From assembly GCA_012729335.1 (NCBI GenBank), contig JAAYDJ010000036.1, forward strand, positions 62,001-126,000: a stretch of 64,000 bases of DNA, read 5' to 3'. The stretch's first letter is position 1, and every line of letters begins with the position of its first letter. The notes beneath the pieces are model-generated. The model had not been told where the DNA came from, ran no database searches, and worked only from the letters and a program-made list of their open reading frames with translations. Source of the DNA: Bacteroidales bacterium (GTDB taxonomy: Bacteria; Bacteroidota; Bacteroidia; Bacteroidales; Prolixibacteraceae). The position numbers and the translations under genes are program-made. Shown here one piece after another: positions 1 through 64,000 of the stretch.

Positions 1-2620
1 ATTTGAACTTGTTGAAGAGATTGTCATACATGAGATCGGTGGCAGCACGGCCAAAATTGATTCGGTCGGGGGCCGCATTGCCCGCCTTGATGGGTACCAG
101 ACGATAGGCAAACCCCTCCAGCTGAAAGTAATCCTGAAGATTCAGAAACTTCGAAGGACCAATGGTGATGGCAAAGTATATAGGCCTTTCCCAGTTGTTG
201 TGGGCGATCATGTCCAGGATCATATATTCATCCTTGGCCAGATAATCCCTGTCGCTCAGATCGATGTACATGGTATCCACAATCTTGTCATAATCCTGGG
301 GCCTCACCACCTGATGACGGATCACCGCTTCCTTGTCGACTTTAAAGGTCAGTTTTTTCTTGGGGATATAGGCGGCGTTATCGGCCTGGACCAGTTTGGT
401 GGCCGGGTCGTCACTGTTCACAAAATTGACAGCTTCGGTCAGCTCAATCGACTCCCTTCTGATCCGCGGATTATCAAGCAGGTAAATGATGTCGCGGGTC
501 CCCTGCGTATACTTCTCTTCCGGAAGGGAAAAAGGCAGGGGCTTTGATTCGTATGCCTGCTTCTTCATCTGGGTAATGTACCAGTCGGTTTGCAGGTAGC
601 TGAGGTTGCATACCCTGACATCGGTTCTGACTCCTTCGACCTCCTGGTTGTACCACAAGGGGAAGGTGTCGTTATCGCCGTTGGTAAAGACCACGGCCTG
701 TTCAGCGCATGTCTTCAGGTAGTTGGCTCCCAGATCACGGGCGGTATAGCGGTTTGACCGGTCATGGTCGTCCCAATTCTCGGCGATCATGATCCCCGGA
801 ACCAGTACCAGGGTGACCAGGGTGACCAGCGCAGCGTTCAGGGAATCAGGAAGCACCTTTTTGAGGGCTTCCACCAATGCGAGAACCCCAAGCCCGATCC
901 AAATGGCATAGGCATAGAAAGATCCGGCAAAGGCATAGTCCCTCTCGCGGGGCTGCACCGGATACTGGTTGAGATACACCACAATGGCCAGCCCTGTCAT
1001 CACAAAGAGCAGGAATACCAGCCAAAGCCCCCTTTTGCCTTCACGCCCCTTGTTGTACTGGTAGAAAATCCCCAGCAATCCCAGGATCAGGGGCAGCATG
1101 TAGAATTTATTGGTGGCCCGGTTCTGCATGGATGGCGGCCGCGCATCCTGGTCCCCCAACCGGTAATTGTCGAGAAATCCGATCCCGGTAATCCAGTTGC
1201 CGTGTAACACGCCCCCGTGACTCTGCACATCATCCTGCCTACCGGCAAAGTTCCACATAAAATAGCGTAGATACATATGCCCCACCTGATACCGGAAGAA
1301 AAACCGGAGGTTCTCTCCCATCGTCGGTTTGGTAATCACGACCCGCTCCCCCTGTTCGTTGACATGCTGGATCCTGCGGCCCTTTATACGGCCCCAGCTT
1401 TCGTACTCAGGCCCGTGCTGGGGATCCTGGTTGCTCCACATCCTGGGAAAAAGGGTCTTGAACTTGTCGTCATAGTTGGGAACCACCCGGTGGTCGGTGA
1501 CCACGTATTTGCCGTCACGCTGGCTGTAATAAGGACTTCCCTGCTTATAACGCTCGGCAGGATTAAGGGGGGAATTGTAAAACTGACCATAAAATAGCGG
1601 CCTTGAGCCGTATTGTTCACGGTTGAGGTAGCCCTGAAGGCTGAAGGTATCGTTCGGACTGTTCTGGTCCATGGGTGTTCCCGCCGCGGAGCGGATGATA
1701 ATCAGAATAAACGAGGAGTAGCCGATCATGATGACGGTGACCGCCACAGCCAGAGTGTTGAGCCAGACCTTGTTTTTCTTTTCGGTCCACCAGATGGCAT
1801 ACACCAGTCCCGCAGCCAGAAGTACGAGGTAGATGAGAGACCCGGAGTGATAGGGTAGTCCCACCCCGTTGACAAAGATGAGTTCAAACCAGGAGGCGAC
1901 CTTCACAAACCCCGGAACGATGACGTACATGATACCTCCCAGGATAGCCACCGATACCAGCAGGGCATAGAGGATCCCCTTGTTGGTGACCTCATATTTC
2001 CGGAAATAATAGACAAAGACAATGGCGGGGATGGCCAGCAGGTTCAGGAGGTGCACCCCGATAGAGAGGCCCATCAGGTAGGCGATGAGAATCAGCCACC
2101 TTTTGGAGTGGGGCTGGTCGGCGACATTCTCCCATTTGAGGATCGCCCAGAAGACCAGGGCCGTCAGAAAGGAGCTGGTGGCATACACTTCCCCTTCAAC
2201 GGCCGAAAACCAGAAGGTGTCGGAAAACGCATAGGCAAGGGATCCCACCAGTCCGCTCCCCAGAATGGCCACCATCTGTCCCGTGGTCATCTCCTGACCA
2301 TTGGCAAAAAGCTTGCGCGCCAGATGGGTGATGGTCCAGAACAGAAAAAGGATGGTGAAAGCACTGGCCAGGGCCGACATGATGTTGACCATTAATGCCG
2401 CATTGTGGGGAGAACCCCCGAGGATCGTGAAGAACCGGCCCAGGATCATGAACACAGGTGCTCCGGGGGGGTGCCCCACCTGGATATTGGTGGCCGTGAG
2501 GATAAACTCCCCGCAATCCCAAAAACTGGCGGTGGGTTCAATGGTCATCAGGTACACAACGGCTGAAATCAAAAAAACAGCCCACCCTGCAATCAGATTG
2601 TACAGATTGTATTGCTTCAT
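1..2620 (-). CDS. DUF2723 family membrane glycosyltransferase (GT117-like), 3' end outside window
   Basis: I translated the reverse strand from an ATG at 2620; about 873 codons are visible and the frame runs off the window edge, so the C-terminus is missing. The N-terminus has a membrane segment followed by FWDCGEF (D35, E38), the signature of DUF2723. Many hydrophobic segments follow, then a soluble C-terminal part with WDDHDRSNRY and NGDNDTFPLWYNQE motifs typical of this family. The family includes human TMEM260, a protein O-mannosyltransferase, so a role in transferring sugars from a lipid donor to exported proteins or glycans is likely; the acceptor here is unknown. It stands alone on its strand, divergent from the ferredoxin gene, with about 190 bp between the two starts. 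Family assignment is firm; the substrate is inferred. Confidence 0.88.
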   Translation of the reverse strand, partial: MKQYNLYNLIAGWAVFLISAVVYLMTIEPTASFWDCGEFILTATNIQVGHPPGAPVFMILGRFFTILGGSPHNAALMVNIMSALASAFTILFLFWTITHLARKLFANGQEMTTGQMVAILGSGLVGSLAYAFSDTFWFSAVEGEVYATSSFLTALVFWAILKWENVADQPHSKRWLILIAYLMGLSIGVHLLNLLAIPAIVFVYYFRKYEVTNKGILYALLVSVAILGGIMYVIVPGFVKVASWFELIFVNGVGLPYHSGSLIYLVLLAAGLVYAIWWTEKKNKVWLNTLAVAVTVIMIGYSSFILIIIRSAAGTPMDQNSPNDTFSLQGYLNREQYGSRPLFYGQFYNSPLNPAERYKQGSPYYSQRDGKYVVTDHRVVPNYDDKFKTLFPRMWSNQDPQHGPEYESWGRIKGRRIQHVNEQGERVVITKPTMGENLRFFFRYQVGHMYLRYFMWNFAGRQDDVQSHGGVLHGNWITGIGFLDNYRLGDQDARPPSMQNRATNKFYMLPLILGLLGIFYQYNKGREGKRGLWLVFLLFVMTGLAIVVYLNQYPVQPRERDYAFAGSFYAYAIWIGLGVLALVEALKKVLPDSLNAALVTLVTLVLVPGIMIAENWDDHDRSNRYTARDLGANYLKTCAEQAVVFTNGDNDTFPLWYNQEVEGVRTDVRVCNLSYLQTDWYITQMKKQAYESKPLPFSLPEEKYTQGTRDIIYLLDNPRIRRESIELTEAVNFVNSDDPATKLVQADNAAYIPKKKLTFKVDKEAVIRHQVVRPQDYDKIVDTMYIDLSDRDYLAKDEYMILDMIAHNNWERPIYFAITIGPSKFLNLQDYFQLEGFAYRLVPIKAGNAAPDRINFGRAATDLMYDNLFNKFK

Positions 2621-2784
2621 CGTAATTCTGGTTATCCCGTTAGCGCTCCCGGCCCTGCCGGAAACGTGATACAAGGTGCGAAGATAGTGGTTTTGTTCAT
2701 TAATGGCAGAATCCCTGAGGGTTTAAAAAAATTTAACAAGGCAGATTTAACAGGCAGGTTGGCCGGAAATTAAAAATTTAAAGA

Positions 2785-2792
2785 TATTTTTG
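2785..2792 (+). promoter_or_regulatory. Bacteroidota -7 promoter element (TATTTTTG)
   Basis: TATTTTTG matches TAnnTTTG exactly and lies 21 nt before the ATG of the ferredoxin-like gene. A TTG occurs further upstream around 2759, at a slightly long spacing. The surrounding gap is AT-rich. Confidence 0.5.
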
Positions 2793-2813
2793 TCCGATGA
2801 TTAACAGAAAGAG

Positions 2814-3797
2814 ATGCTGAGGGAAATTGTAAAAATCGACGAGGAGAAATGCAATGGCTGCGGGGTGTGTGTACCCAATTGCCATGAAGGGGCGTTACAG
2901 ATCATTGACGGCAAGGCCAGGCTGATCAGTGAGCTGATGTGCGACGGACTGGGAGCTTGTATAGGTCATTGCCCGGAAGGGGCCATTACTGTTGAGACGC
3001 GTGAGGCGGAAGCTTACGATGAAGTGGCGGTGATTGCCCAAATGGTTAAAATGGGAAAAAACACGGTCTTTGCCCACCTGAAGCATCTGCAGGATCACAG
3101 GGAGGTGGAATACCTGCGTCAGGCCACGGGATGGCTCCGGGCGAACCGGGAGCTTCTGCCTTTCACGATCGCCGAGGTACACGCACTGCTGAATGGTCAG
3201 GCTTCTTCAGGCCAAGCCTCTTCGGGGCAGGTCGGGGCAGCGGATACCGCCCCCGTCAGTGCGCCGGCAGGTGGAGGATGTCCCGGATCTGCCAGCCGCT
3301 CCTTTGAGGCCCCCGCTCCGGGTAGCGGTTTCCCCCGCTACAACGCCCCCTCCCCCGCCGCGGCTCCCATATTCAGGATGGCGCCCGCAGAAGCCGTAGA
3401 AACCACTCCCCGTGCATCGGAACTCACCCACTGGCCCGTACAATTCCACCTCATCAACCCGGCGGCTTCCCACTTCCAGGGCGCCGACCTGCTGGTGGCC
3501 GCCGACTGCGTGGCCTTCTCCCACGGCGACTTCCACCGTACCTTCCTGAAAGGGAAAAAACTGGTCATCGCCTGTCCGAAACTCGACCAGAGTACCGACA
3601 CCTATGTCCAGAAACTGGTGCGCCTCATCGATGAAGCCCGTATCAACACCATCACCACCACCATCATGGAAGTGCCCTGCTGCGGAGGCCTCCTGCGTAT
3701 CATCAACCAGGCCAGAGCCCTCGCCCGCCGCAATGTCCCCGTCAAGGCCATCGTCGTCAGCTCCACCGGCGAAGTGCTCCGCGAAGAGTGGGTGTAG
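2814..3797 (+). CDS. 4Fe-4S dicluster ferredoxin-like protein with a C-terminal cysteine domain
   Basis: This is a 327-residue cytoplasmic iron-sulfur protein. The first cluster motif is complete (C13, C16, C19, C23, in CNGCGVC). The second has C43, C49 and C53, but the expected second cysteine is L46 (CDGLGAC), as I recall for other proteins of this type. The middle, roughly residues 120-200, is rich in Ala, Pro, Ser and Gly and looks like a flexible linker. The C-terminal third contains IACPKLD and EVPCCGG cysteine motifs. Proteins with this layout occur in anaerobes and are thought to move electrons, but the partner is unknown and no redox gene is adjacent. A consensus -7 element lies just upstream. 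Confidence 0.8.
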   Translation: MLREIVKIDEEKCNGCGVCVPNCHEGALQIIDGKARLISELMCDGLGACIGHCPEGAITVETREAEAYDEVAVIAQMVKMGKNTVFAHLKHLQDHREVEYLRQATGWLRANRELLPFTIAEVHALLNGQASSGQASSGQVGAADTAPVSAPAGGGCPGSASRSFEAPAPGSGFPRYNAPSPAAAPIFRMAPAEAVETTPRASELTHWPVQFHLINPAASHFQGADLLVAADCVAFSHGDFHRTFLKGKKLVIACPKLDQSTDTYVQKLVRLIDEARINTITTTIMEVPCCGGLLRIINQARALARRNVPVKAIVVSSTGEVLREEWV

Positions 3798-3953
3798 GAG
3801 CTGAACTTCCTCTCCGCCAGGCCGGGCGTACCGCCCCGCAGGAATCGCCAATTCAGCAATACCACCCCGCTGGAATCGCCAGTTCAGGAACGCCGCCTCA
3901 GTGGTATGACCTGATGGTGAAACCTTCTCTCTGGCTTTGCCTCACTATAGCTC

Positions 3954-4064
3954 AGACTTAAGATTCAAGATTCAAGACTCAAGACTCAAGACTCAAGACT
4001 CAAGACTCAAGATTCAAGATTCAAGACTCAAGACTTAAGACTCAAGACTTAAGACTTAAGACTT
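3954..4064. repeat. Heptamer tandem array, 16 units (AGAYTCA / AGACTTA)
   Basis: Sixteen consecutive 7-bp units, read on the + strand as AGATTCA, AGACTCA or AGACTTA, with no interruption. The left part is intergenic, between two convergent genes. The right end enters the metalloprotease gene: the AGACTTA unit at 4052-4058 provides its TAA stop codon, and the next bases encode the last Lys-Ser. The same heptamer family recurs at 39059 and 47969. Confidence 0.95.
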
Positions 4065-4718
4065 CGCCAGGTTTTCCCTGGCCTTCTCATTTTCCACGAA
4101 ATAATAGCTGCATCGTTCATCCCGGTTGTCGTAGGTATAGACCTTCCGGCCCGGGTATTTGAAGAAGATGGTGGCCAGAGCCAGGTCGCCGGCGCAGAAA
4201 AGTGCGTGTGCCGACTGCAGCATCAGGAAGAAGTAGACAAAAGGAGTGGGAAACCAGAGGAGAATGCCCGCGACAGAAACGATCTGGATGACCGCCAGGG
4301 GGGTAAAGGCCACGAACAGGAATGCCGGGCGACCCAGGACGAAGCGGTCGGCTTCGGCGTAAAAAATGAATTTCCGGAGGCTTCCCCCGTACCTGATGCG
4401 GGGGGCTCCGGCCAGCATCAGGGCCAAACCGTGCAGCAGTTCATGGATGACCACCAGCAAGGTAAAGGAAAAGAGCAGGGCGAGGAGGGCTACGGTCAGG
4501 GCCCCGGCATCCCCTTTCCAGGCCAGGATGACTGCCCGTGTCAGAAAGAAGAGGCCACTGAAAACCATCAGCGACTGGTATACCATGTAGGTGGGGACCA
4601 GCTTTTTATCCTCCACGACCTGGTCGACTACGAAATCTCTGATCTGGTCGTGGTGTACCCTGGCGATCAGTTCATATTGGCTGTCCTCGTGCAGAATGTC
4701 GGCTGAAGGGGTCTTCAT
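4056..4718 (-). CDS. DUF3267-like membrane zinc metalloprotease
   Basis: A 220-residue membrane protein with about four hydrophobic segments. The second ends in VIHELLHG, an HExxH zinc site (H92, E93, H96), followed by a conserved YGGSLRKFIFYAEADRF-like stretch, which fits DUF3267 predicted membrane metalloproteases. The longer open frame upstream overlaps the preceding gene; I chose the ATG at 4718 because it overlaps that gene's TGA by 4 bp (ATGA), indicating translational coupling with the flippase. The substrate is unknown. The stop codon and the last two codons are made of heptamer-array DNA, so the C-terminus (LAKS) may have been reshaped by array expansion. Confidence 0.75.
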   Translation of the reverse strand: MKTPSADILHEDSQYELIARVHHDQIRDFVVDQVVEDKKLVPTYMVYQSLMVFSGLFFLTRAVILAWKGDAGALTVALLALLFSFTLLVVIHELLHGLALMLAGAPRIRYGGSLRKFIFYAEADRFVLGRPAFLFVAFTPLAVIQIVSVAGILLWFPTPFVYFFLMLQSAHALFCAGDLALATIFFKYPGRKVYTYDNRDERCSYYFVENEKARENLAKS

Positions 4719-6211
4719 GCGTTGCGGGAAAGGATGATCCGGCCGATATCGCGGAGGTTGATCAGCTGGATGGCCAGGGCAAATAGCATGGGCAGGGCAA
4801 TCGCCAGAAGGTATCCGACCAGCCTGTGGCCCGCCATCTGGGAGAAATAGCCTGCAGCCAGGGTGAAAAGCAGGAAAACGATCAGCCGGAAGAGGTATGG
4901 GGCAGGAGGTTTCAGCCGGAAAAGGGCAAAGGCGATGACCACCTGGGCAGCCCCGGTGGCCAACTGGGTGACCATGCTGGAGAAAGCCGATCCCAGTGCC
5001 TGATAATGAGGAATAAGCCACAGGTTTAGCCCGATATTGAGGAGCATTCCGCCGCAAGCCATCGTATTGAGTTGACGGAGACTTCCGTTGGCGGTGAGAA
5101 GGGTTCCGAAGATATAGGTGGCGGCGATGCCGGGGAAGCCGGCCATCAACAGCCCCAGGATGTCGGCAGAATCGTCGACATGGGCATGGTACAGGAGGGC
5201 CATGATGTCCCGGTCATAAAAAAAGGAAGAGACGGCGATGACCACCGCCGGTATGAATAAAAGCGTAAACGAGAGCTGCACCATGGGGGCAATATTCTCC
5301 TTTTTCTTAAGCATACTGGAGAACATGGGCAGCAGCAGGCCTCCCACCAGGGCTCCGAACATGGCCACGGCATCGAGCAGCCTGAACGCCTGGGCGTATA
5401 TGCCGGCCTCCTGCTTCCCGACAGGGTCGGGCAACAGCCGCTCCAGCATCACCGAGTCAATCCGGTTGTAAAAGGCCATCAACAGTATCAGCAGGGCATA
5501 GGGATAGGACTTCTTCAGAAACACCAGACAAAAACGGAGGTTGACACGCACCGTGACCCTGCCGGTTTTCACCAATACAATCAACAGAGTGACCAGCATG
5601 GTGACCAGGTAAGCCGCCGTCTGCACATACACAAACCACTCAATCCGGAAGACACCCCCCGTGATGTTGGTGAAAAGCAACAGGCTGCAGAGCACGATCA
5701 TCAGGGTCCGGTCCAGCACTGAAATCAGGCTGTCGGTCCGGAAAAACTGGAGGGCACTGAGATTGGAACGGAGATAGAGTGTGAAGGAGATCAAAAACTG
5801 ATTCAGGATCAGAAAAAAGAGGAGAAAAAACTGGATCCTGCTATAACCGATGACCGCAGCGGCCACCAGGCTGAAGACGGCATAGACTATAGCCAGAATC
5901 AGCTTCAGCCCGATGATGTTCGACAGGTGCTTGCGCACCAGAAACCGGTGCTGCGAAATGTTCCTGTTGTTGAAGTTGGTGATCCCCAGGTCAAGCAGGA
6001 TATTGAGGATCATCGAGAAGTTGAAGAGGGCGAAATAAAAACCATAGTTTTCGGCACCCACCACATTCTGCACCGTCCGGTCTATGCCGAGTACCCAGAA
6101 CGGCTTGATCAGCAGGTTCAGGAATACCAACAGGATCAGGTTAGTGACAAACTTGTGCCTCAAAACTTGGTTTGTGTTAATTCGGAGGTTAAAAATAGCT
6201 ATTTTGACCAT
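4715..6211 (-). CDS. Polysaccharide flippase-like MOP family membrane protein
   Basis: About 498 residues with roughly 12-14 hydrophobic segments over the whole length, resembling Wzx/RfbX flippases that move lipid-linked glycans across the inner membrane. The start at ATG 6211 (MVKIAIFNLR) was chosen over more upstream codons because those overlap the divergent glycosyltransferase and lack a plausible N-terminus. Charged loops such as YNRIDSVMLERLLPD are typical of this family. It is coupled to the downstream metalloprotease by a 4-bp overlap and divergent, over only 37 bp, from a GT4 glycosyltransferase, so a role in surface glycan assembly is likely. The glycan is unknown. Confidence 0.82.
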   Translation of the reverse strand: MVKIAIFNLRINTNQVLRHKFVTNLILLVFLNLLIKPFWVLGIDRTVQNVVGAENYGFYFALFNFSMILNILLDLGITNFNNRNISQHRFLVRKHLSNIIGLKLILAIVYAVFSLVAAAVIGYSRIQFFLLFFLILNQFLISFTLYLRSNLSALQFFRTDSLISVLDRTLMIVLCSLLLFTNITGGVFRIEWFVYVQTAAYLVTMLVTLLIVLVKTGRVTVRVNLRFCLVFLKKSYPYALLILLMAFYNRIDSVMLERLLPDPVGKQEAGIYAQAFRLLDAVAMFGALVGGLLLPMFSSMLKKKENIAPMVQLSFTLLFIPAVVIAVSSFFYDRDIMALLYHAHVDDSADILGLLMAGFPGIAATYIFGTLLTANGSLRQLNTMACGGMLLNIGLNLWLIPHYQALGSAFSSMVTQLATGAAQVVIAFALFRLKPPAPYLFRLIVFLLFTLAAGYFSQMAGHRLVGYLLAIALPMLFALAIQLINLRDIGRIILSRNA

Positions 6212-6248
6212 ACTTTGTACTTTTACCAGGAATTCAAAAAGAAGCAGG

Positions 6249-7400
6249 ATGGTCATTGTCGTCAACACCAGGCTTTTGCTTAAAGAGCGGCTGGAGGGGA
6301 TCGGTTGGTTCATGGTTGAGACCCTTTCAAGGATGACCAGGGCACACCCGGAACACCGGTTTATCTTCTTGTTTGACAGGGCTTATGATCCCCAGTTTAT
6401 TTTTTCAGGCAATGTGACTCCGGTGGTGTTGTTTCCGCCGACGCGTCATCCTTTGTTATGGAAGGTATGGTTCGACTACAGGGTTCCCGGAATCCTCAGG
6501 AAATACCAGGCCGATCTGTTCCTGTCGCCCGACGGGTACCTCTCGCTGCGCACCGGAGTGCCTCAGCTGCCCGTCATTCATGACCTCAATTTCGTTCATC
6601 GCCCTGCCGACCTCCCCGGTCCCATCTCCCGCTATTACAACCGCTACTTTCCCCTCTTTGCCCAAAAAGCCACGCGCATCGCCACCGTTTCCGACTGGTC
6701 GAAAGAGGACATCGCCACCAGTTTTCACATCGATCCCCGGAAAATTGACGTGGTCTACAATGCCTGCAGCTCCGCCTTCCGACCTCTGAACCGGAAGGAA
6801 CAGCAAGCCGTCCGCGACCAGTACACCGCAGGAAAGCCCTACTTTCTTTTCGTGGGGGCACTCCACCCCCGGAAAAACATCGAAGGGCTGCTCATCGCAT
6901 TCGAGGAATATAAAAGCCGCACATCAGGTGAGGAGAAATTGCTGGTGGTCGGCGGAAAAATGTTCAAAACCGGAAATATCGCAAATCGGCTGGCCACCAT
7001 GAAGCACCGCGACGCGGTGGTTTTCACGGGCCGCGTGGGAGCAGAGGAGTTGCATCAGATATACGGTGCCGCGCTGGCCCTCACCTTTGTTCCTTTCTTT
7101 GAAGGCTTTGGGATCCCGGTGGTGGAAGCCATGGGCGCCGGCATCCCGGTGATATGCTCCCATGCCACCTCCCTGCCTGAAGTGGCCGGCGATGCAGCAC
7201 TCTATGCCGATCCCCACCAACCCCGCCAGATCGCCTGGGCCATGCAGAAAGTGGCCTCGGCCGAAGCCCTCCGGAACCTCATGATCGAAAAAGGATTCCG
7301 CCAAAAAGAGAAATTCAGCTGGGACCGCTCCGCTGAACTTCTATGGGCTTCCATCCTGAAAGCCACAGAACCTCAAAACCAGGAACCGGAACCGCTCTGA
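6249..7400 (+). CDS. Glycosyltransferase family 4 (GT-B fold)
   Basis: A 383-residue cytoplasmic glycosyltransferase. The C-terminal half has the GT4 features FVGALHPRKN, then PFFEGFGIPVVEAMGAG with the E-x7-E nucleotide-sugar motif, then SLPEVAGDAALYADP. The N-terminal half carries VIHDLNF and TVSDWSKEDI, common in mannosyl- and rhamnosyltransferases of this group. The frame is open further upstream into the divergent flippase, but ATG 6249 begins a natural Rossmann strand (MVIVVNTRLL). With the flippase it forms a small divergent glycan-assembly locus. Donor and acceptor sugars cannot be read from the sequence. Confidence 0.9.
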   Translation: MVIVVNTRLLLKERLEGIGWFMVETLSRMTRAHPEHRFIFLFDRAYDPQFIFSGNVTPVVLFPPTRHPLLWKVWFDYRVPGILRKYQADLFLSPDGYLSLRTGVPQLPVIHDLNFVHRPADLPGPISRYYNRYFPLFAQKATRIATVSDWSKEDIATSFHIDPRKIDVVYNACSSAFRPLNRKEQQAVRDQYTAGKPYFLFVGALHPRKNIEGLLIAFEEYKSRTSGEEKLLVVGGKMFKTGNIANRLATMKHRDAVVFTGRVGAEELHQIYGAALALTFVPFFEGFGIPVVEAMGAGIPVICSHATSLPEVAGDAALYADPHQPRQIAWAMQKVASAEALRNLMIEKGFRQKEKFSWDRSAELLWASILKATEPQNQEPEPL

Positions 7401-7441
7401 CCGACCAACATCCTCCTCTTCTGATATTTTGTAATGATGTA

Positions 7442-7513
7442 ATTCCGATATTCTGCCATTCCGATATTCCAACATTCCAACATTCTAATAATCTAATAAT
7501 CTAATTTTCAATC
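7442..7513. repeat. Octamer tandem array, 9 degenerate units (ATTCYRAY)
   Basis: Nine consecutive 8-bp units: ATTCCGAT, ATTCTGCC, ATTCCGAT, ATTCCAAC twice, ATTCTAAT, AATCTAAT twice, and TTTCAATC. It fills most of the gap between the GT4 gene and rnhB and ends 4 bp before the rnhB start codon, so it would be in the mRNA leader or cover the ribosome binding region. Its ATTC core resembles the heptamer arrays elsewhere in the window, but the period is 8. Confidence 0.85.
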
Positions 7514-7517
7514 ACTT

Positions 7518-8138
7518 ATGCCACATTCACTACGTGGTTGTCTGGAGCCGGGGCGGGAGGAAGCTGGTGTGGACGAGGCAGGCAGGGGATGTCTGGCAGG
7601 ACCTGTAGTGGCGGCGGCCGTGATCCTTCCCCCGGGATTCAGCCACCCCCTGCTTAACGACTCCAAGCAACTCCCTGAGAAGACCAGGAATCTCCTGCGG
7701 GGCATCATTGAATCTTCGGCCATAGCCTGGGGCGTCGGAATGGCCACCCCCGCCGAAATCGACGAAATCAACATCCTCCAGGCCAGTATTCTGGCCATGC
7801 ACCGGGCGATACAGCAACTCACCCGCACACCTGCACACCTGCTGGTCGACGGGAACCGCTTTTATAACCGTACCGGCATTCCTCATACCTGCCTGGTCAA
7901 AGGGGACGCCACTTTCCTCTCCATTGCCGCCGCCTCCGTGCTGGCCAAAACCCACCGCGATGAAATGATGCTCCGCCTCCACGATGAATTCCCCGGTTAT
8001 GGCTGGAACGCCAACAAAGGCTATCCCACCGCCACCCACCGGGCAGCCATCAGGGAACTGGGCATCACCCCTTACCACCGCCAATCCTTCCGGCTCACCA
8101 ACGATCAACTCTCCCTCTGGGATACCCTCCCCCGCTGA
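7518..8138 (+). CDS. rnhB: Ribonuclease HII
   Basis: A 206-residue enzyme that cleaves the RNA strand of RNA-DNA hybrids, including single ribonucleotides, in the cytoplasm. The acidic catalytic set is present: D19 and E20 in DEAGRG, D111 in LLVDGN and D130 in KGDAT, with spacings typical of RNase HII. NDSKQL near residue 47 and the NKGYPT motif near the C-terminus are also characteristic. Length is normal. The ATG at 7518 is preceded directly by an octamer repeat array and no clear Shine-Dalgarno sequence is visible, which is common in Bacteroidota. A start a few codons downstream is possible because the first 14 residues are poorly conserved. Confidence 0.96.
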
Positions 8139-8254
8139 TCCTTTTCCGCCACCATAGGAAAACCATCCCTCGCATTTAAACCCCAACACCTAATGCAGGA
8201 ATAAAAAACCGTTAATTCTTAAAAATATTCCACCTGATTTAAACAACTCTTCCT

Positions 8255-8262
8255 TACCTTTG
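8255..8262 (+). promoter_or_regulatory. Bacteroidota -7 promoter element (TACCTTTG)
   Basis: TACCTTTG is an exact TAnnTTTG match in AT-rich DNA, 35 nt before the lipoprotein ATG at 8298. No clear TTG is seen at the usual upstream distance. Confidence 0.5.
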
Positions 8263-8297
8263 TTAACTGAAAAATCTAATATTTAAAAAGTTATGTT

Positions 8298-9359
8298 ATG
8301 CGTTCCAAAACTCTTCTCTTTTTCTTTGTGCTGGCCGGGCTGGCCAGTATCACCTTCTTTGGTTGCCAACCCAAACAAGCCGCCACGGAGACCGCGAATG
8401 TGAAATACTACCGGTCGCTTCTTTTCAGTGAAACACCCTGGGATCTTGAAAGAGGTTCGCGGGAGCTTACTGCCACGGAAGCCCAAACCATCAACAACTT
8501 CAAATTCACTTACGACGACCAGAACCGCCTGGTGTCGGTCGAATACAACCGGAACGGGGTATTGCTTGATTACTCCTCATTGGGAGCGCCGAAAGTGGCT
8601 TACTCCTATGAAGGCAATCTTCAGAGGAAGCATTTCATAGGTTTGGAAGGCGATACCATTGAGCGTGACGGCGCTTATGTGTATGAATACACACTGGGAG
8701 AACAGGGTATGCGCACCACGCTGCGTTTTCTCGACAAGGCGGGACAACCTGTGGAAAACCGCAACAATATCCACAATTGGGTTTGGACGAAGATGCCCGA
8801 CGGGATGATCCGCGAGCTGAGGTACAATCTGGCCGGTGATTCCGTGGTCATGAATCCCTTCTGCCCCTTCTTTGAACTCCGCTTCACCTACGATGCCAAC
8901 GGCTATGTCACCCGCATGGCCAACTATGACCATGATACCCTTTACAACTGCACCGCCGAAAACTGCGGCGACATCGGCGTTTCCTATTTCGAATTTGTGA
9001 ACAATGAAGCGGGCGACCTGCTGGAGTTCTCGGTACATAATACCACCGGCAACCTCTCCAATCTTTACTGGGGCTGGGCCAAAAGGGTGAACCAGGTCGA
9101 TGAAAATGGCTATGTCGTTGAAACAGCTGTTTTCGACCAGGATGATGAGTACCTTGGCGGAAAGAATGTGCCGGTGACCCGGACCGAATACGATGCCCAC
9201 GGGGCGGTGGTCAGGCGCATCAACATGAACGAAAACCGTGAGGTGATCAACAGTCCGGCCGACGGTGTGGCTTACGTGGAATACTCCTACGATGAGCAGG
9301 GCCGCCGCACGGGTAGTGTCAGACTTGACAAGGACAAGGCCGAAGTGGTCAGCCAGTAA
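8298..9359 (+). CDS. Lipoprotein with YD/RHS-like beta-strand repeats, unknown function
   Basis: A 353-residue predicted lipoprotein: a hydrophobic signal ends in TFFGC (C23). The mature part carries several Tyr-Asp and Gly-rich motifs such as FTYDDQNRLVSV, FTYDANGYVTRM, EYDAHGAVVRR and SYDEQGRRTGS, about 14-20 residues each, resembling the YD repeats of RHS-type proteins and MORN-like antitoxin-type shells. They are spread out rather than strictly tandem. No catalytic motif was recognised. It has its own consensus -7 element and is followed after 11 bp by the rhodanese lipoprotein, so the two are probably co-transcribed. Function unknown. Confidence 0.75.
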   Translation: MRSKTLLFFFVLAGLASITFFGCQPKQAATETANVKYYRSLLFSETPWDLERGSRELTATEAQTINNFKFTYDDQNRLVSVEYNRNGVLLDYSSLGAPKVAYSYEGNLQRKHFIGLEGDTIERDGAYVYEYTLGEQGMRTTLRFLDKAGQPVENRNNIHNWVWTKMPDGMIRELRYNLAGDSVVMNPFCPFFELRFTYDANGYVTRMANYDHDTLYNCTAENCGDIGVSYFEFVNNEAGDLLEFSVHNTTGNLSNLYWGWAKRVNQVDENGYVVETAVFDQDDEYLGGKNVPVTRTEYDAHGAVVRRINMNENREVINSPADGVAYVEYSYDEQGRRTGSVRLDKDKAEVVSQ

Positions 9360-9370
9360 TTTCGGTTTCC

Positions 9371-10420
9371 ATGATCGCGAAGAGATTAATCACCCTGTTG
9401 CTGGCGGTTTACGTGGTGCAGGGGTGCGGTTCCGGGGGGCGCGGGGAGCAGGCACGTCAGGAGAGCCAGGAAGAGACGATATTGAAGGCTGCGCCCGCCG
9501 CCGCAGTGGAGATCAACGCCGAAGCCCTTCTCCTGCTAAAGGAACTGGAGCAAAACGGCGATTACGTCAATAGCCGTGATTTTCCCAGTCTTATCAAAGC
9601 TTCCCTGGTTTTTGAGGAGCTGGAAACCGGCAACCACATCATTGACCTGCGTCCTGCCGGTGAATTTGGCCGGGGCCATATCAAAGGGGCGGTGAACATT
9701 CCCTTTGAGGGGCTCCCCGAGTACCTGGAGTCGAAGATTAAACCCTTTGAATTTGACAGGATCATCCTGGTTTGCGGCTCGGGACAGGTTTCAAGCTACG
9801 CGGCCTCTCTGCTGCGGATGATGGGGTATGGCAATGTGTATGCCATGCGCTGGGGCATGAGTGCCTGGAATCCTGCCATTGCCGGGGAATACTGGCTGAA
9901 GGGACTCTCGGGAGCTTATGAGAACCGGCTGGAGACGGCCGACGTACCTGCAGCACCGGCAGGCGACCTGCCATCCCTTCATACAGGGCTCACTTCAGGC
10001 ACGGAAATCCTCGACAAAAGGTTCCGCCAGCTGATGACCGAAGGGGGTCAGGCGGCCCTGATTACCGCCGACGAGGTATTTGCCGACCCGTCAAAGTATT
10101 ACGTGATCAACTTTGAACGGAAAGATAAGTATGAGTCGGGGCATATTCCCGGCGCCGTAAGGTACAAACCTGCCGGTACCCTGGGGATCGCCACTGAAAT
10201 GCAGACCATACCACACGACAGACCGGTGGTTCTCTATTGTGGAACAGGCCACAACTCAGCCTTTGCCACAGCATATCTCAGGTTGTTCGGCTGGGATGCC
10301 AGAACCCTGGTCTATGGCAACAACGCCTTCATGTACAATAAGATGGTGACAGACCGGGCTGTCCTCTCCTGGCTTCCCTTCACACAGGAAGAGATCCATG
10401 AATACCCGGTCGTAAAGTAA
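9371..10420 (+). CDS. Lipoprotein with two rhodanese domains
   Basis: A 349-residue protein with a lipoprotein signal ending in VQGC (C19), so it should be anchored in the periplasm-facing membrane. Two rhodanese domains follow. Domain 1 (about residues 85-170) has IIDLRPAGEFGRGHIKGA and the active-site loop CGSGQVS with C135. Domain 2 (about 235-330) has FERKDKYESGHIPGA and CGTGHNS with C290. Both cysteines that would carry the persulfide are present, so sulfur transfer is plausible. The gene is convergent with a sulfur transport cluster that contains rhodanese-like proteins without cysteine, which suggests a shared thiosulfate or persulfide pathway. Donor and acceptor are unknown. Confidence 0.88.
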   Translation: MIAKRLITLLLAVYVVQGCGSGGRGEQARQESQEETILKAAPAAAVEINAEALLLLKELEQNGDYVNSRDFPSLIKASLVFEELETGNHIIDLRPAGEFGRGHIKGAVNIPFEGLPEYLESKIKPFEFDRIILVCGSGQVSSYAASLLRMMGYGNVYAMRWGMSAWNPAIAGEYWLKGLSGAYENRLETADVPAAPAGDLPSLHTGLTSGTEILDKRFRQLMTEGGQAALITADEVFADPSKYYVINFERKDKYESGHIPGAVRYKPAGTLGIATEMQTIPHDRPVVLYCGTGHNSAFATAYLRLFGWDARTLVYGNNAFMYNKMVTDRAVLSWLPFTQEEIHEYPVVK

Positions 10421-10534
10421 TCCGGGAGGGTGCTGTTCCGGAGTATGCATCACGGGAAGGTACGCCCACGGAAGGTTTGCCAGCTTTATCACTGCCCCGC
10501 CCCTGAAGGAAGGAAAGGAAAGAACACAGACAGT

Positions 10535-11041
10535 CTAGTCATCCCCTGAATCACCTTCCTGATTTCCGTCATGGGTGACCGGTTCCGGTCTGATCGTTGT
10601 ATCAGGCTGGAACTGGTATTTTAAGGGCTCTCCCCCGGAGCGTTCAAGGATAAAAACTCCCCGCACGCCTTGCTGGTGAAGGACCACCCACCCGGTGACG
10701 GCGGTGGCCGGATCGTCGGCCACGATAACCCATTTACGCTCCCCTGACGCAAGAGTGCCGGCAAACGCCCCGTCGGTCAGAGTCGCCAGGGTCACCTCCT
10801 GCACAGGATAGGAAGCGGTCAGGCTGTCTGGGGCCGGTGCTTCCAGCTTCAGAATGCCGGTCTCCCCTCCCAGGGAGGAGAGGTCCGATGGCTGAACATA
10901 GGCGGTACGCAGGGCCAGGGCTCGCGCCGCCTCCCCGGGATCTCCGGGCCACCTGTGATCCTTCAGGGTTTTTACCACCATCAGCACCAGCACCACCCCC
11001 GCCAGTACCAGCACCCCTCCCAGTTTTTTCATATTCCTCAT
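10535..11041 (-). CDS. Membrane-anchored degenerate rhodanese-like protein
   Basis: About 168 residues: one N-terminal hydrophobic segment (GGVLVLAGVVLVLMVV) followed by a periplasmic part. The C-terminal half, WVIVADDPATAVTGWVV then GVRGVFILERSGGEPL, has the strand-loop-helix pattern of a rhodanese domain, but the loop that should hold the cysteine reads DDPATA. I chose ATG 11041 because an AGGAG sequence sits 5 bp upstream; a longer form from 11068 would also fit. It is the last gene of the YeeE/YedE cluster, 46 bp after the preceding one. The rhodanese resemblance is my reading by eye. The ends are acidic (GNQEGDSGDD). Function unknown, perhaps a binding rather than a catalytic subunit. 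Confidence 0.6.
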   Translation of the reverse strand: MRNMKKLGGVLVLAGVVLVLMVVKTLKDHRWPGDPGEAARALALRTAYVQPSDLSSLGGETGILKLEAPAPDSLTASYPVQEVTLATLTDGAFAGTLASGERKWVIVADDPATAVTGWVVLHQQGVRGVFILERSGGEPLKYQFQPDTTIRPEPVTHDGNQEGDSGDD

Positions 11042-11086
11042 TGTGCTCCTCCTTTTCTGCCCGGCCATAGCCCGGCCAACCTTTGC

Positions 11087-11698
11087 TTATTCACAGCCAC
11101 CGTCGAGTTTGGCCTTTTCAAGCCTGCGGGAAACAAAAAGGGTCTCCCTGAAGCTGTCAGGCAGGGCGTTATACTGGTTAAAGAGTTTCCGGGCGTTGAA
11201 CCGCTGGGTGAAGAGGGCGTTTTCACGGGCCGAGATCCTTTCCCCCGTGAAGCTGCTCTGCATCACCGTCTCAAACCAGCCGTTAAGGCCGCCTTTCATC
11301 CTGAAATTCCGGGTACCCCCCACACCTGCGGAAAGGGCCAGGGCGGCGGCAGAAGCCTCATCCCCGTTGGAATAGAAGACGTTAAAACCTTCTTTGCGTA
11401 AAAGAAGTTCTCTGTGCCGGGCCAATGTCAATTCCTCCAGGGGGATCTGCAGAGCCCCTGGCAACCGGCAGGCCCCTGATTCCGCAAGGCTCCTGACGTC
11501 AATAAGGGTCATCAGGGGATCCTCCGCGTTGATCCGGCGGGCCACCTCATCGGGAGTCACCTCCAGGCTGTCGATGGCAGTCCACAACGCCAGCGCTTCC
11601 GGAGAAATCCTGAAACGGCTCACCTCCCTACCCGGGAAAAGGGCCAGAAACAGCCCAAGTAGTACCAGCAGAACGGATATTTTCACTCTCATGCTCAT
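11087..11698 (-). CDS. Rhodanese-like protein lacking the catalytic cysteine
   Basis: About 203 residues with one N-terminal membrane segment or signal (ISVLLVLLGLFLALFPG), then a rhodanese-like domain: LIDVRSLAESGACRLPGALQIP followed by the active-site strand NVFYSNGDEASAAAL. The position of the nucleophilic Cys is Ser, and the loop reads SNGDEA, so sulfurtransferase activity is unlikely. A long C-terminal tail of about 60 residues is not part of a rhodanese fold. Start: ATG 11698 or ATG 11692, both in front of the same hydrophobic segment; an upstream frame into the preceding gene was rejected. It sits 40 bp after the YeeE/YedE gene, so co-transcription is likely. It could bind a sulfur species rather than convert it. 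Confidence 0.72.
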   Translation of the reverse strand: MSMRVKISVLLVLLGLFLALFPGREVSRFRISPEALALWTAIDSLEVTPDEVARRINAEDPLMTLIDVRSLAESGACRLPGALQIPLEELTLARHRELLLRKEGFNVFYSNGDEASAAALALSAGVGGTRNFRMKGGLNGWFETVMQSSFTGERISARENALFTQRFNARKLFNQYNALPDSFRETLFVSRRLEKAKLDGGCE

Positions 11699-11738
11699 GC
11701 TTTGTTTTATTAACCTTTCCTGACCATCCTGGGGTAAA

Positions 11739-12368
11739 TTAGCTTCCTGCGGGGGGATATCCCTCACCATCGCGGGGGATTTCTTCGCGGGCGAATTTTT
11801 TCTCTGCCATTTCGGCCAGCCAGAACATGGCCACGGCAGCCAATATCAGCAGAAGGGTGAAGAGTTCGGGGGAGATCCCCAGAACCTCGTTTATTTTCAC
11901 CGGTCCCCGGTAATTTTTGAGGGCCAGGGGGCCGATCAGGGGCCAGGTTTCGGCGAAGAGGAAGGCGCCGGTGAGGCCACCCAGGAGATAGACCATGGCA
12001 TCGGTTTTTCCGATGGAAGCGGCACATACCCCCGTACCGGGGCAGAACCCCCCCATGATGAAGCCGGCTCCCATGATGACGCCACCGACAAGGGAGGCAT
12101 TCACGTAGTACTCATTCACAAAGACCAGGTTCAGGTCGAGAAGGCCGAAAAATCCGAGGAGCTGTGCACCCACCAGGGCTACGATGGCCGCAGTGAAAAA
12201 GACTTTCAGGACGGTGGTGTCATAGCCGTAAAACATGCCGGCCAACTTCCGGCTTGAGGAAAAGCCCCCCTGCTCAAGGGCATACCCGAATCCCACACCG
12301 ATGATCAGTGCAAACAGCAGGTCCACCCATCCGGGCAGCTGGAACAAAGTTGAAACAGGTCCTATCAT
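11739..12368 (-). CDS. YeeE/YedE family sulfur transporter, half-size unit 2
   Basis: A 209-residue inner-membrane protein with about five or six hydrophobic segments and the family motif GFCPGTGVCAAS (two Cys), preceded by FGYALEQGGFSSSRKL. The full-length E. coli homologue TsuA (YeeE) imports thiosulfate by relaying it along cysteines; in many bacteria the protein is split into two shorter subunits as here. The other half is encoded 77 bp upstream on the same strand. Together they would form one channel for thiosulfate or a related sulfur compound. It is followed by two rhodanese-like genes. The partner and exact substrate are inferred. Confidence 0.88.
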   Translation of the reverse strand: MIGPVSTLFQLPGWVDLLFALIIGVGFGYALEQGGFSSSRKLAGMFYGYDTTVLKVFFTAAIVALVGAQLLGFFGLLDLNLVFVNEYYVNASLVGGVIMGAGFIMGGFCPGTGVCAASIGKTDAMVYLLGGLTGAFLFAETWPLIGPLALKNYRGPVKINEVLGISPELFTLLLILAAVAMFWLAEMAEKKFAREEIPRDGEGYPPAGS

Positions 12369-12445
12369 GAGAAAAATGGTAATTTTCAGTAAACAATGAA
12401 TTTCTTTCCTTCCTCCGGTTACACCGCACTGCTACATCCCAATGG

Positions 12446-12958
12446 TCATATCCATAATCTCCGGAAGAACCAGGCAAAGAGGAATGCGGAGCCGAAGATG
12501 GCGGCCATGGTAACGAAGCCGGCCAGGGAGAGGACGGCCATCCCTGAGAGGGCGGCGCCGCTGGTGCATCCCCGGGCCAGCTGGGCCCCGTAAACAAAAA
12601 AGAGCCCTCCCAGAAAGGCGAAGAAAAGCCTTTTACGCCCCGAGACGTGGGGTGGCCGCTCATTCCGGAGCCGCAGGCGGCCCGAAACAGCCCCCGATAT
12701 AAAGCCACCAATCAGCAGTCCCGCCAATTCAATGGTCAGCCAGTTGGTCAACGGATTCCGGCCCTCTTCAAAATACCTGGCATAATACTCACGGCCAAGG
12801 GCATGCTCCCTGTCCACGGCCCCGACCGCCGACACCACACAGTATTTCATACCCCCACTGGCCCCCAGGCCCCTCCCCGATAAAAACATCGCCGAGAGCA
12901 GGACCAACCCCAACAGGGTCCCCGCCAAATAGGGATTCATATATTGCTTTCGTTTCAT
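12446..12958 (-). CDS. YeeE/YedE family sulfur transporter, half-size unit 1
   Basis: About 170 residues with roughly four hydrophobic segments and the family motif ARGCTSGAALSG near residue 130. It is the first gene of the sulfur cluster. Start at ATG 12958 (MKRKQYMNPY); a second in-frame ATG at 12940 would remove six residues. An open frame further upstream exists but its translation is not membrane-like and overlaps the divergent promoter region. An additional Cys lies in MKYCVVSAVGAV. Together with the next gene it would reconstitute a complete thiosulfate-type transporter. Confidence 0.85.
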   Translation of the reverse strand: MKRKQYMNPYLAGTLLGLVLLSAMFLSGRGLGASGGMKYCVVSAVGAVDREHALGREYYARYFEEGRNPLTNWLTIELAGLLIGGFISGAVSGRLRLRNERPPHVSGRKRLFFAFLGGLFFVYGAQLARGCTSGAALSGMAVLSLAGFVTMAAIFGSAFLFAWFFRRLWI

Positions 12959-13124
12959 ACGCCTCTTATATTGCTGATTGGGGTAAAAATAAGGAATTAT
13001 CGGTATCGTGCCTTTGAGGGCGGAGCAATTAACAGTAGATGCCGATGAAAATAATGTTAACCCCCGGAGATGGTCTTTTCGGTGGGAATTGTTAATTTCG
13101 GGACAAAATTCAAACACCAGAACG

Positions 13125-13829
13125 ATGAAAAAAATGGTACTAATCGCAGCCATGGCAGTTTTACTGGCCTCCTGCGGCTCCAAGGAGCAACCTCTGAACA
13201 CCCTAAGCAAACAGGAAGTGGCCGATGGCTGGAAACTGCTTTTCAACGGCACCGACATGAGCGGTTGGAAACTCTATAACGGCGGGGAACCGACGGGGTG
13301 GAAAGTGGAAGACGGCATCATGAAGAATTCGGGAGTGGGGAGTGATTTCGGCGGAGACATCATCACGGTGGACCAGTACCGGAATTTTGAGCTTTACCTG
13401 GAGTGGCAGGTGGCCTCCAAGAGCAATTCGGGGGTTTTCTTCCATGTGCAGGAGGGGGTAGCCCAGGCCATATACCAGACGGGGCCCGAGTACCAGCTGA
13501 TAGATGACAAAGGGTGGCCCGATCCGCTGGATGCCGACCAGTACAGCGGGGCCAACTATGGGATGCACGCCCCCGTGGGGGCCGAGGTCAAGCCCATCGA
13601 CCAGTGGAACGAAACCCGCCTGATCGTCAACGGCACCCACGTGGAGCACTGGCTCAACGGCACCATGGTGGTGGAATACGAACTCTGGAGTGACGACTGG
13701 AATGCCCGCAAGGCCGCCGGAAAATGGGCCGAAGTGCCTACCTACGGCATCGCCGAAATCGGCCATATCGGCCTCCAGGACCATGGTGGGCTCACCTTGT
13801 TCAGAAATATCAAAATCAGGGAGTTATAA
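13125..13829 (+). CDS. DUF1080 / 3-keto-disaccharide hydrolase-like lipoprotein
   Basis: A 234-residue lipoprotein; the signal ends in LLASC (C17). The mature protein is one concanavalin-like beta-sandwich with the family features GWKLLFNGTDMSGW, YRNFELYLEWQV, NSGVFFHVQEG, GPEYQLIDDKG and a final GHIGLQDHG. Members of PF06439 hydrolyse 3-keto-glycosides, products of sugar oxidoreductases, in the periplasm. The start was placed at ATG 13125 because it begins a proper lipoprotein signal; the frame is open further upstream without one. It is separate from the main carbohydrate region and has only a 6-bp gap to the PHP gene after it, so they may be co-transcribed. A periplasmic sugar isomerase-like protein of the kind often found with DUF1080 lies at 43.6 kb. 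Confidence 0.85.
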   Translation: MKKMVLIAAMAVLLASCGSKEQPLNTLSKQEVADGWKLLFNGTDMSGWKLYNGGEPTGWKVEDGIMKNSGVGSDFGGDIITVDQYRNFELYLEWQVASKSNSGVFFHVQEGVAQAIYQTGPEYQLIDDKGWPDPLDADQYSGANYGMHAPVGAEVKPIDQWNETRLIVNGTHVEHWLNGTMVVEYELWSDDWNARKAAGKWAEVPTYGIAEIGHIGLQDHGGLTLFRNIKIREL

Positions 13830-13835
13830 CAGGCC

Positions 13836-14618
13836 ATGCAGGGTTGGGCGGACTATCATACCCATTCCCTCCTTTCCGACGGAGCCACCTCCTATGAACA
13901 AATGGTGCTGGGCGCCATCGAGAAAGGACTGGATGAGATCGGCCTCAGCGACCACGTCTGCCTGAAGCCGGTGGTCTGGGCCATGCAGGAAGTCGACCTG
14001 CCTGTGATGACCCGGCAAATCCTTGAAATCAGGGAACGCTACAGCCACCTGATCAACATCCGCTATGGCATAGAAATGGACTATTTCGAGGGGAAGGAAG
14101 CCGAGATCGGCAGGATCATCGCTTCCCTCCCCCTCGATTATGTGATCGGTTCGGTCCACTTCATCGGAGATTGGAATTTCGATGGCGACCACTCATTTTA
14201 TGGCAAGTGGAGCAATGACGAACTCTATACGATATACTTCGGGCTGGTGCAGAAGGCGGCCAGTTCGGGGCTCTTTGACACGGTAGGCCACCTCGACCTC
14301 ATCAAGAAGTTCGGCGTTTTCCCTGAAAGCGACCTCACCTCCCTGTATGAGGAGACGGCCGCAGTCATCAGGCAGGCGGGGATGGTCGTGGAACTCAACA
14401 CCGGCGGCCTCGATAAACCGTGTGCCGAATTCTACCCCGGGCCACGCTGGCTCGAAATACTCAGGGCCTACGACATCCCCGTGACCCTGAGCTCCGACGC
14501 CCATCATCCTGCCCAAATCGCCCGCCACTACCAACAGGCGGTTCACCTTCTGAAAAAAAGCGGATACCATGAGGTGGTCCGCTTCCACCACAGGAAAAGG
14601 AGCCTGGTCAAAATATGA
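13836..14618 (+). CDS. PHP-domain histidinol-phosphatase-type enzyme
   Basis: A 260-residue PHP-superfamily phosphoesterase. Metal ligands visible: DYHTHS (H8, H10), SDH (D39, H40), GIEMDY, GSVHFIG, GHLDLIKKFG and SSDAHHP near the C-terminus, the order seen in HisJ/HisK histidinol-phosphatases. Histidinol-phosphatase removes phosphate in histidine synthesis, but no other his gene is nearby, so another small phosphoester substrate is possible. The stop overlaps the ATG of the CPBP protease gene (ATGA), so the two are translationally coupled. Confidence 0.88.
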   Translation: MQGWADYHTHSLLSDGATSYEQMVLGAIEKGLDEIGLSDHVCLKPVVWAMQEVDLPVMTRQILEIRERYSHLINIRYGIEMDYFEGKEAEIGRIIASLPLDYVIGSVHFIGDWNFDGDHSFYGKWSNDELYTIYFGLVQKAASSGLFDTVGHLDLIKKFGVFPESDLTSLYEETAAVIRQAGMVVELNTGGLDKPCAEFYPGPRWLEILRAYDIPVTLSSDAHHPAQIARHYQQAVHLLKKSGYHEVVRFHHRKRSLVKI

Positions 14619-15571
14619 CCCTGCTCTCCTTCAGGGAGATGAAACCTTTCTCCCGGTTGATGTTCAGCGCCTTCATCGTGGTGGTGGTCTTCCTGGGCAT
14701 CCAGTTTTTAGCCGCCCTGGCCGCCATCCCCCTTTTTGGCATGCAGCAGGTTACCGGCATGCTTACCGGACTGAATACCGAAGATCCCGAAACCCTGAGG
14801 ATGCTTAAATATTTCCAGACGGTGCAGGCCCTGGGGCTGTTCATCGCCCCCTCCTTTCTCATCGCCTGGCTTTTCAGTGCGCAGCCCCTGCGGTACCTTG
14901 CCCTCGACCGCAAGGCCCCCCTCCTGCCTGCCCTGATGGTCATCCTGCTCGTTTTCGTGATCAACCCCTTCATCAACTTCACCGGGGAAATCAATGGCGG
15001 AATGCATTTTCCCCCCTGGCTGGAAGATATGGAGGAGTGGATGCGCACCGCCGAGGAGAATGCCGAGCGGCTTACCCGTGCCTTCCTGGAGGTGGAAACG
15101 ACCGGAGGTCTCCTTTTCAACCTGCTGATGGTCGCCGTCTTGCCCGCCATCGGCGAGGAACTCCTCTTCCGGGGAGTCATCCAGAAGCAACTCTCCGCCT
15201 GGAGCGGAAGCCACCACTGGGGCATCTGGCTCTCGGCCGCCCTCTTCAGCGCCCTGCATATGCAGTTTTACGGCTTCCTGCCGCGGATGCTCCTGGGGGC
15301 CCTCTTCGGCTACCTCCTTGTGTGGAGCGGCTCTCTGTGGCTCCCCATCCTGGCCCACTTTATCAACAATGCGGGGGCGGTCCTCGCCCTCTGGCTTATC
15401 GGCAGGGGAAAACTCTCCCCTGCGGTGGAAGAATTCGGGGCAGGAGCCGCATACTGGCCCTGGGCCATAGCCAGCCTCACCGTGGGTCTGCTCATCCTGG
15501 GGGCAATCCGCCATCAGCTCCGCGAATTCCCGGTTTTCCCGGAACACCCCACCCCACCCGGAACCACCTGA
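14615..15571 (+). CDS. CPBP family intramembrane metalloprotease (Abi/CAAX-like)
   Basis: A 318-residue membrane protein with about seven or eight hydrophobic segments. The CPBP motifs are all present: EELLFRG (E181, E182, R186), ALFSALHMQFYGF with the first His, and PILAHFINNAGA with the second His. These enzymes cut membrane peptides or process prenylated or bacteriocin-like substrates. A short acidic loop, WLEDMEEWMRTAEENAER, lies between the two halves. The ATG overlaps the preceding stop by 4 bp, so expression is coupled to the PHP enzyme. No bacteriocin gene is adjacent and the substrate is unknown. Confidence 0.88.
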   Translation: MTLLSFREMKPFSRLMFSAFIVVVVFLGIQFLAALAAIPLFGMQQVTGMLTGLNTEDPETLRMLKYFQTVQALGLFIAPSFLIAWLFSAQPLRYLALDRKAPLLPALMVILLVFVINPFINFTGEINGGMHFPPWLEDMEEWMRTAEENAERLTRAFLEVETTGGLLFNLLMVAVLPAIGEELLFRGVIQKQLSAWSGSHHWGIWLSAALFSALHMQFYGFLPRMLLGALFGYLLVWSGSLWLPILAHFINNAGAVLALWLIGRGKLSPAVEEFGAGAAYWPWAIASLTVGLLILGAIRHQLREFPVFPEHPTPPGTT

Positions 15572-15606
15572 CCTCCTGCCTTCTCCTCGCACGAAACCTT
15601 CCCAAA

Positions 15607-15707
15607 CCTCACTGATTTATTCCCGGATTCCACAACTTATTATCAAATCCCACGGGTTAATTCCAAAATTCCACCGCTTAAGTCCAAAGTTCCACTGCCT
15701 GAACCTC
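15607..15707. repeat. Imperfect 20-bp tandem array, about 4-5 units
   Basis: Units of 20-21 bp begin near 15627, 15647, 15667 and 15688, each with a TTCCAC-like start (ATTCCAC, ATCCCAC, AATTCCAC, AGTTCCAC) and mostly an internal TTA before TCCAA or similar. The DNA before 15627 has the same length but is more diverged. It fills the first half of the gap before the cysteate synthase promoter. No hairpin or terminator was seen in it. Confidence 0.6.
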
Positions 15708-15790
15708 TCAGCGACCCAGGATACCTTCCCTTCCTTCATGCGAAGCCGCTTTGAGTCCCTTAGCCTCAGTCCTGCAGACGCTTCCAGGCG

Positions 15791-15820
15791 TTGCTTTTAA
15801 GATGGATTTTTCTATTTTTG
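15791..15820 (+). promoter_or_regulatory. Bacteroidota promoter TTG-N19-TATTTTTG
   Basis: TTG at 15791-15793 and TATTTTTG at 15813-15820 are separated by 19 nt, a good match to the housekeeping promoter of Bacteroidota. The cysteate synthase ATG is 19 nt downstream of the -7 element. Confidence 0.65.
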
Positions 15821-15839
15821 CCTTCCTAACCAGACAGAA

Positions 15840-17132
15840 ATGAGTTTTGAAAAGACCAGGTACTTCCTGCAGTCGGTAAAAACCGGCGCTACTTTCCCCG
15901 ATACCGGATGGGTACTTGACGCCCCCGGAGAAAGCGATCCCACCCTCATCAAGGCCATATACGAGCACCGTCAGCTGACGGTCAGGGAAACCCTTCCCGG
16001 ATTGTATAAGTTTGCCGACTGGATGCCAGTCGGCCGGATTCTGGGGGGTTCTTCGGCTCCGGTCACATACAGGAGCCAGGGGCTGGCCAGCGCCCTGGGC
16101 CATAATAACCTGTGGATCACCTTCAGCGGATGGTGGCCTGAAAGGGGGGCCGCCATGACCACCTGTTCCTTCAAGGAGACGGAAGCCTATTCGGTATGCG
16201 GGCGTCTCGACCCGGCCAATGGGAAAGTCCTGGTGGTGGCTTCCGCAGGAAATACCGCACGCGCCTTTGCCAAAGTCTGTTCTGAGAACCGCATTCCCCT
16301 TCTGTTGGTGGTTCCTGAAATCAACCTCGACGCCCTCTGGTTCGACCAGCCCCTCCATGACTGCGTAAAACTGGTGTGCACCGCCATGGGAAGCGACTAT
16401 TTCGACGCCATTCAGCTTTCGAATGCCGTTGCTGCTTCCGAAGGGTTTATTGCCGAAGGGGGCGCCAAAAATGTGGCCCGCCGCGACGGAATGGGCACCA
16501 CGGTATTGTCGGCGGTGACCGCCATCGGGGAGATCCCCGGCTACTATTTCCAGGCAGTGGGTTCCGGCACGGGGGCCATCGCCGCCTGGGAGGCCAACCA
16601 GAGGTTTCTGGGCGACGGCCGCTATGGCCGCAACACGATGAAACTGATGGTTTCGCAGAACGCTCCCTTTCAGCCTATCTATGAGGCATGGCACAGAGGC
16701 TCCCGGGCCATGCTCCCCGCCGACGACCAGGAGGCCCGCACACAGGCCGCAGCCATCGACGCCAAAGTGCTCTCCAACCGCAGACCCCCCTATCCCATCG
16801 CCGGCGGATTGTTTGACGCCCTTACCGCAACCGGAGGCGACGTCCTGCTGGCCTCCAACGAAGAAGCCCGGAAAGCATCACACCTCTTCCGCGAAACCGA
16901 AGGCATCGACATTCACGCGGCAGCGGCCGTAGCTACCGCCTCTCTGATCAGCGCCATACAGTCCAAAACCATCGACCCCGAAACCCCTGTCATGCTCAAC
17001 ATCACAGGCGGCGGTGAAGAACGGTTTAAAGCCGCAAACCCCCTTCACTATCTCCAACCCTCCCTCATTTGTCACCCCGACGCCAGTCCTGAGGAAACCC
17101 TCGCCAGGATCAGCGCCCTCTTTTACAGGTAG
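15840..17132 (+). CDS. Cysteate synthase (PLP-dependent, threonine synthase-related)
   Basis: A 430-residue cytoplasmic PLP enzyme. The sequence follows the cysteate synthase family of methanogens: PVTYRSQGLAS, FSGWWPERGA, CSFKETEA with the probable PLP lysine K112, ASAGNTARAFAKV (phosphate-binding loop), EGGAKNVARRDGMGT and QAVGSGTGAIAAWEAN. The reaction is O-phosphoserine plus sulfite to cysteate. In Bacteroidota cysteate is the head-group precursor of capnine-type sulfonolipids, so this is the likely role; the acyltransferase that would follow is not in the window. The N-terminal zinc-type Cys cluster of the archaeal enzymes is absent. A good promoter lies immediately upstream and the gene appears to be monocistronic. 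Confidence 0.85.
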   Translation: MSFEKTRYFLQSVKTGATFPDTGWVLDAPGESDPTLIKAIYEHRQLTVRETLPGLYKFADWMPVGRILGGSSAPVTYRSQGLASALGHNNLWITFSGWWPERGAAMTTCSFKETEAYSVCGRLDPANGKVLVVASAGNTARAFAKVCSENRIPLLLVVPEINLDALWFDQPLHDCVKLVCTAMGSDYFDAIQLSNAVAASEGFIAEGGAKNVARRDGMGTTVLSAVTAIGEIPGYYFQAVGSGTGAIAAWEANQRFLGDGRYGRNTMKLMVSQNAPFQPIYEAWHRGSRAMLPADDQEARTQAAAIDAKVLSNRRPPYPIAGGLFDALTATGGDVLLASNEEARKASHLFRETEGIDIHAAAAVATASLISAIQSKTIDPETPVMLNITGGGEERFKAANPLHYLQPSLICHPDASPEETLARISALFYR

Positions 17133-17182
17133 GAAGAGGTATATTAATGGGATAAGGTTATTTCACGGAAAGAAATAGCCCT

Positions 17183-17190
17183 TATCTTTG
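17183..17190 (+). promoter_or_regulatory. Bacteroidota -7 promoter element (TATCTTTG)
   Basis: TATCTTTG is an exact TAnnTTTG match, 30 nt before the chosen GH3 start at 17221. It argues against using the in-frame ATG at 17188, which would lie inside the element. Confidence 0.55.
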
Positions 17191-17220
17191 TGGAAACCTT
17201 TCAGAAACCATAAAATATCC

Positions 17221-19398
17221 ATGTTTAAATTTATGTTTCCACTGAAAAAAACCGCATTGCTGGTATTGTTCTGCCTTTTGCAGCTCGCTATGGCTGCACA
17301 GATCCACCCCTTCCGGAACCCCCTCCTGCCGGAGGAGGACCGGCTTGACAACCTGATTTCCCTGATGACCCGTGAGGAGAAAATCGCCTGTCTGGGCACC
17401 CGTATCGCGTTGCCGCGGCTGGGGATCAAGGGCACCCGTACCGTGGAAGGGCTCCATGGGCTGGCCTGGAGCGGCCCCGCCAACTGGGCCGTGAAAGGGA
17501 AATTTGCCTCCCCCACCACGACTTTTCCCCAGGCTATCGGACTGGCCCAGATGTGGGACCCGGAACTGCTGCGCAGGATCGCCTCCCTGGAGGCGGAGGA
17601 GGCCCGTTTCCTGGCCCAGAATGCCCGCTTCGGAAACGGAGGACTGATCGTCTTTGCCCCGAATGCCGACCTGGGCCGTGACATCCGATGGGGCCGCACC
17701 GAAGAATGCTTCGGAGAAGATGCCTTCCTGGCCGCTACCCTTACCACCGCCTTCGTCAAGGGCCTCCAGGGCGACCACCCCCGCGTCTGGAAAACCGCTT
17801 CCCTCATGAAGCATTTCCTGGCCAACAGCAACGAAAACGTGCGAACCATCAATTCGTCTGATTTTGATGAACGCCTCTTCAGGGAGTATTATGGCTATGC
17901 CTTTTACAAGGGAATCACCGAAGGGGGATCCCGGGCATACATGGCCGCCTACAACAAATACAACGGTATTCCCTGCACCGTACACCCCGTGCTGAAAAAC
18001 ACCACCGTCAACGAGTGGGGACAGAACGGGATCATCGCCACCGACGGCGGGGCCTTCGGATTGCTGGTGTCGGCACATAAGTATTACCCTGATCTGACGG
18101 TGGCTGCCGCAGAATGCATTAAGGCCGGCATCACCATGTTCCTCGACAATTACCGGGAGCCCCTCAACAAAGCCTTGGAAGCCAACCTGGTTACCGAAAA
18201 GGAGATCGAATGGGCCATCAGGGGGAACCTGCGGGTGCTCCTGCGGCTGGGGCTCCTCGATGAAGCCCCTGATAATCCGTATACAGCCATTGGCGTGACC
18301 GACACCATTGCCCCCTGGACCAAACCTGAAACCCATCAACTGGTCAGGGAAGCCACGGCCCGCTCGGTGGTCCTCCTTAAAAACGAACCCCGGCTTCTGC
18401 CCCTCGACAAAAATAAGATCAGCAGGGTAGCGGTCCTGGGACCCCGGGCCGACATGGTCCTCTCCGACTGGTATGCGGGGACCCCGCCTTATGCGGTTTC
18501 GGCTCTGGCCGGAATCCGCAGCGCTTTCGGCCCTGAGGTGGAAATCACTTACGCCATGAGCAACAAAGCCGACAGTGCCGTCCTTCTGGCCAGGAATGCC
18601 GACGTGGCCATCGTCTGTGTGGGGAACCATCCCCTGGGCTACAGCCTCGGCTGGGGTGTCAACCATGTGGCCAGCGACGGCCGCGAAGAGGTAGACCGCC
18701 AGGCCATCACCCTCGAACAGGAAGACCTCGTGAAACTGGTCCTCCAGGCCAATCCCCACACAGTGCTTGTGGTGGTCTCCAGCTTTCCCTATGCCATCCC
18801 CTGGTCGGCCCAGCATGTCCCCGCCATTCTTCATATCGCCCAGTCGAGCCAGGAACTGGGAAACGGCCTGGCCGACGTCCTCCTGGGAAAAGTCAACCCC
18901 TCCGGGAAGGTGGCACAGACCTGGCCCTCCTCCATCGACCACCTCCCACCCATCCTTGACTACAACATCCGGAACAACCGGACTTATATGTATACCCGCC
19001 ATGAACCCCTCTTCCCCTTCGGATTCGGCCTCTCCTACACCACTTTTGCCTGGTCGGCGCTGAAAACCTCCAGCCCCGTGCTCCGCGACGGGGAAACCGT
19101 GAATATCTCCTTCACCCTCGAAAATACCGGCCACCTCGACGGCGATGAGGTGGCACAACTGTATATCAGCTTCCCCGGATCGGCTGTGGAGCGGCCTCCA
19201 CTGGCCCTCAAAGGATTCCAAAGAGTGACCATCCCCCACGGGAAAAACATGGAGGTCACCATCCCCCTGAAAGCCGAAGATCTTAAATACTGGGATGAAA
19301 ACCTCCATGCCTTCATCCTTGAAAAGGGAACCGTCTCCTTCTTCGTGGGAAGTTCCTCTGCCGACCGCCGGCTCACCGGAACCCTTGCCGTCAGATAA
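17221..19398 (+). CDS. Glycoside hydrolase family 3, secreted
   Basis: About 725 residues with a signal peptide ending near AMAA-QIHPF, so periplasmic. Three GH3 parts are visible: an N-terminal TIM barrel with LMKHFLAN and the nucleophile Asp275 in GIIATDGGAF, a C-terminal alpha/beta sandwich starting at ARSVVLLKNE, and a final FnIII-like domain (FPFGFGLSYTTF onwards). The family removes beta-linked glucose, xylose or related residues. The nucleophile context TDGG is unlike the usual SDW or TDW of the other three GH3 enzymes in this window, so its specificity may differ; the group resembles xylosidase- and arabinosidase-type members. The start was set by the promoter and signal peptide. It has its own promoter and precedes the LacZ-like gene by 215 bp. 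Confidence 0.9.
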   Translation: MFKFMFPLKKTALLVLFCLLQLAMAAQIHPFRNPLLPEEDRLDNLISLMTREEKIACLGTRIALPRLGIKGTRTVEGLHGLAWSGPANWAVKGKFASPTTTFPQAIGLAQMWDPELLRRIASLEAEEARFLAQNARFGNGGLIVFAPNADLGRDIRWGRTEECFGEDAFLAATLTTAFVKGLQGDHPRVWKTASLMKHFLANSNENVRTINSSDFDERLFREYYGYAFYKGITEGGSRAYMAAYNKYNGIPCTVHPVLKNTTVNEWGQNGIIATDGGAFGLLVSAHKYYPDLTVAAAECIKAGITMFLDNYREPLNKALEANLVTEKEIEWAIRGNLRVLLRLGLLDEAPDNPYTAIGVTDTIAPWTKPETHQLVREATARSVVLLKNEPRLLPLDKNKISRVAVLGPRADMVLSDWYAGTPPYAVSALAGIRSAFGPEVEITYAMSNKADSAVLLARNADVAIVCVGNHPLGYSLGWGVNHVASDGREEVDRQAITLEQEDLVKLVLQANPHTVLVVVSSFPYAIPWSAQHVPAILHIAQSSQELGNGLADVLLGKVNPSGKVAQTWPSSIDHLPPILDYNIRNNRTYMYTRHEPLFPFGFGLSYTTFAWSALKTSSPVLRDGETVNISFTLENTGHLDGDEVAQLYISFPGSAVERPPLALKGFQRVTIPHGKNMEVTIPLKAEDLKYWDENLHAFILEKGTVSFFVGSSSADRRLTGTLAVR

Positions 19399-19595
19399 GG
19401 AGAACGGCCCCTGTTATGATGCAACAAGGTTCATGTTCAGGGCAGAAACCTTTGCACATTTCTGGACTGACATGATCAGGATCAGGAATGAATCCCAAAG
19501 AACTGAATCGGCAATATATTGTAAACAAATCATTTAAGGCAATAGATTAAAGACTTAAGATTAAAAAAAAAGGTTACTTTTATCGGACATAATAA

Positions 19596-22829
<3,234 letters not shown>

Positions 22830-22890
22830 ACCCGCAGGATCTCCACATTGCCAGTAAAACTTGCATCACGATTTCAATCTTGTGATCACC

Positions 22891-22924
22891 AGAAGCCGCC
22901 CCACTCCCGGGGCGGCTTCTTTTT
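22891..22924 (+). terminator. Rho-independent terminator
   Basis: A perfect 12-bp stem (AGAAGCCGCCCC at 22891-22902 pairing with 22909-22920), a 6-nt loop, then a run of T. It sits 62 bp after the LacZ-like stop codon and should end that transcript. Confidence 0.92.
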
Positions 22925-23073
22925 GGTATCTCACCTTAAATCCCTTCTGCAATCGCCGATGCAGAACCTTCTGAACTGTGCCTTGGTAACCGCGTGCAAA
23001 AATCTTCAGATCCCTGGTGACAGGTCAGCTGTTTTCACTATCTTTAGTCCAGGCCACATAACGCCAAGCGAAG

Positions 23074-23505
23074 ATGAGCAACAAGGAGATTTTCATTCTA
23101 TCCGATCCGATGGTGGAACCTTCTCCGGAATTCCTGAAGGAGGTCCTTAAAGAAAAATACGACTGGTGGACAGAGATCCGTGACCATGTGACGGAACTTT
23201 ACCCCCATATTACGGAAGTCTGGAAATACTACAACGACGGGAAGCAATGGCTTTACCGGCTGATGCAGAAGAAAAACACCATTTTCTGGCTGGCGGTCAT
23301 GGCTGATTCTTACCGGATCACCTTTTACTTCCCGAAAAAGGCTGAGGCGCTGATTACGGCTTCAGACCTGCCGGAAGAGATGAAGGCGGACTTTCTCACC
23401 GCACGCTCCTCCGGTCAGATACGGCCCATTTCCCTGAAGATGGAACGTGCTTCCGACGTGGAACGCGTAAAGCAGTTGGTCGCCCTGAAGCTGACCATCA
23501 AATAG
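23074..23505 (+). CDS. DUF3788 family protein
   Basis: A 143-residue cytoplasmic protein with the DUF3788 pattern: DPMVEPSPEFLKEVL, a Trp-rich centre (YDWWTEI, EVWKYYNDGKQWLYRL, TIFWLAVM) and the closing RSSGQIRPISLKME then VERVKQLVALKLTIK. The fold is likely a small alpha/beta domain that binds a small molecule, but the function is not known. It stands between a terminator and a 17-bp repeat array and is probably monocistronic. Confidence 0.85.
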   Translation: MSNKEIFILSDPMVEPSPEFLKEVLKEKYDWWTEIRDHVTELYPHITEVWKYYNDGKQWLYRLMQKKNTIFWLAVMADSYRITFYFPKKAEALITASDLPEEMKADFLTARSSGQIRPISLKMERASDVERVKQLVALKLTIK

Positions 23506-23539
23506 GGCCATTGCGCCCGAAGGAAATAGATTAAAAGCG

Positions 23540-23674
23540 CCGGTCGGGAATTATCGCCGGAAAGGGATTAGAACCGGTCGGGGATTAGCGCCAGCCGGGG
23601 ACTAGAGCCGGTCGGGGATTAGAACCGGTCGGGGATTAGTGCCGGTCGGGGATTAGCGCCGGTCGGGATTGCGG
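23540..23674. repeat. 17-bp tandem array, 8 units (CCGGTCGGGGATTAGNN)
   Basis: Eight units begin at 23540, 23557, 23574, 23591, 23608, 23625, 23642 and 23659. Five share CCGGTCGGGGATTAG exactly and differ only in the last two bases (CG, AA, TG, CG). Unit 2 has AAA in place of TCG, unit 4 is CCAGCCGGGGACTAG, and units 1 and 8 are partly degenerate. There is no spacer between units. The array lies between two convergent genes, after DUF3788 and before the SGNH hydrolase end. Confidence 0.95.
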
Positions 23675-23707
23675 TAAGACAGGTAACCTCCTCCGGATGC
23701 AAAGGCA

Positions 23708-24919
23708 TCAGCGCCGGAGAAGTTTCCGCAGCAGAGGAACCATATTTTGTGTATAGCGGTAAAAGCCCAGGTCGGTGAGGTGCACCCCGTCGACACTCTC
23801 CTCCAGGTCGGAGCCCGTCAGCCCTTTGGCGCTGACATACCAGAGGTGGCGGTCGCCCTGGCGCTTCATCTCCTTAAACAGCTCCTTCAGCAGATGGTTT
23901 TCCTCACCGATCACCGAGGCCATGTACTGGTCGTAAAAGATCGAGGAGTAATGGAGGTTTTCGACCAGAACCAGGGGTGTTTCCGGATGTTTTTCCCTGA
24001 GGATTTCCACGAACCTGACATATTTTTCATTCATCTGGGCCACGGTGACGTTAGGGAGACAGTCTATGACAAAACAGGAGGCGTCGATGGAGGCCATGGC
24101 TTCGGCCACTTCCAGGTCGAGCTGGCCGTTGCCGCTGAATCCCAGGTTGATGGTTTCGCGGTCGAGCATCCGGGAGAGCTGGGCGGGGTAGGCCATACCC
24201 GGGCGTGAGGCGCATCCTCCCTGGGTGATGCTGGTTCCATAGAAAACCACTGGTTTGGTTCGGCGGGGCGAATCCACCTGTGGCCCCGAGAGGAAGGCGT
24301 TTTTCTCCACGCCGATCTCCAGCGAGGACACCCCGTCATATAAGGGCAGGTAAAGCATATACTCCCTCTCCTCCCCCGTCATATGGTCCACCAGCAGGGC
24401 GGTGGAGGCTTTTCCCGAAGGGCGGCCGGTATTCACATAACGCCATTTCCCGTCGACCTGGGCATAGAGGTCCACGCCCTTGATACCGGTTGGGGCAAAG
24501 TGGTTCATGACCACATCGCCGGTTACCGCCCACCGGCAGGCGATGGTCTTGGAGCCGGTCCGGAACCGCACGGCCAATCCGGCACTGTTCTGGGCAAGCG
24601 ACCACAGCGGGGGCCGTGTCCTGCTTTCCAGGGAGAGCGGCAGCCGGCTATAACGGGTAGGGGTATCCTCAAATCCCTTTCCCAGGAGTACAAATTCCGA
24701 GGCATCCCTGAACTCCAGGCTGTCAGTAGGCGCAGCTCCTGCCCATCCTGAGAGCAATACCATTCCAAGCAACAGGGAAAAAACCAGCTTGAGGTCAGGA
24801 TGAAGGCATACGGTGAGGTGGGAGCGGGGGGGTGTCCCCCGGTCAGTACAAGGCGAGGAGGCCCGTCGCTGTACGCCCATCAGAGCAGAGGGCAGACGAA
24901 GGGAGAGGATAGTCTTCAT
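23708..24919 (-). CDS. SGNH/GDSL hydrolase with N-terminal GxDLY domain
   Basis: About 403 residues from ATG 24919. The mature protein has an N-terminal beta domain with the GVDLYAQVDG motif, then a catalytic SGNH domain: FYGTSITQGG (Ser in block I), INLGFSGNGQLD (block II) and VDGVHLTDLGF (Asp/His, block V). It is probably a carbohydrate esterase (acetyl or similar) acting in the periplasm. The N-terminus is odd: a hydrophobic signal (LKLVFSLLLGMVLLSGWAGA) begins only at about residue 43, after a basic, Pro- and Cys-containing stretch encoded by unusually C-rich DNA. It follows the GH2 gene by 24 bp on the same strand, so the two act together on a galactosylated, ester-substituted substrate. 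Confidence 0.88.
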   Translation of the reverse strand: MKTILSLRLPSALMGVQRRASSPCTDRGTPPRSHLTVCLHPDLKLVFSLLLGMVLLSGWAGAAPTDSLEFRDASEFVLLGKGFEDTPTRYSRLPLSLESRTRPPLWSLAQNSAGLAVRFRTGSKTIACRWAVTGDVVMNHFAPTGIKGVDLYAQVDGKWRYVNTGRPSGKASTALLVDHMTGEEREYMLYLPLYDGVSSLEIGVEKNAFLSGPQVDSPRRTKPVVFYGTSITQGGCASRPGMAYPAQLSRMLDRETINLGFSGNGQLDLEVAEAMASIDASCFVIDCLPNVTVAQMNEKYVRFVEILREKHPETPLVLVENLHYSSIFYDQYMASVIGEENHLLKELFKEMKRQGDRHLWYVSAKGLTGSDLEESVDGVHLTDLGFYRYTQNMVPLLRKLLRR

Positions 24920-24943
24920 ACAAATCAGGGAATTACACGACGG

Positions 24944-27460
24944 TCAATACACAGAATGTGGTGTGGAGGTGAGTACGAGCCTGGCCTTTTTCACTCCCTT
25001 TGCCGATGCTTCAAAGAGGATTTCTCCGGGAGTTTCCGAAGCCTGGACCAGGGCGGTGAGCTGCCCGCTGAAGAGGGGCATGACCGGCGACTGGAACGGG
25101 GTGAGGCAGACGGAATTGCCGTTCGCCGCCGCCTTGTACTGGCCGGCGCCCTGCACTGTAAAGGAGATCTCACGGCTGTCATGCGGACAGAGGTTTCCCT
25201 CCTTATCGACGACCCTGACGTTGATGAAGGCGATATCGCGGCCATCGGCACCGATGACACTCCGGTCGGCCGACAACTCAATATGGTGGGGCTTGCCTGC
25301 CGTGTGCATCTCCTTCACCTCAGCCTCCTTTCCTTGCGCATCGTAGGCCACCACACGTACCGTTCCCGGCTCATAGCGGGTCTCCATCCACATCAGGCGG
25401 TATCTTTTCTGGCGGTCGAAAGCCTCCTGTGAGGCCTTGTTGTCACTGCCCTCCAGGGTGACCGAGAGATCCTTGGTGCGCCGCCCCTGGCTTTTTCCGT
25501 TGATAAATAGTTCCGCCGAGGGATAGCTGGTGTAAACCATCACGGGAACCACCTCCCCCTCATGGCCCTGCCAGTTCCAGTGGGGCAGGATATGAAGGGT
25601 GGAGACCTTGTCGTTCCAGTGGCTGCGATAGAGGTAATAACGGTCTTTGGGGATTCCCGCCAGGTCGACAATGCCGAAAAGGGAGCTGTGGCTCGGCCAG
25701 TCGGTATAATAGGGGGTGGGTTCTCCCAGATAGTCGAAGCCGGTCCACACAAACTCCCCGATGCAGTATTCCAGGTCATCGTGCTGGATGAAGTTGTCTT
25801 CGGGCAGGTCAGACCAATCGCAGTGTTCCAGGTCGTAGGAGGAGCTCTGGTGGTCTTCATATTTGGCCATAGAGCGGCGCACTGCCGGCAGTTTGTATAC
25901 GCCGCGGGAGCTGACCGTGGAAGCCGTTTCGGCACCCAGGACAATCTCCTGAGGCAGTCTTTTGAAGGCGTCACGGTAACGGTGCGACCTGTAGTTGAAA
26001 CCGGCCACATCCATGACGGCCGCAAAATTATTGGCAGCCACCACATCCACATGGTCCATCCCCTGGGTCACCGGCCTTGTGGGATCCTCGCGGTGGCAGA
26101 TGTCCTGAAGAAAACGGGCAATCTTGGGCCCGTTGACGGTGCCCTGGTCGGGCACCTCGTTGCCAATGCACCACATCACCACGCTGGGGTTGTTCCGGTA
26201 GTGACGCACCAGATTCGTGAGGTCCTTTTCGGCCCACTCATCAAAATAAATATGGTAGCCGTTTCTCATTTTAGGCGATTTCCACTCATCGAAGGTTTCG
26301 GCCATGACCATCACGCCCATTTCGTCGCACGCCCTGACCAGCTCCGGAGCCGGCATGTTGTGGGAAGTGCGGATGGCATTGACACCCATCTCCTTCATGA
26401 TGCGCACCTGCCGGCGGATGGCGGCCTCATTGACGGCGGCTCCCAAGGGCCCCAGATCATGGTGGTTGCACACCCCTTTGAACTGCGTCCTCTTGCCATT
26501 GAGGAAAAATCCCTTGCCGGGGATTACCTCCAGGGTGCGTATTCCAAACCGTGTGGTGTACTCATGACTTAAGGTCTCCCCCGCATACAGCCGCGATACG
26601 GCTGTGTACAGGTGGGGGTGGTCTGTATCCCACAGGGCAGGCTGCTCCACCACCATGTGCTGTTCGATGACACCCTCGTCAAAGCGCGTGAGCCCGCTTT
26701 TTGCCGAGGCGACCCTGCGCCCCTGTGCATCGCGGATTTCAGTGACCAGGGCGACGGAAGAACTTTCCATCCCGGCAGGCTTTTCCACCGTGGTGCGTAC
26801 CACCACCCGGGCAAAATCCTCCCTGACCACCGGGGTGGTGATCTGCGTCCCCCATACGGGAATGTGCAGGCCTGAGGTCACCCGCAGATGGACATTCCGG
26901 TATATACCTGCACCGGGGTACCAGCGCGACGACTCCGGAAAGTTCTCGAGCCGCACGGCCAGCAGGTTTTCCTCTCCGGGAAGCAACAAATCCGTGACAT
27001 CAAAATGAAATGAGTTGTAGCCGTAAGGCCAGAAACCCGCCTCCCTGCCATTGACATAGACCCGGGCGTTGCTCATGGCCCCGTCAAAGAGGAGCGACGC
27101 CCGCATGCCGGGTGTAAATTCAGGAACGGTGAACCTGAGCCGGTACCACCCCACCCCGATAAAAGGAAGGCCTCCCGTACGGCCTGCATGAGCCAGCGCC
27201 TCCTGCTGCCCGTCCTGCGTGATGGCCATTTTCTGCAAATCATTGTGGGCATCGAAAGGCCCATAAATCGCCCAGTCGTGGGGTACGGTCACCGCCTGCC
27301 ACGAATCATCGCTGAACCCGGGCTGCATCGCCTGCGCAGGATCCTCCCGTGTAAACCTCCACCCCTTCTCCATCATCCGCTCACTCCCCGGTTGCGCCGC
27401 AGATTCAACAAAAAAGGAACCAAAAAGAAAAAACAGCAGGGTGTAAAATGGTGCTCTCAT
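24944..27460 (-). CDS. Glycoside hydrolase family 2 (beta-galactosidase type, DUF4982)
   Basis: An 838-residue secreted enzyme with a signal peptide (cleavage near ESAAQ-P). Domains in order: sugar-binding jelly roll (about 30-200), Ig-like domain, TIM barrel (about 310-620), then a DUF4982-type beta domain and a final Ig-like domain with GADGRDIAFINVRVVDKEGN. Acid/base E435 is in WCIGNEVPDQG; the proposed nucleophile E511 is in VLGAETAST, and WTGFDYLGEPTPY follows. This subgroup acts on beta-galactosides or beta-glucuronides. It is the first gene of a two-gene operon with the SGNH hydrolase and is divergent from the ECF sigma gene, sharing a short intergenic region that contains a palindrome. 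Confidence 0.93.
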   Translation of the reverse strand: MRAPFYTLLFFLFGSFFVESAAQPGSERMMEKGWRFTREDPAQAMQPGFSDDSWQAVTVPHDWAIYGPFDAHNDLQKMAITQDGQQEALAHAGRTGGLPFIGVGWYRLRFTVPEFTPGMRASLLFDGAMSNARVYVNGREAGFWPYGYNSFHFDVTDLLLPGEENLLAVRLENFPESSRWYPGAGIYRNVHLRVTSGLHIPVWGTQITTPVVREDFARVVVRTTVEKPAGMESSSVALVTEIRDAQGRRVASAKSGLTRFDEGVIEQHMVVEQPALWDTDHPHLYTAVSRLYAGETLSHEYTTRFGIRTLEVIPGKGFFLNGKRTQFKGVCNHHDLGPLGAAVNEAAIRRQVRIMKEMGVNAIRTSHNMPAPELVRACDEMGVMVMAETFDEWKSPKMRNGYHIYFDEWAEKDLTNLVRHYRNNPSVVMWCIGNEVPDQGTVNGPKIARFLQDICHREDPTRPVTQGMDHVDVVAANNFAAVMDVAGFNYRSHRYRDAFKRLPQEIVLGAETASTVSSRGVYKLPAVRRSMAKYEDHQSSSYDLEHCDWSDLPEDNFIQHDDLEYCIGEFVWTGFDYLGEPTPYYTDWPSHSSLFGIVDLAGIPKDRYYLYRSHWNDKVSTLHILPHWNWQGHEGEVVPVMVYTSYPSAELFINGKSQGRRTKDLSVTLEGSDNKASQEAFDRQKRYRLMWMETRYEPGTVRVVAYDAQGKEAEVKEMHTAGKPHHIELSADRSVIGADGRDIAFINVRVVDKEGNLCPHDSREISFTVQGAGQYKAAANGNSVCLTPFQSPVMPLFSGQLTALVQASETPGEILFEASAKGVKKARLVLTSTPHSVY

Positions 27461-27476
27461 GTGTAATAATTTTTGC

Positions 27477-27492
27477 GTTCAATTGGTTGAAC
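27477..27492. promoter_or_regulatory. Palindrome GTTCAA-TTGG-TTGAAC in divergent promoter region
   Basis: A perfect 6-4-6 dyad, 17 bp upstream of the GH2 start and about 140 bp upstream of the sigma factor start. It could be an operator shared by the two divergent units; no regulator gene is adjacent to support this. Confidence 0.35.
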
Positions 27493-27634
27493 TGGTGTCA
27501 GACCTGTAATATACATGTGGCCATGCTTGCGGTGATTTTCCGTTTTCAGCGGCCGCAAAGTATTGTTTCGCCATTTATTTCAACCCAAAAATAGCAGAAA
27601 TTTAGTATTTTCGGCATCCAAAAGTCCCATCATC

Positions 27635-28228
27635 GTGATCGGCAGAGACCAGAAACTTGCGTTGAAGAACGGGGAACCTGAAGCCTTCAGGCTTCTTTTC
27701 GGAATACTGTACCCCCGTATGAAAGGGTACTGCCGGCTTTTTATTCACGAACAAAACCAGGTGGAAGACCTCATCCAGGAGGTATTTCTCACCCTCTGGG
27801 AAAAACGGGGCTCCATCGATCCTGAAAAGAGCCTCGAAAGCCTGGTGTTCGTTTCGCTCCGTAACCGCTGCCTGAATCACCTGAAAGCCTCCCGAATGAG
27901 GGACGGGAACCTGGAGGTCTCACAACTCCGCGTCAACGAATTGCAATACCTCTATCATCTTGACTTTCTCGATAAGGAAGAGAGAAGTCTGGAGGAGGAG
28001 CTGGCGGTGGCCTTTCACCAGGCCGTGGACGCCCTTCCTCCGCGGATGAAACAGGTGTTTATGCTTTGTAAAATGGAAGGACGCCGGCAAAAAGAGGTGG
28101 CCGAAGAACTGGGAATTACCGTCAAAGCCGTGGAAAAACAGATCGCCGAAGCCAAAGAACGCATCACCCGGCAACTCTCACGGCAGTATCCCCTGCTCGC
28201 CTTCCTCATCCCCCTGCTCCTGAACTGA
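27635..28228 (+). CDS. ECF-type RNA polymerase sigma factor
   Basis: Sigma-70 region 2 is present (FRLLFGILYPRMKGYCRLFI, then VEDLIQEVFLTLWEKR) and region 4 (ALPPRMKQVFMLCKMEGRRQKEVAEELGI, a helix-turn-helix). I start at GTG 27635, giving 197 residues, because the DNA upstream is AT-rich and contains a promoter-like TATTTTCG at about 27606; an ATG at 27563 would give 221 residues. It is followed by a FecR anti-sigma gene and a SusC with an STN domain, the set used in carbohydrate-sensing trans-envelope switches. It probably activates the downstream SusC operon. The C-terminus is hydrophobic (LLAFLIPLLLN), which is somewhat unusual. Confidence 0.9.
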   Translation: MIGRDQKLALKNGEPEAFRLLFGILYPRMKGYCRLFIHEQNQVEDLIQEVFLTLWEKRGSIDPEKSLESLVFVSLRNRCLNHLKASRMRDGNLEVSQLRVNELQYLYHLDFLDKEERSLEEELAVAFHQAVDALPPRMKQVFMLCKMEGRRQKEVAEELGITVKAVEKQIAEAKERITRQLSRQYPLLAFLIPLLLN

Positions 28229-28424
28229 ATTCCGGCATACGAACTGAATTCCGGCGGACAAACCTGACACCATCCCTTTTCCCCGGAGTCTCCGCCCGCA
28301 ACCAAAGATATTCACAGCAAGTCCCAAAAAGGAACATTCCTGACCACCCGGGAAAGTCAAAAAAAAAAAGAGAATTCAGGGTAGGGTTTTCTCCGGTCAA
28401 TTTGTACTCCTGATATAGAAACCT

Positions 28425-29426
28425 ATGGAAGACATTATCAACAAATATCTTGAGGATACGGCCACCGATTCCGAAAAGAAGGAGTTGCTGGCCTGGCTCA
28501 GGAACAGGGAAAACCGGAAAGCGTTTTTTTTTCATAGATCAGTTTGGGAAAAACGACTGGGGGGTAGCCGGATTCCTGCCGCAGGTGGGGAGACCTGGCA
28601 GCGTATCCAGTCGGGTTTGTTGGAGAGAAGTTGTGAAGGATGGCAGAAATCAAGGAGGCTCACGCAGTTTCTGAGATACGCTGCCATCTTTTTCTTTCTC
28701 ACCACGTTGGGTTTCTCTATGTTATGGATTGTACAGGGACGTCATTCGGGGAATGAAACGGAGACCCGGGTCATGGCCGACCAGGGGCAGATTTCGCGGG
28801 CCGGGCTGCCCGATGGCACACAGGTATGGATCAATTCAGGTTCGGCCATCAGCTATGATGGTGATTTCGGGATCAAAAACAGAGAAGTGCGTCTGACGGG
28901 GGAGGCCTATTTCGAAGCCCAAAAGGGCAACCGCCATCCCCTTGTGGTGAATTGCGGGGAGCTTCTGGTCAGGGTAACGGGCACCCGGTTTAATGTCAGC
29001 GCCCTGCCCGGCAGCCCGAACATCGAAGTGGTGCTCGAGGAAGGTTCCGTGGAACTGCTCAGGGAGCAGAACGCCACCTTCCATTACACCCTGAAACCCG
29101 GGGAAATGGCCTCCTTCGACCTGACCCGCAAGAAAATGACGGTCACCACCGTGAATACCCGCCGCATCACCTCCTGGAAAGAAGGGATCATCAACATATA
29201 TGACCAGACCCTGGAAGAGGTGGTCCTGAAACTCAGAAGCCGCTACAACCAGGAATTCGTGGTTGACCCCGGGGTGAAGGAGTATCACTATACGTTCTCG
29301 ATCAGCAAGGAATCACTCCAGGAGATCATCGCCCTGATCGAGAAGATTACCCCCGTAAAAGCCGTCCAGGAAGGAAATGTGATCACTTTCGGGCCAAAAA
29401 AGCAGGGACCTGGCAGGGGTAAGTGA
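28425..29426 (+). CDS. FecR-type anti-sigma factor
   Basis: 333 residues: a cytoplasmic N-terminal domain that should bind the sigma factor, one membrane segment (about 83-105, FLRYAAIFFFLTTLGFSML), then the periplasmic FecR beta domain (LPDGTQVWINSGSAISYDGDF, LTGEAYFEAQKG, VRVTGTRFNVSAL) and a C-terminal domain of the DUF4974 type (LEEVVLKLRSRYN) that contacts the STN domain of the receptor. It lies 196 bp after the sigma gene and 95 bp before SusC. The gap before it holds a direct repeat and an 11-A tract. Confidence 0.93.
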   Translation: MEDIINKYLEDTATDSEKKELLAWLRNRENRKAFFFHRSVWEKRLGGSRIPAAGGETWQRIQSGLLERSCEGWQKSRRLTQFLRYAAIFFFLTTLGFSMLWIVQGRHSGNETETRVMADQGQISRAGLPDGTQVWINSGSAISYDGDFGIKNREVRLTGEAYFEAQKGNRHPLVVNCGELLVRVTGTRFNVSALPGSPNIEVVLEEGSVELLREQNATFHYTLKPGEMASFDLTRKKMTVTTVNTRRITSWKEGIINIYDQTLEEVVLKLRSRYNQEFVVDPGVKEYHYTFSISKESLQEIIALIEKITPVKAVQEGNVITFGPKKQGPGRGK

Positions 29427-29521
29427 ACCAAAAAGCCGGAAAGTGCTGCAACACTTCCCGGCCCGATACTTACCATCTGCCGATGATAAATAGATTTATT
29501 GACCTAAAATCATGTAAAACT

Positions 29522-32500
29522 ATGAAAAATTTCAAGTGGAAAGGGAGGGGATTGCCTCCGTACAGCAACAAATGGTTTAAAGTTATGAAACTGACGATTT
29601 TCTTTATGTTTCTTGGGCTGATGCAATTGTCGGCCAGTGTGTACAGCCAGAACACCCGGCTTACCCTCGATGTGAAAAATGCCAGTGTAATTGATGTTCT
29701 GGAGGAGATCGAGGAGCAGACCGAGTTCCGGTTTGCCTACAGTTCGCAGTATATTGACCTGAACCGACGGGTGACGGTGGCTGTCGATAAAAAGAGCATC
29801 CAGGAGACCCTGCACCAGGTATTTGATGAAGCAGGGGTGACCTTTACGGTGACCGACCGGCAGATCCTGCTTTACCCGGGGAAGATGGTCTCTGAGTCGG
29901 TCTCTGGGCAGCAGCCGGTGGTGGTTTCCGGAACGGTGACCGATTCGCGGGGAGGGGCACTTCCGGGGGTGACCGTGGTCATCCGCGGAACCACCACGGG
30001 AACCATCACCGATTTTGACGGCAACTACAGCCTGTCGAATGTCCCCGACAACGGCGTGCTGGTCTTTTCATTTGTGGGGATGAAACCCCAGGAGATTCCG
30101 GTAGCGGGGAAAACCTCGTTGAATGTCACCCTCGAGGAGCTGATCTTTGGTGTGGACGAGGTGGTGGTGACGGCCCTTGGCATCAAAAGGGAGGAGAAAG
30201 CCCTGGGATATGCCGTGCAGGCCGTTTCCGGAGAGGGGTTGCAGACCGTCAAAGGCATAGATGTGGGGACTTCACTGACCGGGAAAGTGGCCGGTATGCT
30301 GGTGAAAAACAGTCCCGAGTTCACTGCGGAGCCTGTGATTGAGATCCGCGGGGAAAACCCCCTGTTGGTCATCGACGGAGTACCTTACGGCAACATGAGC
30401 CTGCGGGATATCCCCTCTGACGATATTGAAAGCATCAGTGTGCTGAAGGGAGCCACAGCCTCTGCTTTGTACGGATATCGCGGAGCCAGCGGAGCCATTA
30501 TGGTCACCACCTACCGAGGTAGCAGCAACAAGGGCTTCTCGGTTTCTGCCAACAGCAGTACCATGTTCACCGCAGGCTACCTGGCCATCCCTGAACTCCA
30601 GTCCACCTACGGAAGAGTCCTGAAAACCAATCCCGACGGCTCCTTACAGTATGTGCAGTCGGCCGATGGCTCCTGGGGAGCCCCTATGGAAGGACAGACC
30701 GTCATTCAGTGGGATCCGGTTTCAAAATCCATGAAACCCATGCCTTATCTGCCTATCGGAAAGGACAACTTCCGCAACTTCCTGGAACAGGGCTATATTT
30801 TGAACAACAATGTCAACCTGGTCCAGCAGGGTGAATTGGGAAGCCTTCGCTCTTCAGTCTCCTGGGTACAGAACAAAGGCCAATATCCCAACTCCAAATT
30901 TGATAAAATCACCTATTCCATCGGCGGCGAGATGAAACTGAATAAGTTCACTCTTGCATCCAATGCAAGCTACAACAAACATTTCTCTCCCAATAAAGGT
31001 TTCAGCGGGTATACCGGATATGATCCCATGTACAGCCTTCTGATCTGGTCGGCAACCGATTGGGACATCCGTCAGTACAAAGACTACTGGGTGGTACCCA
31101 ATGAGGTACAGAACAGTAGCTACACCGCAGGGAACAACAACCCCTATTTTGACAGGTATGAAAGAACACACTCTGTCAACAAGGACATTTTTAATGGAAC
31201 ACTTTCGGCCAACTATGATTTTCTCTCGTGGCTGAAAGGTACCCTGCGGGTGGGTTACGACACTTACAGTGACAGACAGGACATACAGGTTTCCAAGGGT
31301 TCATTCCAGGGGGCTGGCAGCGCCAGAATGATTCCAAACGGAACTGAAGTATGGGGTGAATCACAAAAAGGCTCCTATAACCTGGGATTAAGCCGGGGAT
31401 TCAGTATAAACAATGACCTGATCTTTACCGGGAATCATGCTTTCGGTGATTTTACAGTCGACGGCCTGGCTGGGGGATCGCTCTTTTACGGACAGGATGA
31501 GGGAATCGAAACCCGCACCCGAGGGGGGCTTTCCATACCCGGGTTTTATTCCCTCAAGGCGTCTGTTGATCCGGTGCTGGTAGCTTCCATGTTATATCGC
31601 AGACAGGTGAACAGCTTATACGGCCGCCTGGGCGTATCCTGGAAAAACTTCATCTTTGCGGAGGCGACCCTGCGTAACGACTGGGTATCCACCCTTCCAG
31701 AGACCACCCGGTCCTATTCCTATCCTTCGGTATCAGGAAGCCTGATCCTTTCGGAACTGCTGCCATCCACCAATTGGCTCTCCCTCTGGAAACTGAGGGG
31801 ATCCTGGGTAACTGTCAAGAATCCCGCAGCGATCTATGCCATCAATTCGGTTTTCTCCATTACCAACAATGCATGGAGTACACTCAGTTCGGCCAAACTC
31901 CCCACCACCATCAGGGGTACCGATGTGCTTCCCGAAGCTTCCGAAACCTTTGAAATAGGTACCGTAGCCAATTTCTTTAAAAACAGAGCTTCAGTCGATG
32001 TAACCTACTACAGCAAAAGGATGTACGACTTCCTGAAATCAACGGGAATCAGCTCTGCATCAGGGTACTCCAACAACTACATCAATATCGACGAGGAGAT
32101 CACCCGCAGGGGTGTGGAATTGACCCTGAACGGCACCCCGGTAAAAACCAATGATGTGAAATGGGATATTTCGGTGAACTGGTCAAAATTTGCCCGTTAC
32201 TTCACCCAACTAGATTCTCTCTACTCAGCCGACAGGTTGTGGGTAAAAGAGGGAGAAAGGGCTGATCCCTACGTTCTCCGTGATTTCCTGAAAGACCCCA
32301 ACGGGAACATCATTCACAACACCAGCGGACTTCCCCTCTTTGCCAGTTACGACTCCAAGTACGGAAACGCCGATCCCGACTGGATCTGGGGATTCAGCAC
32401 CTCACTAAATTATAAAAACTTGGTTCTCAGCGCATCCCTCGACGGAAGGGTGGGAGGTCTGGCCCAGTCACTCACCGAAATGTACATGTGGAGATCGGGA

Positions 32501-32962
32501 GGTCATCCCAACTCCCTGACCCCGGAACGCTACCTTGATGCCACACAGGGAGGAAAGAACTATATTGGCCAGGGGGTTAAAGTCGTTTCCGGAACGGTGA
32601 CCTACGACACTTATGGCAGAATCACCAACGATACCAGGACATTCGCCCCCAACGATGTGGCCACCACCTATAAATCCTATATCGAAGCCCTTCACAAAGG
32701 GACTGCCTGGGGAGGCGCCCCCTCACCCACCGAAGCCTATGAGACCACTTTCCTGAAAATCAGGGAAATGTCGCTCACCTGGTTCCTGCCCGACAAAATC
32801 TCTTCCAAGATCGGGGCAAGAGATGTCTCCTTGTCTGCCGTAGGGCAAAACCTGTTCTATTGGGCAAAGCAATTCAAGTATTCAGACATCGACGGAGGTT
32901 CTGAGAACTTTATCGATCCTTCGCAGAGATATATCGGTTTGAATGTAAAACTGAACTTCTGA
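29522..32962 (+). CDS. SusC-like TonB-dependent outer-membrane transporter with STN domain
   Basis: About 1146 residues from ATG 29522. Order: N-terminal region with a hydrophobic signal (MKLTIFFMFLGLMQLSAS), STN signalling domain (about 45-118), carboxypeptidase-like beta sandwich (about 133-215, GVTVVIRGTTTGTITDFDGNY), a Ton-box-like segment DEVVVTALGIKREEK, plug (GKVAGMLVKN, VIDGVPYG, GASGAIMVTTY), and a 22-strand barrel ending in YIGLNVKLNF. It imports oligosaccharides with the SusD partner encoded 48 bp downstream. The STN domain touches FecR, so transport probably also signals to the ECF sigma. A frame open upstream to 29423 lacks a signal and overlaps fecR; I did not use it. Confidence 0.95.
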   Translation: MKNFKWKGRGLPPYSNKWFKVMKLTIFFMFLGLMQLSASVYSQNTRLTLDVKNASVIDVLEEIEEQTEFRFAYSSQYIDLNRRVTVAVDKKSIQETLHQVFDEAGVTFTVTDRQILLYPGKMVSESVSGQQPVVVSGTVTDSRGGALPGVTVVIRGTTTGTITDFDGNYSLSNVPDNGVLVFSFVGMKPQEIPVAGKTSLNVTLEELIFGVDEVVVTALGIKREEKALGYAVQAVSGEGLQTVKGIDVGTSLTGKVAGMLVKNSPEFTAEPVIEIRGENPLLVIDGVPYGNMSLRDIPSDDIESISVLKGATASALYGYRGASGAIMVTTYRGSSNKGFSVSANSSTMFTAGYLAIPELQSTYGRVLKTNPDGSLQYVQSADGSWGAPMEGQTVIQWDPVSKSMKPMPYLPIGKDNFRNFLEQGYILNNNVNLVQQGELGSLRSSVSWVQNKGQYPNSKFDKITYSIGGEMKLNKFTLASNASYNKHFSPNKGFSGYTGYDPMYSLLIWSATDWDIRQYKDYWVVPNEVQNSSYTAGNNNPYFDRYERTHSVNKDIFNGTLSANYDFLSWLKGTLRVGYDTYSDRQDIQVSKGSFQGAGSARMIPNGTEVWGESQKGSYNLGLSRGFSINNDLIFTGNHAFGDFTVDGLAGGSLFYGQDEGIETRTRGGLSIPGFYSLKASVDPVLVASMLYRRQVNSLYGRLGVSWKNFIFAEATLRNDWVSTLPETTRSYSYPSVSGSLILSELLPSTNWLSLWKLRGSWVTVKNPAAIYAINSVFSITNNAWSTLSSAKLPTTIRGTDVLPEASETFEIGTVANFFKNRASVDVTYYSKRMYDFLKSTGISSASGYSNNYINIDEEITRRGVELTLNGTPVKTNDVKWDISVNWSKFARYFTQLDSLYSADRLWVKEGERADPYVLRDFLKDPNGNIIHNTSGLPLFASYDSKYGNADPDWIWGFSTSLNYKNLVLSASLDGRVGGLAQSLTEMYMWRSGGHPNSLTPERYLDATQGGKNYIGQGVKVVSGTVTYDTYGRITNDTRTFAPNDVATTYKSYIEALHKGTAWGGAPSPTEAYETTFLKIREMSLTWFLPDKISSKIGARDVSLSAVGQNLFYWAKQFKYSDIDGGSENFIDPSQRYIGLNVKLNF

Positions 32963-33010
32963 TCCACCATTACGCTTTGAATAAAGTATAACTGTTTAAA
33001 AAAGAACAAA

Positions 33011-34540
33011 ATGAAAAATCTCAATAAAATCATAAGCGCAGGGTTGGTTCTCGTGTTTTTCTTTCTGACAGGTTGTGAGAAATTTGAAGAGATCAACACC
33101 AATCCCGATACCATCACCCGGTCAAGTGCCGCCATGATCTGTACCGGAGTCATCCTTGACAACATCAAGTTTAACGGCAGGGATGCCCATGCTTTCATGC
33201 AGCCCAACGCCCTCTCGAAATATCTGGGGTATGCCAATCAGAGCCAGATGCCCTCACAGTACAACAAACTGGATGCAACAGGTTTCGGCGGAATGACCAT
33301 GCTTCCCAACATCGACAAAATGGTGGAGTATGCCGAAGGGACCGTCATGGAGAACTCCTACAGGGGCATTGCCAAGTTCATGCGCGCCTGGATGTTCTGG
33401 CGCCTGACCATGCAGGTCGGCGACATCCCTTACAGTGATACCAATCAGGGGGATGAAGGCAACTACCGGCCCAAATACGACAGCCAGGAAAGCGTGATGA
33501 TTGCCATCCTGAACGAACTGAAAGAAGCCGACGACTATTTCTCCAAAGGGGTGACCTTCAATGGAGATCCCACGCCTTATGCCGGCAATCCAGACAAATG
33601 GAGGCGGGCTACCAACGCTTTTGCCCTGAAGGTGCTCATCAGCCTGAGCAAAAAAGCCGACGTCGCCTCCCTCGATGTGAAAAACCGTTTTGCAGCCATC
33701 GTGTCAGGCGGTCATCTCCTGGAATCCTCCACCGGTTTCCTGGGACTCAACTACAATGCCACCAACATGCACCCGATGTCGGGCACCAATGACCTCTTTA
33801 CCAGCCGCACCGACATCAGTTCCCTGCTGATCGACAACCTGAAGCTCCTCAACGACCGCCGGCTCTTTTATTTCGCCGATCCTGCCGCTGCAAAACTCGC
33901 TGCCGGGATCCCCGAAAACGATATGGCCGCCTATGTGGGCGCCGACGTCTCCATCAGCTATGACGAACTCACGGCTGAACATCTCAAAGGCAATTATTCC
34001 CTGCTCAACTCCCGTTACCTCAAGGAAGCCACTTCAGAGCCTCGGATGATGCTCACCTATGCCGAGCAGCAGCTGATCCTGGCTGAAGCACGGATACTGG
34101 GGTGGATCACCTCCGGAAATGCCAAAGATTACTACGAATCGGGAGTATTGTCGGCCCTGCAAGCCATTGGTATCACCAAAGCAAGTTATGCCCACGGTAA
34201 ACCCATCGATCTGGCCTACCTCAACGGATATTTTACCGGAGAGGCAGCCTTTAAGGAAAACCCCGCTGACCAGCTGAAACAAATCTGGATGCAGAAATAC
34301 ATCCTCAACTTCATGCAGGATGCCGAATCAAGCTATTTCGAATTCCGGCGTACCAACTATCCCCCCTTCCCTCTTAATCCTGCAACCAACCTGAATGAGA
34401 ACAACCCCAACGGGTTCCCCATGCGGTGGCTCTACCCGGGATCGGAAACCAACTACAACAGGGAAAACCTTATAGAGGCCCTCAACAGGCAGTACGAAGG
34501 ATACGATGAAGTGAACAAACTGATGTGGATTTTAAAATAA
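33011..34540 (+). CDS. SusD/RagB-like nutrient-binding lipoprotein (SusD-like_2 type)
   Basis: A 509-residue outer-membrane lipoprotein; the signal ends in FLTGC (C22), followed by EKFEEINTNPD, the hallmark of the SusD-like_2 (PF12771) group. The helical TPR-like scaffold continues with GIAKFMRAWMFWRLTMQVGDIPYSD and ends with PFPLNPATNLNENNPNGFPMRWLYPGSE. It forms a lid on SusC and binds the polysaccharide. The spacing is 48 bp from SusC, and a strong terminator follows at 34553, so the SusC-SusD transcript may end here. Confidence 0.95.
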   Translation: MKNLNKIISAGLVLVFFFLTGCEKFEEINTNPDTITRSSAAMICTGVILDNIKFNGRDAHAFMQPNALSKYLGYANQSQMPSQYNKLDATGFGGMTMLPNIDKMVEYAEGTVMENSYRGIAKFMRAWMFWRLTMQVGDIPYSDTNQGDEGNYRPKYDSQESVMIAILNELKEADDYFSKGVTFNGDPTPYAGNPDKWRRATNAFALKVLISLSKKADVASLDVKNRFAAIVSGGHLLESSTGFLGLNYNATNMHPMSGTNDLFTSRTDISSLLIDNLKLLNDRRLFYFADPAAAKLAAGIPENDMAAYVGADVSISYDELTAEHLKGNYSLLNSRYLKEATSEPRMMLTYAEQQLILAEARILGWITSGNAKDYYESGVLSALQAIGITKASYAHGKPIDLAYLNGYFTGEAAFKENPADQLKQIWMQKYILNFMQDAESSYFEFRRTNYPPFPLNPATNLNENNPNGFPMRWLYPGSETNYNRENLIEALNRQYEGYDEVNKLMWILK

Positions 34541-34552
34541 TTCGTTGAAAGT

Positions 34553-34585
34553 GTGAGCCGGAAACAATTTCCGGCTCACCTTATT
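34553..34585 (+). terminator. Hairpin terminator after SusD
   Basis: A perfect 12-bp stem (34553-34564 and 34568-34579) with a 3-nt loop, then CTTATTTCT. It starts 13 bp after the SusD stop. The T-tract is weak, so it may only reduce read-through into the downstream hydrolases. Confidence 0.8.
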
Positions 34586-34612
34586 TCTACACCTCACCGG
34601 CCATAATCCACC

Positions 34613-36238
34613 ATGCCCTTCTCCACCCGCCATTCTCTTCTTCGCAGGTTCCAGGTCACCCTCCTGATGTGGTGTCTGGTTTTCAACCTGATGGCGCAGA
34701 ATGTCGCCTGGGACAATACACGGGACAAGAGATGGCCTGCAGGGTTTACGCAGGGGGAGATTCCGTCCTCTGTCGACACCACCTTACAAAAAGCCTGGTT
34801 TTACGCAGCCTGCGGAGAGACCCCCCGTCCTTTGCTGGTATCGCTTCACACCTGGAGCGGGGACTACACGCAGGAAGATCCCCTGGCCGCGGAGGCCATG
34901 CTGCACAACTGGAATTACATCCATCCCGATTTCCGGGGAGCCAACAACCACCCGGGGGCATGCGGCAGCCCGCTGACCATCGCCGACATGGCCGATGCCA
35001 TCCGTTATGCCAGGGACCACTCCCCGGCAGGCACTGCGGAAATCCATGTGGCCGGGGTTTCCGGAGGAGGCCATGCCGCCCTGATGGCTTTTCTGCAGCT
35101 CCCCGTAGAAGTGGCCAGTTTCAGCGCCTGGGTTCCCGTTACCGACCTGGAAGCCTGGTACCATGAATCCCTGGCCCGGAAAAACAGGTATGCCGTTGAT
35201 GTACTGCGCTGCACCTCCCACGGGGATACCCTCGGCATCACGGAGGCACACAGCAGATCTCCCCTCTTTGCCCCCATAAAGGTGGAACGGAAGGGCAAAA
35301 CCACCCTAAGGATCTATGCCGGCATCCATGATGGGTATACCGGTTCGGTGCCCATCTCCCATGCCGTGACCTTTTTTAACCGCATGGCCCGGGAATGGCA
35401 TCCTTCCAACCGGAAACTGCCTGTGACCCCCGATCTGCTGCTGAAGCTGGTCACCAGCAGGACCCACAGCCAACCTGAAACCCTCCTCACCCTGGCAAAC
35501 CGGAAAGTACACCTTCTCAGGGAAGCTCCCGGTCTGTCACTGACCCTCTTCGAAGGAACCCATGAGATGCTGGTACCCCAGGCCTTCTCCCTGATTCCGG
35601 CACAGGGACAGGATTACCGGCTGAACCGGACCATCCTGACCATCGGCGACTCCAACGGTGCCGCCATCAACGGATGGCCCCGCCAACTCAGCGCCCTGCT
35701 TCCCTGGTCACGCATCATTAACCTCTCTGTTTCAGGAAATACCATCGGGTTCGACAACCTGGGCCGGCACGCCCTGAATACCCTGCGCAACCTGAATCAG
35801 TACCTCGATTCAGCAATCACCCTCACCGGCGGGAACCAGGGTCCTGACTGCATCATCTTCGGACTGGGGACCAACGATGCCAAGCAGGTTTTTGCCGACA
35901 GTACCCAGGTGGCGGGAGATAATATGGAACTGCTGCTTCACAGTACGAAAAGCTGGTTCCGGGAGAAAGGAGTTCCCATCCCCCGGCTTATTGTACTCAC
36001 GCCACCGCCCATGGAGGAACATCTTGCCGACCATGCAAAATATGGCGGTGGAAACCAAAGGATTTCAACGCTGAACAGATTCCTGAAAAGAGCGGCCCAC
36101 AAACAAGGGGCCCATATCATCGATATCCATGCTCTCTTCCCCGGAAACACACCGGGGCATACTACCGACGGGGTGCACCTGACGGGGGAAGCGCAACTGC
36201 GTGTGGCCCAGGAAATCATCGCCACCCTGATGCATTGA
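34613..36238 (+). CDS. Two-domain esterase: alpha/beta hydrolase fused to SGNH hydrolase
   Basis: 541 residues with a signal peptide (VTLLMWCLVFNLMAQ), so periplasmic or surface. Residues about 45-325 form an alpha/beta hydrolase of the prolyl oligopeptidase-like type: nucleophile S150 in GVSGGGHAA, GIHDGYTGSVPI around the acid, and EGTHEM with the His. Residues about 340-541 form an SGNH hydrolase: S347 in TIGDSNGA, SVSGNTIGF, GLGTNDAK, and D519/H522 in TDGVHL. Both active sites look intact, so one protein may remove two kinds of ester from the same glycan. It opens the hydrolase part of the PUL after the SusD terminator. The order of substrates is not known. Confidence 0.85.
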   Translation: MPFSTRHSLLRRFQVTLLMWCLVFNLMAQNVAWDNTRDKRWPAGFTQGEIPSSVDTTLQKAWFYAACGETPRPLLVSLHTWSGDYTQEDPLAAEAMLHNWNYIHPDFRGANNHPGACGSPLTIADMADAIRYARDHSPAGTAEIHVAGVSGGGHAALMAFLQLPVEVASFSAWVPVTDLEAWYHESLARKNRYAVDVLRCTSHGDTLGITEAHSRSPLFAPIKVERKGKTTLRIYAGIHDGYTGSVPISHAVTFFNRMAREWHPSNRKLPVTPDLLLKLVTSRTHSQPETLLTLANRKVHLLREAPGLSLTLFEGTHEMLVPQAFSLIPAQGQDYRLNRTILTIGDSNGAAINGWPRQLSALLPWSRIINLSVSGNTIGFDNLGRHALNTLRNLNQYLDSAITLTGGNQGPDCIIFGLGTNDAKQVFADSTQVAGDNMELLLHSTKSWFREKGVPIPRLIVLTPPPMEEHLADHAKYGGGNQRISTLNRFLKRAAHKQGAHIIDIHALFPGNTPGHTTDGVHLTGEAQLRVAQEIIATLMH

Positions 36239-36363
36239 GATGTCACAGGTCCCCTGATAAGCTGAGGTTTTCCTCAGAAACAACAGGCCACGATGGCAGG
36301 AGCAGAAACAAACTTCCGGTTCCGGAAGATGCTCCTCATGTCACAAAACCAAGGAAAAAAGAT

Positions 36364-38154
36364 ATGCGAACGACCATCCATTTCATGCTGGCCCTATTAA
36401 TCATGGCAGGGTTCAGCCATTGCAGCACCCCCACCGGGGATAGGAGTTATCGTCATCCGGTTCCGGCCACCGCCGACAGCAACATCGTGCTTCCGCCGGC
36501 ATGGGCATTCGGAACGCTCTATGGCGGATATACCGACCAGGAAGGAACCATTGGCACCATCAGGGAGATCCTGGCACACGACTACCCCATTGATGCCTAT
36601 TGGATCGACTCCTGGTTCTGGAGTCATGCCGACCATGGAATCGGCCCCCATAAGTACATCGATTTTATCGCCGATACGGTGGCCTACCCCGACCGGAAGG
36701 CGATGTGGGACTTCATGGAACAACATCACATCAAAGGGGGTTTCTGGGTTTGGGACTGTATCCAGGAAACCGGAAACGAAGCAGCCTTTCATGAATTTAA
36801 GGAAAAGGGGTACTTCAGGGATATCTACATGAATACGAATCCCTGGCACAATAAGAGCACCAGCACAGCCATGCACCGCGAGGGAGAAGGCGAAGAGGGG
36901 ACTCCGACGGGAAATATCAATTTCGACGATCCTGAAGCGGCAGCCTGGTTTAAAACCCGCATGAAACACTTTTTCGATGAAGGTGCTGACTTCATTAAGC
37001 TCGACCGCACCACCCGGCTCAGCGTGGTCCGCACCATGTTCGAGATCAGTCAGGAATACGGCCGGGAAACACGTGGAAGAGGGTTTATGCTTTCGCATAT
37101 GGACGGCCTCGACGATGAAGCGTTCAAGCGCTATCCCACCAAGTGGACCAGCGATACCCGCAGCGACTGGTCCATAGAAGAACCCCTCAAGGAATTCAAC
37201 CCCTGGGTGCCCCGTGTCGCCTTCCGGGAAAATATTGCCCTCTACACCGACCCTGAGAAAAAAAGCAGCCGGATACCTTTTCTCACCAACGACACCGGAG
37301 GGTTCGACATGGGAAACACCACCGAACTGGACGAAGAGCTTTTTATACGCTGGATGCAATTCTCCATCTTTACCCCTATTACCTCCCTTTTTTCGCAGCC
37401 TGAGAATCCCACAGGCAACCTTCCCTGGAAATACTCCCCACTGGCCGATTCACTCTTCAGAACATACGCCCACCTGAGGATGCAGCTCTTTCCCTATCTT
37501 TACTCCTATGCACACCAGCACAGACTTACAGGAATCCCTATGATCCGCACCATCCCTGGTGAACGCTACACTTACCGCCTCGGCCATGAATTGCTGGTAG
37601 CCCCGGTGGTGACCCGGGGTGCCGTCACCAGGAAAGTGCCTTTCCCGGAAGGAGAATGGATATCCCTCAGACAAGGAATCTCCTACAAAGGAGATACCAC
37701 CTGCCAGGTGCAGGCCCCTCTGGAAGAAATCCCCGTGTTTGTAAGAAAAGGTGCGGTTATTCCCATGCGGGAGTATGCCTCTTCCATTGAAAAAGGGAAC
37801 AATGACCTCCTCCATCTCCATATTTTTCCCGGTGAAAAAAGCGCATTCACACTCATTGAGGATGATGGGAGCAGCAACGATTACCTCAGCGGGATCTATG
37901 CACAGACCACCATCACCCAGGAGGGGTCATCTGAAATGGTCACCGTGACCATCGATCCGGTCAAAGGGAGTTACATGGGAATAAAAGAGACAAGAAAATG
38001 GCACTTCCATATCCTGTGCGACAAACACCCCGAAAAAGTGGTCCTCGGTAACCGGGAAATCCTTTTCAACTGGATAGAAAAGGAGGGCATTTGTTCCGTA
38101 GAAACCGGTCCTCTCCCGCTGAAGAAGGGCACCCGCCTCAAGGTTGTTTTCTGA
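36364..38154 (+). CDS. Glycoside hydrolase family 31 lipoprotein
   Basis: About 596 residues with a lipoprotein signal (MAGFSHC, C20). The TIM barrel carries the GH31 nucleophile D214 in DFIKLDRT, with a probable acid/base D264 in WTSDTRSDW, and the FLTNDTGGF and FPYLYSYAHQ stretches. The C-terminal beta sandwich (HELLVAPVVTRG onwards) is normal. The family contains alpha-glucosidases, alpha-xylosidases and sulfoquinovosidases; which applies is not clear from motifs. The DUF4968 N-terminal domain is short or absent, so it is smaller than most members. The start was placed at ATG 36364, where the signal begins, leaving 125 bp after the preceding gene. Confidence 0.9.
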   Translation: MRTTIHFMLALLIMAGFSHCSTPTGDRSYRHPVPATADSNIVLPPAWAFGTLYGGYTDQEGTIGTIREILAHDYPIDAYWIDSWFWSHADHGIGPHKYIDFIADTVAYPDRKAMWDFMEQHHIKGGFWVWDCIQETGNEAAFHEFKEKGYFRDIYMNTNPWHNKSTSTAMHREGEGEEGTPTGNINFDDPEAAAWFKTRMKHFFDEGADFIKLDRTTRLSVVRTMFEISQEYGRETRGRGFMLSHMDGLDDEAFKRYPTKWTSDTRSDWSIEEPLKEFNPWVPRVAFRENIALYTDPEKKSSRIPFLTNDTGGFDMGNTTELDEELFIRWMQFSIFTPITSLFSQPENPTGNLPWKYSPLADSLFRTYAHLRMQLFPYLYSYAHQHRLTGIPMIRTIPGERYTYRLGHELLVAPVVTRGAVTRKVPFPEGEWISLRQGISYKGDTTCQVQAPLEEIPVFVRKGAVIPMREYASSIEKGNNDLLHLHIFPGEKSAFTLIEDDGSSNDYLSGIYAQTTITQEGSSEMVTVTIDPVKGSYMGIKETRKWHFHILCDKHPEKVVLGNREILFNWIEKEGICSVETGPLPLKKGTRLKVVF

Positions 38155-38162
38155 AGAGGCGC

Positions 38163-38194
38163 TTGCTTTTTTTAAGCCATTTTCCTTAGTTTTG
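38163..38194 (+). promoter_or_regulatory. Bacteroidota promoter TTG-N21-TAGTTTTG
   Basis: TTG at 38163-38165 and TAGTTTTG at 38187-38194, 26 nt before the ATG at 38221. It suggests the membrane protein gene is transcribed separately from the GH31. Confidence 0.6.
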
Positions 38195-38220
38195 GATAAA
38201 AATAGGGAGAATGAAAAGGA

Positions 38221-39024
38221 ATGAGTGATCGAACCGCGACCCCTTTTGGAGTGGTGGCACTTTTTGCCGCAGCCATGGGCTTTCTGGAGGCCATCGTGGT
38301 AGTTTACCTGCGGGCCCTTTACTACCCCGGTGGATTCACCTTTCCGCTCGCCCCCATGGCTCCCCACATCTTCAGGGCGGAGCTGGTCAGGGAGGTGGCC
38401 ACCCTGGTGATGCTGGGGGCGGTGGCCCGGCTGGCCGGCAGAAACCGCCTTCAACGCCTGGGAGCCTTCCTCTTCGCCTTTGCCGTCTGGGATATCCTCT
38501 ACTATGCAGCCCTGAAGATCTTCCTCGACTGGCCGGCCTCCCTTTTCACCTGGGACATCCTTTTCCTGATTCCCGTCACCTGGGTGGGCCCTGTCCTTGC
38601 ACCGGTCATCAACTCCCTGACCATGATCGCCATGGCCTGGCTCTGGCACTCCCTCGACAGGCACCATCCCCCGCTCTCCCTCCACCCTGCCGAATGGCTG
38701 CTCACCTTTTCCGGGGCCTTCCTGATCTTTGTCTCCTATGTCCGCGATTATACCCTGCTGATCCTGCGAAACTGGGGCCCCGGTTCCGGAGAAGGCACCG
38801 GAACAGCCGGGGAACTCACCCGGGCCGTCAGCCAGTACACCCCTGATCAATACCCCTGGTGGCTCTTCATCACCGGCGAACTCCTCATCCTTACCGCCAT
38901 GGCCCTGACCTGGAGAAGACTCAAACGCAAACTGAAGCTCATCATCCAAAACAAGAAAGCCTTCACCACCTCCGGGCTCCCCACTGACCTCCGGAATCTC
39001 AATGAGACAGCCCCAAAACAGTAG
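38221..39024 (+). CDS. Multi-pass membrane protein of unknown function
   Basis: 267 residues with about six hydrophobic segments: roughly residues 9-35, 60-80, 85-108, 112-148, 155-178 and 217-240, and a short basic cytoplasmic end (RRLKRKLKLIIQNKK). Trp and Tyr are enriched at the segment edges (VWDILYYAALKIF). I recognise no family and no catalytic residue. It lies between a PUL gene and a nucleotidase gene, has its own promoter, and is followed after 34 bp by a 22-bp repeat array. Function unknown. Confidence 0.75.
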   Translation: MSDRTATPFGVVALFAAAMGFLEAIVVVYLRALYYPGGFTFPLAPMAPHIFRAELVREVATLVMLGAVARLAGRNRLQRLGAFLFAFAVWDILYYAALKIFLDWPASLFTWDILFLIPVTWVGPVLAPVINSLTMIAMAWLWHSLDRHHPPLSLHPAEWLLTFSGAFLIFVSYVRDYTLLILRNWGPGSGEGTGTAGELTRAVSQYTPDQYPWWLFITGELLILTAMALTWRRLKRKLKLIIQNKKAFTTSGLPTDLRNLNETAPKQ

Positions 39025-39058
39025 CACTATTCCCGATGAAATACAACACCAGCCATGC

Positions 39059-39168
39059 ATTCAAAATTCAGGATTCCCTCATTCAAGATTCAGGATTCCC
39101 TCATTCAAGATTCAGGATTCCCTTATTCAGGATTCAAGATTCCCGCATTCAAGATTCAGGATTCCCGC
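39059..39168. repeat. 22-bp tandem array, 5 units, built of GATTCMN heptamers
   Basis: Five exact-length 22-bp units (39059, 39081, 39103, 39125, 39147), each ATTCAAG + ATTCAGG + ATTCCCKC or close variants, that is two heptamers plus one octamer. Units 2 and 3 differ at one base. It lies between the membrane protein and the 5'-nucleotidase gene and stays open as a reading frame on the + strand. Confidence 0.95.
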
Positions 39169-39233
39169 ATCACCTCGCCATTGCGGAAACCGCTCCGTTT
39201 TTAATCCATGGAGGAATCCGGTGGTCCCCGGCC

Positions 39234-41048
39234 ATGATGGGGCGAGTTCTGTGGCCACTTCTATTCATTCTCCTGTCCATGCTTTCTTTGCAGGGACAGG
39301 AGGTAAAAATCGCGGTTGCGGCGACTTCAGATGTGCACGGCTGCCTCTTTCCCTACGATTTCGAAGAGGGCCGGCCCGGAAAGAGCTCCCTGGCCGGGGT
39401 ATACCACCTCACCGACTCGATGCGCCGTGCGGGGATCCCCCTGGTCCTGCTTGAAAACGGAGACCTCCTTCAGGGCACCCCGGTGGCGTATTATGCCAAT
39501 TTTGTGCAGCAAAAACGGCGGAACCTTTTTGCCCGTGTACTGAACCTGATGAAATACGACGGGGTCACCGTGGGCAACCATGACATTGAGGCCGGACCGG
39601 CCGTCTATTACCGCCTGGAAAAAGAGTTGCGGGCGCCTTACCTGGGGGCCAACATCGTGAGCAACACCTCCGGGGAACCCCGGTTCAAACCCTATACAGT
39701 GGTCCGCCGCCAGGGAATCACCGTCGCCATCCTGGGTATGACCACCCCCTCGATCCCCGAATGGCTACCCCCCCAAATGTGGCAGGGACTCTCCTTCAAC
39801 GACATGATTCCCGAAGCCCGGAAATGGGTGGAAATCATCAAAAACAGGGAAAATCCCGACCTTATCGTCGGATTGTTCCACACGGGGTACGGCACCGGGG
39901 AGGTCTTTCCTGAGGGACGCCCACCAGAGAATGCAGGGCGGATCATCGCGGAACAGGTCGCGGGATTCGACCTGATCGTCCTGGGCCATGACCACCGCCG
40001 CAGAAACGAATGGATCACCCGTTCCGACAGCAGCCGGGTGCTGCTCCTCAACCCCGGCAGCGCCGCCACCCACCTGGCCCTGGCCGAATTCACACTGAAA
40101 CCTTCTGGTGCAAAGAGCCGCGGAAAAAAAAGTGATCCCCGGAAGGGGGCCTTGGCGATGACCACGAGAGGAGAAAATGCACAGCCCAAGACCAGGGAGG
40201 CTCAAAGGGCCACTCTCCTCAGGGCGGAAGGGAGCCTGCTGAAAGTCCCCGAAACCGTCAACTCCAACCGCTATACCCGGCGTTTCCGCAATGACCGGAA
40301 AGCCATCGGAGCCTTCTCAGACCGGAAAGTGGGCACACTGGGCGCTTCCATGGCAGGAGTGGAAGCCCTTTTCGGGAATTCGGCCTTTCTCGACCTCATC
40401 CACCGGGTACAACTTGAAACCACCGGCGCCGACCTCTCCCTGGCGGCCCCCCTCTCGGTGTCGGGAGAGATCTCTGCCGGCGACCTCCTGGTCAGGGACC
40501 TCTTCCAGATCTACCGCTACGAGAATTACCTCTACGTCATGGAACTCACGGGAGAGGAAATCAAAAATCACCTGGAGTATTCCTATGGCCTCTGGCTCAA
40601 TACAATGACCTCCCCCAACGATCATCTGCTGCGCTTCAGGGAGGGCACCGGCGACCGCACAGCGCTGGCCCATCCCTTCTATAATTTCGACTCGGCAGCG
40701 GGCATTCGCTATACCGTGGATGTGACCCGGCCTCCGGGAGAACGGGTTTCCATCACCGGCTTCGAAGACAACCGGCCCTTTGATCCCCGGAAAACCTACC
40801 GGGTAGCCCTTAATTCCTACCGGGGCAGTGGCGGCGGGGGACACCTGACCAACGGGGCCGGCATCCCCCGCGAAAAACTGCAGGAGAGAATCACCTGGGC
40901 ATCAGACACCGACCTGCGCACCCTTTTGATGCGCACCATCGAAACCCGCGGCACCCTCCACCCCACCCCGGGCACCAACTGGAAAATCATTCCCGAAGCG
41001 TATGCCTCCCGGGGCAGGGAAAACGACCTCCCCCTCCTGGCCCGCTGA
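39234..41048 (+). CDS. 5'-nucleotidase/2',3'-cyclic phosphodiesterase family enzyme
   Basis: About 604 residues with a signal peptide (VLWPLLFILLSMLSLQGQ). The metallophosphoesterase part contains SDVHG, ENGDLLQGTP, VGNHDIE and GHDHRRRN, the metal ligands of the UshA/CpdB type. A basic, low-complexity insert follows (about 289-335), then the C-terminal 5'-nucleotidase domain (FQIYRYENYLYVMELTGEEI and SYRGSGGGGH). It releases nucleosides and phosphate in the periplasm. The frame is open 200 bp upstream through the repeat array, but that N-terminus has no signal; I took ATG 39234 (a second ATG follows at 39237). Confidence 0.9.
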   Translation: MMGRVLWPLLFILLSMLSLQGQEVKIAVAATSDVHGCLFPYDFEEGRPGKSSLAGVYHLTDSMRRAGIPLVLLENGDLLQGTPVAYYANFVQQKRRNLFARVLNLMKYDGVTVGNHDIEAGPAVYYRLEKELRAPYLGANIVSNTSGEPRFKPYTVVRRQGITVAILGMTTPSIPEWLPPQMWQGLSFNDMIPEARKWVEIIKNRENPDLIVGLFHTGYGTGEVFPEGRPPENAGRIIAEQVAGFDLIVLGHDHRRRNEWITRSDSSRVLLLNPGSAATHLALAEFTLKPSGAKSRGKKSDPRKGALAMTTRGENAQPKTREAQRATLLRAEGSLLKVPETVNSNRYTRRFRNDRKAIGAFSDRKVGTLGASMAGVEALFGNSAFLDLIHRVQLETTGADLSLAAPLSVSGEISAGDLLVRDLFQIYRYENYLYVMELTGEEIKNHLEYSYGLWLNTMTSPNDHLLRFREGTGDRTALAHPFYNFDSAAGIRYTVDVTRPPGERVSITGFEDNRPFDPRKTYRVALNSYRGSGGGGHLTNGAGIPREKLQERITWASDTDLRTLLMRTIETRGTLHPTPGTNWKIIPEAYASRGRENDLPLLAR

Positions 41049-41158
41049 ACATACCCTCCGGCACCATCCCTCACCGGCAGAACTGACCACCCGAATCAAC
41101 ACCCAAAAGAGATTTCCCTGCAGAAAGAATTTGGAATGCCGGGAACACCATTTTCTGG

Positions 41159-41166
41159 TATATTTG
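41159..41166 (+). promoter_or_regulatory. Bacteroidota -7 promoter element (TATATTTG)
   Basis: Exact TAnnTTTG match, 21 nt before the GTG start of the DUF5916 gene. It supports that start. Confidence 0.55.
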
Positions 41167-41187
41167 CCTCACTAAGCCGGAACCATC

Positions 41188-43365
41188 GTGAATGCACTGA
41201 GAAAACACCTTTTGTCCCTTCTGCTCGCACTCCTGGCCTGCGGAGCCGCCACCGGCCAGTCAGCCCGGGAAACCCCACTTCCTGAACTGCATAATAAAGA
41301 TTTTGTTTATAATGCCAAAAGGATGCGGGCCACAATCCGTATCGACGGGAGTGCTGATGAACCCGACTGGCAGGACGCCCAGAAGGCCACCGACTTTTTT
41401 CTGGTGCTTCCCGTCGATACCGGCAAGGCGAAGCAACCTTCAGAGGTGATGCTGACTTACGACGACAAGGCGTTTTACATGGCCATCGTCTTTTACGACA
41501 CCGTTCCGGGGAAGCGGATCTCAGAATCGTTCCGCCGTGATTTCACCTTTGGGATCAACGACAATTTCCTCTCCTTTTTCGACACTTTTCTGGACCAGAC
41601 CAATGGTTTCTCCTTTGGGGTATCGGCGTCGGGGGCGGTCTGGGACGGGATGATGCACAGCGGGTCGACCATGAATCTCGACTGGGATGTGAAGTGGGAG
41701 TCGAAGACCCGGCATTACCCTGACCGGTGGGTGACTGAAATGAGGATTCCCTTCAAGTCGGTGCGTTACCCGCGTCAGAGCCGGCAGTGGCTGGTCAATT
41801 TCAGCCGGCTGGATCTGAAGACCAATGAGAAGTCGTCGTGGGCGCCGGTCCCGCGCCAGTTTCCGACGGCCTCCCTGGCCTATACGGGAGTGCTCAATTT
41901 TGAGGAGCCCCTGCCGCGTCCACGCCCGGCCATTTCGGTTATTCCCTATATCTTCGGGAATTATCATGAAGACATGGAGGCCGGCACCGGGCCGCAATAC
42001 AGAGGCGATGCCGGCTTCGACGCCAAACTGGGGCTCTCCTCCTCCCTCAACCTCGACCTGACGTACAACCCTGATTTTGCCCAGGTCGAAGTCGACCGCC
42101 AACAGATGAACATCGACCGGTTCGAACTTTTCTTTCCCGAGAAACGGCAGTTCTTCCTTGAGAACAGCGACCTCTTCTCAGGATTCGGCTACAATACGGT
42201 CACTCCCTTCTTTTCGCGCCGGATCGGCCTTGACGCCCCGGTGCTCGCAGGAGCCCGTCTCAGCGGAAAAATCGGCCGAAACACCCGCATCGGAGTGATG
42301 AACATGACCACCGAAAAAACCGGGGAACACCTCTCCCGCAACTATACGGTGGCCTCCCTTCAGAAAAAGGTCTTCGCCCGCTCCAACATCGGCTTTATCT
42401 TCATCAACAAGGAATACCTGCAGCAACCCGACACCACCCGGCTTTTCAACAGGGTGGCCGGCATCGACTTCAACCTGGCAGGAAGGAGCAACTTCTGGAC
42501 GGGAAAATTTTTCTACCACCGTTCCTTTCAGCCCGGAAACCCCGGCAAGCAGCACTCCCAGGGAGCAACCGTCGCCTACAACAGCAAACACTGGAGCCTG
42601 CGCATGTCGCAGACCAGCGTGGGGGAGAACTACCTGGCAGAAACCGGTTACGTACGCCGGCGGGGGTACAACTTCTGGGGACCCGACCTCGCCTTTCTCT
42701 TCGTGCCCAACCACAGCGTCGTCTCTCACGGCCCCTTCGCCAATATCGAGAATTATTATGACCCAGGATATGCCCTGCTCGACCACATCTGGAAATTCGG
42801 CTATAAGATGGAGTTCAGCAACACCGTCATCCTTCAGGCCGGGGCCATCGACCAGTACATCCGTCTGCAGGAAGATTTCGACCCCACACACGTCAGCACG
42901 GCCTTCCTTCCCGGAGGCAGCGATTACCGGTTTCTGTACGGATTCACAGAGGTGACCTCCGACAGCCGCCGCCTCCTCAAGGGAAACCTGAAGGCTGGTG
43001 CGGGCAATTTCTACAACGGCAACATGAACTATCTCGACGGCACCCTCACCTACAGGTATTCCCCCTATGCCAATCTCTCCCTGAATGTCGCCTGGAACGA
43101 CATCCGCCTGCCGGCCCCCTTCCGGAGAGAACACTTCTGGCTGATCGCCCCGAAGCTGGACCTGACCTTCACCGACAAGATCTTCCTCTCGACTTTCTTA
43201 CAGTACAACGAACAGATCGACAACCTTAACCTCAACATGCGCTTTCAGTGGAGGTACCAGCCAGTGTCGGACCTCTTTCTGGTGTATACTGACAATTATC
43301 TCCCCGGAAGCTGGAGCCACCGCAACCGCGCCCTGGTCCTCAAGCTGACCTACTGGCTCAACTGA
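41188..43365 (+). CDS. DUF5916 outer-membrane protein with CBM9-like domain
   Basis: 725 residues starting at GTG 41188, with a signal peptide (LLLALLACGAATGQ). Residues about 50-215 form a CBM9-like carbohydrate-binding fold (TIRIDGSADEPDWQDA, FSFGVSASGAVWDG, RWVTEMRIPF). The rest is DUF5916: FFPEKRQFFLENSDLFSG, then many amphipathic strands ending in RALVLKLTYWLN, a typical outer-membrane barrel end. The family often lies near peptidase or carbohydrate genes, but its role is unknown. A -7 element supports the GTG start. Confidence 0.86.
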   Translation: MNALRKHLLSLLLALLACGAATGQSARETPLPELHNKDFVYNAKRMRATIRIDGSADEPDWQDAQKATDFFLVLPVDTGKAKQPSEVMLTYDDKAFYMAIVFYDTVPGKRISESFRRDFTFGINDNFLSFFDTFLDQTNGFSFGVSASGAVWDGMMHSGSTMNLDWDVKWESKTRHYPDRWVTEMRIPFKSVRYPRQSRQWLVNFSRLDLKTNEKSSWAPVPRQFPTASLAYTGVLNFEEPLPRPRPAISVIPYIFGNYHEDMEAGTGPQYRGDAGFDAKLGLSSSLNLDLTYNPDFAQVEVDRQQMNIDRFELFFPEKRQFFLENSDLFSGFGYNTVTPFFSRRIGLDAPVLAGARLSGKIGRNTRIGVMNMTTEKTGEHLSRNYTVASLQKKVFARSNIGFIFINKEYLQQPDTTRLFNRVAGIDFNLAGRSNFWTGKFFYHRSFQPGNPGKQHSQGATVAYNSKHWSLRMSQTSVGENYLAETGYVRRRGYNFWGPDLAFLFVPNHSVVSHGPFANIENYYDPGYALLDHIWKFGYKMEFSNTVILQAGAIDQYIRLQEDFDPTHVSTAFLPGGSDYRFLYGFTEVTSDSRRLLKGNLKAGAGNFYNGNMNYLDGTLTYRYSPYANLSLNVAWNDIRLPAPFRREHFWLIAPKLDLTFTDKIFLSTFLQYNEQIDNLNLNMRFQWRYQPVSDLFLVYTDNYLPGSWSHRNRALVLKLTYWLN

Positions 43366-43508
43366 GCACACGATTTACCCTGCCGGAAGTTGAACCAGAG
43401 AAGAAACCGGACAGAAGGAAAACCAGACGGAAGGAGGAACCGGACCAATGAATGGACAGATCCTGGGGATTAATCGGGCTGCAGGGGATCAGAATTCGCT
43501 GATTATGG

Positions 43509-43516
43509 TAAATTTG
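43509..43516 (+). promoter_or_regulatory. Bacteroidota -7 promoter element (TAAATTTG)
   Basis: Exact TAnnTTTG match, 76 nt before the ATG of the sugar isomerase-like gene. The rest of the 227-bp gap shows only purine-rich ACCGGA/GGAAGG-like sequence. Confidence 0.45.
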
Positions 43517-43592
43517 TGGAGCAAAACAATGGGGTCTGTCGAATGAACGCATTAGTTTAAACCCGTATATTTTAACCATAAAATACAACCAC

Positions 43593-44432
43593 ATGAAGAG
43601 GATTTTCTTACTGGCCATTTTGCTGGCCACACATTTACTGGCGGCAGAGGCCCAGCAGCCAGCGCGGCCGGGAGAGCGACCCGCTCCTGAAACCACGGAA
43701 AAATTCAAGGTGGGCATGGCCGGGTACACCTTCCGCCATTTTGACCTCGACAAAACCCTGGAGGTGATGCAGAAAGCCGATGTCCATTATCTGTGCATCA
43801 AGGATTTTCACCTGCCCCTGAACAGCAGCGATGAACAGATCGCCGCTTTTCACGCCACGCTGAAGGCCAAAGGGGTCACAGGCTATGCCGTTGGCCCCAT
43901 CTACATGAAAACCAAAGAGGAGATCGACAACGCCTTTGACTACGCCCGCCGCGTGGGTGTCACCATGATCGTGGGCGTCCCCAACTATGAGCTGCTCCCT
44001 TATGTCGACCAGAAAGTGAAGGAGTATGACTTCAGGTATGCCATTCATCTCCACGGTCCCGATATGCCCCTGTATCCCGATGCCGACGACGTATGGAACA
44101 ACGTGAAGAACCTCGATCCCCGCATCGGGATGTGCCTCGACATCGGCCATGACACCCGCAACGGGAAAGATCCGGTGAAAGACCTCAAAAAATACCATTC
44201 CCGTGTTTTTGACATCCACATCAAGGATGTGACGGGGCCCTCCAAAGAGGGCTATTCCGTGGAAATCGGACGGGGAGTGATCGACATTCCCAGTTTCGTG
44301 AAAATGCTCCGCAAGGTAGGTTATACAGGTGTATGCAGCCTCGAACACGAGAAAAGCATGCAGGATCCCTTCATGGGGATTGCCGAATCGATCGGTTATT
44401 TCCGGGGAGTGATTGAAGCCACCCGCCGGTAA
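43593..44432 (+). CDS. Secreted sugar phosphate isomerase/epimerase-like TIM barrel
   Basis: 279 residues with a signal peptide (LLAILLATHLLAAEA-Q), so periplasmic, unlike cytoplasmic xylose isomerase relatives. The AP endonuclease 2-type barrel has KDFHLPL, AIHLHGPDM, CLDIGHDTRNG, VFDIHIKD, and the C-terminal acid in SLEHEKS. Periplasmic members of this group take part in 3-keto-sugar and inositol-type pathways, often with DUF1080 enzymes, one of which is at 13.1 kb. It lies 66 bp before GH127 and is probably in the same transcript. The substrate is not known. Confidence 0.85.
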   Translation: MKRIFLLAILLATHLLAAEAQQPARPGERPAPETTEKFKVGMAGYTFRHFDLDKTLEVMQKADVHYLCIKDFHLPLNSSDEQIAAFHATLKAKGVTGYAVGPIYMKTKEEIDNAFDYARRVGVTMIVGVPNYELLPYVDQKVKEYDFRYAIHLHGPDMPLYPDADDVWNNVKNLDPRIGMCLDIGHDTRNGKDPVKDLKKYHSRVFDIHIKDVTGPSKEGYSVEIGRGVIDIPSFVKMLRKVGYTGVCSLEHEKSMQDPFMGIAESIGYFRGVIEATRR

Positions 44433-44498
44433 CAGAACGTCGTCGTTTTCATCCCCGGAACAAAATGCAGAGCCTACACCCATAAAAACCAGTGCAAC

Positions 44499-46853
44499 AT
44501 GAAAAACCGCATTCTCATCTTTCTCCTGGCCGGATTGCTGGCGGGATGCCGTTCTGTTCCGGAGGAGACGACTGAAGCCGGCGGCCGGGAAGTGATTCCC
44601 TTCAGGGCCGTCACCTTTCCCCTCACCGATGTGAAGCTTCTTGACGGGCCCTTTCGCGACGCCACCGGGCTGAATGTGGTTTCCCTGCTCAACTATGAGC
44701 CCGACCGGCTGCTGGCCAAATTCAGGAAAGAGGCGGGGTTGAAGGCCCGTGCTGAGCATTACCACGGCTGGGAAGACAACACCATCGCCGGCCACAGCCT
44801 GGGCCATTACCTGAGTGCCTGCGCCCTGATGTACCAGACCACCGGAGACCAGGAGTTCCTCCGCCGGGTCGATTATATCGTCGATGAGCTGGCCCTCTGC
44901 CAGGAAGCCGACGGCCACGGCTACATCGGAGCCTTTCCCAACGGAAAAAAAATCCTTGAAGAAGAGGTGGCCAAAGGAGAGATCCGCTCCCAGGGATTTG
45001 ACCTGAATGGCATCTGGGTCCCCTTTTACACCCAGCACAAAGTGCTCATGGGCCTGCTTGACGCTTATTACCGCTGCGGAAACGAAAAGGCCCTTTCAGT
45101 GGCTACCCGGTTTGCCGACTGGCTGGAAACCATCTTCAGGGATCTCACGGGCGACCAGATCCAGGAGATCCTCCGCTGCGAACACGGAGGCATCAACGAG
45201 GCCCTGGCCGAACTCTACAACGCCACGGGAAATGAGAAATACCTCGATCTTTCGCGGCTCTTTCATCACCGGGAAGTTCTCGACTCCCTGGCCCACGGAA
45301 AAGACATACTCCCCGGAAAGCATGCCAATACACAGATTCCCAAGCTGGTGGGACTGGCCCGCCGCTATGAACTCACAGGAGCCGAGGAGGACCGGCTGGC
45401 TGCTGAATTTTTCTGGGAGAGGGTGGTCAACCACCACTCCTATGTGACAGGAGGCCACTGCGACCATGAATACTTCGGCCCCCCCGATACCCTGCGTGAC
45501 CGCCTCAGCAGTGAAACCACCGAGACCTGTAACGTATACAACATGCTGAAGCTGAGCAGCCACCTCTTTACCTGGGAAGCTTCCGCGGAAGTGGCCGACT
45601 TCTATGAAAGGGCCCTCTTCAACCACATCCTCTCCTCACAGCACCCCGCCGACGGCAGGGTTATTTACAACCTCTCCCTGGAAATGGGAGGCTTCAAGGA
45701 ATACCAGGATCCCTTCGGGTTTACCTGTTGCGTGGGCACAGGCATGGAAAACCACGCCAAATACGGGGAGAACATCTATTACCACAACGACGAGGAGCTG
45801 TTTGTGGCCCAATACATCGCTTCGGAACTGAACTGGAGGGAAAAGGGGCTGAAGATCATCCAGCACACCCGGTATCCATCGGAACCTTCCACGACGCTCA
45901 GCTTTGAATGTCAGGCTCCGGTTCCGGTTACCATGATGATCCGATATCCGGCCTGGGCGGAAAACGGCCTCACCATCAGGGTAAACGGTATGTTGCACCA
46001 CCACCGGGGGAAACCAGGCAGTTTCATTCCCGTGCTGAGGAACTGGAAAAACGGGGACCAGCTGAAAGTGGAATTTCCCTTTTCCCTGCGGTTGGAGACC
46101 ATGCCCGACGACACCAACCGGGTGGCTGTGCTTTACGGTCCCCTGGTTCTGGCCGGAGAATTGGGAGCCGTCGATGATACCGCCGCCCTCCGTCCCGATT
46201 ACGTTCCCGTGTTGATGACCAACGACCGTAATCCCGCCACCTGGACCGAACCGGTGCAGGGCCTGGCCAACACCTTCCGAACGGTCCATACCGGCCGGCC
46301 CAGGGAGTTGCTCCTGCGCCCCTTCTACAAGGTCCACGACCACCGCTATTCGGTGTACTTTGACCTATTTGACGAAGAGAGGTGGCTCCTGTACCAGGAG
46401 AGCTACCAGGCCCGCCTCGCCCGGCAAAAAGAGCTGGAAAACCGTACCCTCGATTTTTTCCAGCCCGGGGAGATGCAACCCGAAAGGGACCACCACTTTG
46501 AGGGAGAAAAGAGCTGGACCGGAGAATTCAGGAGGAGGAAATACCGTGAAGCCGACCGCGGAGGATGGTTTTCCTTCAGAATGAAGGCCCCCGCAGGGCA
46601 GCCCCTCCTCCTGGGGGTGGAATACTGGGGAGGATACCAGGGCGCTAAAACCTTCGACATCCTGGTCAACGACAGGATCATCGCCACAGAGAACATCAGC
46701 AATGCCCGACCCGGAGAATTCTATGTCGTGGAATACCCCCTGCCGGGAGACCTGAAGATCCCCGGAAACATGGTCACCGTGAAGCTTATGCCCAAAGAGG
46801 GGCACCGTGCGGGCCCCGTTTTCGGGGCACGGATACTCAGCGCGCGTGAATAA
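44499..46853 (+). CDS. GH127 beta-L-arabinofuranosidase lipoprotein
   Basis: 784 residues with a lipoprotein signal (GLLAGC, C17). It shows the GH127 catalytic set: E342 and C344 in TETCNVYNM, and the C410-C411 pair in FTCCVGTG, matching the Zn-Glu-Cys arrangement of HypBA1 in which a cysteine is the nucleophile. An (alpha/alpha)6 barrel is followed by beta domains, and a C-terminal extension (FSFRMKAPAGQPLLLGVEYWGGYQG) of the kind seen in related arabinofuranosidases. It releases L-arabinofuranose from beta-linked arabinans or hydroxyproline glycans. It links this PUL to plant arabinose-containing glycans. Confidence 0.93.
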   Translation: MKNRILIFLLAGLLAGCRSVPEETTEAGGREVIPFRAVTFPLTDVKLLDGPFRDATGLNVVSLLNYEPDRLLAKFRKEAGLKARAEHYHGWEDNTIAGHSLGHYLSACALMYQTTGDQEFLRRVDYIVDELALCQEADGHGYIGAFPNGKKILEEEVAKGEIRSQGFDLNGIWVPFYTQHKVLMGLLDAYYRCGNEKALSVATRFADWLETIFRDLTGDQIQEILRCEHGGINEALAELYNATGNEKYLDLSRLFHHREVLDSLAHGKDILPGKHANTQIPKLVGLARRYELTGAEEDRLAAEFFWERVVNHHSYVTGGHCDHEYFGPPDTLRDRLSSETTETCNVYNMLKLSSHLFTWEASAEVADFYERALFNHILSSQHPADGRVIYNLSLEMGGFKEYQDPFGFTCCVGTGMENHAKYGENIYYHNDEELFVAQYIASELNWREKGLKIIQHTRYPSEPSTTLSFECQAPVPVTMMIRYPAWAENGLTIRVNGMLHHHRGKPGSFIPVLRNWKNGDQLKVEFPFSLRLETMPDDTNRVAVLYGPLVLAGELGAVDDTAALRPDYVPVLMTNDRNPATWTEPVQGLANTFRTVHTGRPRELLLRPFYKVHDHRYSVYFDLFDEERWLLYQESYQARLARQKELENRTLDFFQPGEMQPERDHHFEGEKSWTGEFRRRKYREADRGGWFSFRMKAPAGQPLLLGVEYWGGYQGAKTFDILVNDRIIATENISNARPGEFYVVEYPLPGDLKIPGNMVTVKLMPKEGHRAGPVFGARILSARE

Positions 46854-46959
46854 AAAACCGCATCTGGCCGGCCCTTGCCAAAGGGTACTTACCTCGGAGG
46901 GAGGTGCCGGTGTATTCTGGCTTACCCCGGAAATTTACAGGCAAGAAAAGTACATCCCA

Positions 46960-47967
46960 TTGATAACCAAGGCTCAGCATTTCCTTGTTTTTCTCCCATT
47001 GGTGTTTCTGACGTGGTTTGCCCAGGGACAGGATGTCTCCTTTTCGCAGTTTTACGCCCATCCACTCTACCTGAATCCCGCCTTTGCGGGAAGCCTGGGA
47101 GTTCCCCGGATCAATCTGCAGTACCGCGACCAATGGCATGCTCTTCCCGGGGCCTATGTGACGCAGAGTCTCTCCTTTGACCTGCCTGTGCCCCTGCTGC
47201 AGGGCGGACTGGGGCTTCACCTGGTCAGGGATGCCCAGGCGGAAGGTCTTCTGAAGACCCTCGAAACCGGATTCATATACGCTTCCCACTTCAGGGTGGG
47301 CGAAAAATGGAGGGTCTCAGGGGCTCTGGAGGCGGGATACCACCACCACCGCATCGACTGGGCCCGGCTGGTCTTTGCCGACAATGTGGATCCATACAGG
47401 GGAGAGCACCTGCCCACCGCCGAAATCCCTCCGGCCGACCAGGCATATGGGTATGCCGATTTCTCCACAGGCCTCCTCCTCTATGGAGAACGCCTTTTTG
47501 CAGGATTAGCCGTCCACCACCTCTCCGAACCGGCACAGTCCTGGTACCGCGATACAGAAAACAGCAGCCGCCTCTACCGCAAATACACCCTTCACGTCGG
47601 CACACGCATCCCCATCCACGGCCACGGCTACTGGCGCAAAACCTTCGACCTCTCCCCCCAGGTGGTCCTCCTGCAACAAGGCCCCTTCCGGCAATTCAAC
47701 TACGGCTTGCTGGCCAACTACCACGGATTCACCGGCGGTGCCTGGCTCCGCCAGGACCTGGCATTCCGCTACGACGCCCTCATCTTCCTGGTAGGATATA
47801 TGAAAAAACGGTGGCACTTCACCTACAGCTACGACTTCACCCTGTCGGGACTCGGCGCCCGGTCAGGCGGCACCAGCGAAATCTCCCTCTCCTTCCTCCT
47901 CAGGGATTTCACCCAGGACCTGGCATTCCCCTTCTACCGCCCCTATAAGGACTATATCGGAGAATAG
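46960..47967 (+). CDS. PorP/SprF-like type IX secretion membrane protein
   Basis: The mature part shows the family pattern DVSFSQFYAHPLYLNPAFAGS, then barrel strands ending in GGTSEISLSFLLRDF. These outer-membrane proteins help export type B CTD proteins through the type IX system. There is no ATG in the frame before the domain: I placed the start at TTG 46960 (about 335 residues), directly before the signal peptide (HFLVFLPLVFLTWFAQGQ); a GTG at 46807 would add 51 residues without a signal and overlap the GH127 gene. A sequence error or frameshift is possible. It is convergent with the type B CTD gene, with a heptamer array between them. Confidence 0.8.
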   Translation: MITKAQHFLVFLPLVFLTWFAQGQDVSFSQFYAHPLYLNPAFAGSLGVPRINLQYRDQWHALPGAYVTQSLSFDLPVPLLQGGLGLHLVRDAQAEGLLKTLETGFIYASHFRVGEKWRVSGALEAGYHHHRIDWARLVFADNVDPYRGEHLPTAEIPPADQAYGYADFSTGLLLYGERLFAGLAVHHLSEPAQSWYRDTENSSRLYRKYTLHVGTRIPIHGHGYWRKTFDLSPQVVLLQQGPFRQFNYGLLANYHGFTGGAWLRQDLAFRYDALIFLVGYMKKRWHFTYSYDFTLSGLGARSGGTSEISLSFLLRDFTQDLAFPFYRPYKDYIGE

Positions 47968-47968
47968 G

Positions 47969-48139
47969 CTGGAATCTGGAGTCTGGAGTCTGGAATGTGG
48001 GAATCTGGAGTCTTGAGTCTTGAGTCTGGAATCTGGAATCTGGAATGTGGGAATCTTGAGTCTTGAGTCTGGAATCTTGAGTCTGGAATGTGGGAATCTT
48101 GAGTCTGGAATCTGGAGGCTGGAGTCTGGAGTCTGGAAT
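47969..48139. repeat. Heptamer tandem array, 24 units (CTGGAGT/CTTGAGT/CTGGAAT) with periodic octamers
   Basis: 21 heptamers and 3 octamers (GTGGGAAT), with no interruptions; the octamers follow CTGGAAT units each time and come at about every fifth to sixth unit. On the reverse strand the units read GACTCCA, GACTCAA and GATTCCA, that is the same GAYTCMA family as the array at 3954. It starts 2 bp after the PorP/SprF stop codon and ends 38 bp before the stop of the convergent gene. Confidence 0.96.
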
Positions 48140-48176
48140 GAGGAGCCTGGGCGAAAGGAGGGGTCTCATCCTTGAT

Positions 48177-51100
48177 CTATCTGATCAGGAGCACCTGGCC
48201 CCGGCGGGAGTGGGTGAAACCCTGAATATCGGTATAATCGGCCCGCCATACATAATTGCCCACTGGGGCTTCCCTGCCGTTTCGGAGGGTGCCGTCCCAG
48301 GGATGGTCAAGACTGGTCGACTCAAAGATCATCTCCCCCCAACGGTTGTAGATCTGCATCCTGAAGTGCCCCGGGTCGACCCCCAGGGTAAAGGGGAGGA
48401 AGGTGCGGTTTTCGGCAATGTCGCTGCCGGGGCGGAAAGCATTGGGGGCATAGACATTGAAGGGCAGAATATCGACCACCATGAAGGCTGTGTCCTTGCA
48501 TCCCATGCCCGACGCGGCTTCCATAAGGACCTGGAATTGTCCTACCTGCCGGTATTCATGGCGGGGATGCTCCTCCCCTGAGGTGTTCCCGTCGCCGAAA
48601 TCCCAGTGAAACCGCTCCCCATAAGAGGTCTGATTGGTAAACTTAAGGTCCGCCTGATCGAGCAAGGCCACAGGATAGTCCACCATAAAACGCGCTTCCG
48701 GCGTCTTAAAAATCTTCACCATCTCCTCAAGGAGAAAACCGGCTTTACATCCCGTGACCGGGTTGGTAATCAGCAATCCGACATCATAAAACCCGGGAAG
48801 ATTGTACACATGCACCGGGAACTGTTCCGTGCTGGTGGTGCCGTCGCCAAAATCCCATTTGAAGTCGAGGAGGTCACTGACGTTGAGTTTTCCGGTGAAA
48901 TGGATGATATCGGAATCGCAGGCCTGGCTTTTACTGGTGGTCATGGTGAAATCGGGGGTGGCGCCGAAGGGAAGCCTGAAGAGCTCTCCGGTACAGCCAT
49001 TCTCGCTTACCTGCAGGGAAACAAAGGGCTGCCCGGCACCAAAGGGGGCAAACGACACCCGGGCCCGGTCCCAGGCTGTCAACTCAAACGCGCAATTCCC
49101 GAAGTCCCAGTCCAGCGCGGCCAACGATGAGGCATTACCCCTGTATACCACCTCCCGGCTGTAGCCCTTGCAGGGATCACCCGGATCGTCCATGAAATCA
49201 AAAACCGAAGTGGGAACCTGGTAAATGCCGGTCTCCAGGGTGTCCCTGACCACACAATTCTTATCGGTGGTCAGGGAATAATTGAACTGGTATTTGCCCC
49301 ATCCGGAAACCGTGAAATCCGTGGAGCGCTCCTTTTTTCCAGGAAAGGTGACCCCAGGCTGGGGAGAAACCCCCCAATTCCAGGATTTCAGGCTCCAGGC
49401 CCCGTCTTCACCTGAAATCAGCGCCGCCAGCTTCCCTGTTTTCTCCCCGCAGATCAGCGCTTCCCCTTCAATCTTCACTTCAGGCACAGGATAAAAAGAG
49501 AGATGCATGGTATCCGCCGCGGGGCAGTAAAACTGATTGGTTGCCGTAACGTGGTACTCCCCAGGGGCGGCAATCCGGATCTGCGAGGTGGTGGCCCCGG
49601 TGTTCCAGGCATAGGAGGGGGAGCGGCCCTGATCCTTGATCCACCTGACGGTCAATTCCCGGGAGTGGGGACATCCCATGGTGTCGTTTCCGATCGTGAT
49701 CCGGGGATCGCTCACCTCCAGGAAAAGAGAATCCTTCTGCCTGCAACCGTCGACCGTGGAGGCCGAAACATAGTACCATCCCCTATTCCCCACACTGAGA
49801 TCCTGAAGCGTGTCCTGTTTCCCCGTGCTCCAGGAATAACGGTCGAAATAGGGTCCCGCATCGAGCAGCAGGCGGGTGCCCTGGCAAATCACAATGGAAT
49901 CACCATCGAGACTCAGGTTGGGACTGGTCTGCAGCCCGTCGCTCAAATCAAGCACCAGGTTCAGGTTGAATCCCACCCCATAGCCATACCCCTCGTATCC
50001 GCCATAGCCATACACATAGGCGATAAATCCGCGGTCAGCTCTGATATTCCTGAGCCGGTGGGTTCCCTGGCTGAGAGAAATGGTGGCGCTGGCATATTTG
50101 CCGTTGCTGTAACGGGTAAACCTCCCCGGATTAACCATCGATCCGTCGAGTTCCAGATTCCCGATATCAGCAGCCGGAATCACTATATTGACATAAAAAA
50201 CATTCACTTCCGAAGAGGCATAGGCCACAAAGGTGACATCGTTTTTGGCCTGGCTTACCGGACTAAGGATCAGCATAAATCCATCTCCGTTTTGCCCGGG
50301 AGAGTTATTCCTGGACTGGCTGTACTGGGCGACCAGCACGGGCTTGTCCGAGACGATCCGGGCCGGGGCATTCAGGGTAAACTCATAGAATTTCCCTTTC
50401 ATCAGGGGTGTTTGTTTGATCCCGTTGATATAGAAAGTGGTGTGGTCCATGGCAGCCAACACTCTGAAGAAATCCTTGCTCCGCCCTTCGAGGGGAACGG
50501 TATAATACTCCCTGCCCCATGTTTTCACCGGCGGCATCTGTTCATACATATGATCCCACCCCCCGGTGGCACTCAACGGAATGGTGGTACTCAGCGATCC
50601 GCCATAGACAGCCACCGGTTTGTCGGCGGAAACAACACTTCCCGTGAGGTCACCCGCCAGGGATTGCAGCTGGTAAAGGTCGCCACGGTGGAGAAGCACC
50701 GTAAAGGGTTCCCCGATATTGGCCGGGCCGTCAGGTTCCGCCGAAGGAGTGATCTCCACCAGCGTTTGGTCTTCAGAGGCCACCACCACCAACTCGCTGT
50801 TCCGGCCATGCCGCAAATCCTCATAATCGACATGCGGAGTGTAACACATGACCAGATGTTCGGTGCCCAGCGACTGCACAGGGTACATCACGGCCACGTC
50901 GGAAGAGTTGCGGTCACGGTTGAGGCAGTATACATTGACAGGATCACTGGCCACCAGATGAAGCCCCAGGGGGAGTACCTTCTCAGAACCCACAGGTTCC
51001 ACCAGATTGTAGGGAATTCTCAGCTGCAGGGCATCGTTGGGGGGCACAGTGAAAGACTGGTTGTTGTAAGGCGCCGGAGAATTCCCGATGAATATCTGAA

Positions 51101-51326
51101 AGTTAGCCCCCACCCGCGAGGAAACGGTAATCTCTACGTAGTGGCTGTTGGTATTCCTTCCCTCCATAAACCCGAACCAGAATTCGGTCCCCTCGGTCGA
51201 CTTCTGACAACGGGGATCCAGGTCGTCTCCTCCGGCCACCATGCCGACCAGGAGAAGCCCCCACATAGCCACCATCCGAATATAATACTTCCTCAAAACA
51301 CGCCTTTCCGTTACAGGAAATCCCAC
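48177..51326 (-). CDS. Large surface protein with IgGFc-binding-like domain, PKD domains and type B sorting domain
   Basis: 1049 residues with a signal region (MVAMWGLLLVGMVAG). Residues about 45-450 resemble the IgGFc-binding domain (EFWFGFMEGR, LVASDPVNVYCLNR, VSADKPVAVYGGSL, IVSDKPVLVAQYSQS). The middle contains Ig-like repeats with SWSTG and AWNTGATTSQI, then PKD domains (WDFGDGTTSTEQFP and WDFGDGNTSGEEHP). The last 90 residues are the gliding-motility type B CTD: VYAPNAFRPG, MQIYNRWGEMIFES, PVGNYVWRADY and GQVLLIR. It should be exported by the type IX system and attached to the surface, perhaps for adhesion. The divergent or convergent PorP/SprF-like partner is next to it. Confidence 0.9.
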   Translation of the reverse strand: MGFPVTERRVLRKYYIRMVAMWGLLLVGMVAGGDDLDPRCQKSTEGTEFWFGFMEGRNTNSHYVEITVSSRVGANFQIFIGNSPAPYNNQSFTVPPNDALQLRIPYNLVEPVGSEKVLPLGLHLVASDPVNVYCLNRDRNSSDVAVMYPVQSLGTEHLVMCYTPHVDYEDLRHGRNSELVVVASEDQTLVEITPSAEPDGPANIGEPFTVLLHRGDLYQLQSLAGDLTGSVVSADKPVAVYGGSLSTTIPLSATGGWDHMYEQMPPVKTWGREYYTVPLEGRSKDFFRVLAAMDHTTFYINGIKQTPLMKGKFYEFTLNAPARIVSDKPVLVAQYSQSRNNSPGQNGDGFMLILSPVSQAKNDVTFVAYASSEVNVFYVNIVIPAADIGNLELDGSMVNPGRFTRYSNGKYASATISLSQGTHRLRNIRADRGFIAYVYGYGGYEGYGYGVGFNLNLVLDLSDGLQTSPNLSLDGDSIVICQGTRLLLDAGPYFDRYSWSTGKQDTLQDLSVGNRGWYYVSASTVDGCRQKDSLFLEVSDPRITIGNDTMGCPHSRELTVRWIKDQGRSPSYAWNTGATTSQIRIAAPGEYHVTATNQFYCPAADTMHLSFYPVPEVKIEGEALICGEKTGKLAALISGEDGAWSLKSWNWGVSPQPGVTFPGKKERSTDFTVSGWGKYQFNYSLTTDKNCVVRDTLETGIYQVPTSVFDFMDDPGDPCKGYSREVVYRGNASSLAALDWDFGNCAFELTAWDRARVSFAPFGAGQPFVSLQVSENGCTGELFRLPFGATPDFTMTTSKSQACDSDIIHFTGKLNVSDLLDFKWDFGDGTTSTEQFPVHVYNLPGFYDVGLLITNPVTGCKAGFLLEEMVKIFKTPEARFMVDYPVALLDQADLKFTNQTSYGERFHWDFGDGNTSGEEHPRHEYRQVGQFQVLMEAASGMGCKDTAFMVVDILPFNVYAPNAFRPGSDIAENRTFLPFTLGVDPGHFRMQIYNRWGEMIFESTSLDHPWDGTLRNGREAPVGNYVWRADYTDIQGFTHSRRGQVLLIR

Positions 51327-51556
51327 CCCGGAGATCCCCCAGAAATACCTATTAACAGGGTCATGACACCGGCCAGGGACCCCTCTCCCATTCTGATGCC
51401 GGGATTCCCCGGCAGCGGCCGTGATTCCGGCACCAGCCCTTCCGAACGACCGTATAAAGTTGCCTTTTTTTTCCGAGCCCGGGGATCATCACAGCAATTA
51501 TTTCCCTGCAGGGCAATTTCCTGCCACCAACCGATACAACCGCCCTCGCCTTTCCC

Positions 51557-51564
51557 TATATTTG
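51557..51564 (+). promoter_or_regulatory. Bacteroidota -7 promoter element (TATATTTG)
   Basis: Exact TAnnTTTG match in the 329-bp region before the CE1-like esterase gene, 91 nt before its ATG. The region around it is otherwise mixed sequence with no repeat or ORF. Confidence 0.5.
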
Positions 51565-51655
51565 TTGTTATTACAAACAGACGATTAAACCAGCTGGGAA
51601 TTGCATTGTCCAAGCAGATAAGCTAAACTGAAACGTCACCTCAATGTATACCATT

Positions 51656-52825
51656 ATGATAAAACGAATTGTTCTTCTCCTGTCTGCTTTTTTACCGGTC
51701 ATGCCCCTTTTTGCCCAGCAGGCGCTGTGGGGCGCTCCCGAAATGGTCTCTCCGGAAATCCATCCCGACCAGTCGGTTACTTTCCGGCTGATGGCTCCTG
51801 ATGCCCGTGAGGTGAAGCTCTCGGGTGACTGGATGCCTTCCGCAGGGTGGGTGCCCGGATCGGAGGTACTGACCAAAGATGAGAAAGGGGTATGGAGCCA
51901 TACCACCGCCCCCCTGGGTTCCGACCTCTACAGCTACTGGTTTACGGTCGACGGCGTGCGCTGCACCGACCCGGCCAATGTCTACCTGATCCGCGACGTG
52001 GCCTCCGTTTTCAACGTCTTCATCACAGGTGGCGGAAAAGGAGATCTCTATAAGGTGAGCGCGGTTCCGCATGGCACGGTGACCCGCCGCTGGTACCCCT
52101 CTCCCGGAAATCAAATGAACCGCCGCATGACCATCTACACCCCTCCGGGATATGAATCGTCGAAGAAGAAATTTCCTGTCCTCTACCTGCTTCACGGCAT
52201 GGGAGGCGACGAAGAGGCCTGGATCGCCCTGGGGCGCACCGCCCAGATCCTCGACAACCTCATTGCCGCCGGAAAAGCCCGGCCGATGATCGTGGTGATG
52301 ACCAATGGCAATGTCGCCCAGGAAGCCGCCCCCGGAGAATCAAGCCTTGGCATGGCCAAACCCACCATGCAACTGCCCCATACCATGGACGGTAAATTCG
52401 AAGAGACTTTTCCCGACGTGATCCGGTTCATCGAAAGCAATTACAGGGTCATCCCCAAAAAAGAGGGCCGCGCCATCGCAGGCCTCTCCATGGGCGGGTA
52501 CCACTCCCTGCACATCTCCCGCTATTATCCCAATACCTTTGACTATGTCGGCCTTTTCTCAGCCGCCATCATCCCCAACGAAAAGGCCACCTCCAAAGTC
52601 TATGCCGACCTCGACAAAACCCTCGAAGCCCAAATGAAAAACGGAGTGAAACTCTACTGGATCGCCATCGGCAAAACCGACTTCCTCTATAAAAACAATG
52701 TGGAGTTCCGCGAAAAACTCGACAAAATGGGCATGAAATACACCTACTTCGAGACCGAAGGAGGCCATACCTGGACCAACTGGAGAGTTTATCTCACCGA
52801 ATTTGCACAACAGATTTTCAAATAA
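51656..52825 (+). CDS. CE1-like esterase with N-terminal E-set (CBM48-like) domain
   Basis: About 389 residues with a signal peptide (IVLLLSAFLPVMPLFAQ). Residues about 25-120 form an Ig-like E-set domain (VTFRLMAPDAREVKLSGDW, LYSYWFTVDGVR), then the esterase fold: YLLHGMGGDEEAW oxyanion region, nucleophile S278 in GLSMGGYHS, acid in GKTDFLY, and His in EGGHTWTNW. This layout is common in feruloyl and acetyl esterases of xylan utilisation. A second ATG, 12 bp upstream at 51644, is in frame. It is in the hydrolase part of the PUL and precedes a GH3 by 66 bp. Confidence 0.92.
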   Translation: MIKRIVLLLSAFLPVMPLFAQQALWGAPEMVSPEIHPDQSVTFRLMAPDAREVKLSGDWMPSAGWVPGSEVLTKDEKGVWSHTTAPLGSDLYSYWFTVDGVRCTDPANVYLIRDVASVFNVFITGGGKGDLYKVSAVPHGTVTRRWYPSPGNQMNRRMTIYTPPGYESSKKKFPVLYLLHGMGGDEEAWIALGRTAQILDNLIAAGKARPMIVVMTNGNVAQEAAPGESSLGMAKPTMQLPHTMDGKFEETFPDVIRFIESNYRVIPKKEGRAIAGLSMGGYHSLHISRYYPNTFDYVGLFSAAIIPNEKATSKVYADLDKTLEAQMKNGVKLYWIAIGKTDFLYKNNVEFREKLDKMGMKYTYFETEGGHTWTNWRVYLTEFAQQIFK

Positions 52826-52891
52826 AAACAGATGATCAACCTGACCTGATGGGTCATATAGGTTGCTCTGATTAGATCATATAAGCAAAAA

Positions 52892-55177
52892 ATGAAACTA
52901 AAAACCGTCATTGCTGTTTTATCGATGCTCATGCTGGCAGGATGCAGTGCAAACCGGCCGGTGCACCGTTCGGCCCTTTTGCAGTTTGACAGAAAGATAG
53001 ATGGGATCATCGGGCAGATGACCCTGGAAGAAAAGGTGAACATGCTCCATGCCAAGCACATGTTTGTATCGGCGGGTGTGGAACGGCTGGGCATCGCCGA
53101 CATGATATATGCCGACGGGCCCTTTGGAATCCGTGAGGAGATGCAGCCCGACGGGTGGGCAGGTCTGGGCTGGGAGACCGACAAGGCGACCTTTTTCCCC
53201 ACAGGGTCGGCCCTGGCGGCCACCTGGAGTCCTGAACTGGCCTACGCCTACGGGACCGGCATGGCCCGGGAAGCCCGCTTCCGCGGCAAAGACATGATCC
53301 TGGGCCCGGCCATCAACATCCAGCGGATTCCCACCGGAGGCCGCACCTACGAATACCTCAGTGAAGATCCGTTTCTGAGTGCCCGGCTGGCAGTGGGCTA
53401 CACCAAAGGCGTCCAGGAGAACGGCGCCGCCGCCTGCCTCAAGCATTACGCCCTCAATAACCAGGAAAACAACCGCGGAACCGTCAACGTGATCGTCGGC
53501 GAACGCGCCATGCGGGAGATTTATCTGCCCCCGTTCCGGGCTGCCGTCGAAGAAGCCGGAGCCTTCGGGGTCATGGCCGCCTACAACAAAGTGAACGGCT
53601 GGTGGTGCGCTGAAAACGACCTGCTCCTCAATAAAATCCTCCGTGATGACTGGGGATTCGCCGGTATGGTCATCTCCGACTGGAACGGCACCCACAGCAC
53701 CGTGGATGCCCTTAAAAACGGCCTTAACGTCGAAATGCCCACCAGGAAATTCCTGGGCGACGCCCTACTCGATTCGGTGAAGGCCGGAGTGGTGCCAGAA
53801 GAATTGGTCAACCAGCGGGTACGGGAAATCCTGCGCGTGAGAATGGCCATTGCACCCATTCCGGCAGAAGAAGCCAACAAGGAGATCACTTCCCGGCCCC
53901 CGCAGCAGAAAATCGCCTATGAGGTAGCTTCCAAAGCCATCGTTTTGTTGAAAAACGAGGGCGAGCTGCCCCTGGATCTCACCTCCCGGCCGGTCATCGC
54001 GGTCATCGGCGCCAATGCTGAACAGACCATGGCCCAGGGCGGACTGGGAGCCGGCGTCAAAACCCTGTACGAGATCACCCCCCTGCAGGGATTGAAAGCA
54101 AAAATCGGAGATAAGGCTGAAATCCGATATGCCCGGGGATATGTCCCCGAGGTTTTCAGCTATGCCGACATGTTCAGGCGCAGATCACCCGAAGAAAAGG
54201 AGCAGCAGGCCCGCGAAAAGGCGGAAAGGGCTGAGATCCTGGCACAGGAAGCGGTGGAGGTGGCCGCCAAAGCCGATATCGTCCTGTTCATGGGTGGCAA
54301 TAACCGTTCGGTAGAAACCGAAGGGACCGACCGGACGACCATCCAGTTGCCGTCAGGCCAGGAGGGACTCCTCCGGAAGATCGCCGCCGTCAACCCACGT
54401 ATTGTAACCATACTGACCAGCGGCGCCCCCAATGACCTGCGCGTGGTCCAACCCCTTTCCAAAGCACTGATCCTCTCCTGGTTCAACGGCTCAGAAGGCG
54501 GTAACGCCCTGGCCGATGTGCTCACGGGCCAGATCTCCCCCTCGGGGCGCCTGCCCTTCACCCTTCCCGTTAAACTGGAAGACTCCCCCGCTTATGCTCT
54601 GGGTAATTACCCCCAGGGTAAAAAAGGCGCCGATGTCTTCGCCAACCTGGTTTCCGAAACCGGAAAAACAGACAAAACGGAAGACCAGGCCGGGAAGAAC
54701 AAACTGAACGAAGACCCTCATACCGCCTATTATTCCGAGGAATCGCTGGTGGGCTACCGCTGGTTCGACACCAAAAACCTGCCGGTGATGTATCCCTTCG
54801 GGCATGGCCTGACCTACACCTCATTTGAATATTCCGGACTATCGACCGACAGGGATAAATATGGTAAAAACGACATGATCAGCCTTACCCTGGAATTGAA
54901 GAATACGGGAAGCGCAACCGCCGATGAGGTGGTCCAGGCCTATGTGCACCGGATCAACCCCTCGGTCGAATGGCCGGCAAAGGAACTGAAGGCCTTTTCC
55001 CGCGTCACCCTCTCCCCCGGCGAATCACGCAGGGTCACCCTGGAGATTCCGGTGAGAAGTTTGCAGTACTGGGATGAAAAACTGCAGGCCTGGAAAGACG
55101 ACCTTTGCCATATCGAACTGCAGGTGGGCGCCTCGGCCGGCGATATCCGCCTCAGAAAGGAAGTTACCCTGAAATAA
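52892..55177 (+). CDS. Glycoside hydrolase family 3 lipoprotein (SDW type)
   Basis: 761 residues with a lipoprotein signal (LMLAGC, C18). N-terminal barrel with CLKHYALNNQE and nucleophile D263 in VISDWNGTHS, then the alpha/beta domain (VVEL-like AIVLLKNEGELPL; GGNNRSVETEGTDR with the probable acid/base Glu) and a C-terminal FnIII-like domain (FPFGHGLTYTSF). It resembles beta-glucosidases/beta-xylosidases. An acidic insert, KTDKTEDQAGKNKLNED, lies in the second domain. It is followed by a type B carboxylesterase after 189 bp. Confidence 0.94.
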   Translation: MKLKTVIAVLSMLMLAGCSANRPVHRSALLQFDRKIDGIIGQMTLEEKVNMLHAKHMFVSAGVERLGIADMIYADGPFGIREEMQPDGWAGLGWETDKATFFPTGSALAATWSPELAYAYGTGMAREARFRGKDMILGPAINIQRIPTGGRTYEYLSEDPFLSARLAVGYTKGVQENGAAACLKHYALNNQENNRGTVNVIVGERAMREIYLPPFRAAVEEAGAFGVMAAYNKVNGWWCAENDLLLNKILRDDWGFAGMVISDWNGTHSTVDALKNGLNVEMPTRKFLGDALLDSVKAGVVPEELVNQRVREILRVRMAIAPIPAEEANKEITSRPPQQKIAYEVASKAIVLLKNEGELPLDLTSRPVIAVIGANAEQTMAQGGLGAGVKTLYEITPLQGLKAKIGDKAEIRYARGYVPEVFSYADMFRRRSPEEKEQQAREKAERAEILAQEAVEVAAKADIVLFMGGNNRSVETEGTDRTTIQLPSGQEGLLRKIAAVNPRIVTILTSGAPNDLRVVQPLSKALILSWFNGSEGGNALADVLTGQISPSGRLPFTLPVKLEDSPAYALGNYPQGKKGADVFANLVSETGKTDKTEDQAGKNKLNEDPHTAYYSEESLVGYRWFDTKNLPVMYPFGHGLTYTSFEYSGLSTDRDKYGKNDMISLTLELKNTGSATADEVVQAYVHRINPSVEWPAKELKAFSRVTLSPGESRRVTLEIPVRSLQYWDEKLQAWKDDLCHIELQVGASAGDIRLRKEVTLK

Positions 55178-55212
55178 TGATCACCCAACAGATACAAAAA
55201 TGAAAGTCGCAT

Positions 55213-55276
55213 GGTGCTCCGGCCACATCAGGACATGAATAAATGCTCCGTGCGAAACGAAGTTCGGCGGAGCACC
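55213..55276. repeat. GC-rich inverted repeat (GGTGCTCCG / CGGAGCACC)
   Basis: A 9-bp perfect inverted repeat (55213-55221 and 55268-55276) with a second 7-bp copy TGCTCCG (55244-55250) that could pair with the same right arm. It lies in a short GC-rich patch between a GH3 and a carboxylesterase gene, followed by AT-rich leader DNA. It is not a classical terminator because no T-tract follows. Confidence 0.5.
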
Positions 55277-55366
55277 GCGGAGCCAATTCCACGGGCGTGA
55301 AGCACATAAACCGGCTTCATTACGATATATAAATGAAGAGCAAGTCATTAACAAACAACTATAATA

Positions 55367-57046
55367 ATGAAAACCAACCGCAGAGTATTTTTCAGGACTG
55401 CAGGAGCCGGGGCTGCAGGGCTCGGACTGGCCCCGATGCTGACGATTCCCGCGTGCACCGCCTCCGGGGAGGCCGCCACCCATGCCAATGACGACCAGCA
55501 ACTCTTCGTGGGTGACGATGTGGCCATTGCCACCACCCAATACGGGAAAGTGCAGGGATTTCTTCTGCGCGGAATCTACAATTTCAGGGGGATCCCTTAC
55601 GGCGCCGATACCTCGGGAAAAAACCGGTTCATGCCGCCGCAACCCCCGGCACCCTGGGAAGGCATCCTGCCAGCCGTATGGTGGGGCAACTCTGCCCCCC
55701 AGAACATGGACAACCGTTATGGCAACGCCTGGGCCTCATTCGTCGACCACTGGAATTACGACGACGTGAGTGAGGATTGCCTGCGGCTGAACATCTGGAC
55801 GCCCGCCCTCGAAGACGGCGGAAAGCGGCCGGTGATGGTCTGGCTCCACGGAGGCGGATATACCAACGGCAATGGGATCGAACAGGATGGCTACATGGGT
55901 GAAAACCTGAGCCGCAAGGGCGATGTCGTTTTTGTCTCCATCAACCACCGGCTGGGGCCCATCGGCTTCACCGACCTGTCGGGGGTGGGTGGCGAAAAAT
56001 ATGCCTTCTCGGGGAACGCCGGTGCTCTCGACATGGCGGCGGCCCTGGAGTGGGTCCGTGACAACATCCTCTTTTTCGGCGGAGACCCCGGCAATGTGAC
56101 CATCATGGGCCAATCGGGAGGCGGCGCCAAGGTGTGCGTCCTGGCCGCCATGCCTGCAGCCAAAGATCTCCTCCACAAGGCCGTCCCGCTCAGTGGAAGC
56201 TCCACGGAAGCCCTGAACCAGGAATATTCCCGCAAACTGGGGGAATACGTTCTGCGTGAGGCAGGCCTCACCCCTGACCAGGTCGACCAGCTCCAGGAAA
56301 TTCCCTGGAAGGAGTACCTGGGTATCGCCAGTGCGGCCGCCCGGAAAATGGCGGAGGAGCAACCCACTCCCGGCATGCGGGGCGGTTATGCCCCCGTAGC
56401 CGACGGGGTGGTCCTGCCCAAAGGGAAATTCTTCAGCGATCCGGAAGGACTTTCTGCGGAGGTCCCCATGCTGATCTGCACCACCTTCCACGAGTGGGGC
56501 ATGGCACGCACCAACCCCGAGATGGAAGCCCTCACCGCCGAAAAGGCCATCGGGATGATGAAGGGAGCCAGCGGCTTCCGGGGAGGTTTCGGAGAGAAGG
56601 CGCAGGAAATTTATGAGGCCTATGCCAAACTCTTCCCGGAGGCCAAACCCATTGAGGTGATGACCCTGGCGGCCAGCAACCGCAAAGGGGCCATTGCCAC
56701 CGCCGATGCCAAGGCCTCACAGCCGGCCCCCGTGTACCTCGCCTGGTTCGGATGGGAACCTCCCCTCTTCAACCAGCGCATGCGGGCTTTCCACTGCCTC
56801 GACATCTGCTTCTGGTTCGCCAACACCGATGTGATGCTCACCCATACCGGCGGCGGGCAGCGCCCCCGAGCCCTCTCCGAAAAAATGAGCGGCACCCTGC
56901 TGCAATTCATGCGCACCGGCAACCCCAACGGGGCTGGATTGCCCCAGTGGCCACGCTATACCCCCGAAAACGGGGAGACCATGATCCTCAACGACACCTG
57001 CGAAGTCAAAAACGACCCCGACAGGGAAGCCCGACAACTGCTGTAA
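55367..57046 (+). CDS. Type B carboxylesterase with Tat-type signal
   Basis: 559 residues. The N-terminus MKTNRRVFFRTAGAG has the twin-arginine pattern (RRxFF), and LTIPAC could be a lipobox, so it is likely exported folded and possibly lipid-anchored. The body is a type B carboxylesterase fold: the HGGGY oxyanion region, nucleophile S250 in GQSGGGAKV, and late VYLAWFGWEPP and HCLDICFWF stretches near the His. It may remove acyl groups from sugars or plant metabolites released by the GH3 enzymes. It lies between two GH3 genes, the next 92 bp downstream. Confidence 0.92.
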   Translation: MKTNRRVFFRTAGAGAAGLGLAPMLTIPACTASGEAATHANDDQQLFVGDDVAIATTQYGKVQGFLLRGIYNFRGIPYGADTSGKNRFMPPQPPAPWEGILPAVWWGNSAPQNMDNRYGNAWASFVDHWNYDDVSEDCLRLNIWTPALEDGGKRPVMVWLHGGGYTNGNGIEQDGYMGENLSRKGDVVFVSINHRLGPIGFTDLSGVGGEKYAFSGNAGALDMAAALEWVRDNILFFGGDPGNVTIMGQSGGGAKVCVLAAMPAAKDLLHKAVPLSGSSTEALNQEYSRKLGEYVLREAGLTPDQVDQLQEIPWKEYLGIASAAARKMAEEQPTPGMRGGYAPVADGVVLPKGKFFSDPEGLSAEVPMLICTTFHEWGMARTNPEMEALTAEKAIGMMKGASGFRGGFGEKAQEIYEAYAKLFPEAKPIEVMTLAASNRKGAIATADAKASQPAPVYLAWFGWEPPLFNQRMRAFHCLDICFWFANTDVMLTHTGGGQRPRALSEKMSGTLLQFMRTGNPNGAGLPQWPRYTPENGETMILNDTCEVKNDPDREARQLL

Positions 57047-57138
57047 TCACCTGGTGACGCCTGGCGACAAACACACAGGATAGCTTAGAATTCGCCTCCA
57101 GTGAACCAATATGCTAAACCAAACTATATCTGAGATTT

Positions 57139-59718
57139 ATGAGAAAACTGGCCCTTTCGGGGATCCTAATCCCCATGGTGTTGCTGTTATTGGCAGGAAG
57201 TGCCCTTTGGCGGTGTAACCCTCAAGCGAAACAGATGAGCGATGAAGAGAAAATAGCAGCGATCCTTGATTCCCTCACCCTGAAGGAAAAAGCCCGTCTT
57301 TTGGTGGGCACGGGGATGCATTTCGAGCTTCCCGAAGGATTTGAGGAGATGATGGCCGGGATGGCCGGCCAGGGAGGCCCGCAGGCTCCCGGCAAGCCGG
57401 CCGCGGAAGGGGGGAATACCCCTCCTGAAGGCACCGCCGGTGCAACGGAAGAAGCGGCATCTCTCCCTCCCGGCGGAGGAATGATGAATCCCTTTGCAGG
57501 GCCGCCGCAGGACTCCCTCTATACGGCCATGGTCAACAAAATCAGGAAATATCTGCCCGGGGCGGCAGGCTTCACCGCGGAATATCCCCACCTGGGGGTA
57601 ACCTCCCAGGTATTGGCCGATGGCCCTGCCGGACTGAGAATCTCGCCCCGCCGAAAGGGCGACGACAGCACCTATTTCTGTACGGCCTTCCCCATCGGTA
57701 CCCTCATGGCCTCCACCTGGGATCCCCGGCTGGTCGAAGAGGTGGGTAAGTCCATGGGCCGCGAGGTCCTCGACTATGGCGCCGATGTGCTGCTGGGCCC
57801 CGCCCTTAACATCCAGCGCGATCCCCTCTGCGGGCGCAACTTCGAGTACTACTCCGAAGATCCGCTGGTCACCGGTATGATGGCCACTGCCATGGTCAGG
57901 GGCATCCAAAGCAACGGCGTGGGCACCTCCCCGAAACATTATGCCGCCAATAACTCAGAAACCTTCCGCATGTCGGTGAACACCATCGTCAGCGAAAGGG
58001 CCCTCCGCGAAATATACCTCCGCGGCTTCGAAATGATGGTCAGGGAGGCACAACCCTGGACCATCATGTCGTCCTACAACAAAATCAATGGGGTGTATGC
58101 CCCCGAGAGCGCAGAACTGCTCACCACGGTATTGCGTGAAGACTGGGGTTTTGAGGGGTATGTGATGACCGACTGGGGTGGCGGCAGCGATGCGGCCGCC
58201 ATGATGCAAGCGGGCAACGATGTGCTGATGCCGGGGACGCCCATGCAGGTCGACGCCATCGTGGCCGCCGTGGAATCAGGCCGGCTCGGCGAGGCCACCC
58301 TCGACCGCAACCTCACCCGCGTGCTGAAAATCATGTTTAAGACCCCCCGATACAAAAACCACGCCTACCGTCACCACACCGACCTGAAAACCCACGCCCT
58401 GGTGACCCGGCAAGCCGCCGCCGACGGAATGGTCCTCCTGAAAAACGAGGCCCACACCCTTCCCCTGGCCCCGGAGGTCAATACAGTGGCCGCCTTCGGC
58501 AATACCAGCTATGACTTCATCTCGGGAGGTACCGGCAGCGGCGATGTCAACGAAGCCTACACCGTAGCACTCACCGAAGGACTCCGTAACGGAGGCTATA
58601 CCCCCGACGGAGAACTCATGGAGATTTATACCGCTTACATGAAAGCGGCACAGGAGAAAAAAGGCCCGCCGAAAAACTGGCTCGCGGCCCTTCTGGGTGG
58701 CAAACAACCCCTCGAGGAAATGCCCCTTGATCCTGCCCTGGCCGCCAAAATGGCCGAAAAAAGCGATATCGCCCTGGTGACCATCGGCCGCAATGCCGGT
58801 GAAGGCCAGGACCGCACCGCCACCGAAGGCGATTTCCTGCTCACCCCCACCGAGAAAACCCTTATCAAAAATGTTTCCGAAGCTTTCCGGGCCAAAGAAA
58901 AGAAAACCATCGTCATCCTCAACATTGCGGGAGTCATCGAAACCGCTTCCTGGCGCGACCTCCCCGACGCCATCCTGCTGGCCTGGCAACCCGGGCAGGA
59001 GGGAGGCAACTCAGTCGTTGACCTCCTCTCGGGAAAGGTCAACCCCTCCGGAAAACTTGCAGCCACCTTCCCCATGAACTACAGTGACACCCCCACTGCC
59101 CGTAACTTCCCCGGCATTCCCGATCCTGCCGTGGAACAAACAGACCCCTCCGCCGACCTCTCAGGATTTTCGATGATGAGCCGTACCCCCTGGCAAATCA
59201 CCTATGAGGAAGACATTTACGTGGGCTACCGCTATTACAACACCTTCGGGGTGCCCGTGGCCTACGAATTCGGGTACGGCCTTTCCTATACCACCTTTGA
59301 AATCAGCGACCTCCGGCCAAACATCACGGAGTTCACAGGAGAGATGACCGTCACCGCGAGCGTCAGAAACAGCGGCAACACTGCAGGCCGTGAGGTGGTC
59401 CAGCTCTACCTTTCGGCTCCCTCCGGAAAAATGGAGAAACCGGAAGCGGTGCTGGTGGCTTTCGCCAAATCAAAGCTCCTCGAACCCGGAGAAAGTGAAA
59501 CCCTCACCTTCCGGCTCACGACCCGCGACCTGGCCTCTTTCGATGAAGAACGCTCCATGTGGGTCGCGGAGGCCGGTACCTACACCCTCAGGGCCGGCAA
59601 CTCCTCACGCAACCTGCCATTGAGCACTACTTTCACGGTCACCGGGGAACTCGATGGCGGGAAAGTGAACAAAGCCCTGGCGCCACAAAGCCCCATCAAC
59701 CGTCTGTCGCGGAAATAA
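57139..59718 (+). CDS. Glycoside hydrolase family 3 with Gly/Pro-rich N-terminal insert
   Basis: 859 residues with a hydrophobic signal (IPMVLLLLAGSALWRC); the lipobox is not canonical. The barrel has TSPKHYAANN and nucleophile D345 in VMTDWGGGSD, then the alpha/beta domain (VLLKNEAHTLPL, GEGQDRTATEGD with a Glu) and an FnIII-like domain (FGYGLSYTTF). Between residues about 71 and 123 there is a Met/Gly/Pro/Ala-rich stretch that is not in other GH3 enzymes, probably a flexible loop near the N-terminal helix. The family cleaves beta-glucosides or similar, possibly of plant glycosides. It is followed by another GH3 120 bp downstream. Confidence 0.93.
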   Translation: MRKLALSGILIPMVLLLLAGSALWRCNPQAKQMSDEEKIAAILDSLTLKEKARLLVGTGMHFELPEGFEEMMAGMAGQGGPQAPGKPAAEGGNTPPEGTAGATEEAASLPPGGGMMNPFAGPPQDSLYTAMVNKIRKYLPGAAGFTAEYPHLGVTSQVLADGPAGLRISPRRKGDDSTYFCTAFPIGTLMASTWDPRLVEEVGKSMGREVLDYGADVLLGPALNIQRDPLCGRNFEYYSEDPLVTGMMATAMVRGIQSNGVGTSPKHYAANNSETFRMSVNTIVSERALREIYLRGFEMMVREAQPWTIMSSYNKINGVYAPESAELLTTVLREDWGFEGYVMTDWGGGSDAAAMMQAGNDVLMPGTPMQVDAIVAAVESGRLGEATLDRNLTRVLKIMFKTPRYKNHAYRHHTDLKTHALVTRQAAADGMVLLKNEAHTLPLAPEVNTVAAFGNTSYDFISGGTGSGDVNEAYTVALTEGLRNGGYTPDGELMEIYTAYMKAAQEKKGPPKNWLAALLGGKQPLEEMPLDPALAAKMAEKSDIALVTIGRNAGEGQDRTATEGDFLLTPTEKTLIKNVSEAFRAKEKKTIVILNIAGVIETASWRDLPDAILLAWQPGQEGGNSVVDLLSGKVNPSGKLAATFPMNYSDTPTARNFPGIPDPAVEQTDPSADLSGFSMMSRTPWQITYEEDIYVGYRYYNTFGVPVAYEFGYGLSYTTFEISDLRPNITEFTGEMTVTASVRNSGNTAGREVVQLYLSAPSGKMEKPEAVLVAFAKSKLLEPGESETLTFRLTTRDLASFDEERSMWVAEAGTYTLRAGNSSRNLPLSTTFTVTGELDGGKVNKALAPQSPINRLSRK

Positions 59719-59838
59719 TCCTCCGGAACCGCCCCCGGGAGCCTGATGCCACGAAATTTTTCCCGGGCATGCGGCCATTAGACGTCGTGAATAAACCATT
59801 TTGCAGAGAAGAAATTCAGTGTACGCAAACCTAAGCAT

Positions 59839-62187
59839 ATGAAGAGTGAACTGTCAAACAGAAAACCGGTTAGTCGCGGGGGCGGCTATTTGCTGCTGCT
59901 GGCGGCAGTAATGCTGATGACCAGCGGATGCGGCCCTTCCCCCTCCACGCAGGAGAAGGAGGGATACCTTCTGGTGAGCCAGGCCAAAGGACCTGCCTTG
60001 GGGTATTCACCCCAATCGGGAGTGGTGCTGATCACCCAAGGCCGCAGGGTTTTCAAGGATCTCAACAGGAACGGCCTACTCGACCCGTACGAGGACTGGC
60101 GGCTTAGTGCCCGGGAGCGGGCGGTCAACCTGGCTTCCCTGATGAGCGTGGAACAGATTGCCGGACTGATGCTTTACAGCGGGCACCAATCCATTCCCAT
60201 GGCTGCCGGCGGCCGTTACGGGGCCACCTACAATGGTAAAGCTTTCTCTGAAAGTGGGGCCGCACCATGGGATCTCAGCGATCCCCAGAAGAAATTCCTC
60301 ACCGGGGACCATCTGCGTCATGTGCTCATCACCTCAGTGGAGAGCCCTGAGGTGGCCGCACGGTGGAACAACAATGCCCAGGCGCTGGTGGAGTCGACGG
60401 GGCTGGGGATTCCCGCCAACAACAGTTCCGATCCGCGGCATGGAAGTGATGCCTATGCCGAATACAATGCCGGTGCCGGGGGAAGCATTTCGATGTGGCC
60501 CGGAACCCTGGGTCTGGCCGCCACCTTCGATCCTGCGCTGATGCGCCAGTTCGGGGAGATTGCCTCCCGCGAATACAGGGCGCTGGGAATCACCACCGCC
60601 CTGAGCCCCCAGATCGACCTGGCTACGGAACCCCGCTGGAGCCGCTTTGACGGCACCATGGGTGAAGATCCCCGCCTGGCCGCCGACATGGCCCGGGCCT
60701 ATACCGATGGCTTCCAGACCTCCTCCGGAGAGAAAGAGATCGCCGGTGGCTGGGGCTATGAGAGCGTCAATGCCATGGTTAAACACTGGCCCGGCGGCGG
60801 AGCCGGAGAGGGAGGCCGCGACGCCCACTTCGGCTATGGTGCTTACGCCGTTTACCCCGGGAATAACCTCAAAGATCACCTGATCCCCTTCACCGAAGGG
60901 GCTTTCCGCCTTGAAGGCCCCACAGGAATGGCCTCCGCAGTGATGCCCTACTACACCATCTCCTGGAACCAGGATACCCTCCATGGCGAAAACGTGGGCA
61001 ACGCCTGGAACAAATACCTCATCACCGATCTCCTCCGCGAGAAATGTGGCTACGACGGGGTGGTATGCACCGACTGGATGATCACCAAAGACGCCCCCAA
61101 CGTCCACGAATTCTCTGGTAAATGCTGGGGAGTGGAACACCTCTCCGAGGCACAACGCCACTATAAGGCGCTTATGGCCGGCGTGGACCAGTTCGGCGGC
61201 AACAACGAAATGGCACCCGTTATGGAGGCCTACCGGATGGGCGTAGCCGAACATGGTGAAACCTTCATGCGAAAGAGATTTGAAGCATCGGCAGTCAGAC
61301 TGCTGCTCAACATCTTCCGCACAGGCCTCTTTGAAAATCCCTACCTTGACCCGGCAGAAACTGCCGCCACCGTCGGAAACCCGGAATTTATGAAAGCGGG
61401 GTTTGAAGCCCAGCTCCGGTCGGTGATCCTGCTGAAAAACAAAAACGGCGTCCTGCCACTGAACAAAGGCCTCAGGGTCTATATCCCGAAGAAACTTCTC
61501 CCCGGGGGAAGGAACTGGTTTGGCATGGAAACCCCGGAAAGGTGGGTCGATGCCCTGAGCCCGGAGATCGCCGGTCGTTATTTCACGCTGACCGACAAGG
61601 CGGAAGAAGCCGACGCAGCTCTGGTCTGCATCGACAGTCCGAAGGGGGGCACAGGGTATTCGCCTGAAGAGGCGGCACACGGCGGAAACGGGTACCTTCC
61701 CATCTCCCTGCAGTACGCCCCCTATACCGCTGTCGAAGCGCGTGATTCCTCGCTGGCAGGAGGAAGCCCCTTTGAATCCTTCACCAACCGCAGCTACCGG
61801 GGGAAAAGCGTGACCACCGCCAATGCCCATGACCTGAAAGCTGTCACCGACACCAGAAACCTGATGGGGGATAAACCGGTCATCGTGGTGGTGAAACTCT
61901 CCAATCCCATGGTCTTCAGTGAAGTGGAACCCGCTGCATCGGCCATATTGGTCCACATGGGTGTCCAGGATCAGGCCCTGCTTGACCTGCTCACCGGGGC
62001 CGCCGAACCTTCGGCACTCCTCCCGTTCCAGATGCCTGCCGATATGGCCACCGTCGAAAAACAGGCCGAAGATGTGCCCCGCGACCTCTCGTGCCATACC
62101 GACTCGGAAGGGAACAGCTACGACTTTGCCTTCGGCATGAACTGGAAAGGCGTCATCAGCGACCCACGCGTCGCCCGCTACAGATAA
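59839..62187 (+). CDS. Glycoside hydrolase family 3 lipoprotein with EF-hand-like loop
   Basis: 782 residues with a lipoprotein signal (LMTSGC, C31). An early DLNRNGLLDPYED loop has D74, N76, N78, D82 and E85 in EF-hand spacing, so it may bind calcium. The barrel has KHWPGGGAG and nucleophile D412 in VVCTDWMITKD; it contains a long insertion compared with the other GH3 enzymes (GGRDAHFGYGAYAVY). The alpha/beta domain follows (VILLKNKNGVLPL). There is no clear C-terminal FnIII domain and the acid/base region is different, so its specificity may differ (the GH3 group of exo-1,3/1,4-glucanases or xylosidases). Confidence 0.92.
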   Translation: MKSELSNRKPVSRGGGYLLLLAAVMLMTSGCGPSPSTQEKEGYLLVSQAKGPALGYSPQSGVVLITQGRRVFKDLNRNGLLDPYEDWRLSARERAVNLASLMSVEQIAGLMLYSGHQSIPMAAGGRYGATYNGKAFSESGAAPWDLSDPQKKFLTGDHLRHVLITSVESPEVAARWNNNAQALVESTGLGIPANNSSDPRHGSDAYAEYNAGAGGSISMWPGTLGLAATFDPALMRQFGEIASREYRALGITTALSPQIDLATEPRWSRFDGTMGEDPRLAADMARAYTDGFQTSSGEKEIAGGWGYESVNAMVKHWPGGGAGEGGRDAHFGYGAYAVYPGNNLKDHLIPFTEGAFRLEGPTGMASAVMPYYTISWNQDTLHGENVGNAWNKYLITDLLREKCGYDGVVCTDWMITKDAPNVHEFSGKCWGVEHLSEAQRHYKALMAGVDQFGGNNEMAPVMEAYRMGVAEHGETFMRKRFEASAVRLLLNIFRTGLFENPYLDPAETAATVGNPEFMKAGFEAQLRSVILLKNKNGVLPLNKGLRVYIPKKLLPGGRNWFGMETPERWVDALSPEIAGRYFTLTDKAEEADAALVCIDSPKGGTGYSPEEAAHGGNGYLPISLQYAPYTAVEARDSSLAGGSPFESFTNRSYRGKSVTTANAHDLKAVTDTRNLMGDKPVIVVVKLSNPMVFSEVEPAASAILVHMGVQDQALLDLLTGAAEPSALLPFQMPADMATVEKQAEDVPRDLSCHTDSEGNSYDFAFGMNWKGVISDPRVARYR

Positions 62188-62287
62188 GCCGCTGTGACCC
62201 GGGCCCCTCATGTTCCCTGAACTCAAAGGCCCTCAACCAACCAGGGTCATTAACATCCTGTTATGAAAATTAACAGCGAAACCGTTT

Positions 62288-62295
62288 TACTTTTG
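62288..62295 (+). promoter_or_regulatory. Bacteroidota -7 promoter element (TACTTTTG)
   Basis: Exact TAnnTTTG match, 71 nt before the membrane fusion protein ATG and directly before the palindrome at 62306, which would lie at the predicted transcription start. Confidence 0.55.
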
Positions 62296-62305
62296 TGTGT
62301 TTTTG

Positions 62306-62325
62306 CAGTCAAAGTTCTTTGACTG
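62306..62325. promoter_or_regulatory. 20-bp palindrome CAGTCAAAG-TT-CTTTGACTG, candidate operator
   Basis: A perfect 9-2-9 inverted repeat. It lies 11-30 bp after the -7 element, so a repressor bound here would block the efflux operon. It could also form a hairpin in the 5' leader. No regulator gene of this operon is in the window. Confidence 0.6.
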
Positions 62326-62366
62326 AACATTTTCATTGCCGAAAGGTTAATACAAATAAATTTTCA

Positions 62367-63554
62367 ATGGCTGTCCACAACAAGAAGATAAGGATCATCA
62401 CCTGGGTTTTAGTGCTTTTGGTGATCGCGGGGATTGTATTTTATCCGAAGGTCAGGCCGCTTTTTCAGGGCAATAAAGGAGAAGGGGGTCCGTCGTCGGG
62501 CCAGGGGGCTCCCGGAGGGCCGGGGGGGCCCGGAATGCGGGGCGGCATGGGCCAGCAGGCGACTCTGGCCAGTGGCTATGTGATTGTTCCCACCCGGATG
62601 TTCGACCTCATAATCAGCAACGGCACCCTCTTGCCCGATGAAGAGGTGGAATTGTCGTTTGAGACCTCCGGGAAGATCGTAGCCATCCACTTTTCGGAAG
62701 GCACAAGGGTAAAGCAGGGACAGCTCCTGGCCAAGATCAACGACCGGCCGTTGCAGGCCCAGTTGCTCAAATTGCAGGCCCAGAAGAAACTTACCGAGGA
62801 GAAGGAATTCCGTGCGCGTCAACTCCTTGACCGCGATGCCGTAAGCCGCGAGAGCTACGACCAGGTGGCCACGGAACTGCAGGCCATAGAAGCCGACATC
62901 ATGCTGGTGGAAGCGCGGATCGCCGAAACCGAACTGCGGGCGCCCTTCGATGGCATCGTCGGCCTCCGCATGGTGAGCGAAGGGGCCTTCGCCACCACCC
63001 AGACCAAAATCGTACGCCTGGTGAAAACCAGTCCCCTGAAGATCGAGTTTTCGATTTCGGAAAGATACGCCGGCGAGATCACCCCCGGATTCCCCATCAC
63101 CTTCACGGTCGACGGAGTGAACCAGACCTTTGCCGCCAATGTGTATGCCATCGATCCCAAGGTGAATATCGACACCCGGATGATCGCGGTCAGGGCCCTC
63201 TACCCCAACCGCAACAACGAGCTGAAACCTGGCCGCTTCGGAAGAATCACAGCCCAGCTGTCGGAAATTGCCGAAGCCATCGCCATCCCCACAGAAGCGG
63301 TGATCGCAGAGATGGAAGGGGAGCGGGTATTCATCTATAAGGGGGGCAAGGCCGAGCTGCGCATGATTGATATCGGCCTTCGCACCGAGTCGCATGTGCA
63401 GGTCCATTCAGGCCTTCAATTCGGGGATACCCTGCTGACCACGGCCATTCTGCAGCTTCGCCAGGGGCTGCCGGTACAACTCGACACCCTGGTGACCAAC
63501 CAACCCATGGCCACCCCTGAGAAGAGTGCAAATTCCGAAACCCCCGCGCCATGA
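62367..63554 (+). CDS. RND efflux membrane fusion protein (periplasmic adaptor)
   Basis: About 395 residues from ATG 62367 (MAVHNKKIRI). One N-terminal membrane segment (ITWVLVLLVIAGIVFY), a Gly/Pro-rich linker (about 37-65), then the HlyD-type adaptor: barrel-sandwich hybrid (VELSFETSGKIVAIHFSEGTRVKQGQLLAKIN), an alpha-hairpin with coiled-coil pattern (LLKLQAQKKLTEEKEFRARQ), the second lipoyl half (ELRAPFDGIVGLRMVSEGA), the beta-barrel and the membrane-proximal domain. It bridges the inner-membrane pump to an outer-membrane channel. The stop overlaps the ATG of the pump gene (ATGA). The frame is open to 62295 but the upstream part is leader DNA. Confidence 0.94.
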   Translation: MAVHNKKIRIITWVLVLLVIAGIVFYPKVRPLFQGNKGEGGPSSGQGAPGGPGGPGMRGGMGQQATLASGYVIVPTRMFDLIISNGTLLPDEEVELSFETSGKIVAIHFSEGTRVKQGQLLAKINDRPLQAQLLKLQAQKKLTEEKEFRARQLLDRDAVSRESYDQVATELQAIEADIMLVEARIAETELRAPFDGIVGLRMVSEGAFATTQTKIVRLVKTSPLKIEFSISERYAGEITPGFPITFTVDGVNQTFAANVYAIDPKVNIDTRMIAVRALYPNRNNELKPGRFGRITAQLSEIAEAIAIPTEAVIAEMEGERVFIYKGGKAELRMIDIGLRTESHVQVHSGLQFGDTLLTTAILQLRQGLPVQLDTLVTNQPMATPEKSANSETPAP

Positions 63555-64000
63555 GTATAGCCTCCACCAGCATCCAGCGGCCGGTACTGGCAACGGTTTT
63601 CTCCCTGGTGATTCTCCTCTTCGGGGGAATCGGAATCACCTACCTGGGTGTCAGGGAGTTCCCCAGCGTGGATCCGCCGATCATCTCGGTGAGCACCTCC
63701 TATCCGGGGGCCAACTCCGACGTGATTGAGACCCAGATCACCGAGCCCCTGGAGCAGTCGATCAACGGGATTCCGGGGATCAGGACGCTGACCAGCCGCA
63801 GCAGCCAGGGAAACAGCAACATCACCGTGGAGTTTGAGTTGTCGGTCGATATGGAGACGGCCGCCAATGACGTGCGCGACAAGGTCTCCCAGGCGCAGCG
63901 GTTCCTGCCGCGCGACTGCGACCCCCCGACAGTCTCCAAGGCCGACGCCGACGCCAGCCCCATCATGATGATCGCCGTGAAAAGTCCCAAGCGTTCCCTG
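63551..64000 (+). CDS. RND efflux transporter permease, 5' part only
   Basis: The first 150 codons are visible and the frame continues past the window edge. The N-terminus is typical of AcrB/HAE1-type pumps: MSIASTSIQRPVLATVF, the first membrane helix, then VREFPSVDPPIISVSTSYPGA and VIETQITEPLEQSINGI, and DMETAANDVRDKVSQAQRFLP. The start codon overlaps the adaptor stop by 4 bp. It would expel drugs, detergents or lipids together with the adaptor; an outer-membrane channel gene is not visible. Regulation probably comes from the promoter and palindrome before the adaptor. Confidence 0.95.
   Translation, partial: MSIASTSIQRPVLATVFSLVILLFGGIGITYLGVREFPSVDPPIISVSTSYPGANSDVIETQITEPLEQSINGIPGIRTLTSRSSQGNSNITVEFELSVDMETAANDVRDKVSQAQRFLPRDCDPPTVSKADADASPIMMIAVKSPKRSL

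Follow-up and report, generated by a model that had tools for sequence, protein, structure and literature searches.

What do two rhodanese-like proteins without the catalytic cysteine do behind the two halves of a YeeE/YedE-type transporter? The question is raised by a locus in the window, i.e. the whole stretch of 64,000 nucleotides analysed here, in which the half-size transporter proteins Y1 and Y2 are followed by the rhodanese-like proteins A and B, with a tandem-rhodanese lipoprotein encoded nearby (Table 1). The first-pass annotation, made from the letters of the window, had proposed a relay in which the inactive domains dock, or hold thiosulfate or a sulfane-sulfur carrier, at the channel. 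We will argue that a relay is indeed the best reading, but that A, rather than only docking or holding, is more likely the carrier itself, by way of a cysteine in its C-terminal tail. According to PMC11582611, little is understood of how sulfur is imported into the cytoplasm.

Table 1. Features of the locus; positions are counted from the first letter of the window.
Feature	Positions	Strand	Description
Y1	12446..12958	-	PmpA-like half-size protein of 170 aa, corresponding to the C-terminal half of YeeE/YedE
Y2	11739..12368	-	PmpB-like half-size protein of 209 aa, corresponding to the N-terminal half of YeeE/YedE
A	11087..11698	-	Membrane helix, rhodanese with Cys-less loop, two helices and LDGGCE tail; 203 aa, likely ATG at 11698
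Ser110 of A	11369..11371	-	Counterpart of the catalytic Cys of rhodaneses; lines up with the Cys of 6mxv
Arm motif D-G-G-C-E of A	11090..11104	-	C-terminal; Cys202 at 11093-11095
B	10535..11041	-	Membrane helix and shortened Cys-free rhodanese-like domain; 168 aa, ATG after AGGAGG
Tandem-rhodanese lipoprotein	9371..10420	+	Two rhodanese domains, loops with Cys; convergent with Y1-Y2-A-B
Companion lipoprotein-like protein	8298..9359	+	YD/RHS repeats, matches to TIGR01643/PF05593; directly upstream of the rhodanese lipoprotein

The assignment of two half-size YeeE/YedE genes followed by two rhodanese-like genes holds. Both halves match the Pfam family Sulf_transp (PF04143, cut-off 27 bits), Y1 with 75.1 bits over profile positions 174-309 and Y2 with 57.8 bits over positions 3-161, and the genes lie in the order that had been given. 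As half-length proteins, they stay below the NCBIfam cut-offs for thiosulfate transporters: Y1 reaches 39.7 and 26.1 bits where 400 and 645 are required (NF041049, NF052577), and Y2 reaches 11.9 bits where 400 are required. A direct comparison of the two by hhalign is not significant (1.7% probability). Each has a single invariant cysteine. That of Y1, Cys131 in RGCTSG (14 of 14 aligned sequences), lines up with position 293 of the S. thermophila TsuA chain, the pore residue Cys293, while that of Y2 is Cys109 in GFCPGTG (15 of 15). As to whether Cys109 corresponds to Cys91 of TsuA, the TsuA chain was not found with Y2, the Y2 profile or the fused Y2 stretch as query.

A split transporter is by itself already known, since the available text of PMC11582611 describes PmpA and PmpB as split YeeE halves of about 130 aa. 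Like these, Y1 and Y2 are two half-size Sulf_transp proteins, one per YeeE half and with one conserved cysteine each. They are longer, with 170 and 209 residues, and unlike PmpA/PmpB they adjoin, in the loci studied, rhodaneses that are tailed or lack the cysteine, Y2 being sometimes even fused to A. The TsuA-TsuB pair (YeeE-YeeD), as presented in PMC11073785, is similar in that a channel of the YeeE family has its own partner for sulfur handling with a reactive cysteine; TsuB, however, is a cytoplasmic TusA-family protein, whereas A is a rhodanese that is anchored in the membrane, probably on the periplasmic side, and has its cysteine in the C-terminal tail. A match to the TusA family (PF01206) is absent from the genome of the window, in a search whose control was positive in 11 of 14 cases.

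We now consider protein A, which scores 32.6 bits against Pfam Rhodanese (cut-off 22.2). Among the 78 A-type proteins in our combined alignment, from which the truncated A of L165, L167 and L168 were left out, the families found at E 0.001 are Rhodanese (PF00581) in all 78 and DUF3185 in one, with no match to the SoxY domain (PF13501) at the same threshold. The AlphaFold2 model of A (pLDDT 86.8) has the rhodanese alpha/beta fold at about residues 49-146, preceded by a helix at 3-20 and followed by helices at 157-178 and 181-199, and its best match to known structures by VIA-align has Z 13.9 with an rmsd of 1.9 over 105 aligned residues. The tail is modelled with low confidence, the last block having a pLDDT of 50.

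The catalytic loop of A reads YSNGDEA in the window. At the catalytic position, serine occurs in 42, glycine in 22 and alanine in 14 of the 78 proteins, and cysteine in none, while the neighbouring Asn111 and Asp113 stay conserved (75 and 66 of 78). A similar loop, GAGDEQ in place of the Cys motif, is present in the rhodanese-fold protein Alr3790 of Anabaena (3hix, 3ilm). The C-terminus, LDGGCE in the window, keeps Gly-Gly-Cys in 78 of 78 aligned proteins. The tail cysteine is seen in 64 of 65 window-type A, the 65th being cut by a contig end, and the tail accounts for three of only ten invariant columns among 203 residues. A second, unconserved cysteine is found at one rhodanese position in 23 of the 65. 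That the tail arose by chance is ruled out by its motif being found in none of the 437 other mechanical open reading frames of at least 200 aa in the studied loci, spurious frames included. Judged by sequence, then, A is a protein of rhodanese fold in which the loop cysteine is replaced and the only invariant cysteine lies in the Gly-Gly-Cys tail. A sulfur-carrier role for A has good support from the sequences, whereas its substrate and the direction of transfer are inferred.

Two known carriers are useful for comparison. The A profile also matches 1qxn (E 4.5e-5), labelled sulfide dehydrogenase, which we take to be Sud. Sud of Wolinella succinogenes is linked with polysulfide reductase and polysulfide reduction, and has its reactive cysteine in the loop. 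It thus resembles A in its rhodanese fold and in the role proposed for A, that of a periplasmic sulfur carrier, the difference being that the cysteine of A is on the tail. The tail instead recalls SoxY, for which the accessible text of PMC11237559 describes a sulfur-binding cysteine on a swinging arm with GGC as functional motif. The likeness to SoxYZ, a cysteine in a C-terminal Gly-Gly-Cys arm, is one of analogy and not homology: the body of A has a rhodanese fold and that of SoxY does not, and the gene context also differs. No SoxY is among the VIA-align matches listed for the A and B models, from which no exclusion follows, and the genome of the window gave no SoxY match in a search in which no control was positive either, so that it carries no weight. 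The likeness extends to the proposed receiver, a YeeE-like transporter, in that the movement of sulfur from the SoxY cysteine along three SoxT cysteines is called conceivable in the part of PMC11582611 at hand.

The sequence of B from the window alone has no Pfam match, and its model has no Foldseek match under E 0.001. Pfam Rhodanese is nevertheless matched by 19 of 60 aligned B proteins (the truncated B of L125 and L127 were left out), and by hhalign the B profile matches both A (5.9e-21) and the second rhodanese of the Psr-type loci described below (7.6e-22). The AlphaFold2 model of B (pLDDT 83.6) also displays the rhodanese alpha/beta fold, with a best VIA-align match of Z 9.5, rmsd 3.1 and 84 aligned residues. 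The first-pass annotation had named a prediction without this fold in the two proteins as a result that would speak against it; the models and the profile comparisons bear the fold out for both. No conserved cysteine column exists among 62 B proteins, and no cysteine occurs in the loop columns of the 60. The catalytic cysteine is hence replaced in A and B alike, as had been noted, but the description of the pair as cysteine-free is correct for B and not for A. We regard B as best read as a putative tail-less accessory. The docking role that had been assigned to both proteins would fit only B, and yet B is missing in two loci (L150, L156) where Y1, Y2, A and the two lipoproteins are all present.

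The lipoprotein was correctly described as keeping two rhodanese domains, with 106.6 bits against Pfam Rhodanese in two stretches and a cysteine in both loops, VCGSGQ and YCGTGHN in the window. Its cysteine count is three in each of the 19 proteins compared, the window's included. The gene is convergent with Y1-Y2-A-B and would therefore be on a separate transcript. A promoter scan gave 3 sites where 2.8 are expected, and 11 terminator-like sites where 6.4 are expected; no reading here draws on either result.

It had further been held that the absence of this gene order from every relative would count against the proposal. The order is in fact well conserved. Counting, for each gene, only those of the 64 window-type loci whose contig reaches far enough, Y2 is kept in 59 of 59, Y1 in 57 of 57, B in 59 of 61 (with the weak second rhodanese of L166 scored as B), the rhodanese lipoprotein in 57 of 58 (L114 lacks it) and the companion YD/RHS protein in 53 of 54. 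The 80 loci studied are the best 80 of 126 confirmed ones and are not a random sample, since the two search patterns that found them both derive from A, the first from its rhodanese part and the second from the residues directly ahead of the tail helix. A close A is present in 43 of 140 genomes of the family, so that the gene set is not universal. No description of it was recognised in a literature search whose coverage took in few of the subscription journals.

On which side of the membrane A lies is indicated by the Y2-A fusions, in which the linker that leads into the A helix carries more positive charge than the residues following the helix in 16 of 18 cases, with two ties, as would place the A domain outside. 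For the stand-alone proteins the charge is ambiguous, the N-terminal side being the more positive in 13 of 62 A and 33 of 60 B, and in 11 of 16 A' and 8 of 16 B', the A-type rhodanese and the second rhodanese next to it in the Psr-type loci.

We propose that Y1, Y2, A and B together with the tandem-rhodanese lipoprotein form a sulfur relay on the periplasmic side of the inner membrane with A as the carrier, a reading to which we give a probability of about 0.6. In A, the reactive cysteine would have left the rhodanese loop for a C-terminal arm like that of SoxY. The loop cysteines of the lipoprotein would take sulfane sulfur from thiosulfate or polysulfide and hand it to the arm cysteine, with the emptied rhodanese pocket and the helical pair of A holding or steering the arm and B helping A to dock. 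The arm would then offer the sulfur to the pore of the PmpAB/YeeE-like channel, where Cys131 of Y1 and Cys109 of Y2 may relay it into the cytoplasm.

The strongest alternative concerns the redox enzymes beside which A-type proteins are also encoded, in other loci, behind Y1/Y2. Here the arm would be a Sud-like sulfur donor or acceptor for a periplasmic Phs/Psr-like or octaheme enzyme, and Y1/Y2 would move a by-product, for example sulfite or sulfide, or work outward. Of the 16 Psr-type loci, 15 have genes resembling Phs/PsrABC upstream, and the remaining one is on a short contig. Their PsrA is closest to the PhsA model, with 483 bits and thus below the cut-off of 694, and the substrate of the enzyme is unsure because the electron-transfer subunits score best, also below cut-off, with NrfC and NrfD. 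In the genome of the window itself, one cluster combines a Y2-A fusion with an octaheme cytochrome (TIGR04315, 560.9 bits, cut-off 375) and a cytochrome b that resembles that of thiosulfate reductase (107.2 bits, cut-off 204). In L190, A' and B' directly follow PsrC with no Y1/Y2 between, which implies that the arm may serve the enzyme and not the channel, and the profile match of A to 1qxn points the same way. On the other hand, no such enzyme adjoins the window locus, a PsrA query without a positive control found no match in its genome, and Y1 and Y2 are retained throughout the testable window-type loci. We consider this explanation unlikely. Within the proposed relay, the arm would, in the Psr- and octaheme-type loci, exchange sulfur with the reductase. 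The tree of 56 selected rows has one Psr-linked row (L208) within the group labelled as fusions.

The tails of the Psr-type loci are informative in a different way. The bodies of A' and B' are only 19-34% identical despite nearly the same tails: tail identity averages 0.63 within a locus and 0.32 between loci. The match within the locus is seen in 22 of 23 loci and is reached by none of 20000 permutations, a count that should not be read as a clean probability, the loci being related. The test excludes L176, whose B' has no tail; the other exception among the B' is L184, which reads GSC. Such a match is as expected if the arms enter one common pocket.

That different proteins of one locus end almost alike, including four tandem-rhodanese lipoproteins of Psr-type loci that also have a GGC-type tail, could instead mean that the tail is a tag for anchoring, lipidation or disulfide assembly by a common machinery. 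A scan of six genomes for AAGGC before a stop codon yielded 11 sites in five of them (none in G105), nine of which are ends of A' or B', two in G071 being assigned by coordinates, and the other two lie in frames of 11 and 32 codons. For the six genomes and the AAGGC form, this makes a general C-terminal tag unlikely. All tailed proteins seen are, moreover, rhodanese-domain proteins, and A already has a membrane helix, so that we find the tag improbable.

Still less probable is that the C-terminal cysteine senses redox state or sulfur and so gates the channel or signals, for which the YeeE-like SoxT1B, with a signalling role according to PMC11582611, offers a precedent. A response-regulator-like gene (387 aa) follows A at a distance of at most 3 kb in 6 of 19 Psr-/octaheme-type loci of the family, but is near A in none of the 16 named Psr-type and none of the 83 window-type loci, and the presence of another tailed rhodanese in that operon speaks for bulk sulfur handling. 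Finally, that A and B are just inactive rhodaneses docking the transporter or holding thiosulfate, with an incidental tail cysteine, would agree with the missing loop cysteines and the tail-less B, but is hardly credible given that the tail cysteine is kept across three locus types and two phyla.

The second phylum is represented by an A-type protein on one Gemmatimonadota plasmid; in Gemmatirosa, the genes upstream of Y1-Y2-A include one whose product has two rhodanese stretches. Within the phylum of the window, 105 of 395 genomes match A at E 1e-10 or better. Each of the best 30 matches, among them that of the window, has [G/E/D]GC at its end, and Y1 and/or Y2 adjoins A in 29 of them; the weaker ones are taken to be mostly ordinary rhodaneses. 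It is tempting to conclude, at slightly less than even odds, that a carrier chemistry like that of Sox arose independently in Bacteroidota and on at least one replicon of Gemmatimonadota, in which the Psr-type A', B' and sometimes the lipoprotein would share a locus-specific arm for one pocket of a YeeE-type channel or a sulfur reductase.

The locus thus offers a YeeE-type channel together with a candidate donor that is genetically linked to it and has one testable cysteine, and the gene set occurs in type-strain genomes such as that of Draconibacterium orientale (L131). It may also serve as a marker for sulfur metabolism in Bacteroidota genomes that, like the present one, are without a TusA-family match. 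If the proposed relay is correct, a catalytic cysteine can be relocated to a flexible tail without loss of the old pocket. If the bolder reading of a shared, locus-specific arm also holds, periplasmic sulfur transfer would make use of a modular arm code, and the YeeE/PmpAB family would gain a dedicated periplasmic donor.

Four closely spaced genes encode Y1 and Y2, two half-size YeeE/YedE proteins, and A and B, two membrane-anchored rhodanese-like proteins, and the lipoprotein pair on the other strand is convergent to them.

Genes of the set, with coordinates within the window
Feature	Position	Strand	Assignment
Y1	12446-12958	-	C-terminal half of YeeE/YedE family; Pfam 75.1 bits, cut-off 27
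Y2	11739-12368	-	N-terminal half of YeeE/YedE family; Pfam 57.8 bits, cut-off 27
A	11087-11698 (counted from likely start)	-	rhodanese-like
B	10535-11041	-	rhodanese-like
YD-repeat (YD/RHS) lipoprotein-like protein	8298-9359	+	upstream of rhodanese lipoprotein
Lipoprotein, two rhodanese domains	9371-10420	+	loop Cys in both domains

In an alignment with Spirochaeta TsuA, the sole invariant cysteine of Y1 falls at position 293. PmpA and PmpB are already described as split YeeE halves with one cysteine each, at the positions of Cys293 and Cys91, both indispensable in TsuA (PMC11582611, in the sections available), and the split channel by itself is therefore known.

The rhodanese-like nature of A and B, proposed in the first-pass annotation, is borne out. 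Pfam Rhodanese is matched by the window A and by all 78 aligned A-type proteins, and the AlphaFold2 model of A (pLDDT 86.8), with a membrane helix, a rhodanese domain, two more helices and a loose end, aligns with rhodaneses at Z up to 13.9 (VIA-align; rmsd 1.9, 105 aligned positions). B is more divergent. The window protein has no match in the Pfam search, and the assignment comes from the Pfam Rhodanese match in 19 of 60 B proteins, from profile comparison (7.6e-22 with the second rhodanese of Psr-type loci, where A-type proteins stand beside PhsABC/PsrABC-like reductase genes, and 5.9e-21 with A), and from the AlphaFold2 model (pLDDT 83.6; Z up to 9.5 against rhodaneses, VIA-align). A Foldseek search with the B model gave nothing under E 0.001.

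Both proteins had also been called cysteine-free. The loop cysteine is indeed absent, as the catalytic column of the A-type proteins contains Ser (42), Gly (22) or Ala (14) but Cys in 0/78, and the Asn and Asp that follow are kept in 75/78 and 66/78. A itself, however, ends in LDGGCE, and a C-terminal Gly-Gly-Cys arm is found in 78/78 aligned A-type proteins. In separate counts, the tail cysteine is present in 64/65 A proteins of window-type loci (those with the gene set of the window), the remaining one being cut by its contig, and in 16/16 first (A′) and 15/16 second (B′) rhodaneses of Psr-type loci, the exception being L176; the motif in L184 is GSC. A second cysteine, within the rhodanese part, occurs in only 23/65 A proteins. 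There is no conserved tail-cysteine column among 62 B proteins, and none of 437 other mechanical ORFs of at least 200 aa, from the same loci and matching none of these families, ends with the motif. The B′ of L176 (4807-5337) ends without GGC, as does the window B.

The set is missing from most genomes of the family but is kept together wherever present. Of 140 family genomes, 43 have a close A (E at most 1e-30) and 41 of these also have B; in the remaining two (G018 and G019; L125 and L127, matched by contig positions), B is shortened by contig ends. Among named loci, the best 80 of 126 confirmed were compared (64 window-type, 16 Psr-type), and partners of window-type loci were counted where the contigs reach far enough. 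The gene order, which the first-pass annotation had left to comparison with relatives, is kept, with Y2 in 59/59, Y1 in 57/57, B in 59/61, the rhodanese lipoprotein in 57/58 and the YD-repeat protein in 53/54. B is absent from L150 and L156 and is thus dispensable to the set; both loci carry a second copy of the YD/RHS-repeat protein. Among the named hosts are Prolixibacteraceae (Draconibacterium, Maribellus, Mariniphaga) and other Bacteroidales. The closest relative among the best 80 of 126 loci is L105, with 52% identity in A, which makes Prolixibacteraceae the most likely family of the window genome.

Regarding the side of the membrane, natural fusions of Y2 with A were compared for charge on either side of the A helix. 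The preceding linker is the more positive side in 16/18 fusions, the other two being ties, and the charge rule thus puts the A domain in the periplasm. The rule gives no clear answer for stand-alone A (N side more positive in 13/62). A simple lipobox pattern is matched by 47/64 lipoproteins, and the reductase large subunit of L088, a Psr-type locus, begins with the Tat-like sequence RRDFIK; the partners thus likewise point to the periplasm.

The arms are matched within loci. Over the 15 residues before the cysteine, A′ and B′ of one locus share on average 63% identity, against 32% for pairs from different loci (22 loci; 0/20000 permutations), while their bodies are 19-34% identical; in L096 the last 16 residues are the same. 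Tandem-rhodanese lipoproteins in four Psr-type loci (L170, L174, L175, L184) also carry a tail, nearly equal to that of the neighbouring A′/B′. Six genomes searched for the AAGGC-stop pattern contain 11 occurrences, all in five of the genomes; nine of these are A′/B′ ends, and the other two lie in frames 11 and 32 codons long. A common docking site for the arms accounts for the matched tails more simply than a general tag, but they may also reflect concerted change through gene conversion.

We consider A to be a sulfur carrier, with a probability of about 0.75. We infer the direction and substrate of transfer as follows: the lipoprotein would be the likely entry enzyme and hand a sulfane sulfur to the arm cysteine of A, and A in turn would present this sulfur to the Y1-Y2 channel. 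Import through this channel has an even chance of being correct, and a docking role for B is suggested tentatively. In the sections available, SoxY provides a precedent for the Gly-Gly-Cys arm (PMC11237559), and transfer from the SoxY cysteine along three cysteines of SoxT is termed conceivable (PMC11582611). YeeE-YeeD has a TusA-family partner on the cytoplasmic side (PMC11073785, in part). A search of the genome that contains the window gave no match to the TusA family (99.7% complete; control positive in 11/14 genomes, including a Bacteroides).

A signalling role for the system is a less likely alternative; a response-regulator-like gene lies at most 3 kb after A in 6/19 of the family's Psr- or octaheme-type loci (L090, L094, L096, L099, L102, L103; 110-797 bases behind A, same strand). 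Its product, read in L102, has 387 aa, begins like a receiver domain, contains an AAA-like part and is presumably of NtrC type. However, no such gene is near A in the 16 named Psr-type loci or in 83 window-type loci.

The putative carrier also occurs in other settings. A molybdoenzyme set resembling PhsABC/PsrABC is upstream in 15/16 Psr-type loci, the 16th contig being short. In L088, the one set scanned, the best model is PhsA for the large subunit (483 bits, cut-off 694) and NrfC and NrfD for the two other subunits, all below cut-off, and the scores thus do not fix the enzyme's substrate. The window's own genome contains a second member of the system on contig C16 (L065 9295-13429), where Y1 and a natural Y2-A fusion ending in RGGC are preceded by a cytochrome of the octaheme tetrathionate reductase family (560.9 bits, cut-off 375) and a cytochrome b most similar to that of thiosulfate reductase (107.2 bits, cut-off 204). 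Directly behind this group, a 645-aa protein (14247-16184), part of which resembles the NapH ferredoxin at scores below the models' cut-offs, is possibly the electron input. In a tree of 56 selected sequences, window-type A forms one clade (100/98) and 17/18 fusions another (100/98).

A Bacteroidota survey gave a match to A at 1e-10 or better in 105/395 genomes; the 30 best matches, among them the A of the window, all terminate in [G/E/D]GC, with Y1 and/or Y2 adjacent in 29. Outside the phylum, plasmid 1 of Gemmatirosa kalamazoonensis (L215 5917-10925) encodes Y1, Y2 and an A-type protein (loop YSEGG, end RRRGC) downstream of a protein that has two rhodanese stretches; a protein of the class-V aminotransferase family comes after them.

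The split YeeE, the rhodanese fold and the Gly-Gly-Cys carrier arm are known kinds. YTD clusters, as presented in the available sections of PMC13047784 and PMC12998232, combine YeeE with TusA, DsrE and two or three hypothetical proteins, a different set from Y1-Y2-A-B. In the openly licensed literature, we found no description of a rhodanese with its cysteine moved to an arm, tied to a channel and sulfur redox enzymes, and with locus-matched arms. In L190, A′ and B′ immediately follow PsrC, with no Y1 or Y2 between, and this locus offers a natural experiment on whether the carrier needs the channel.
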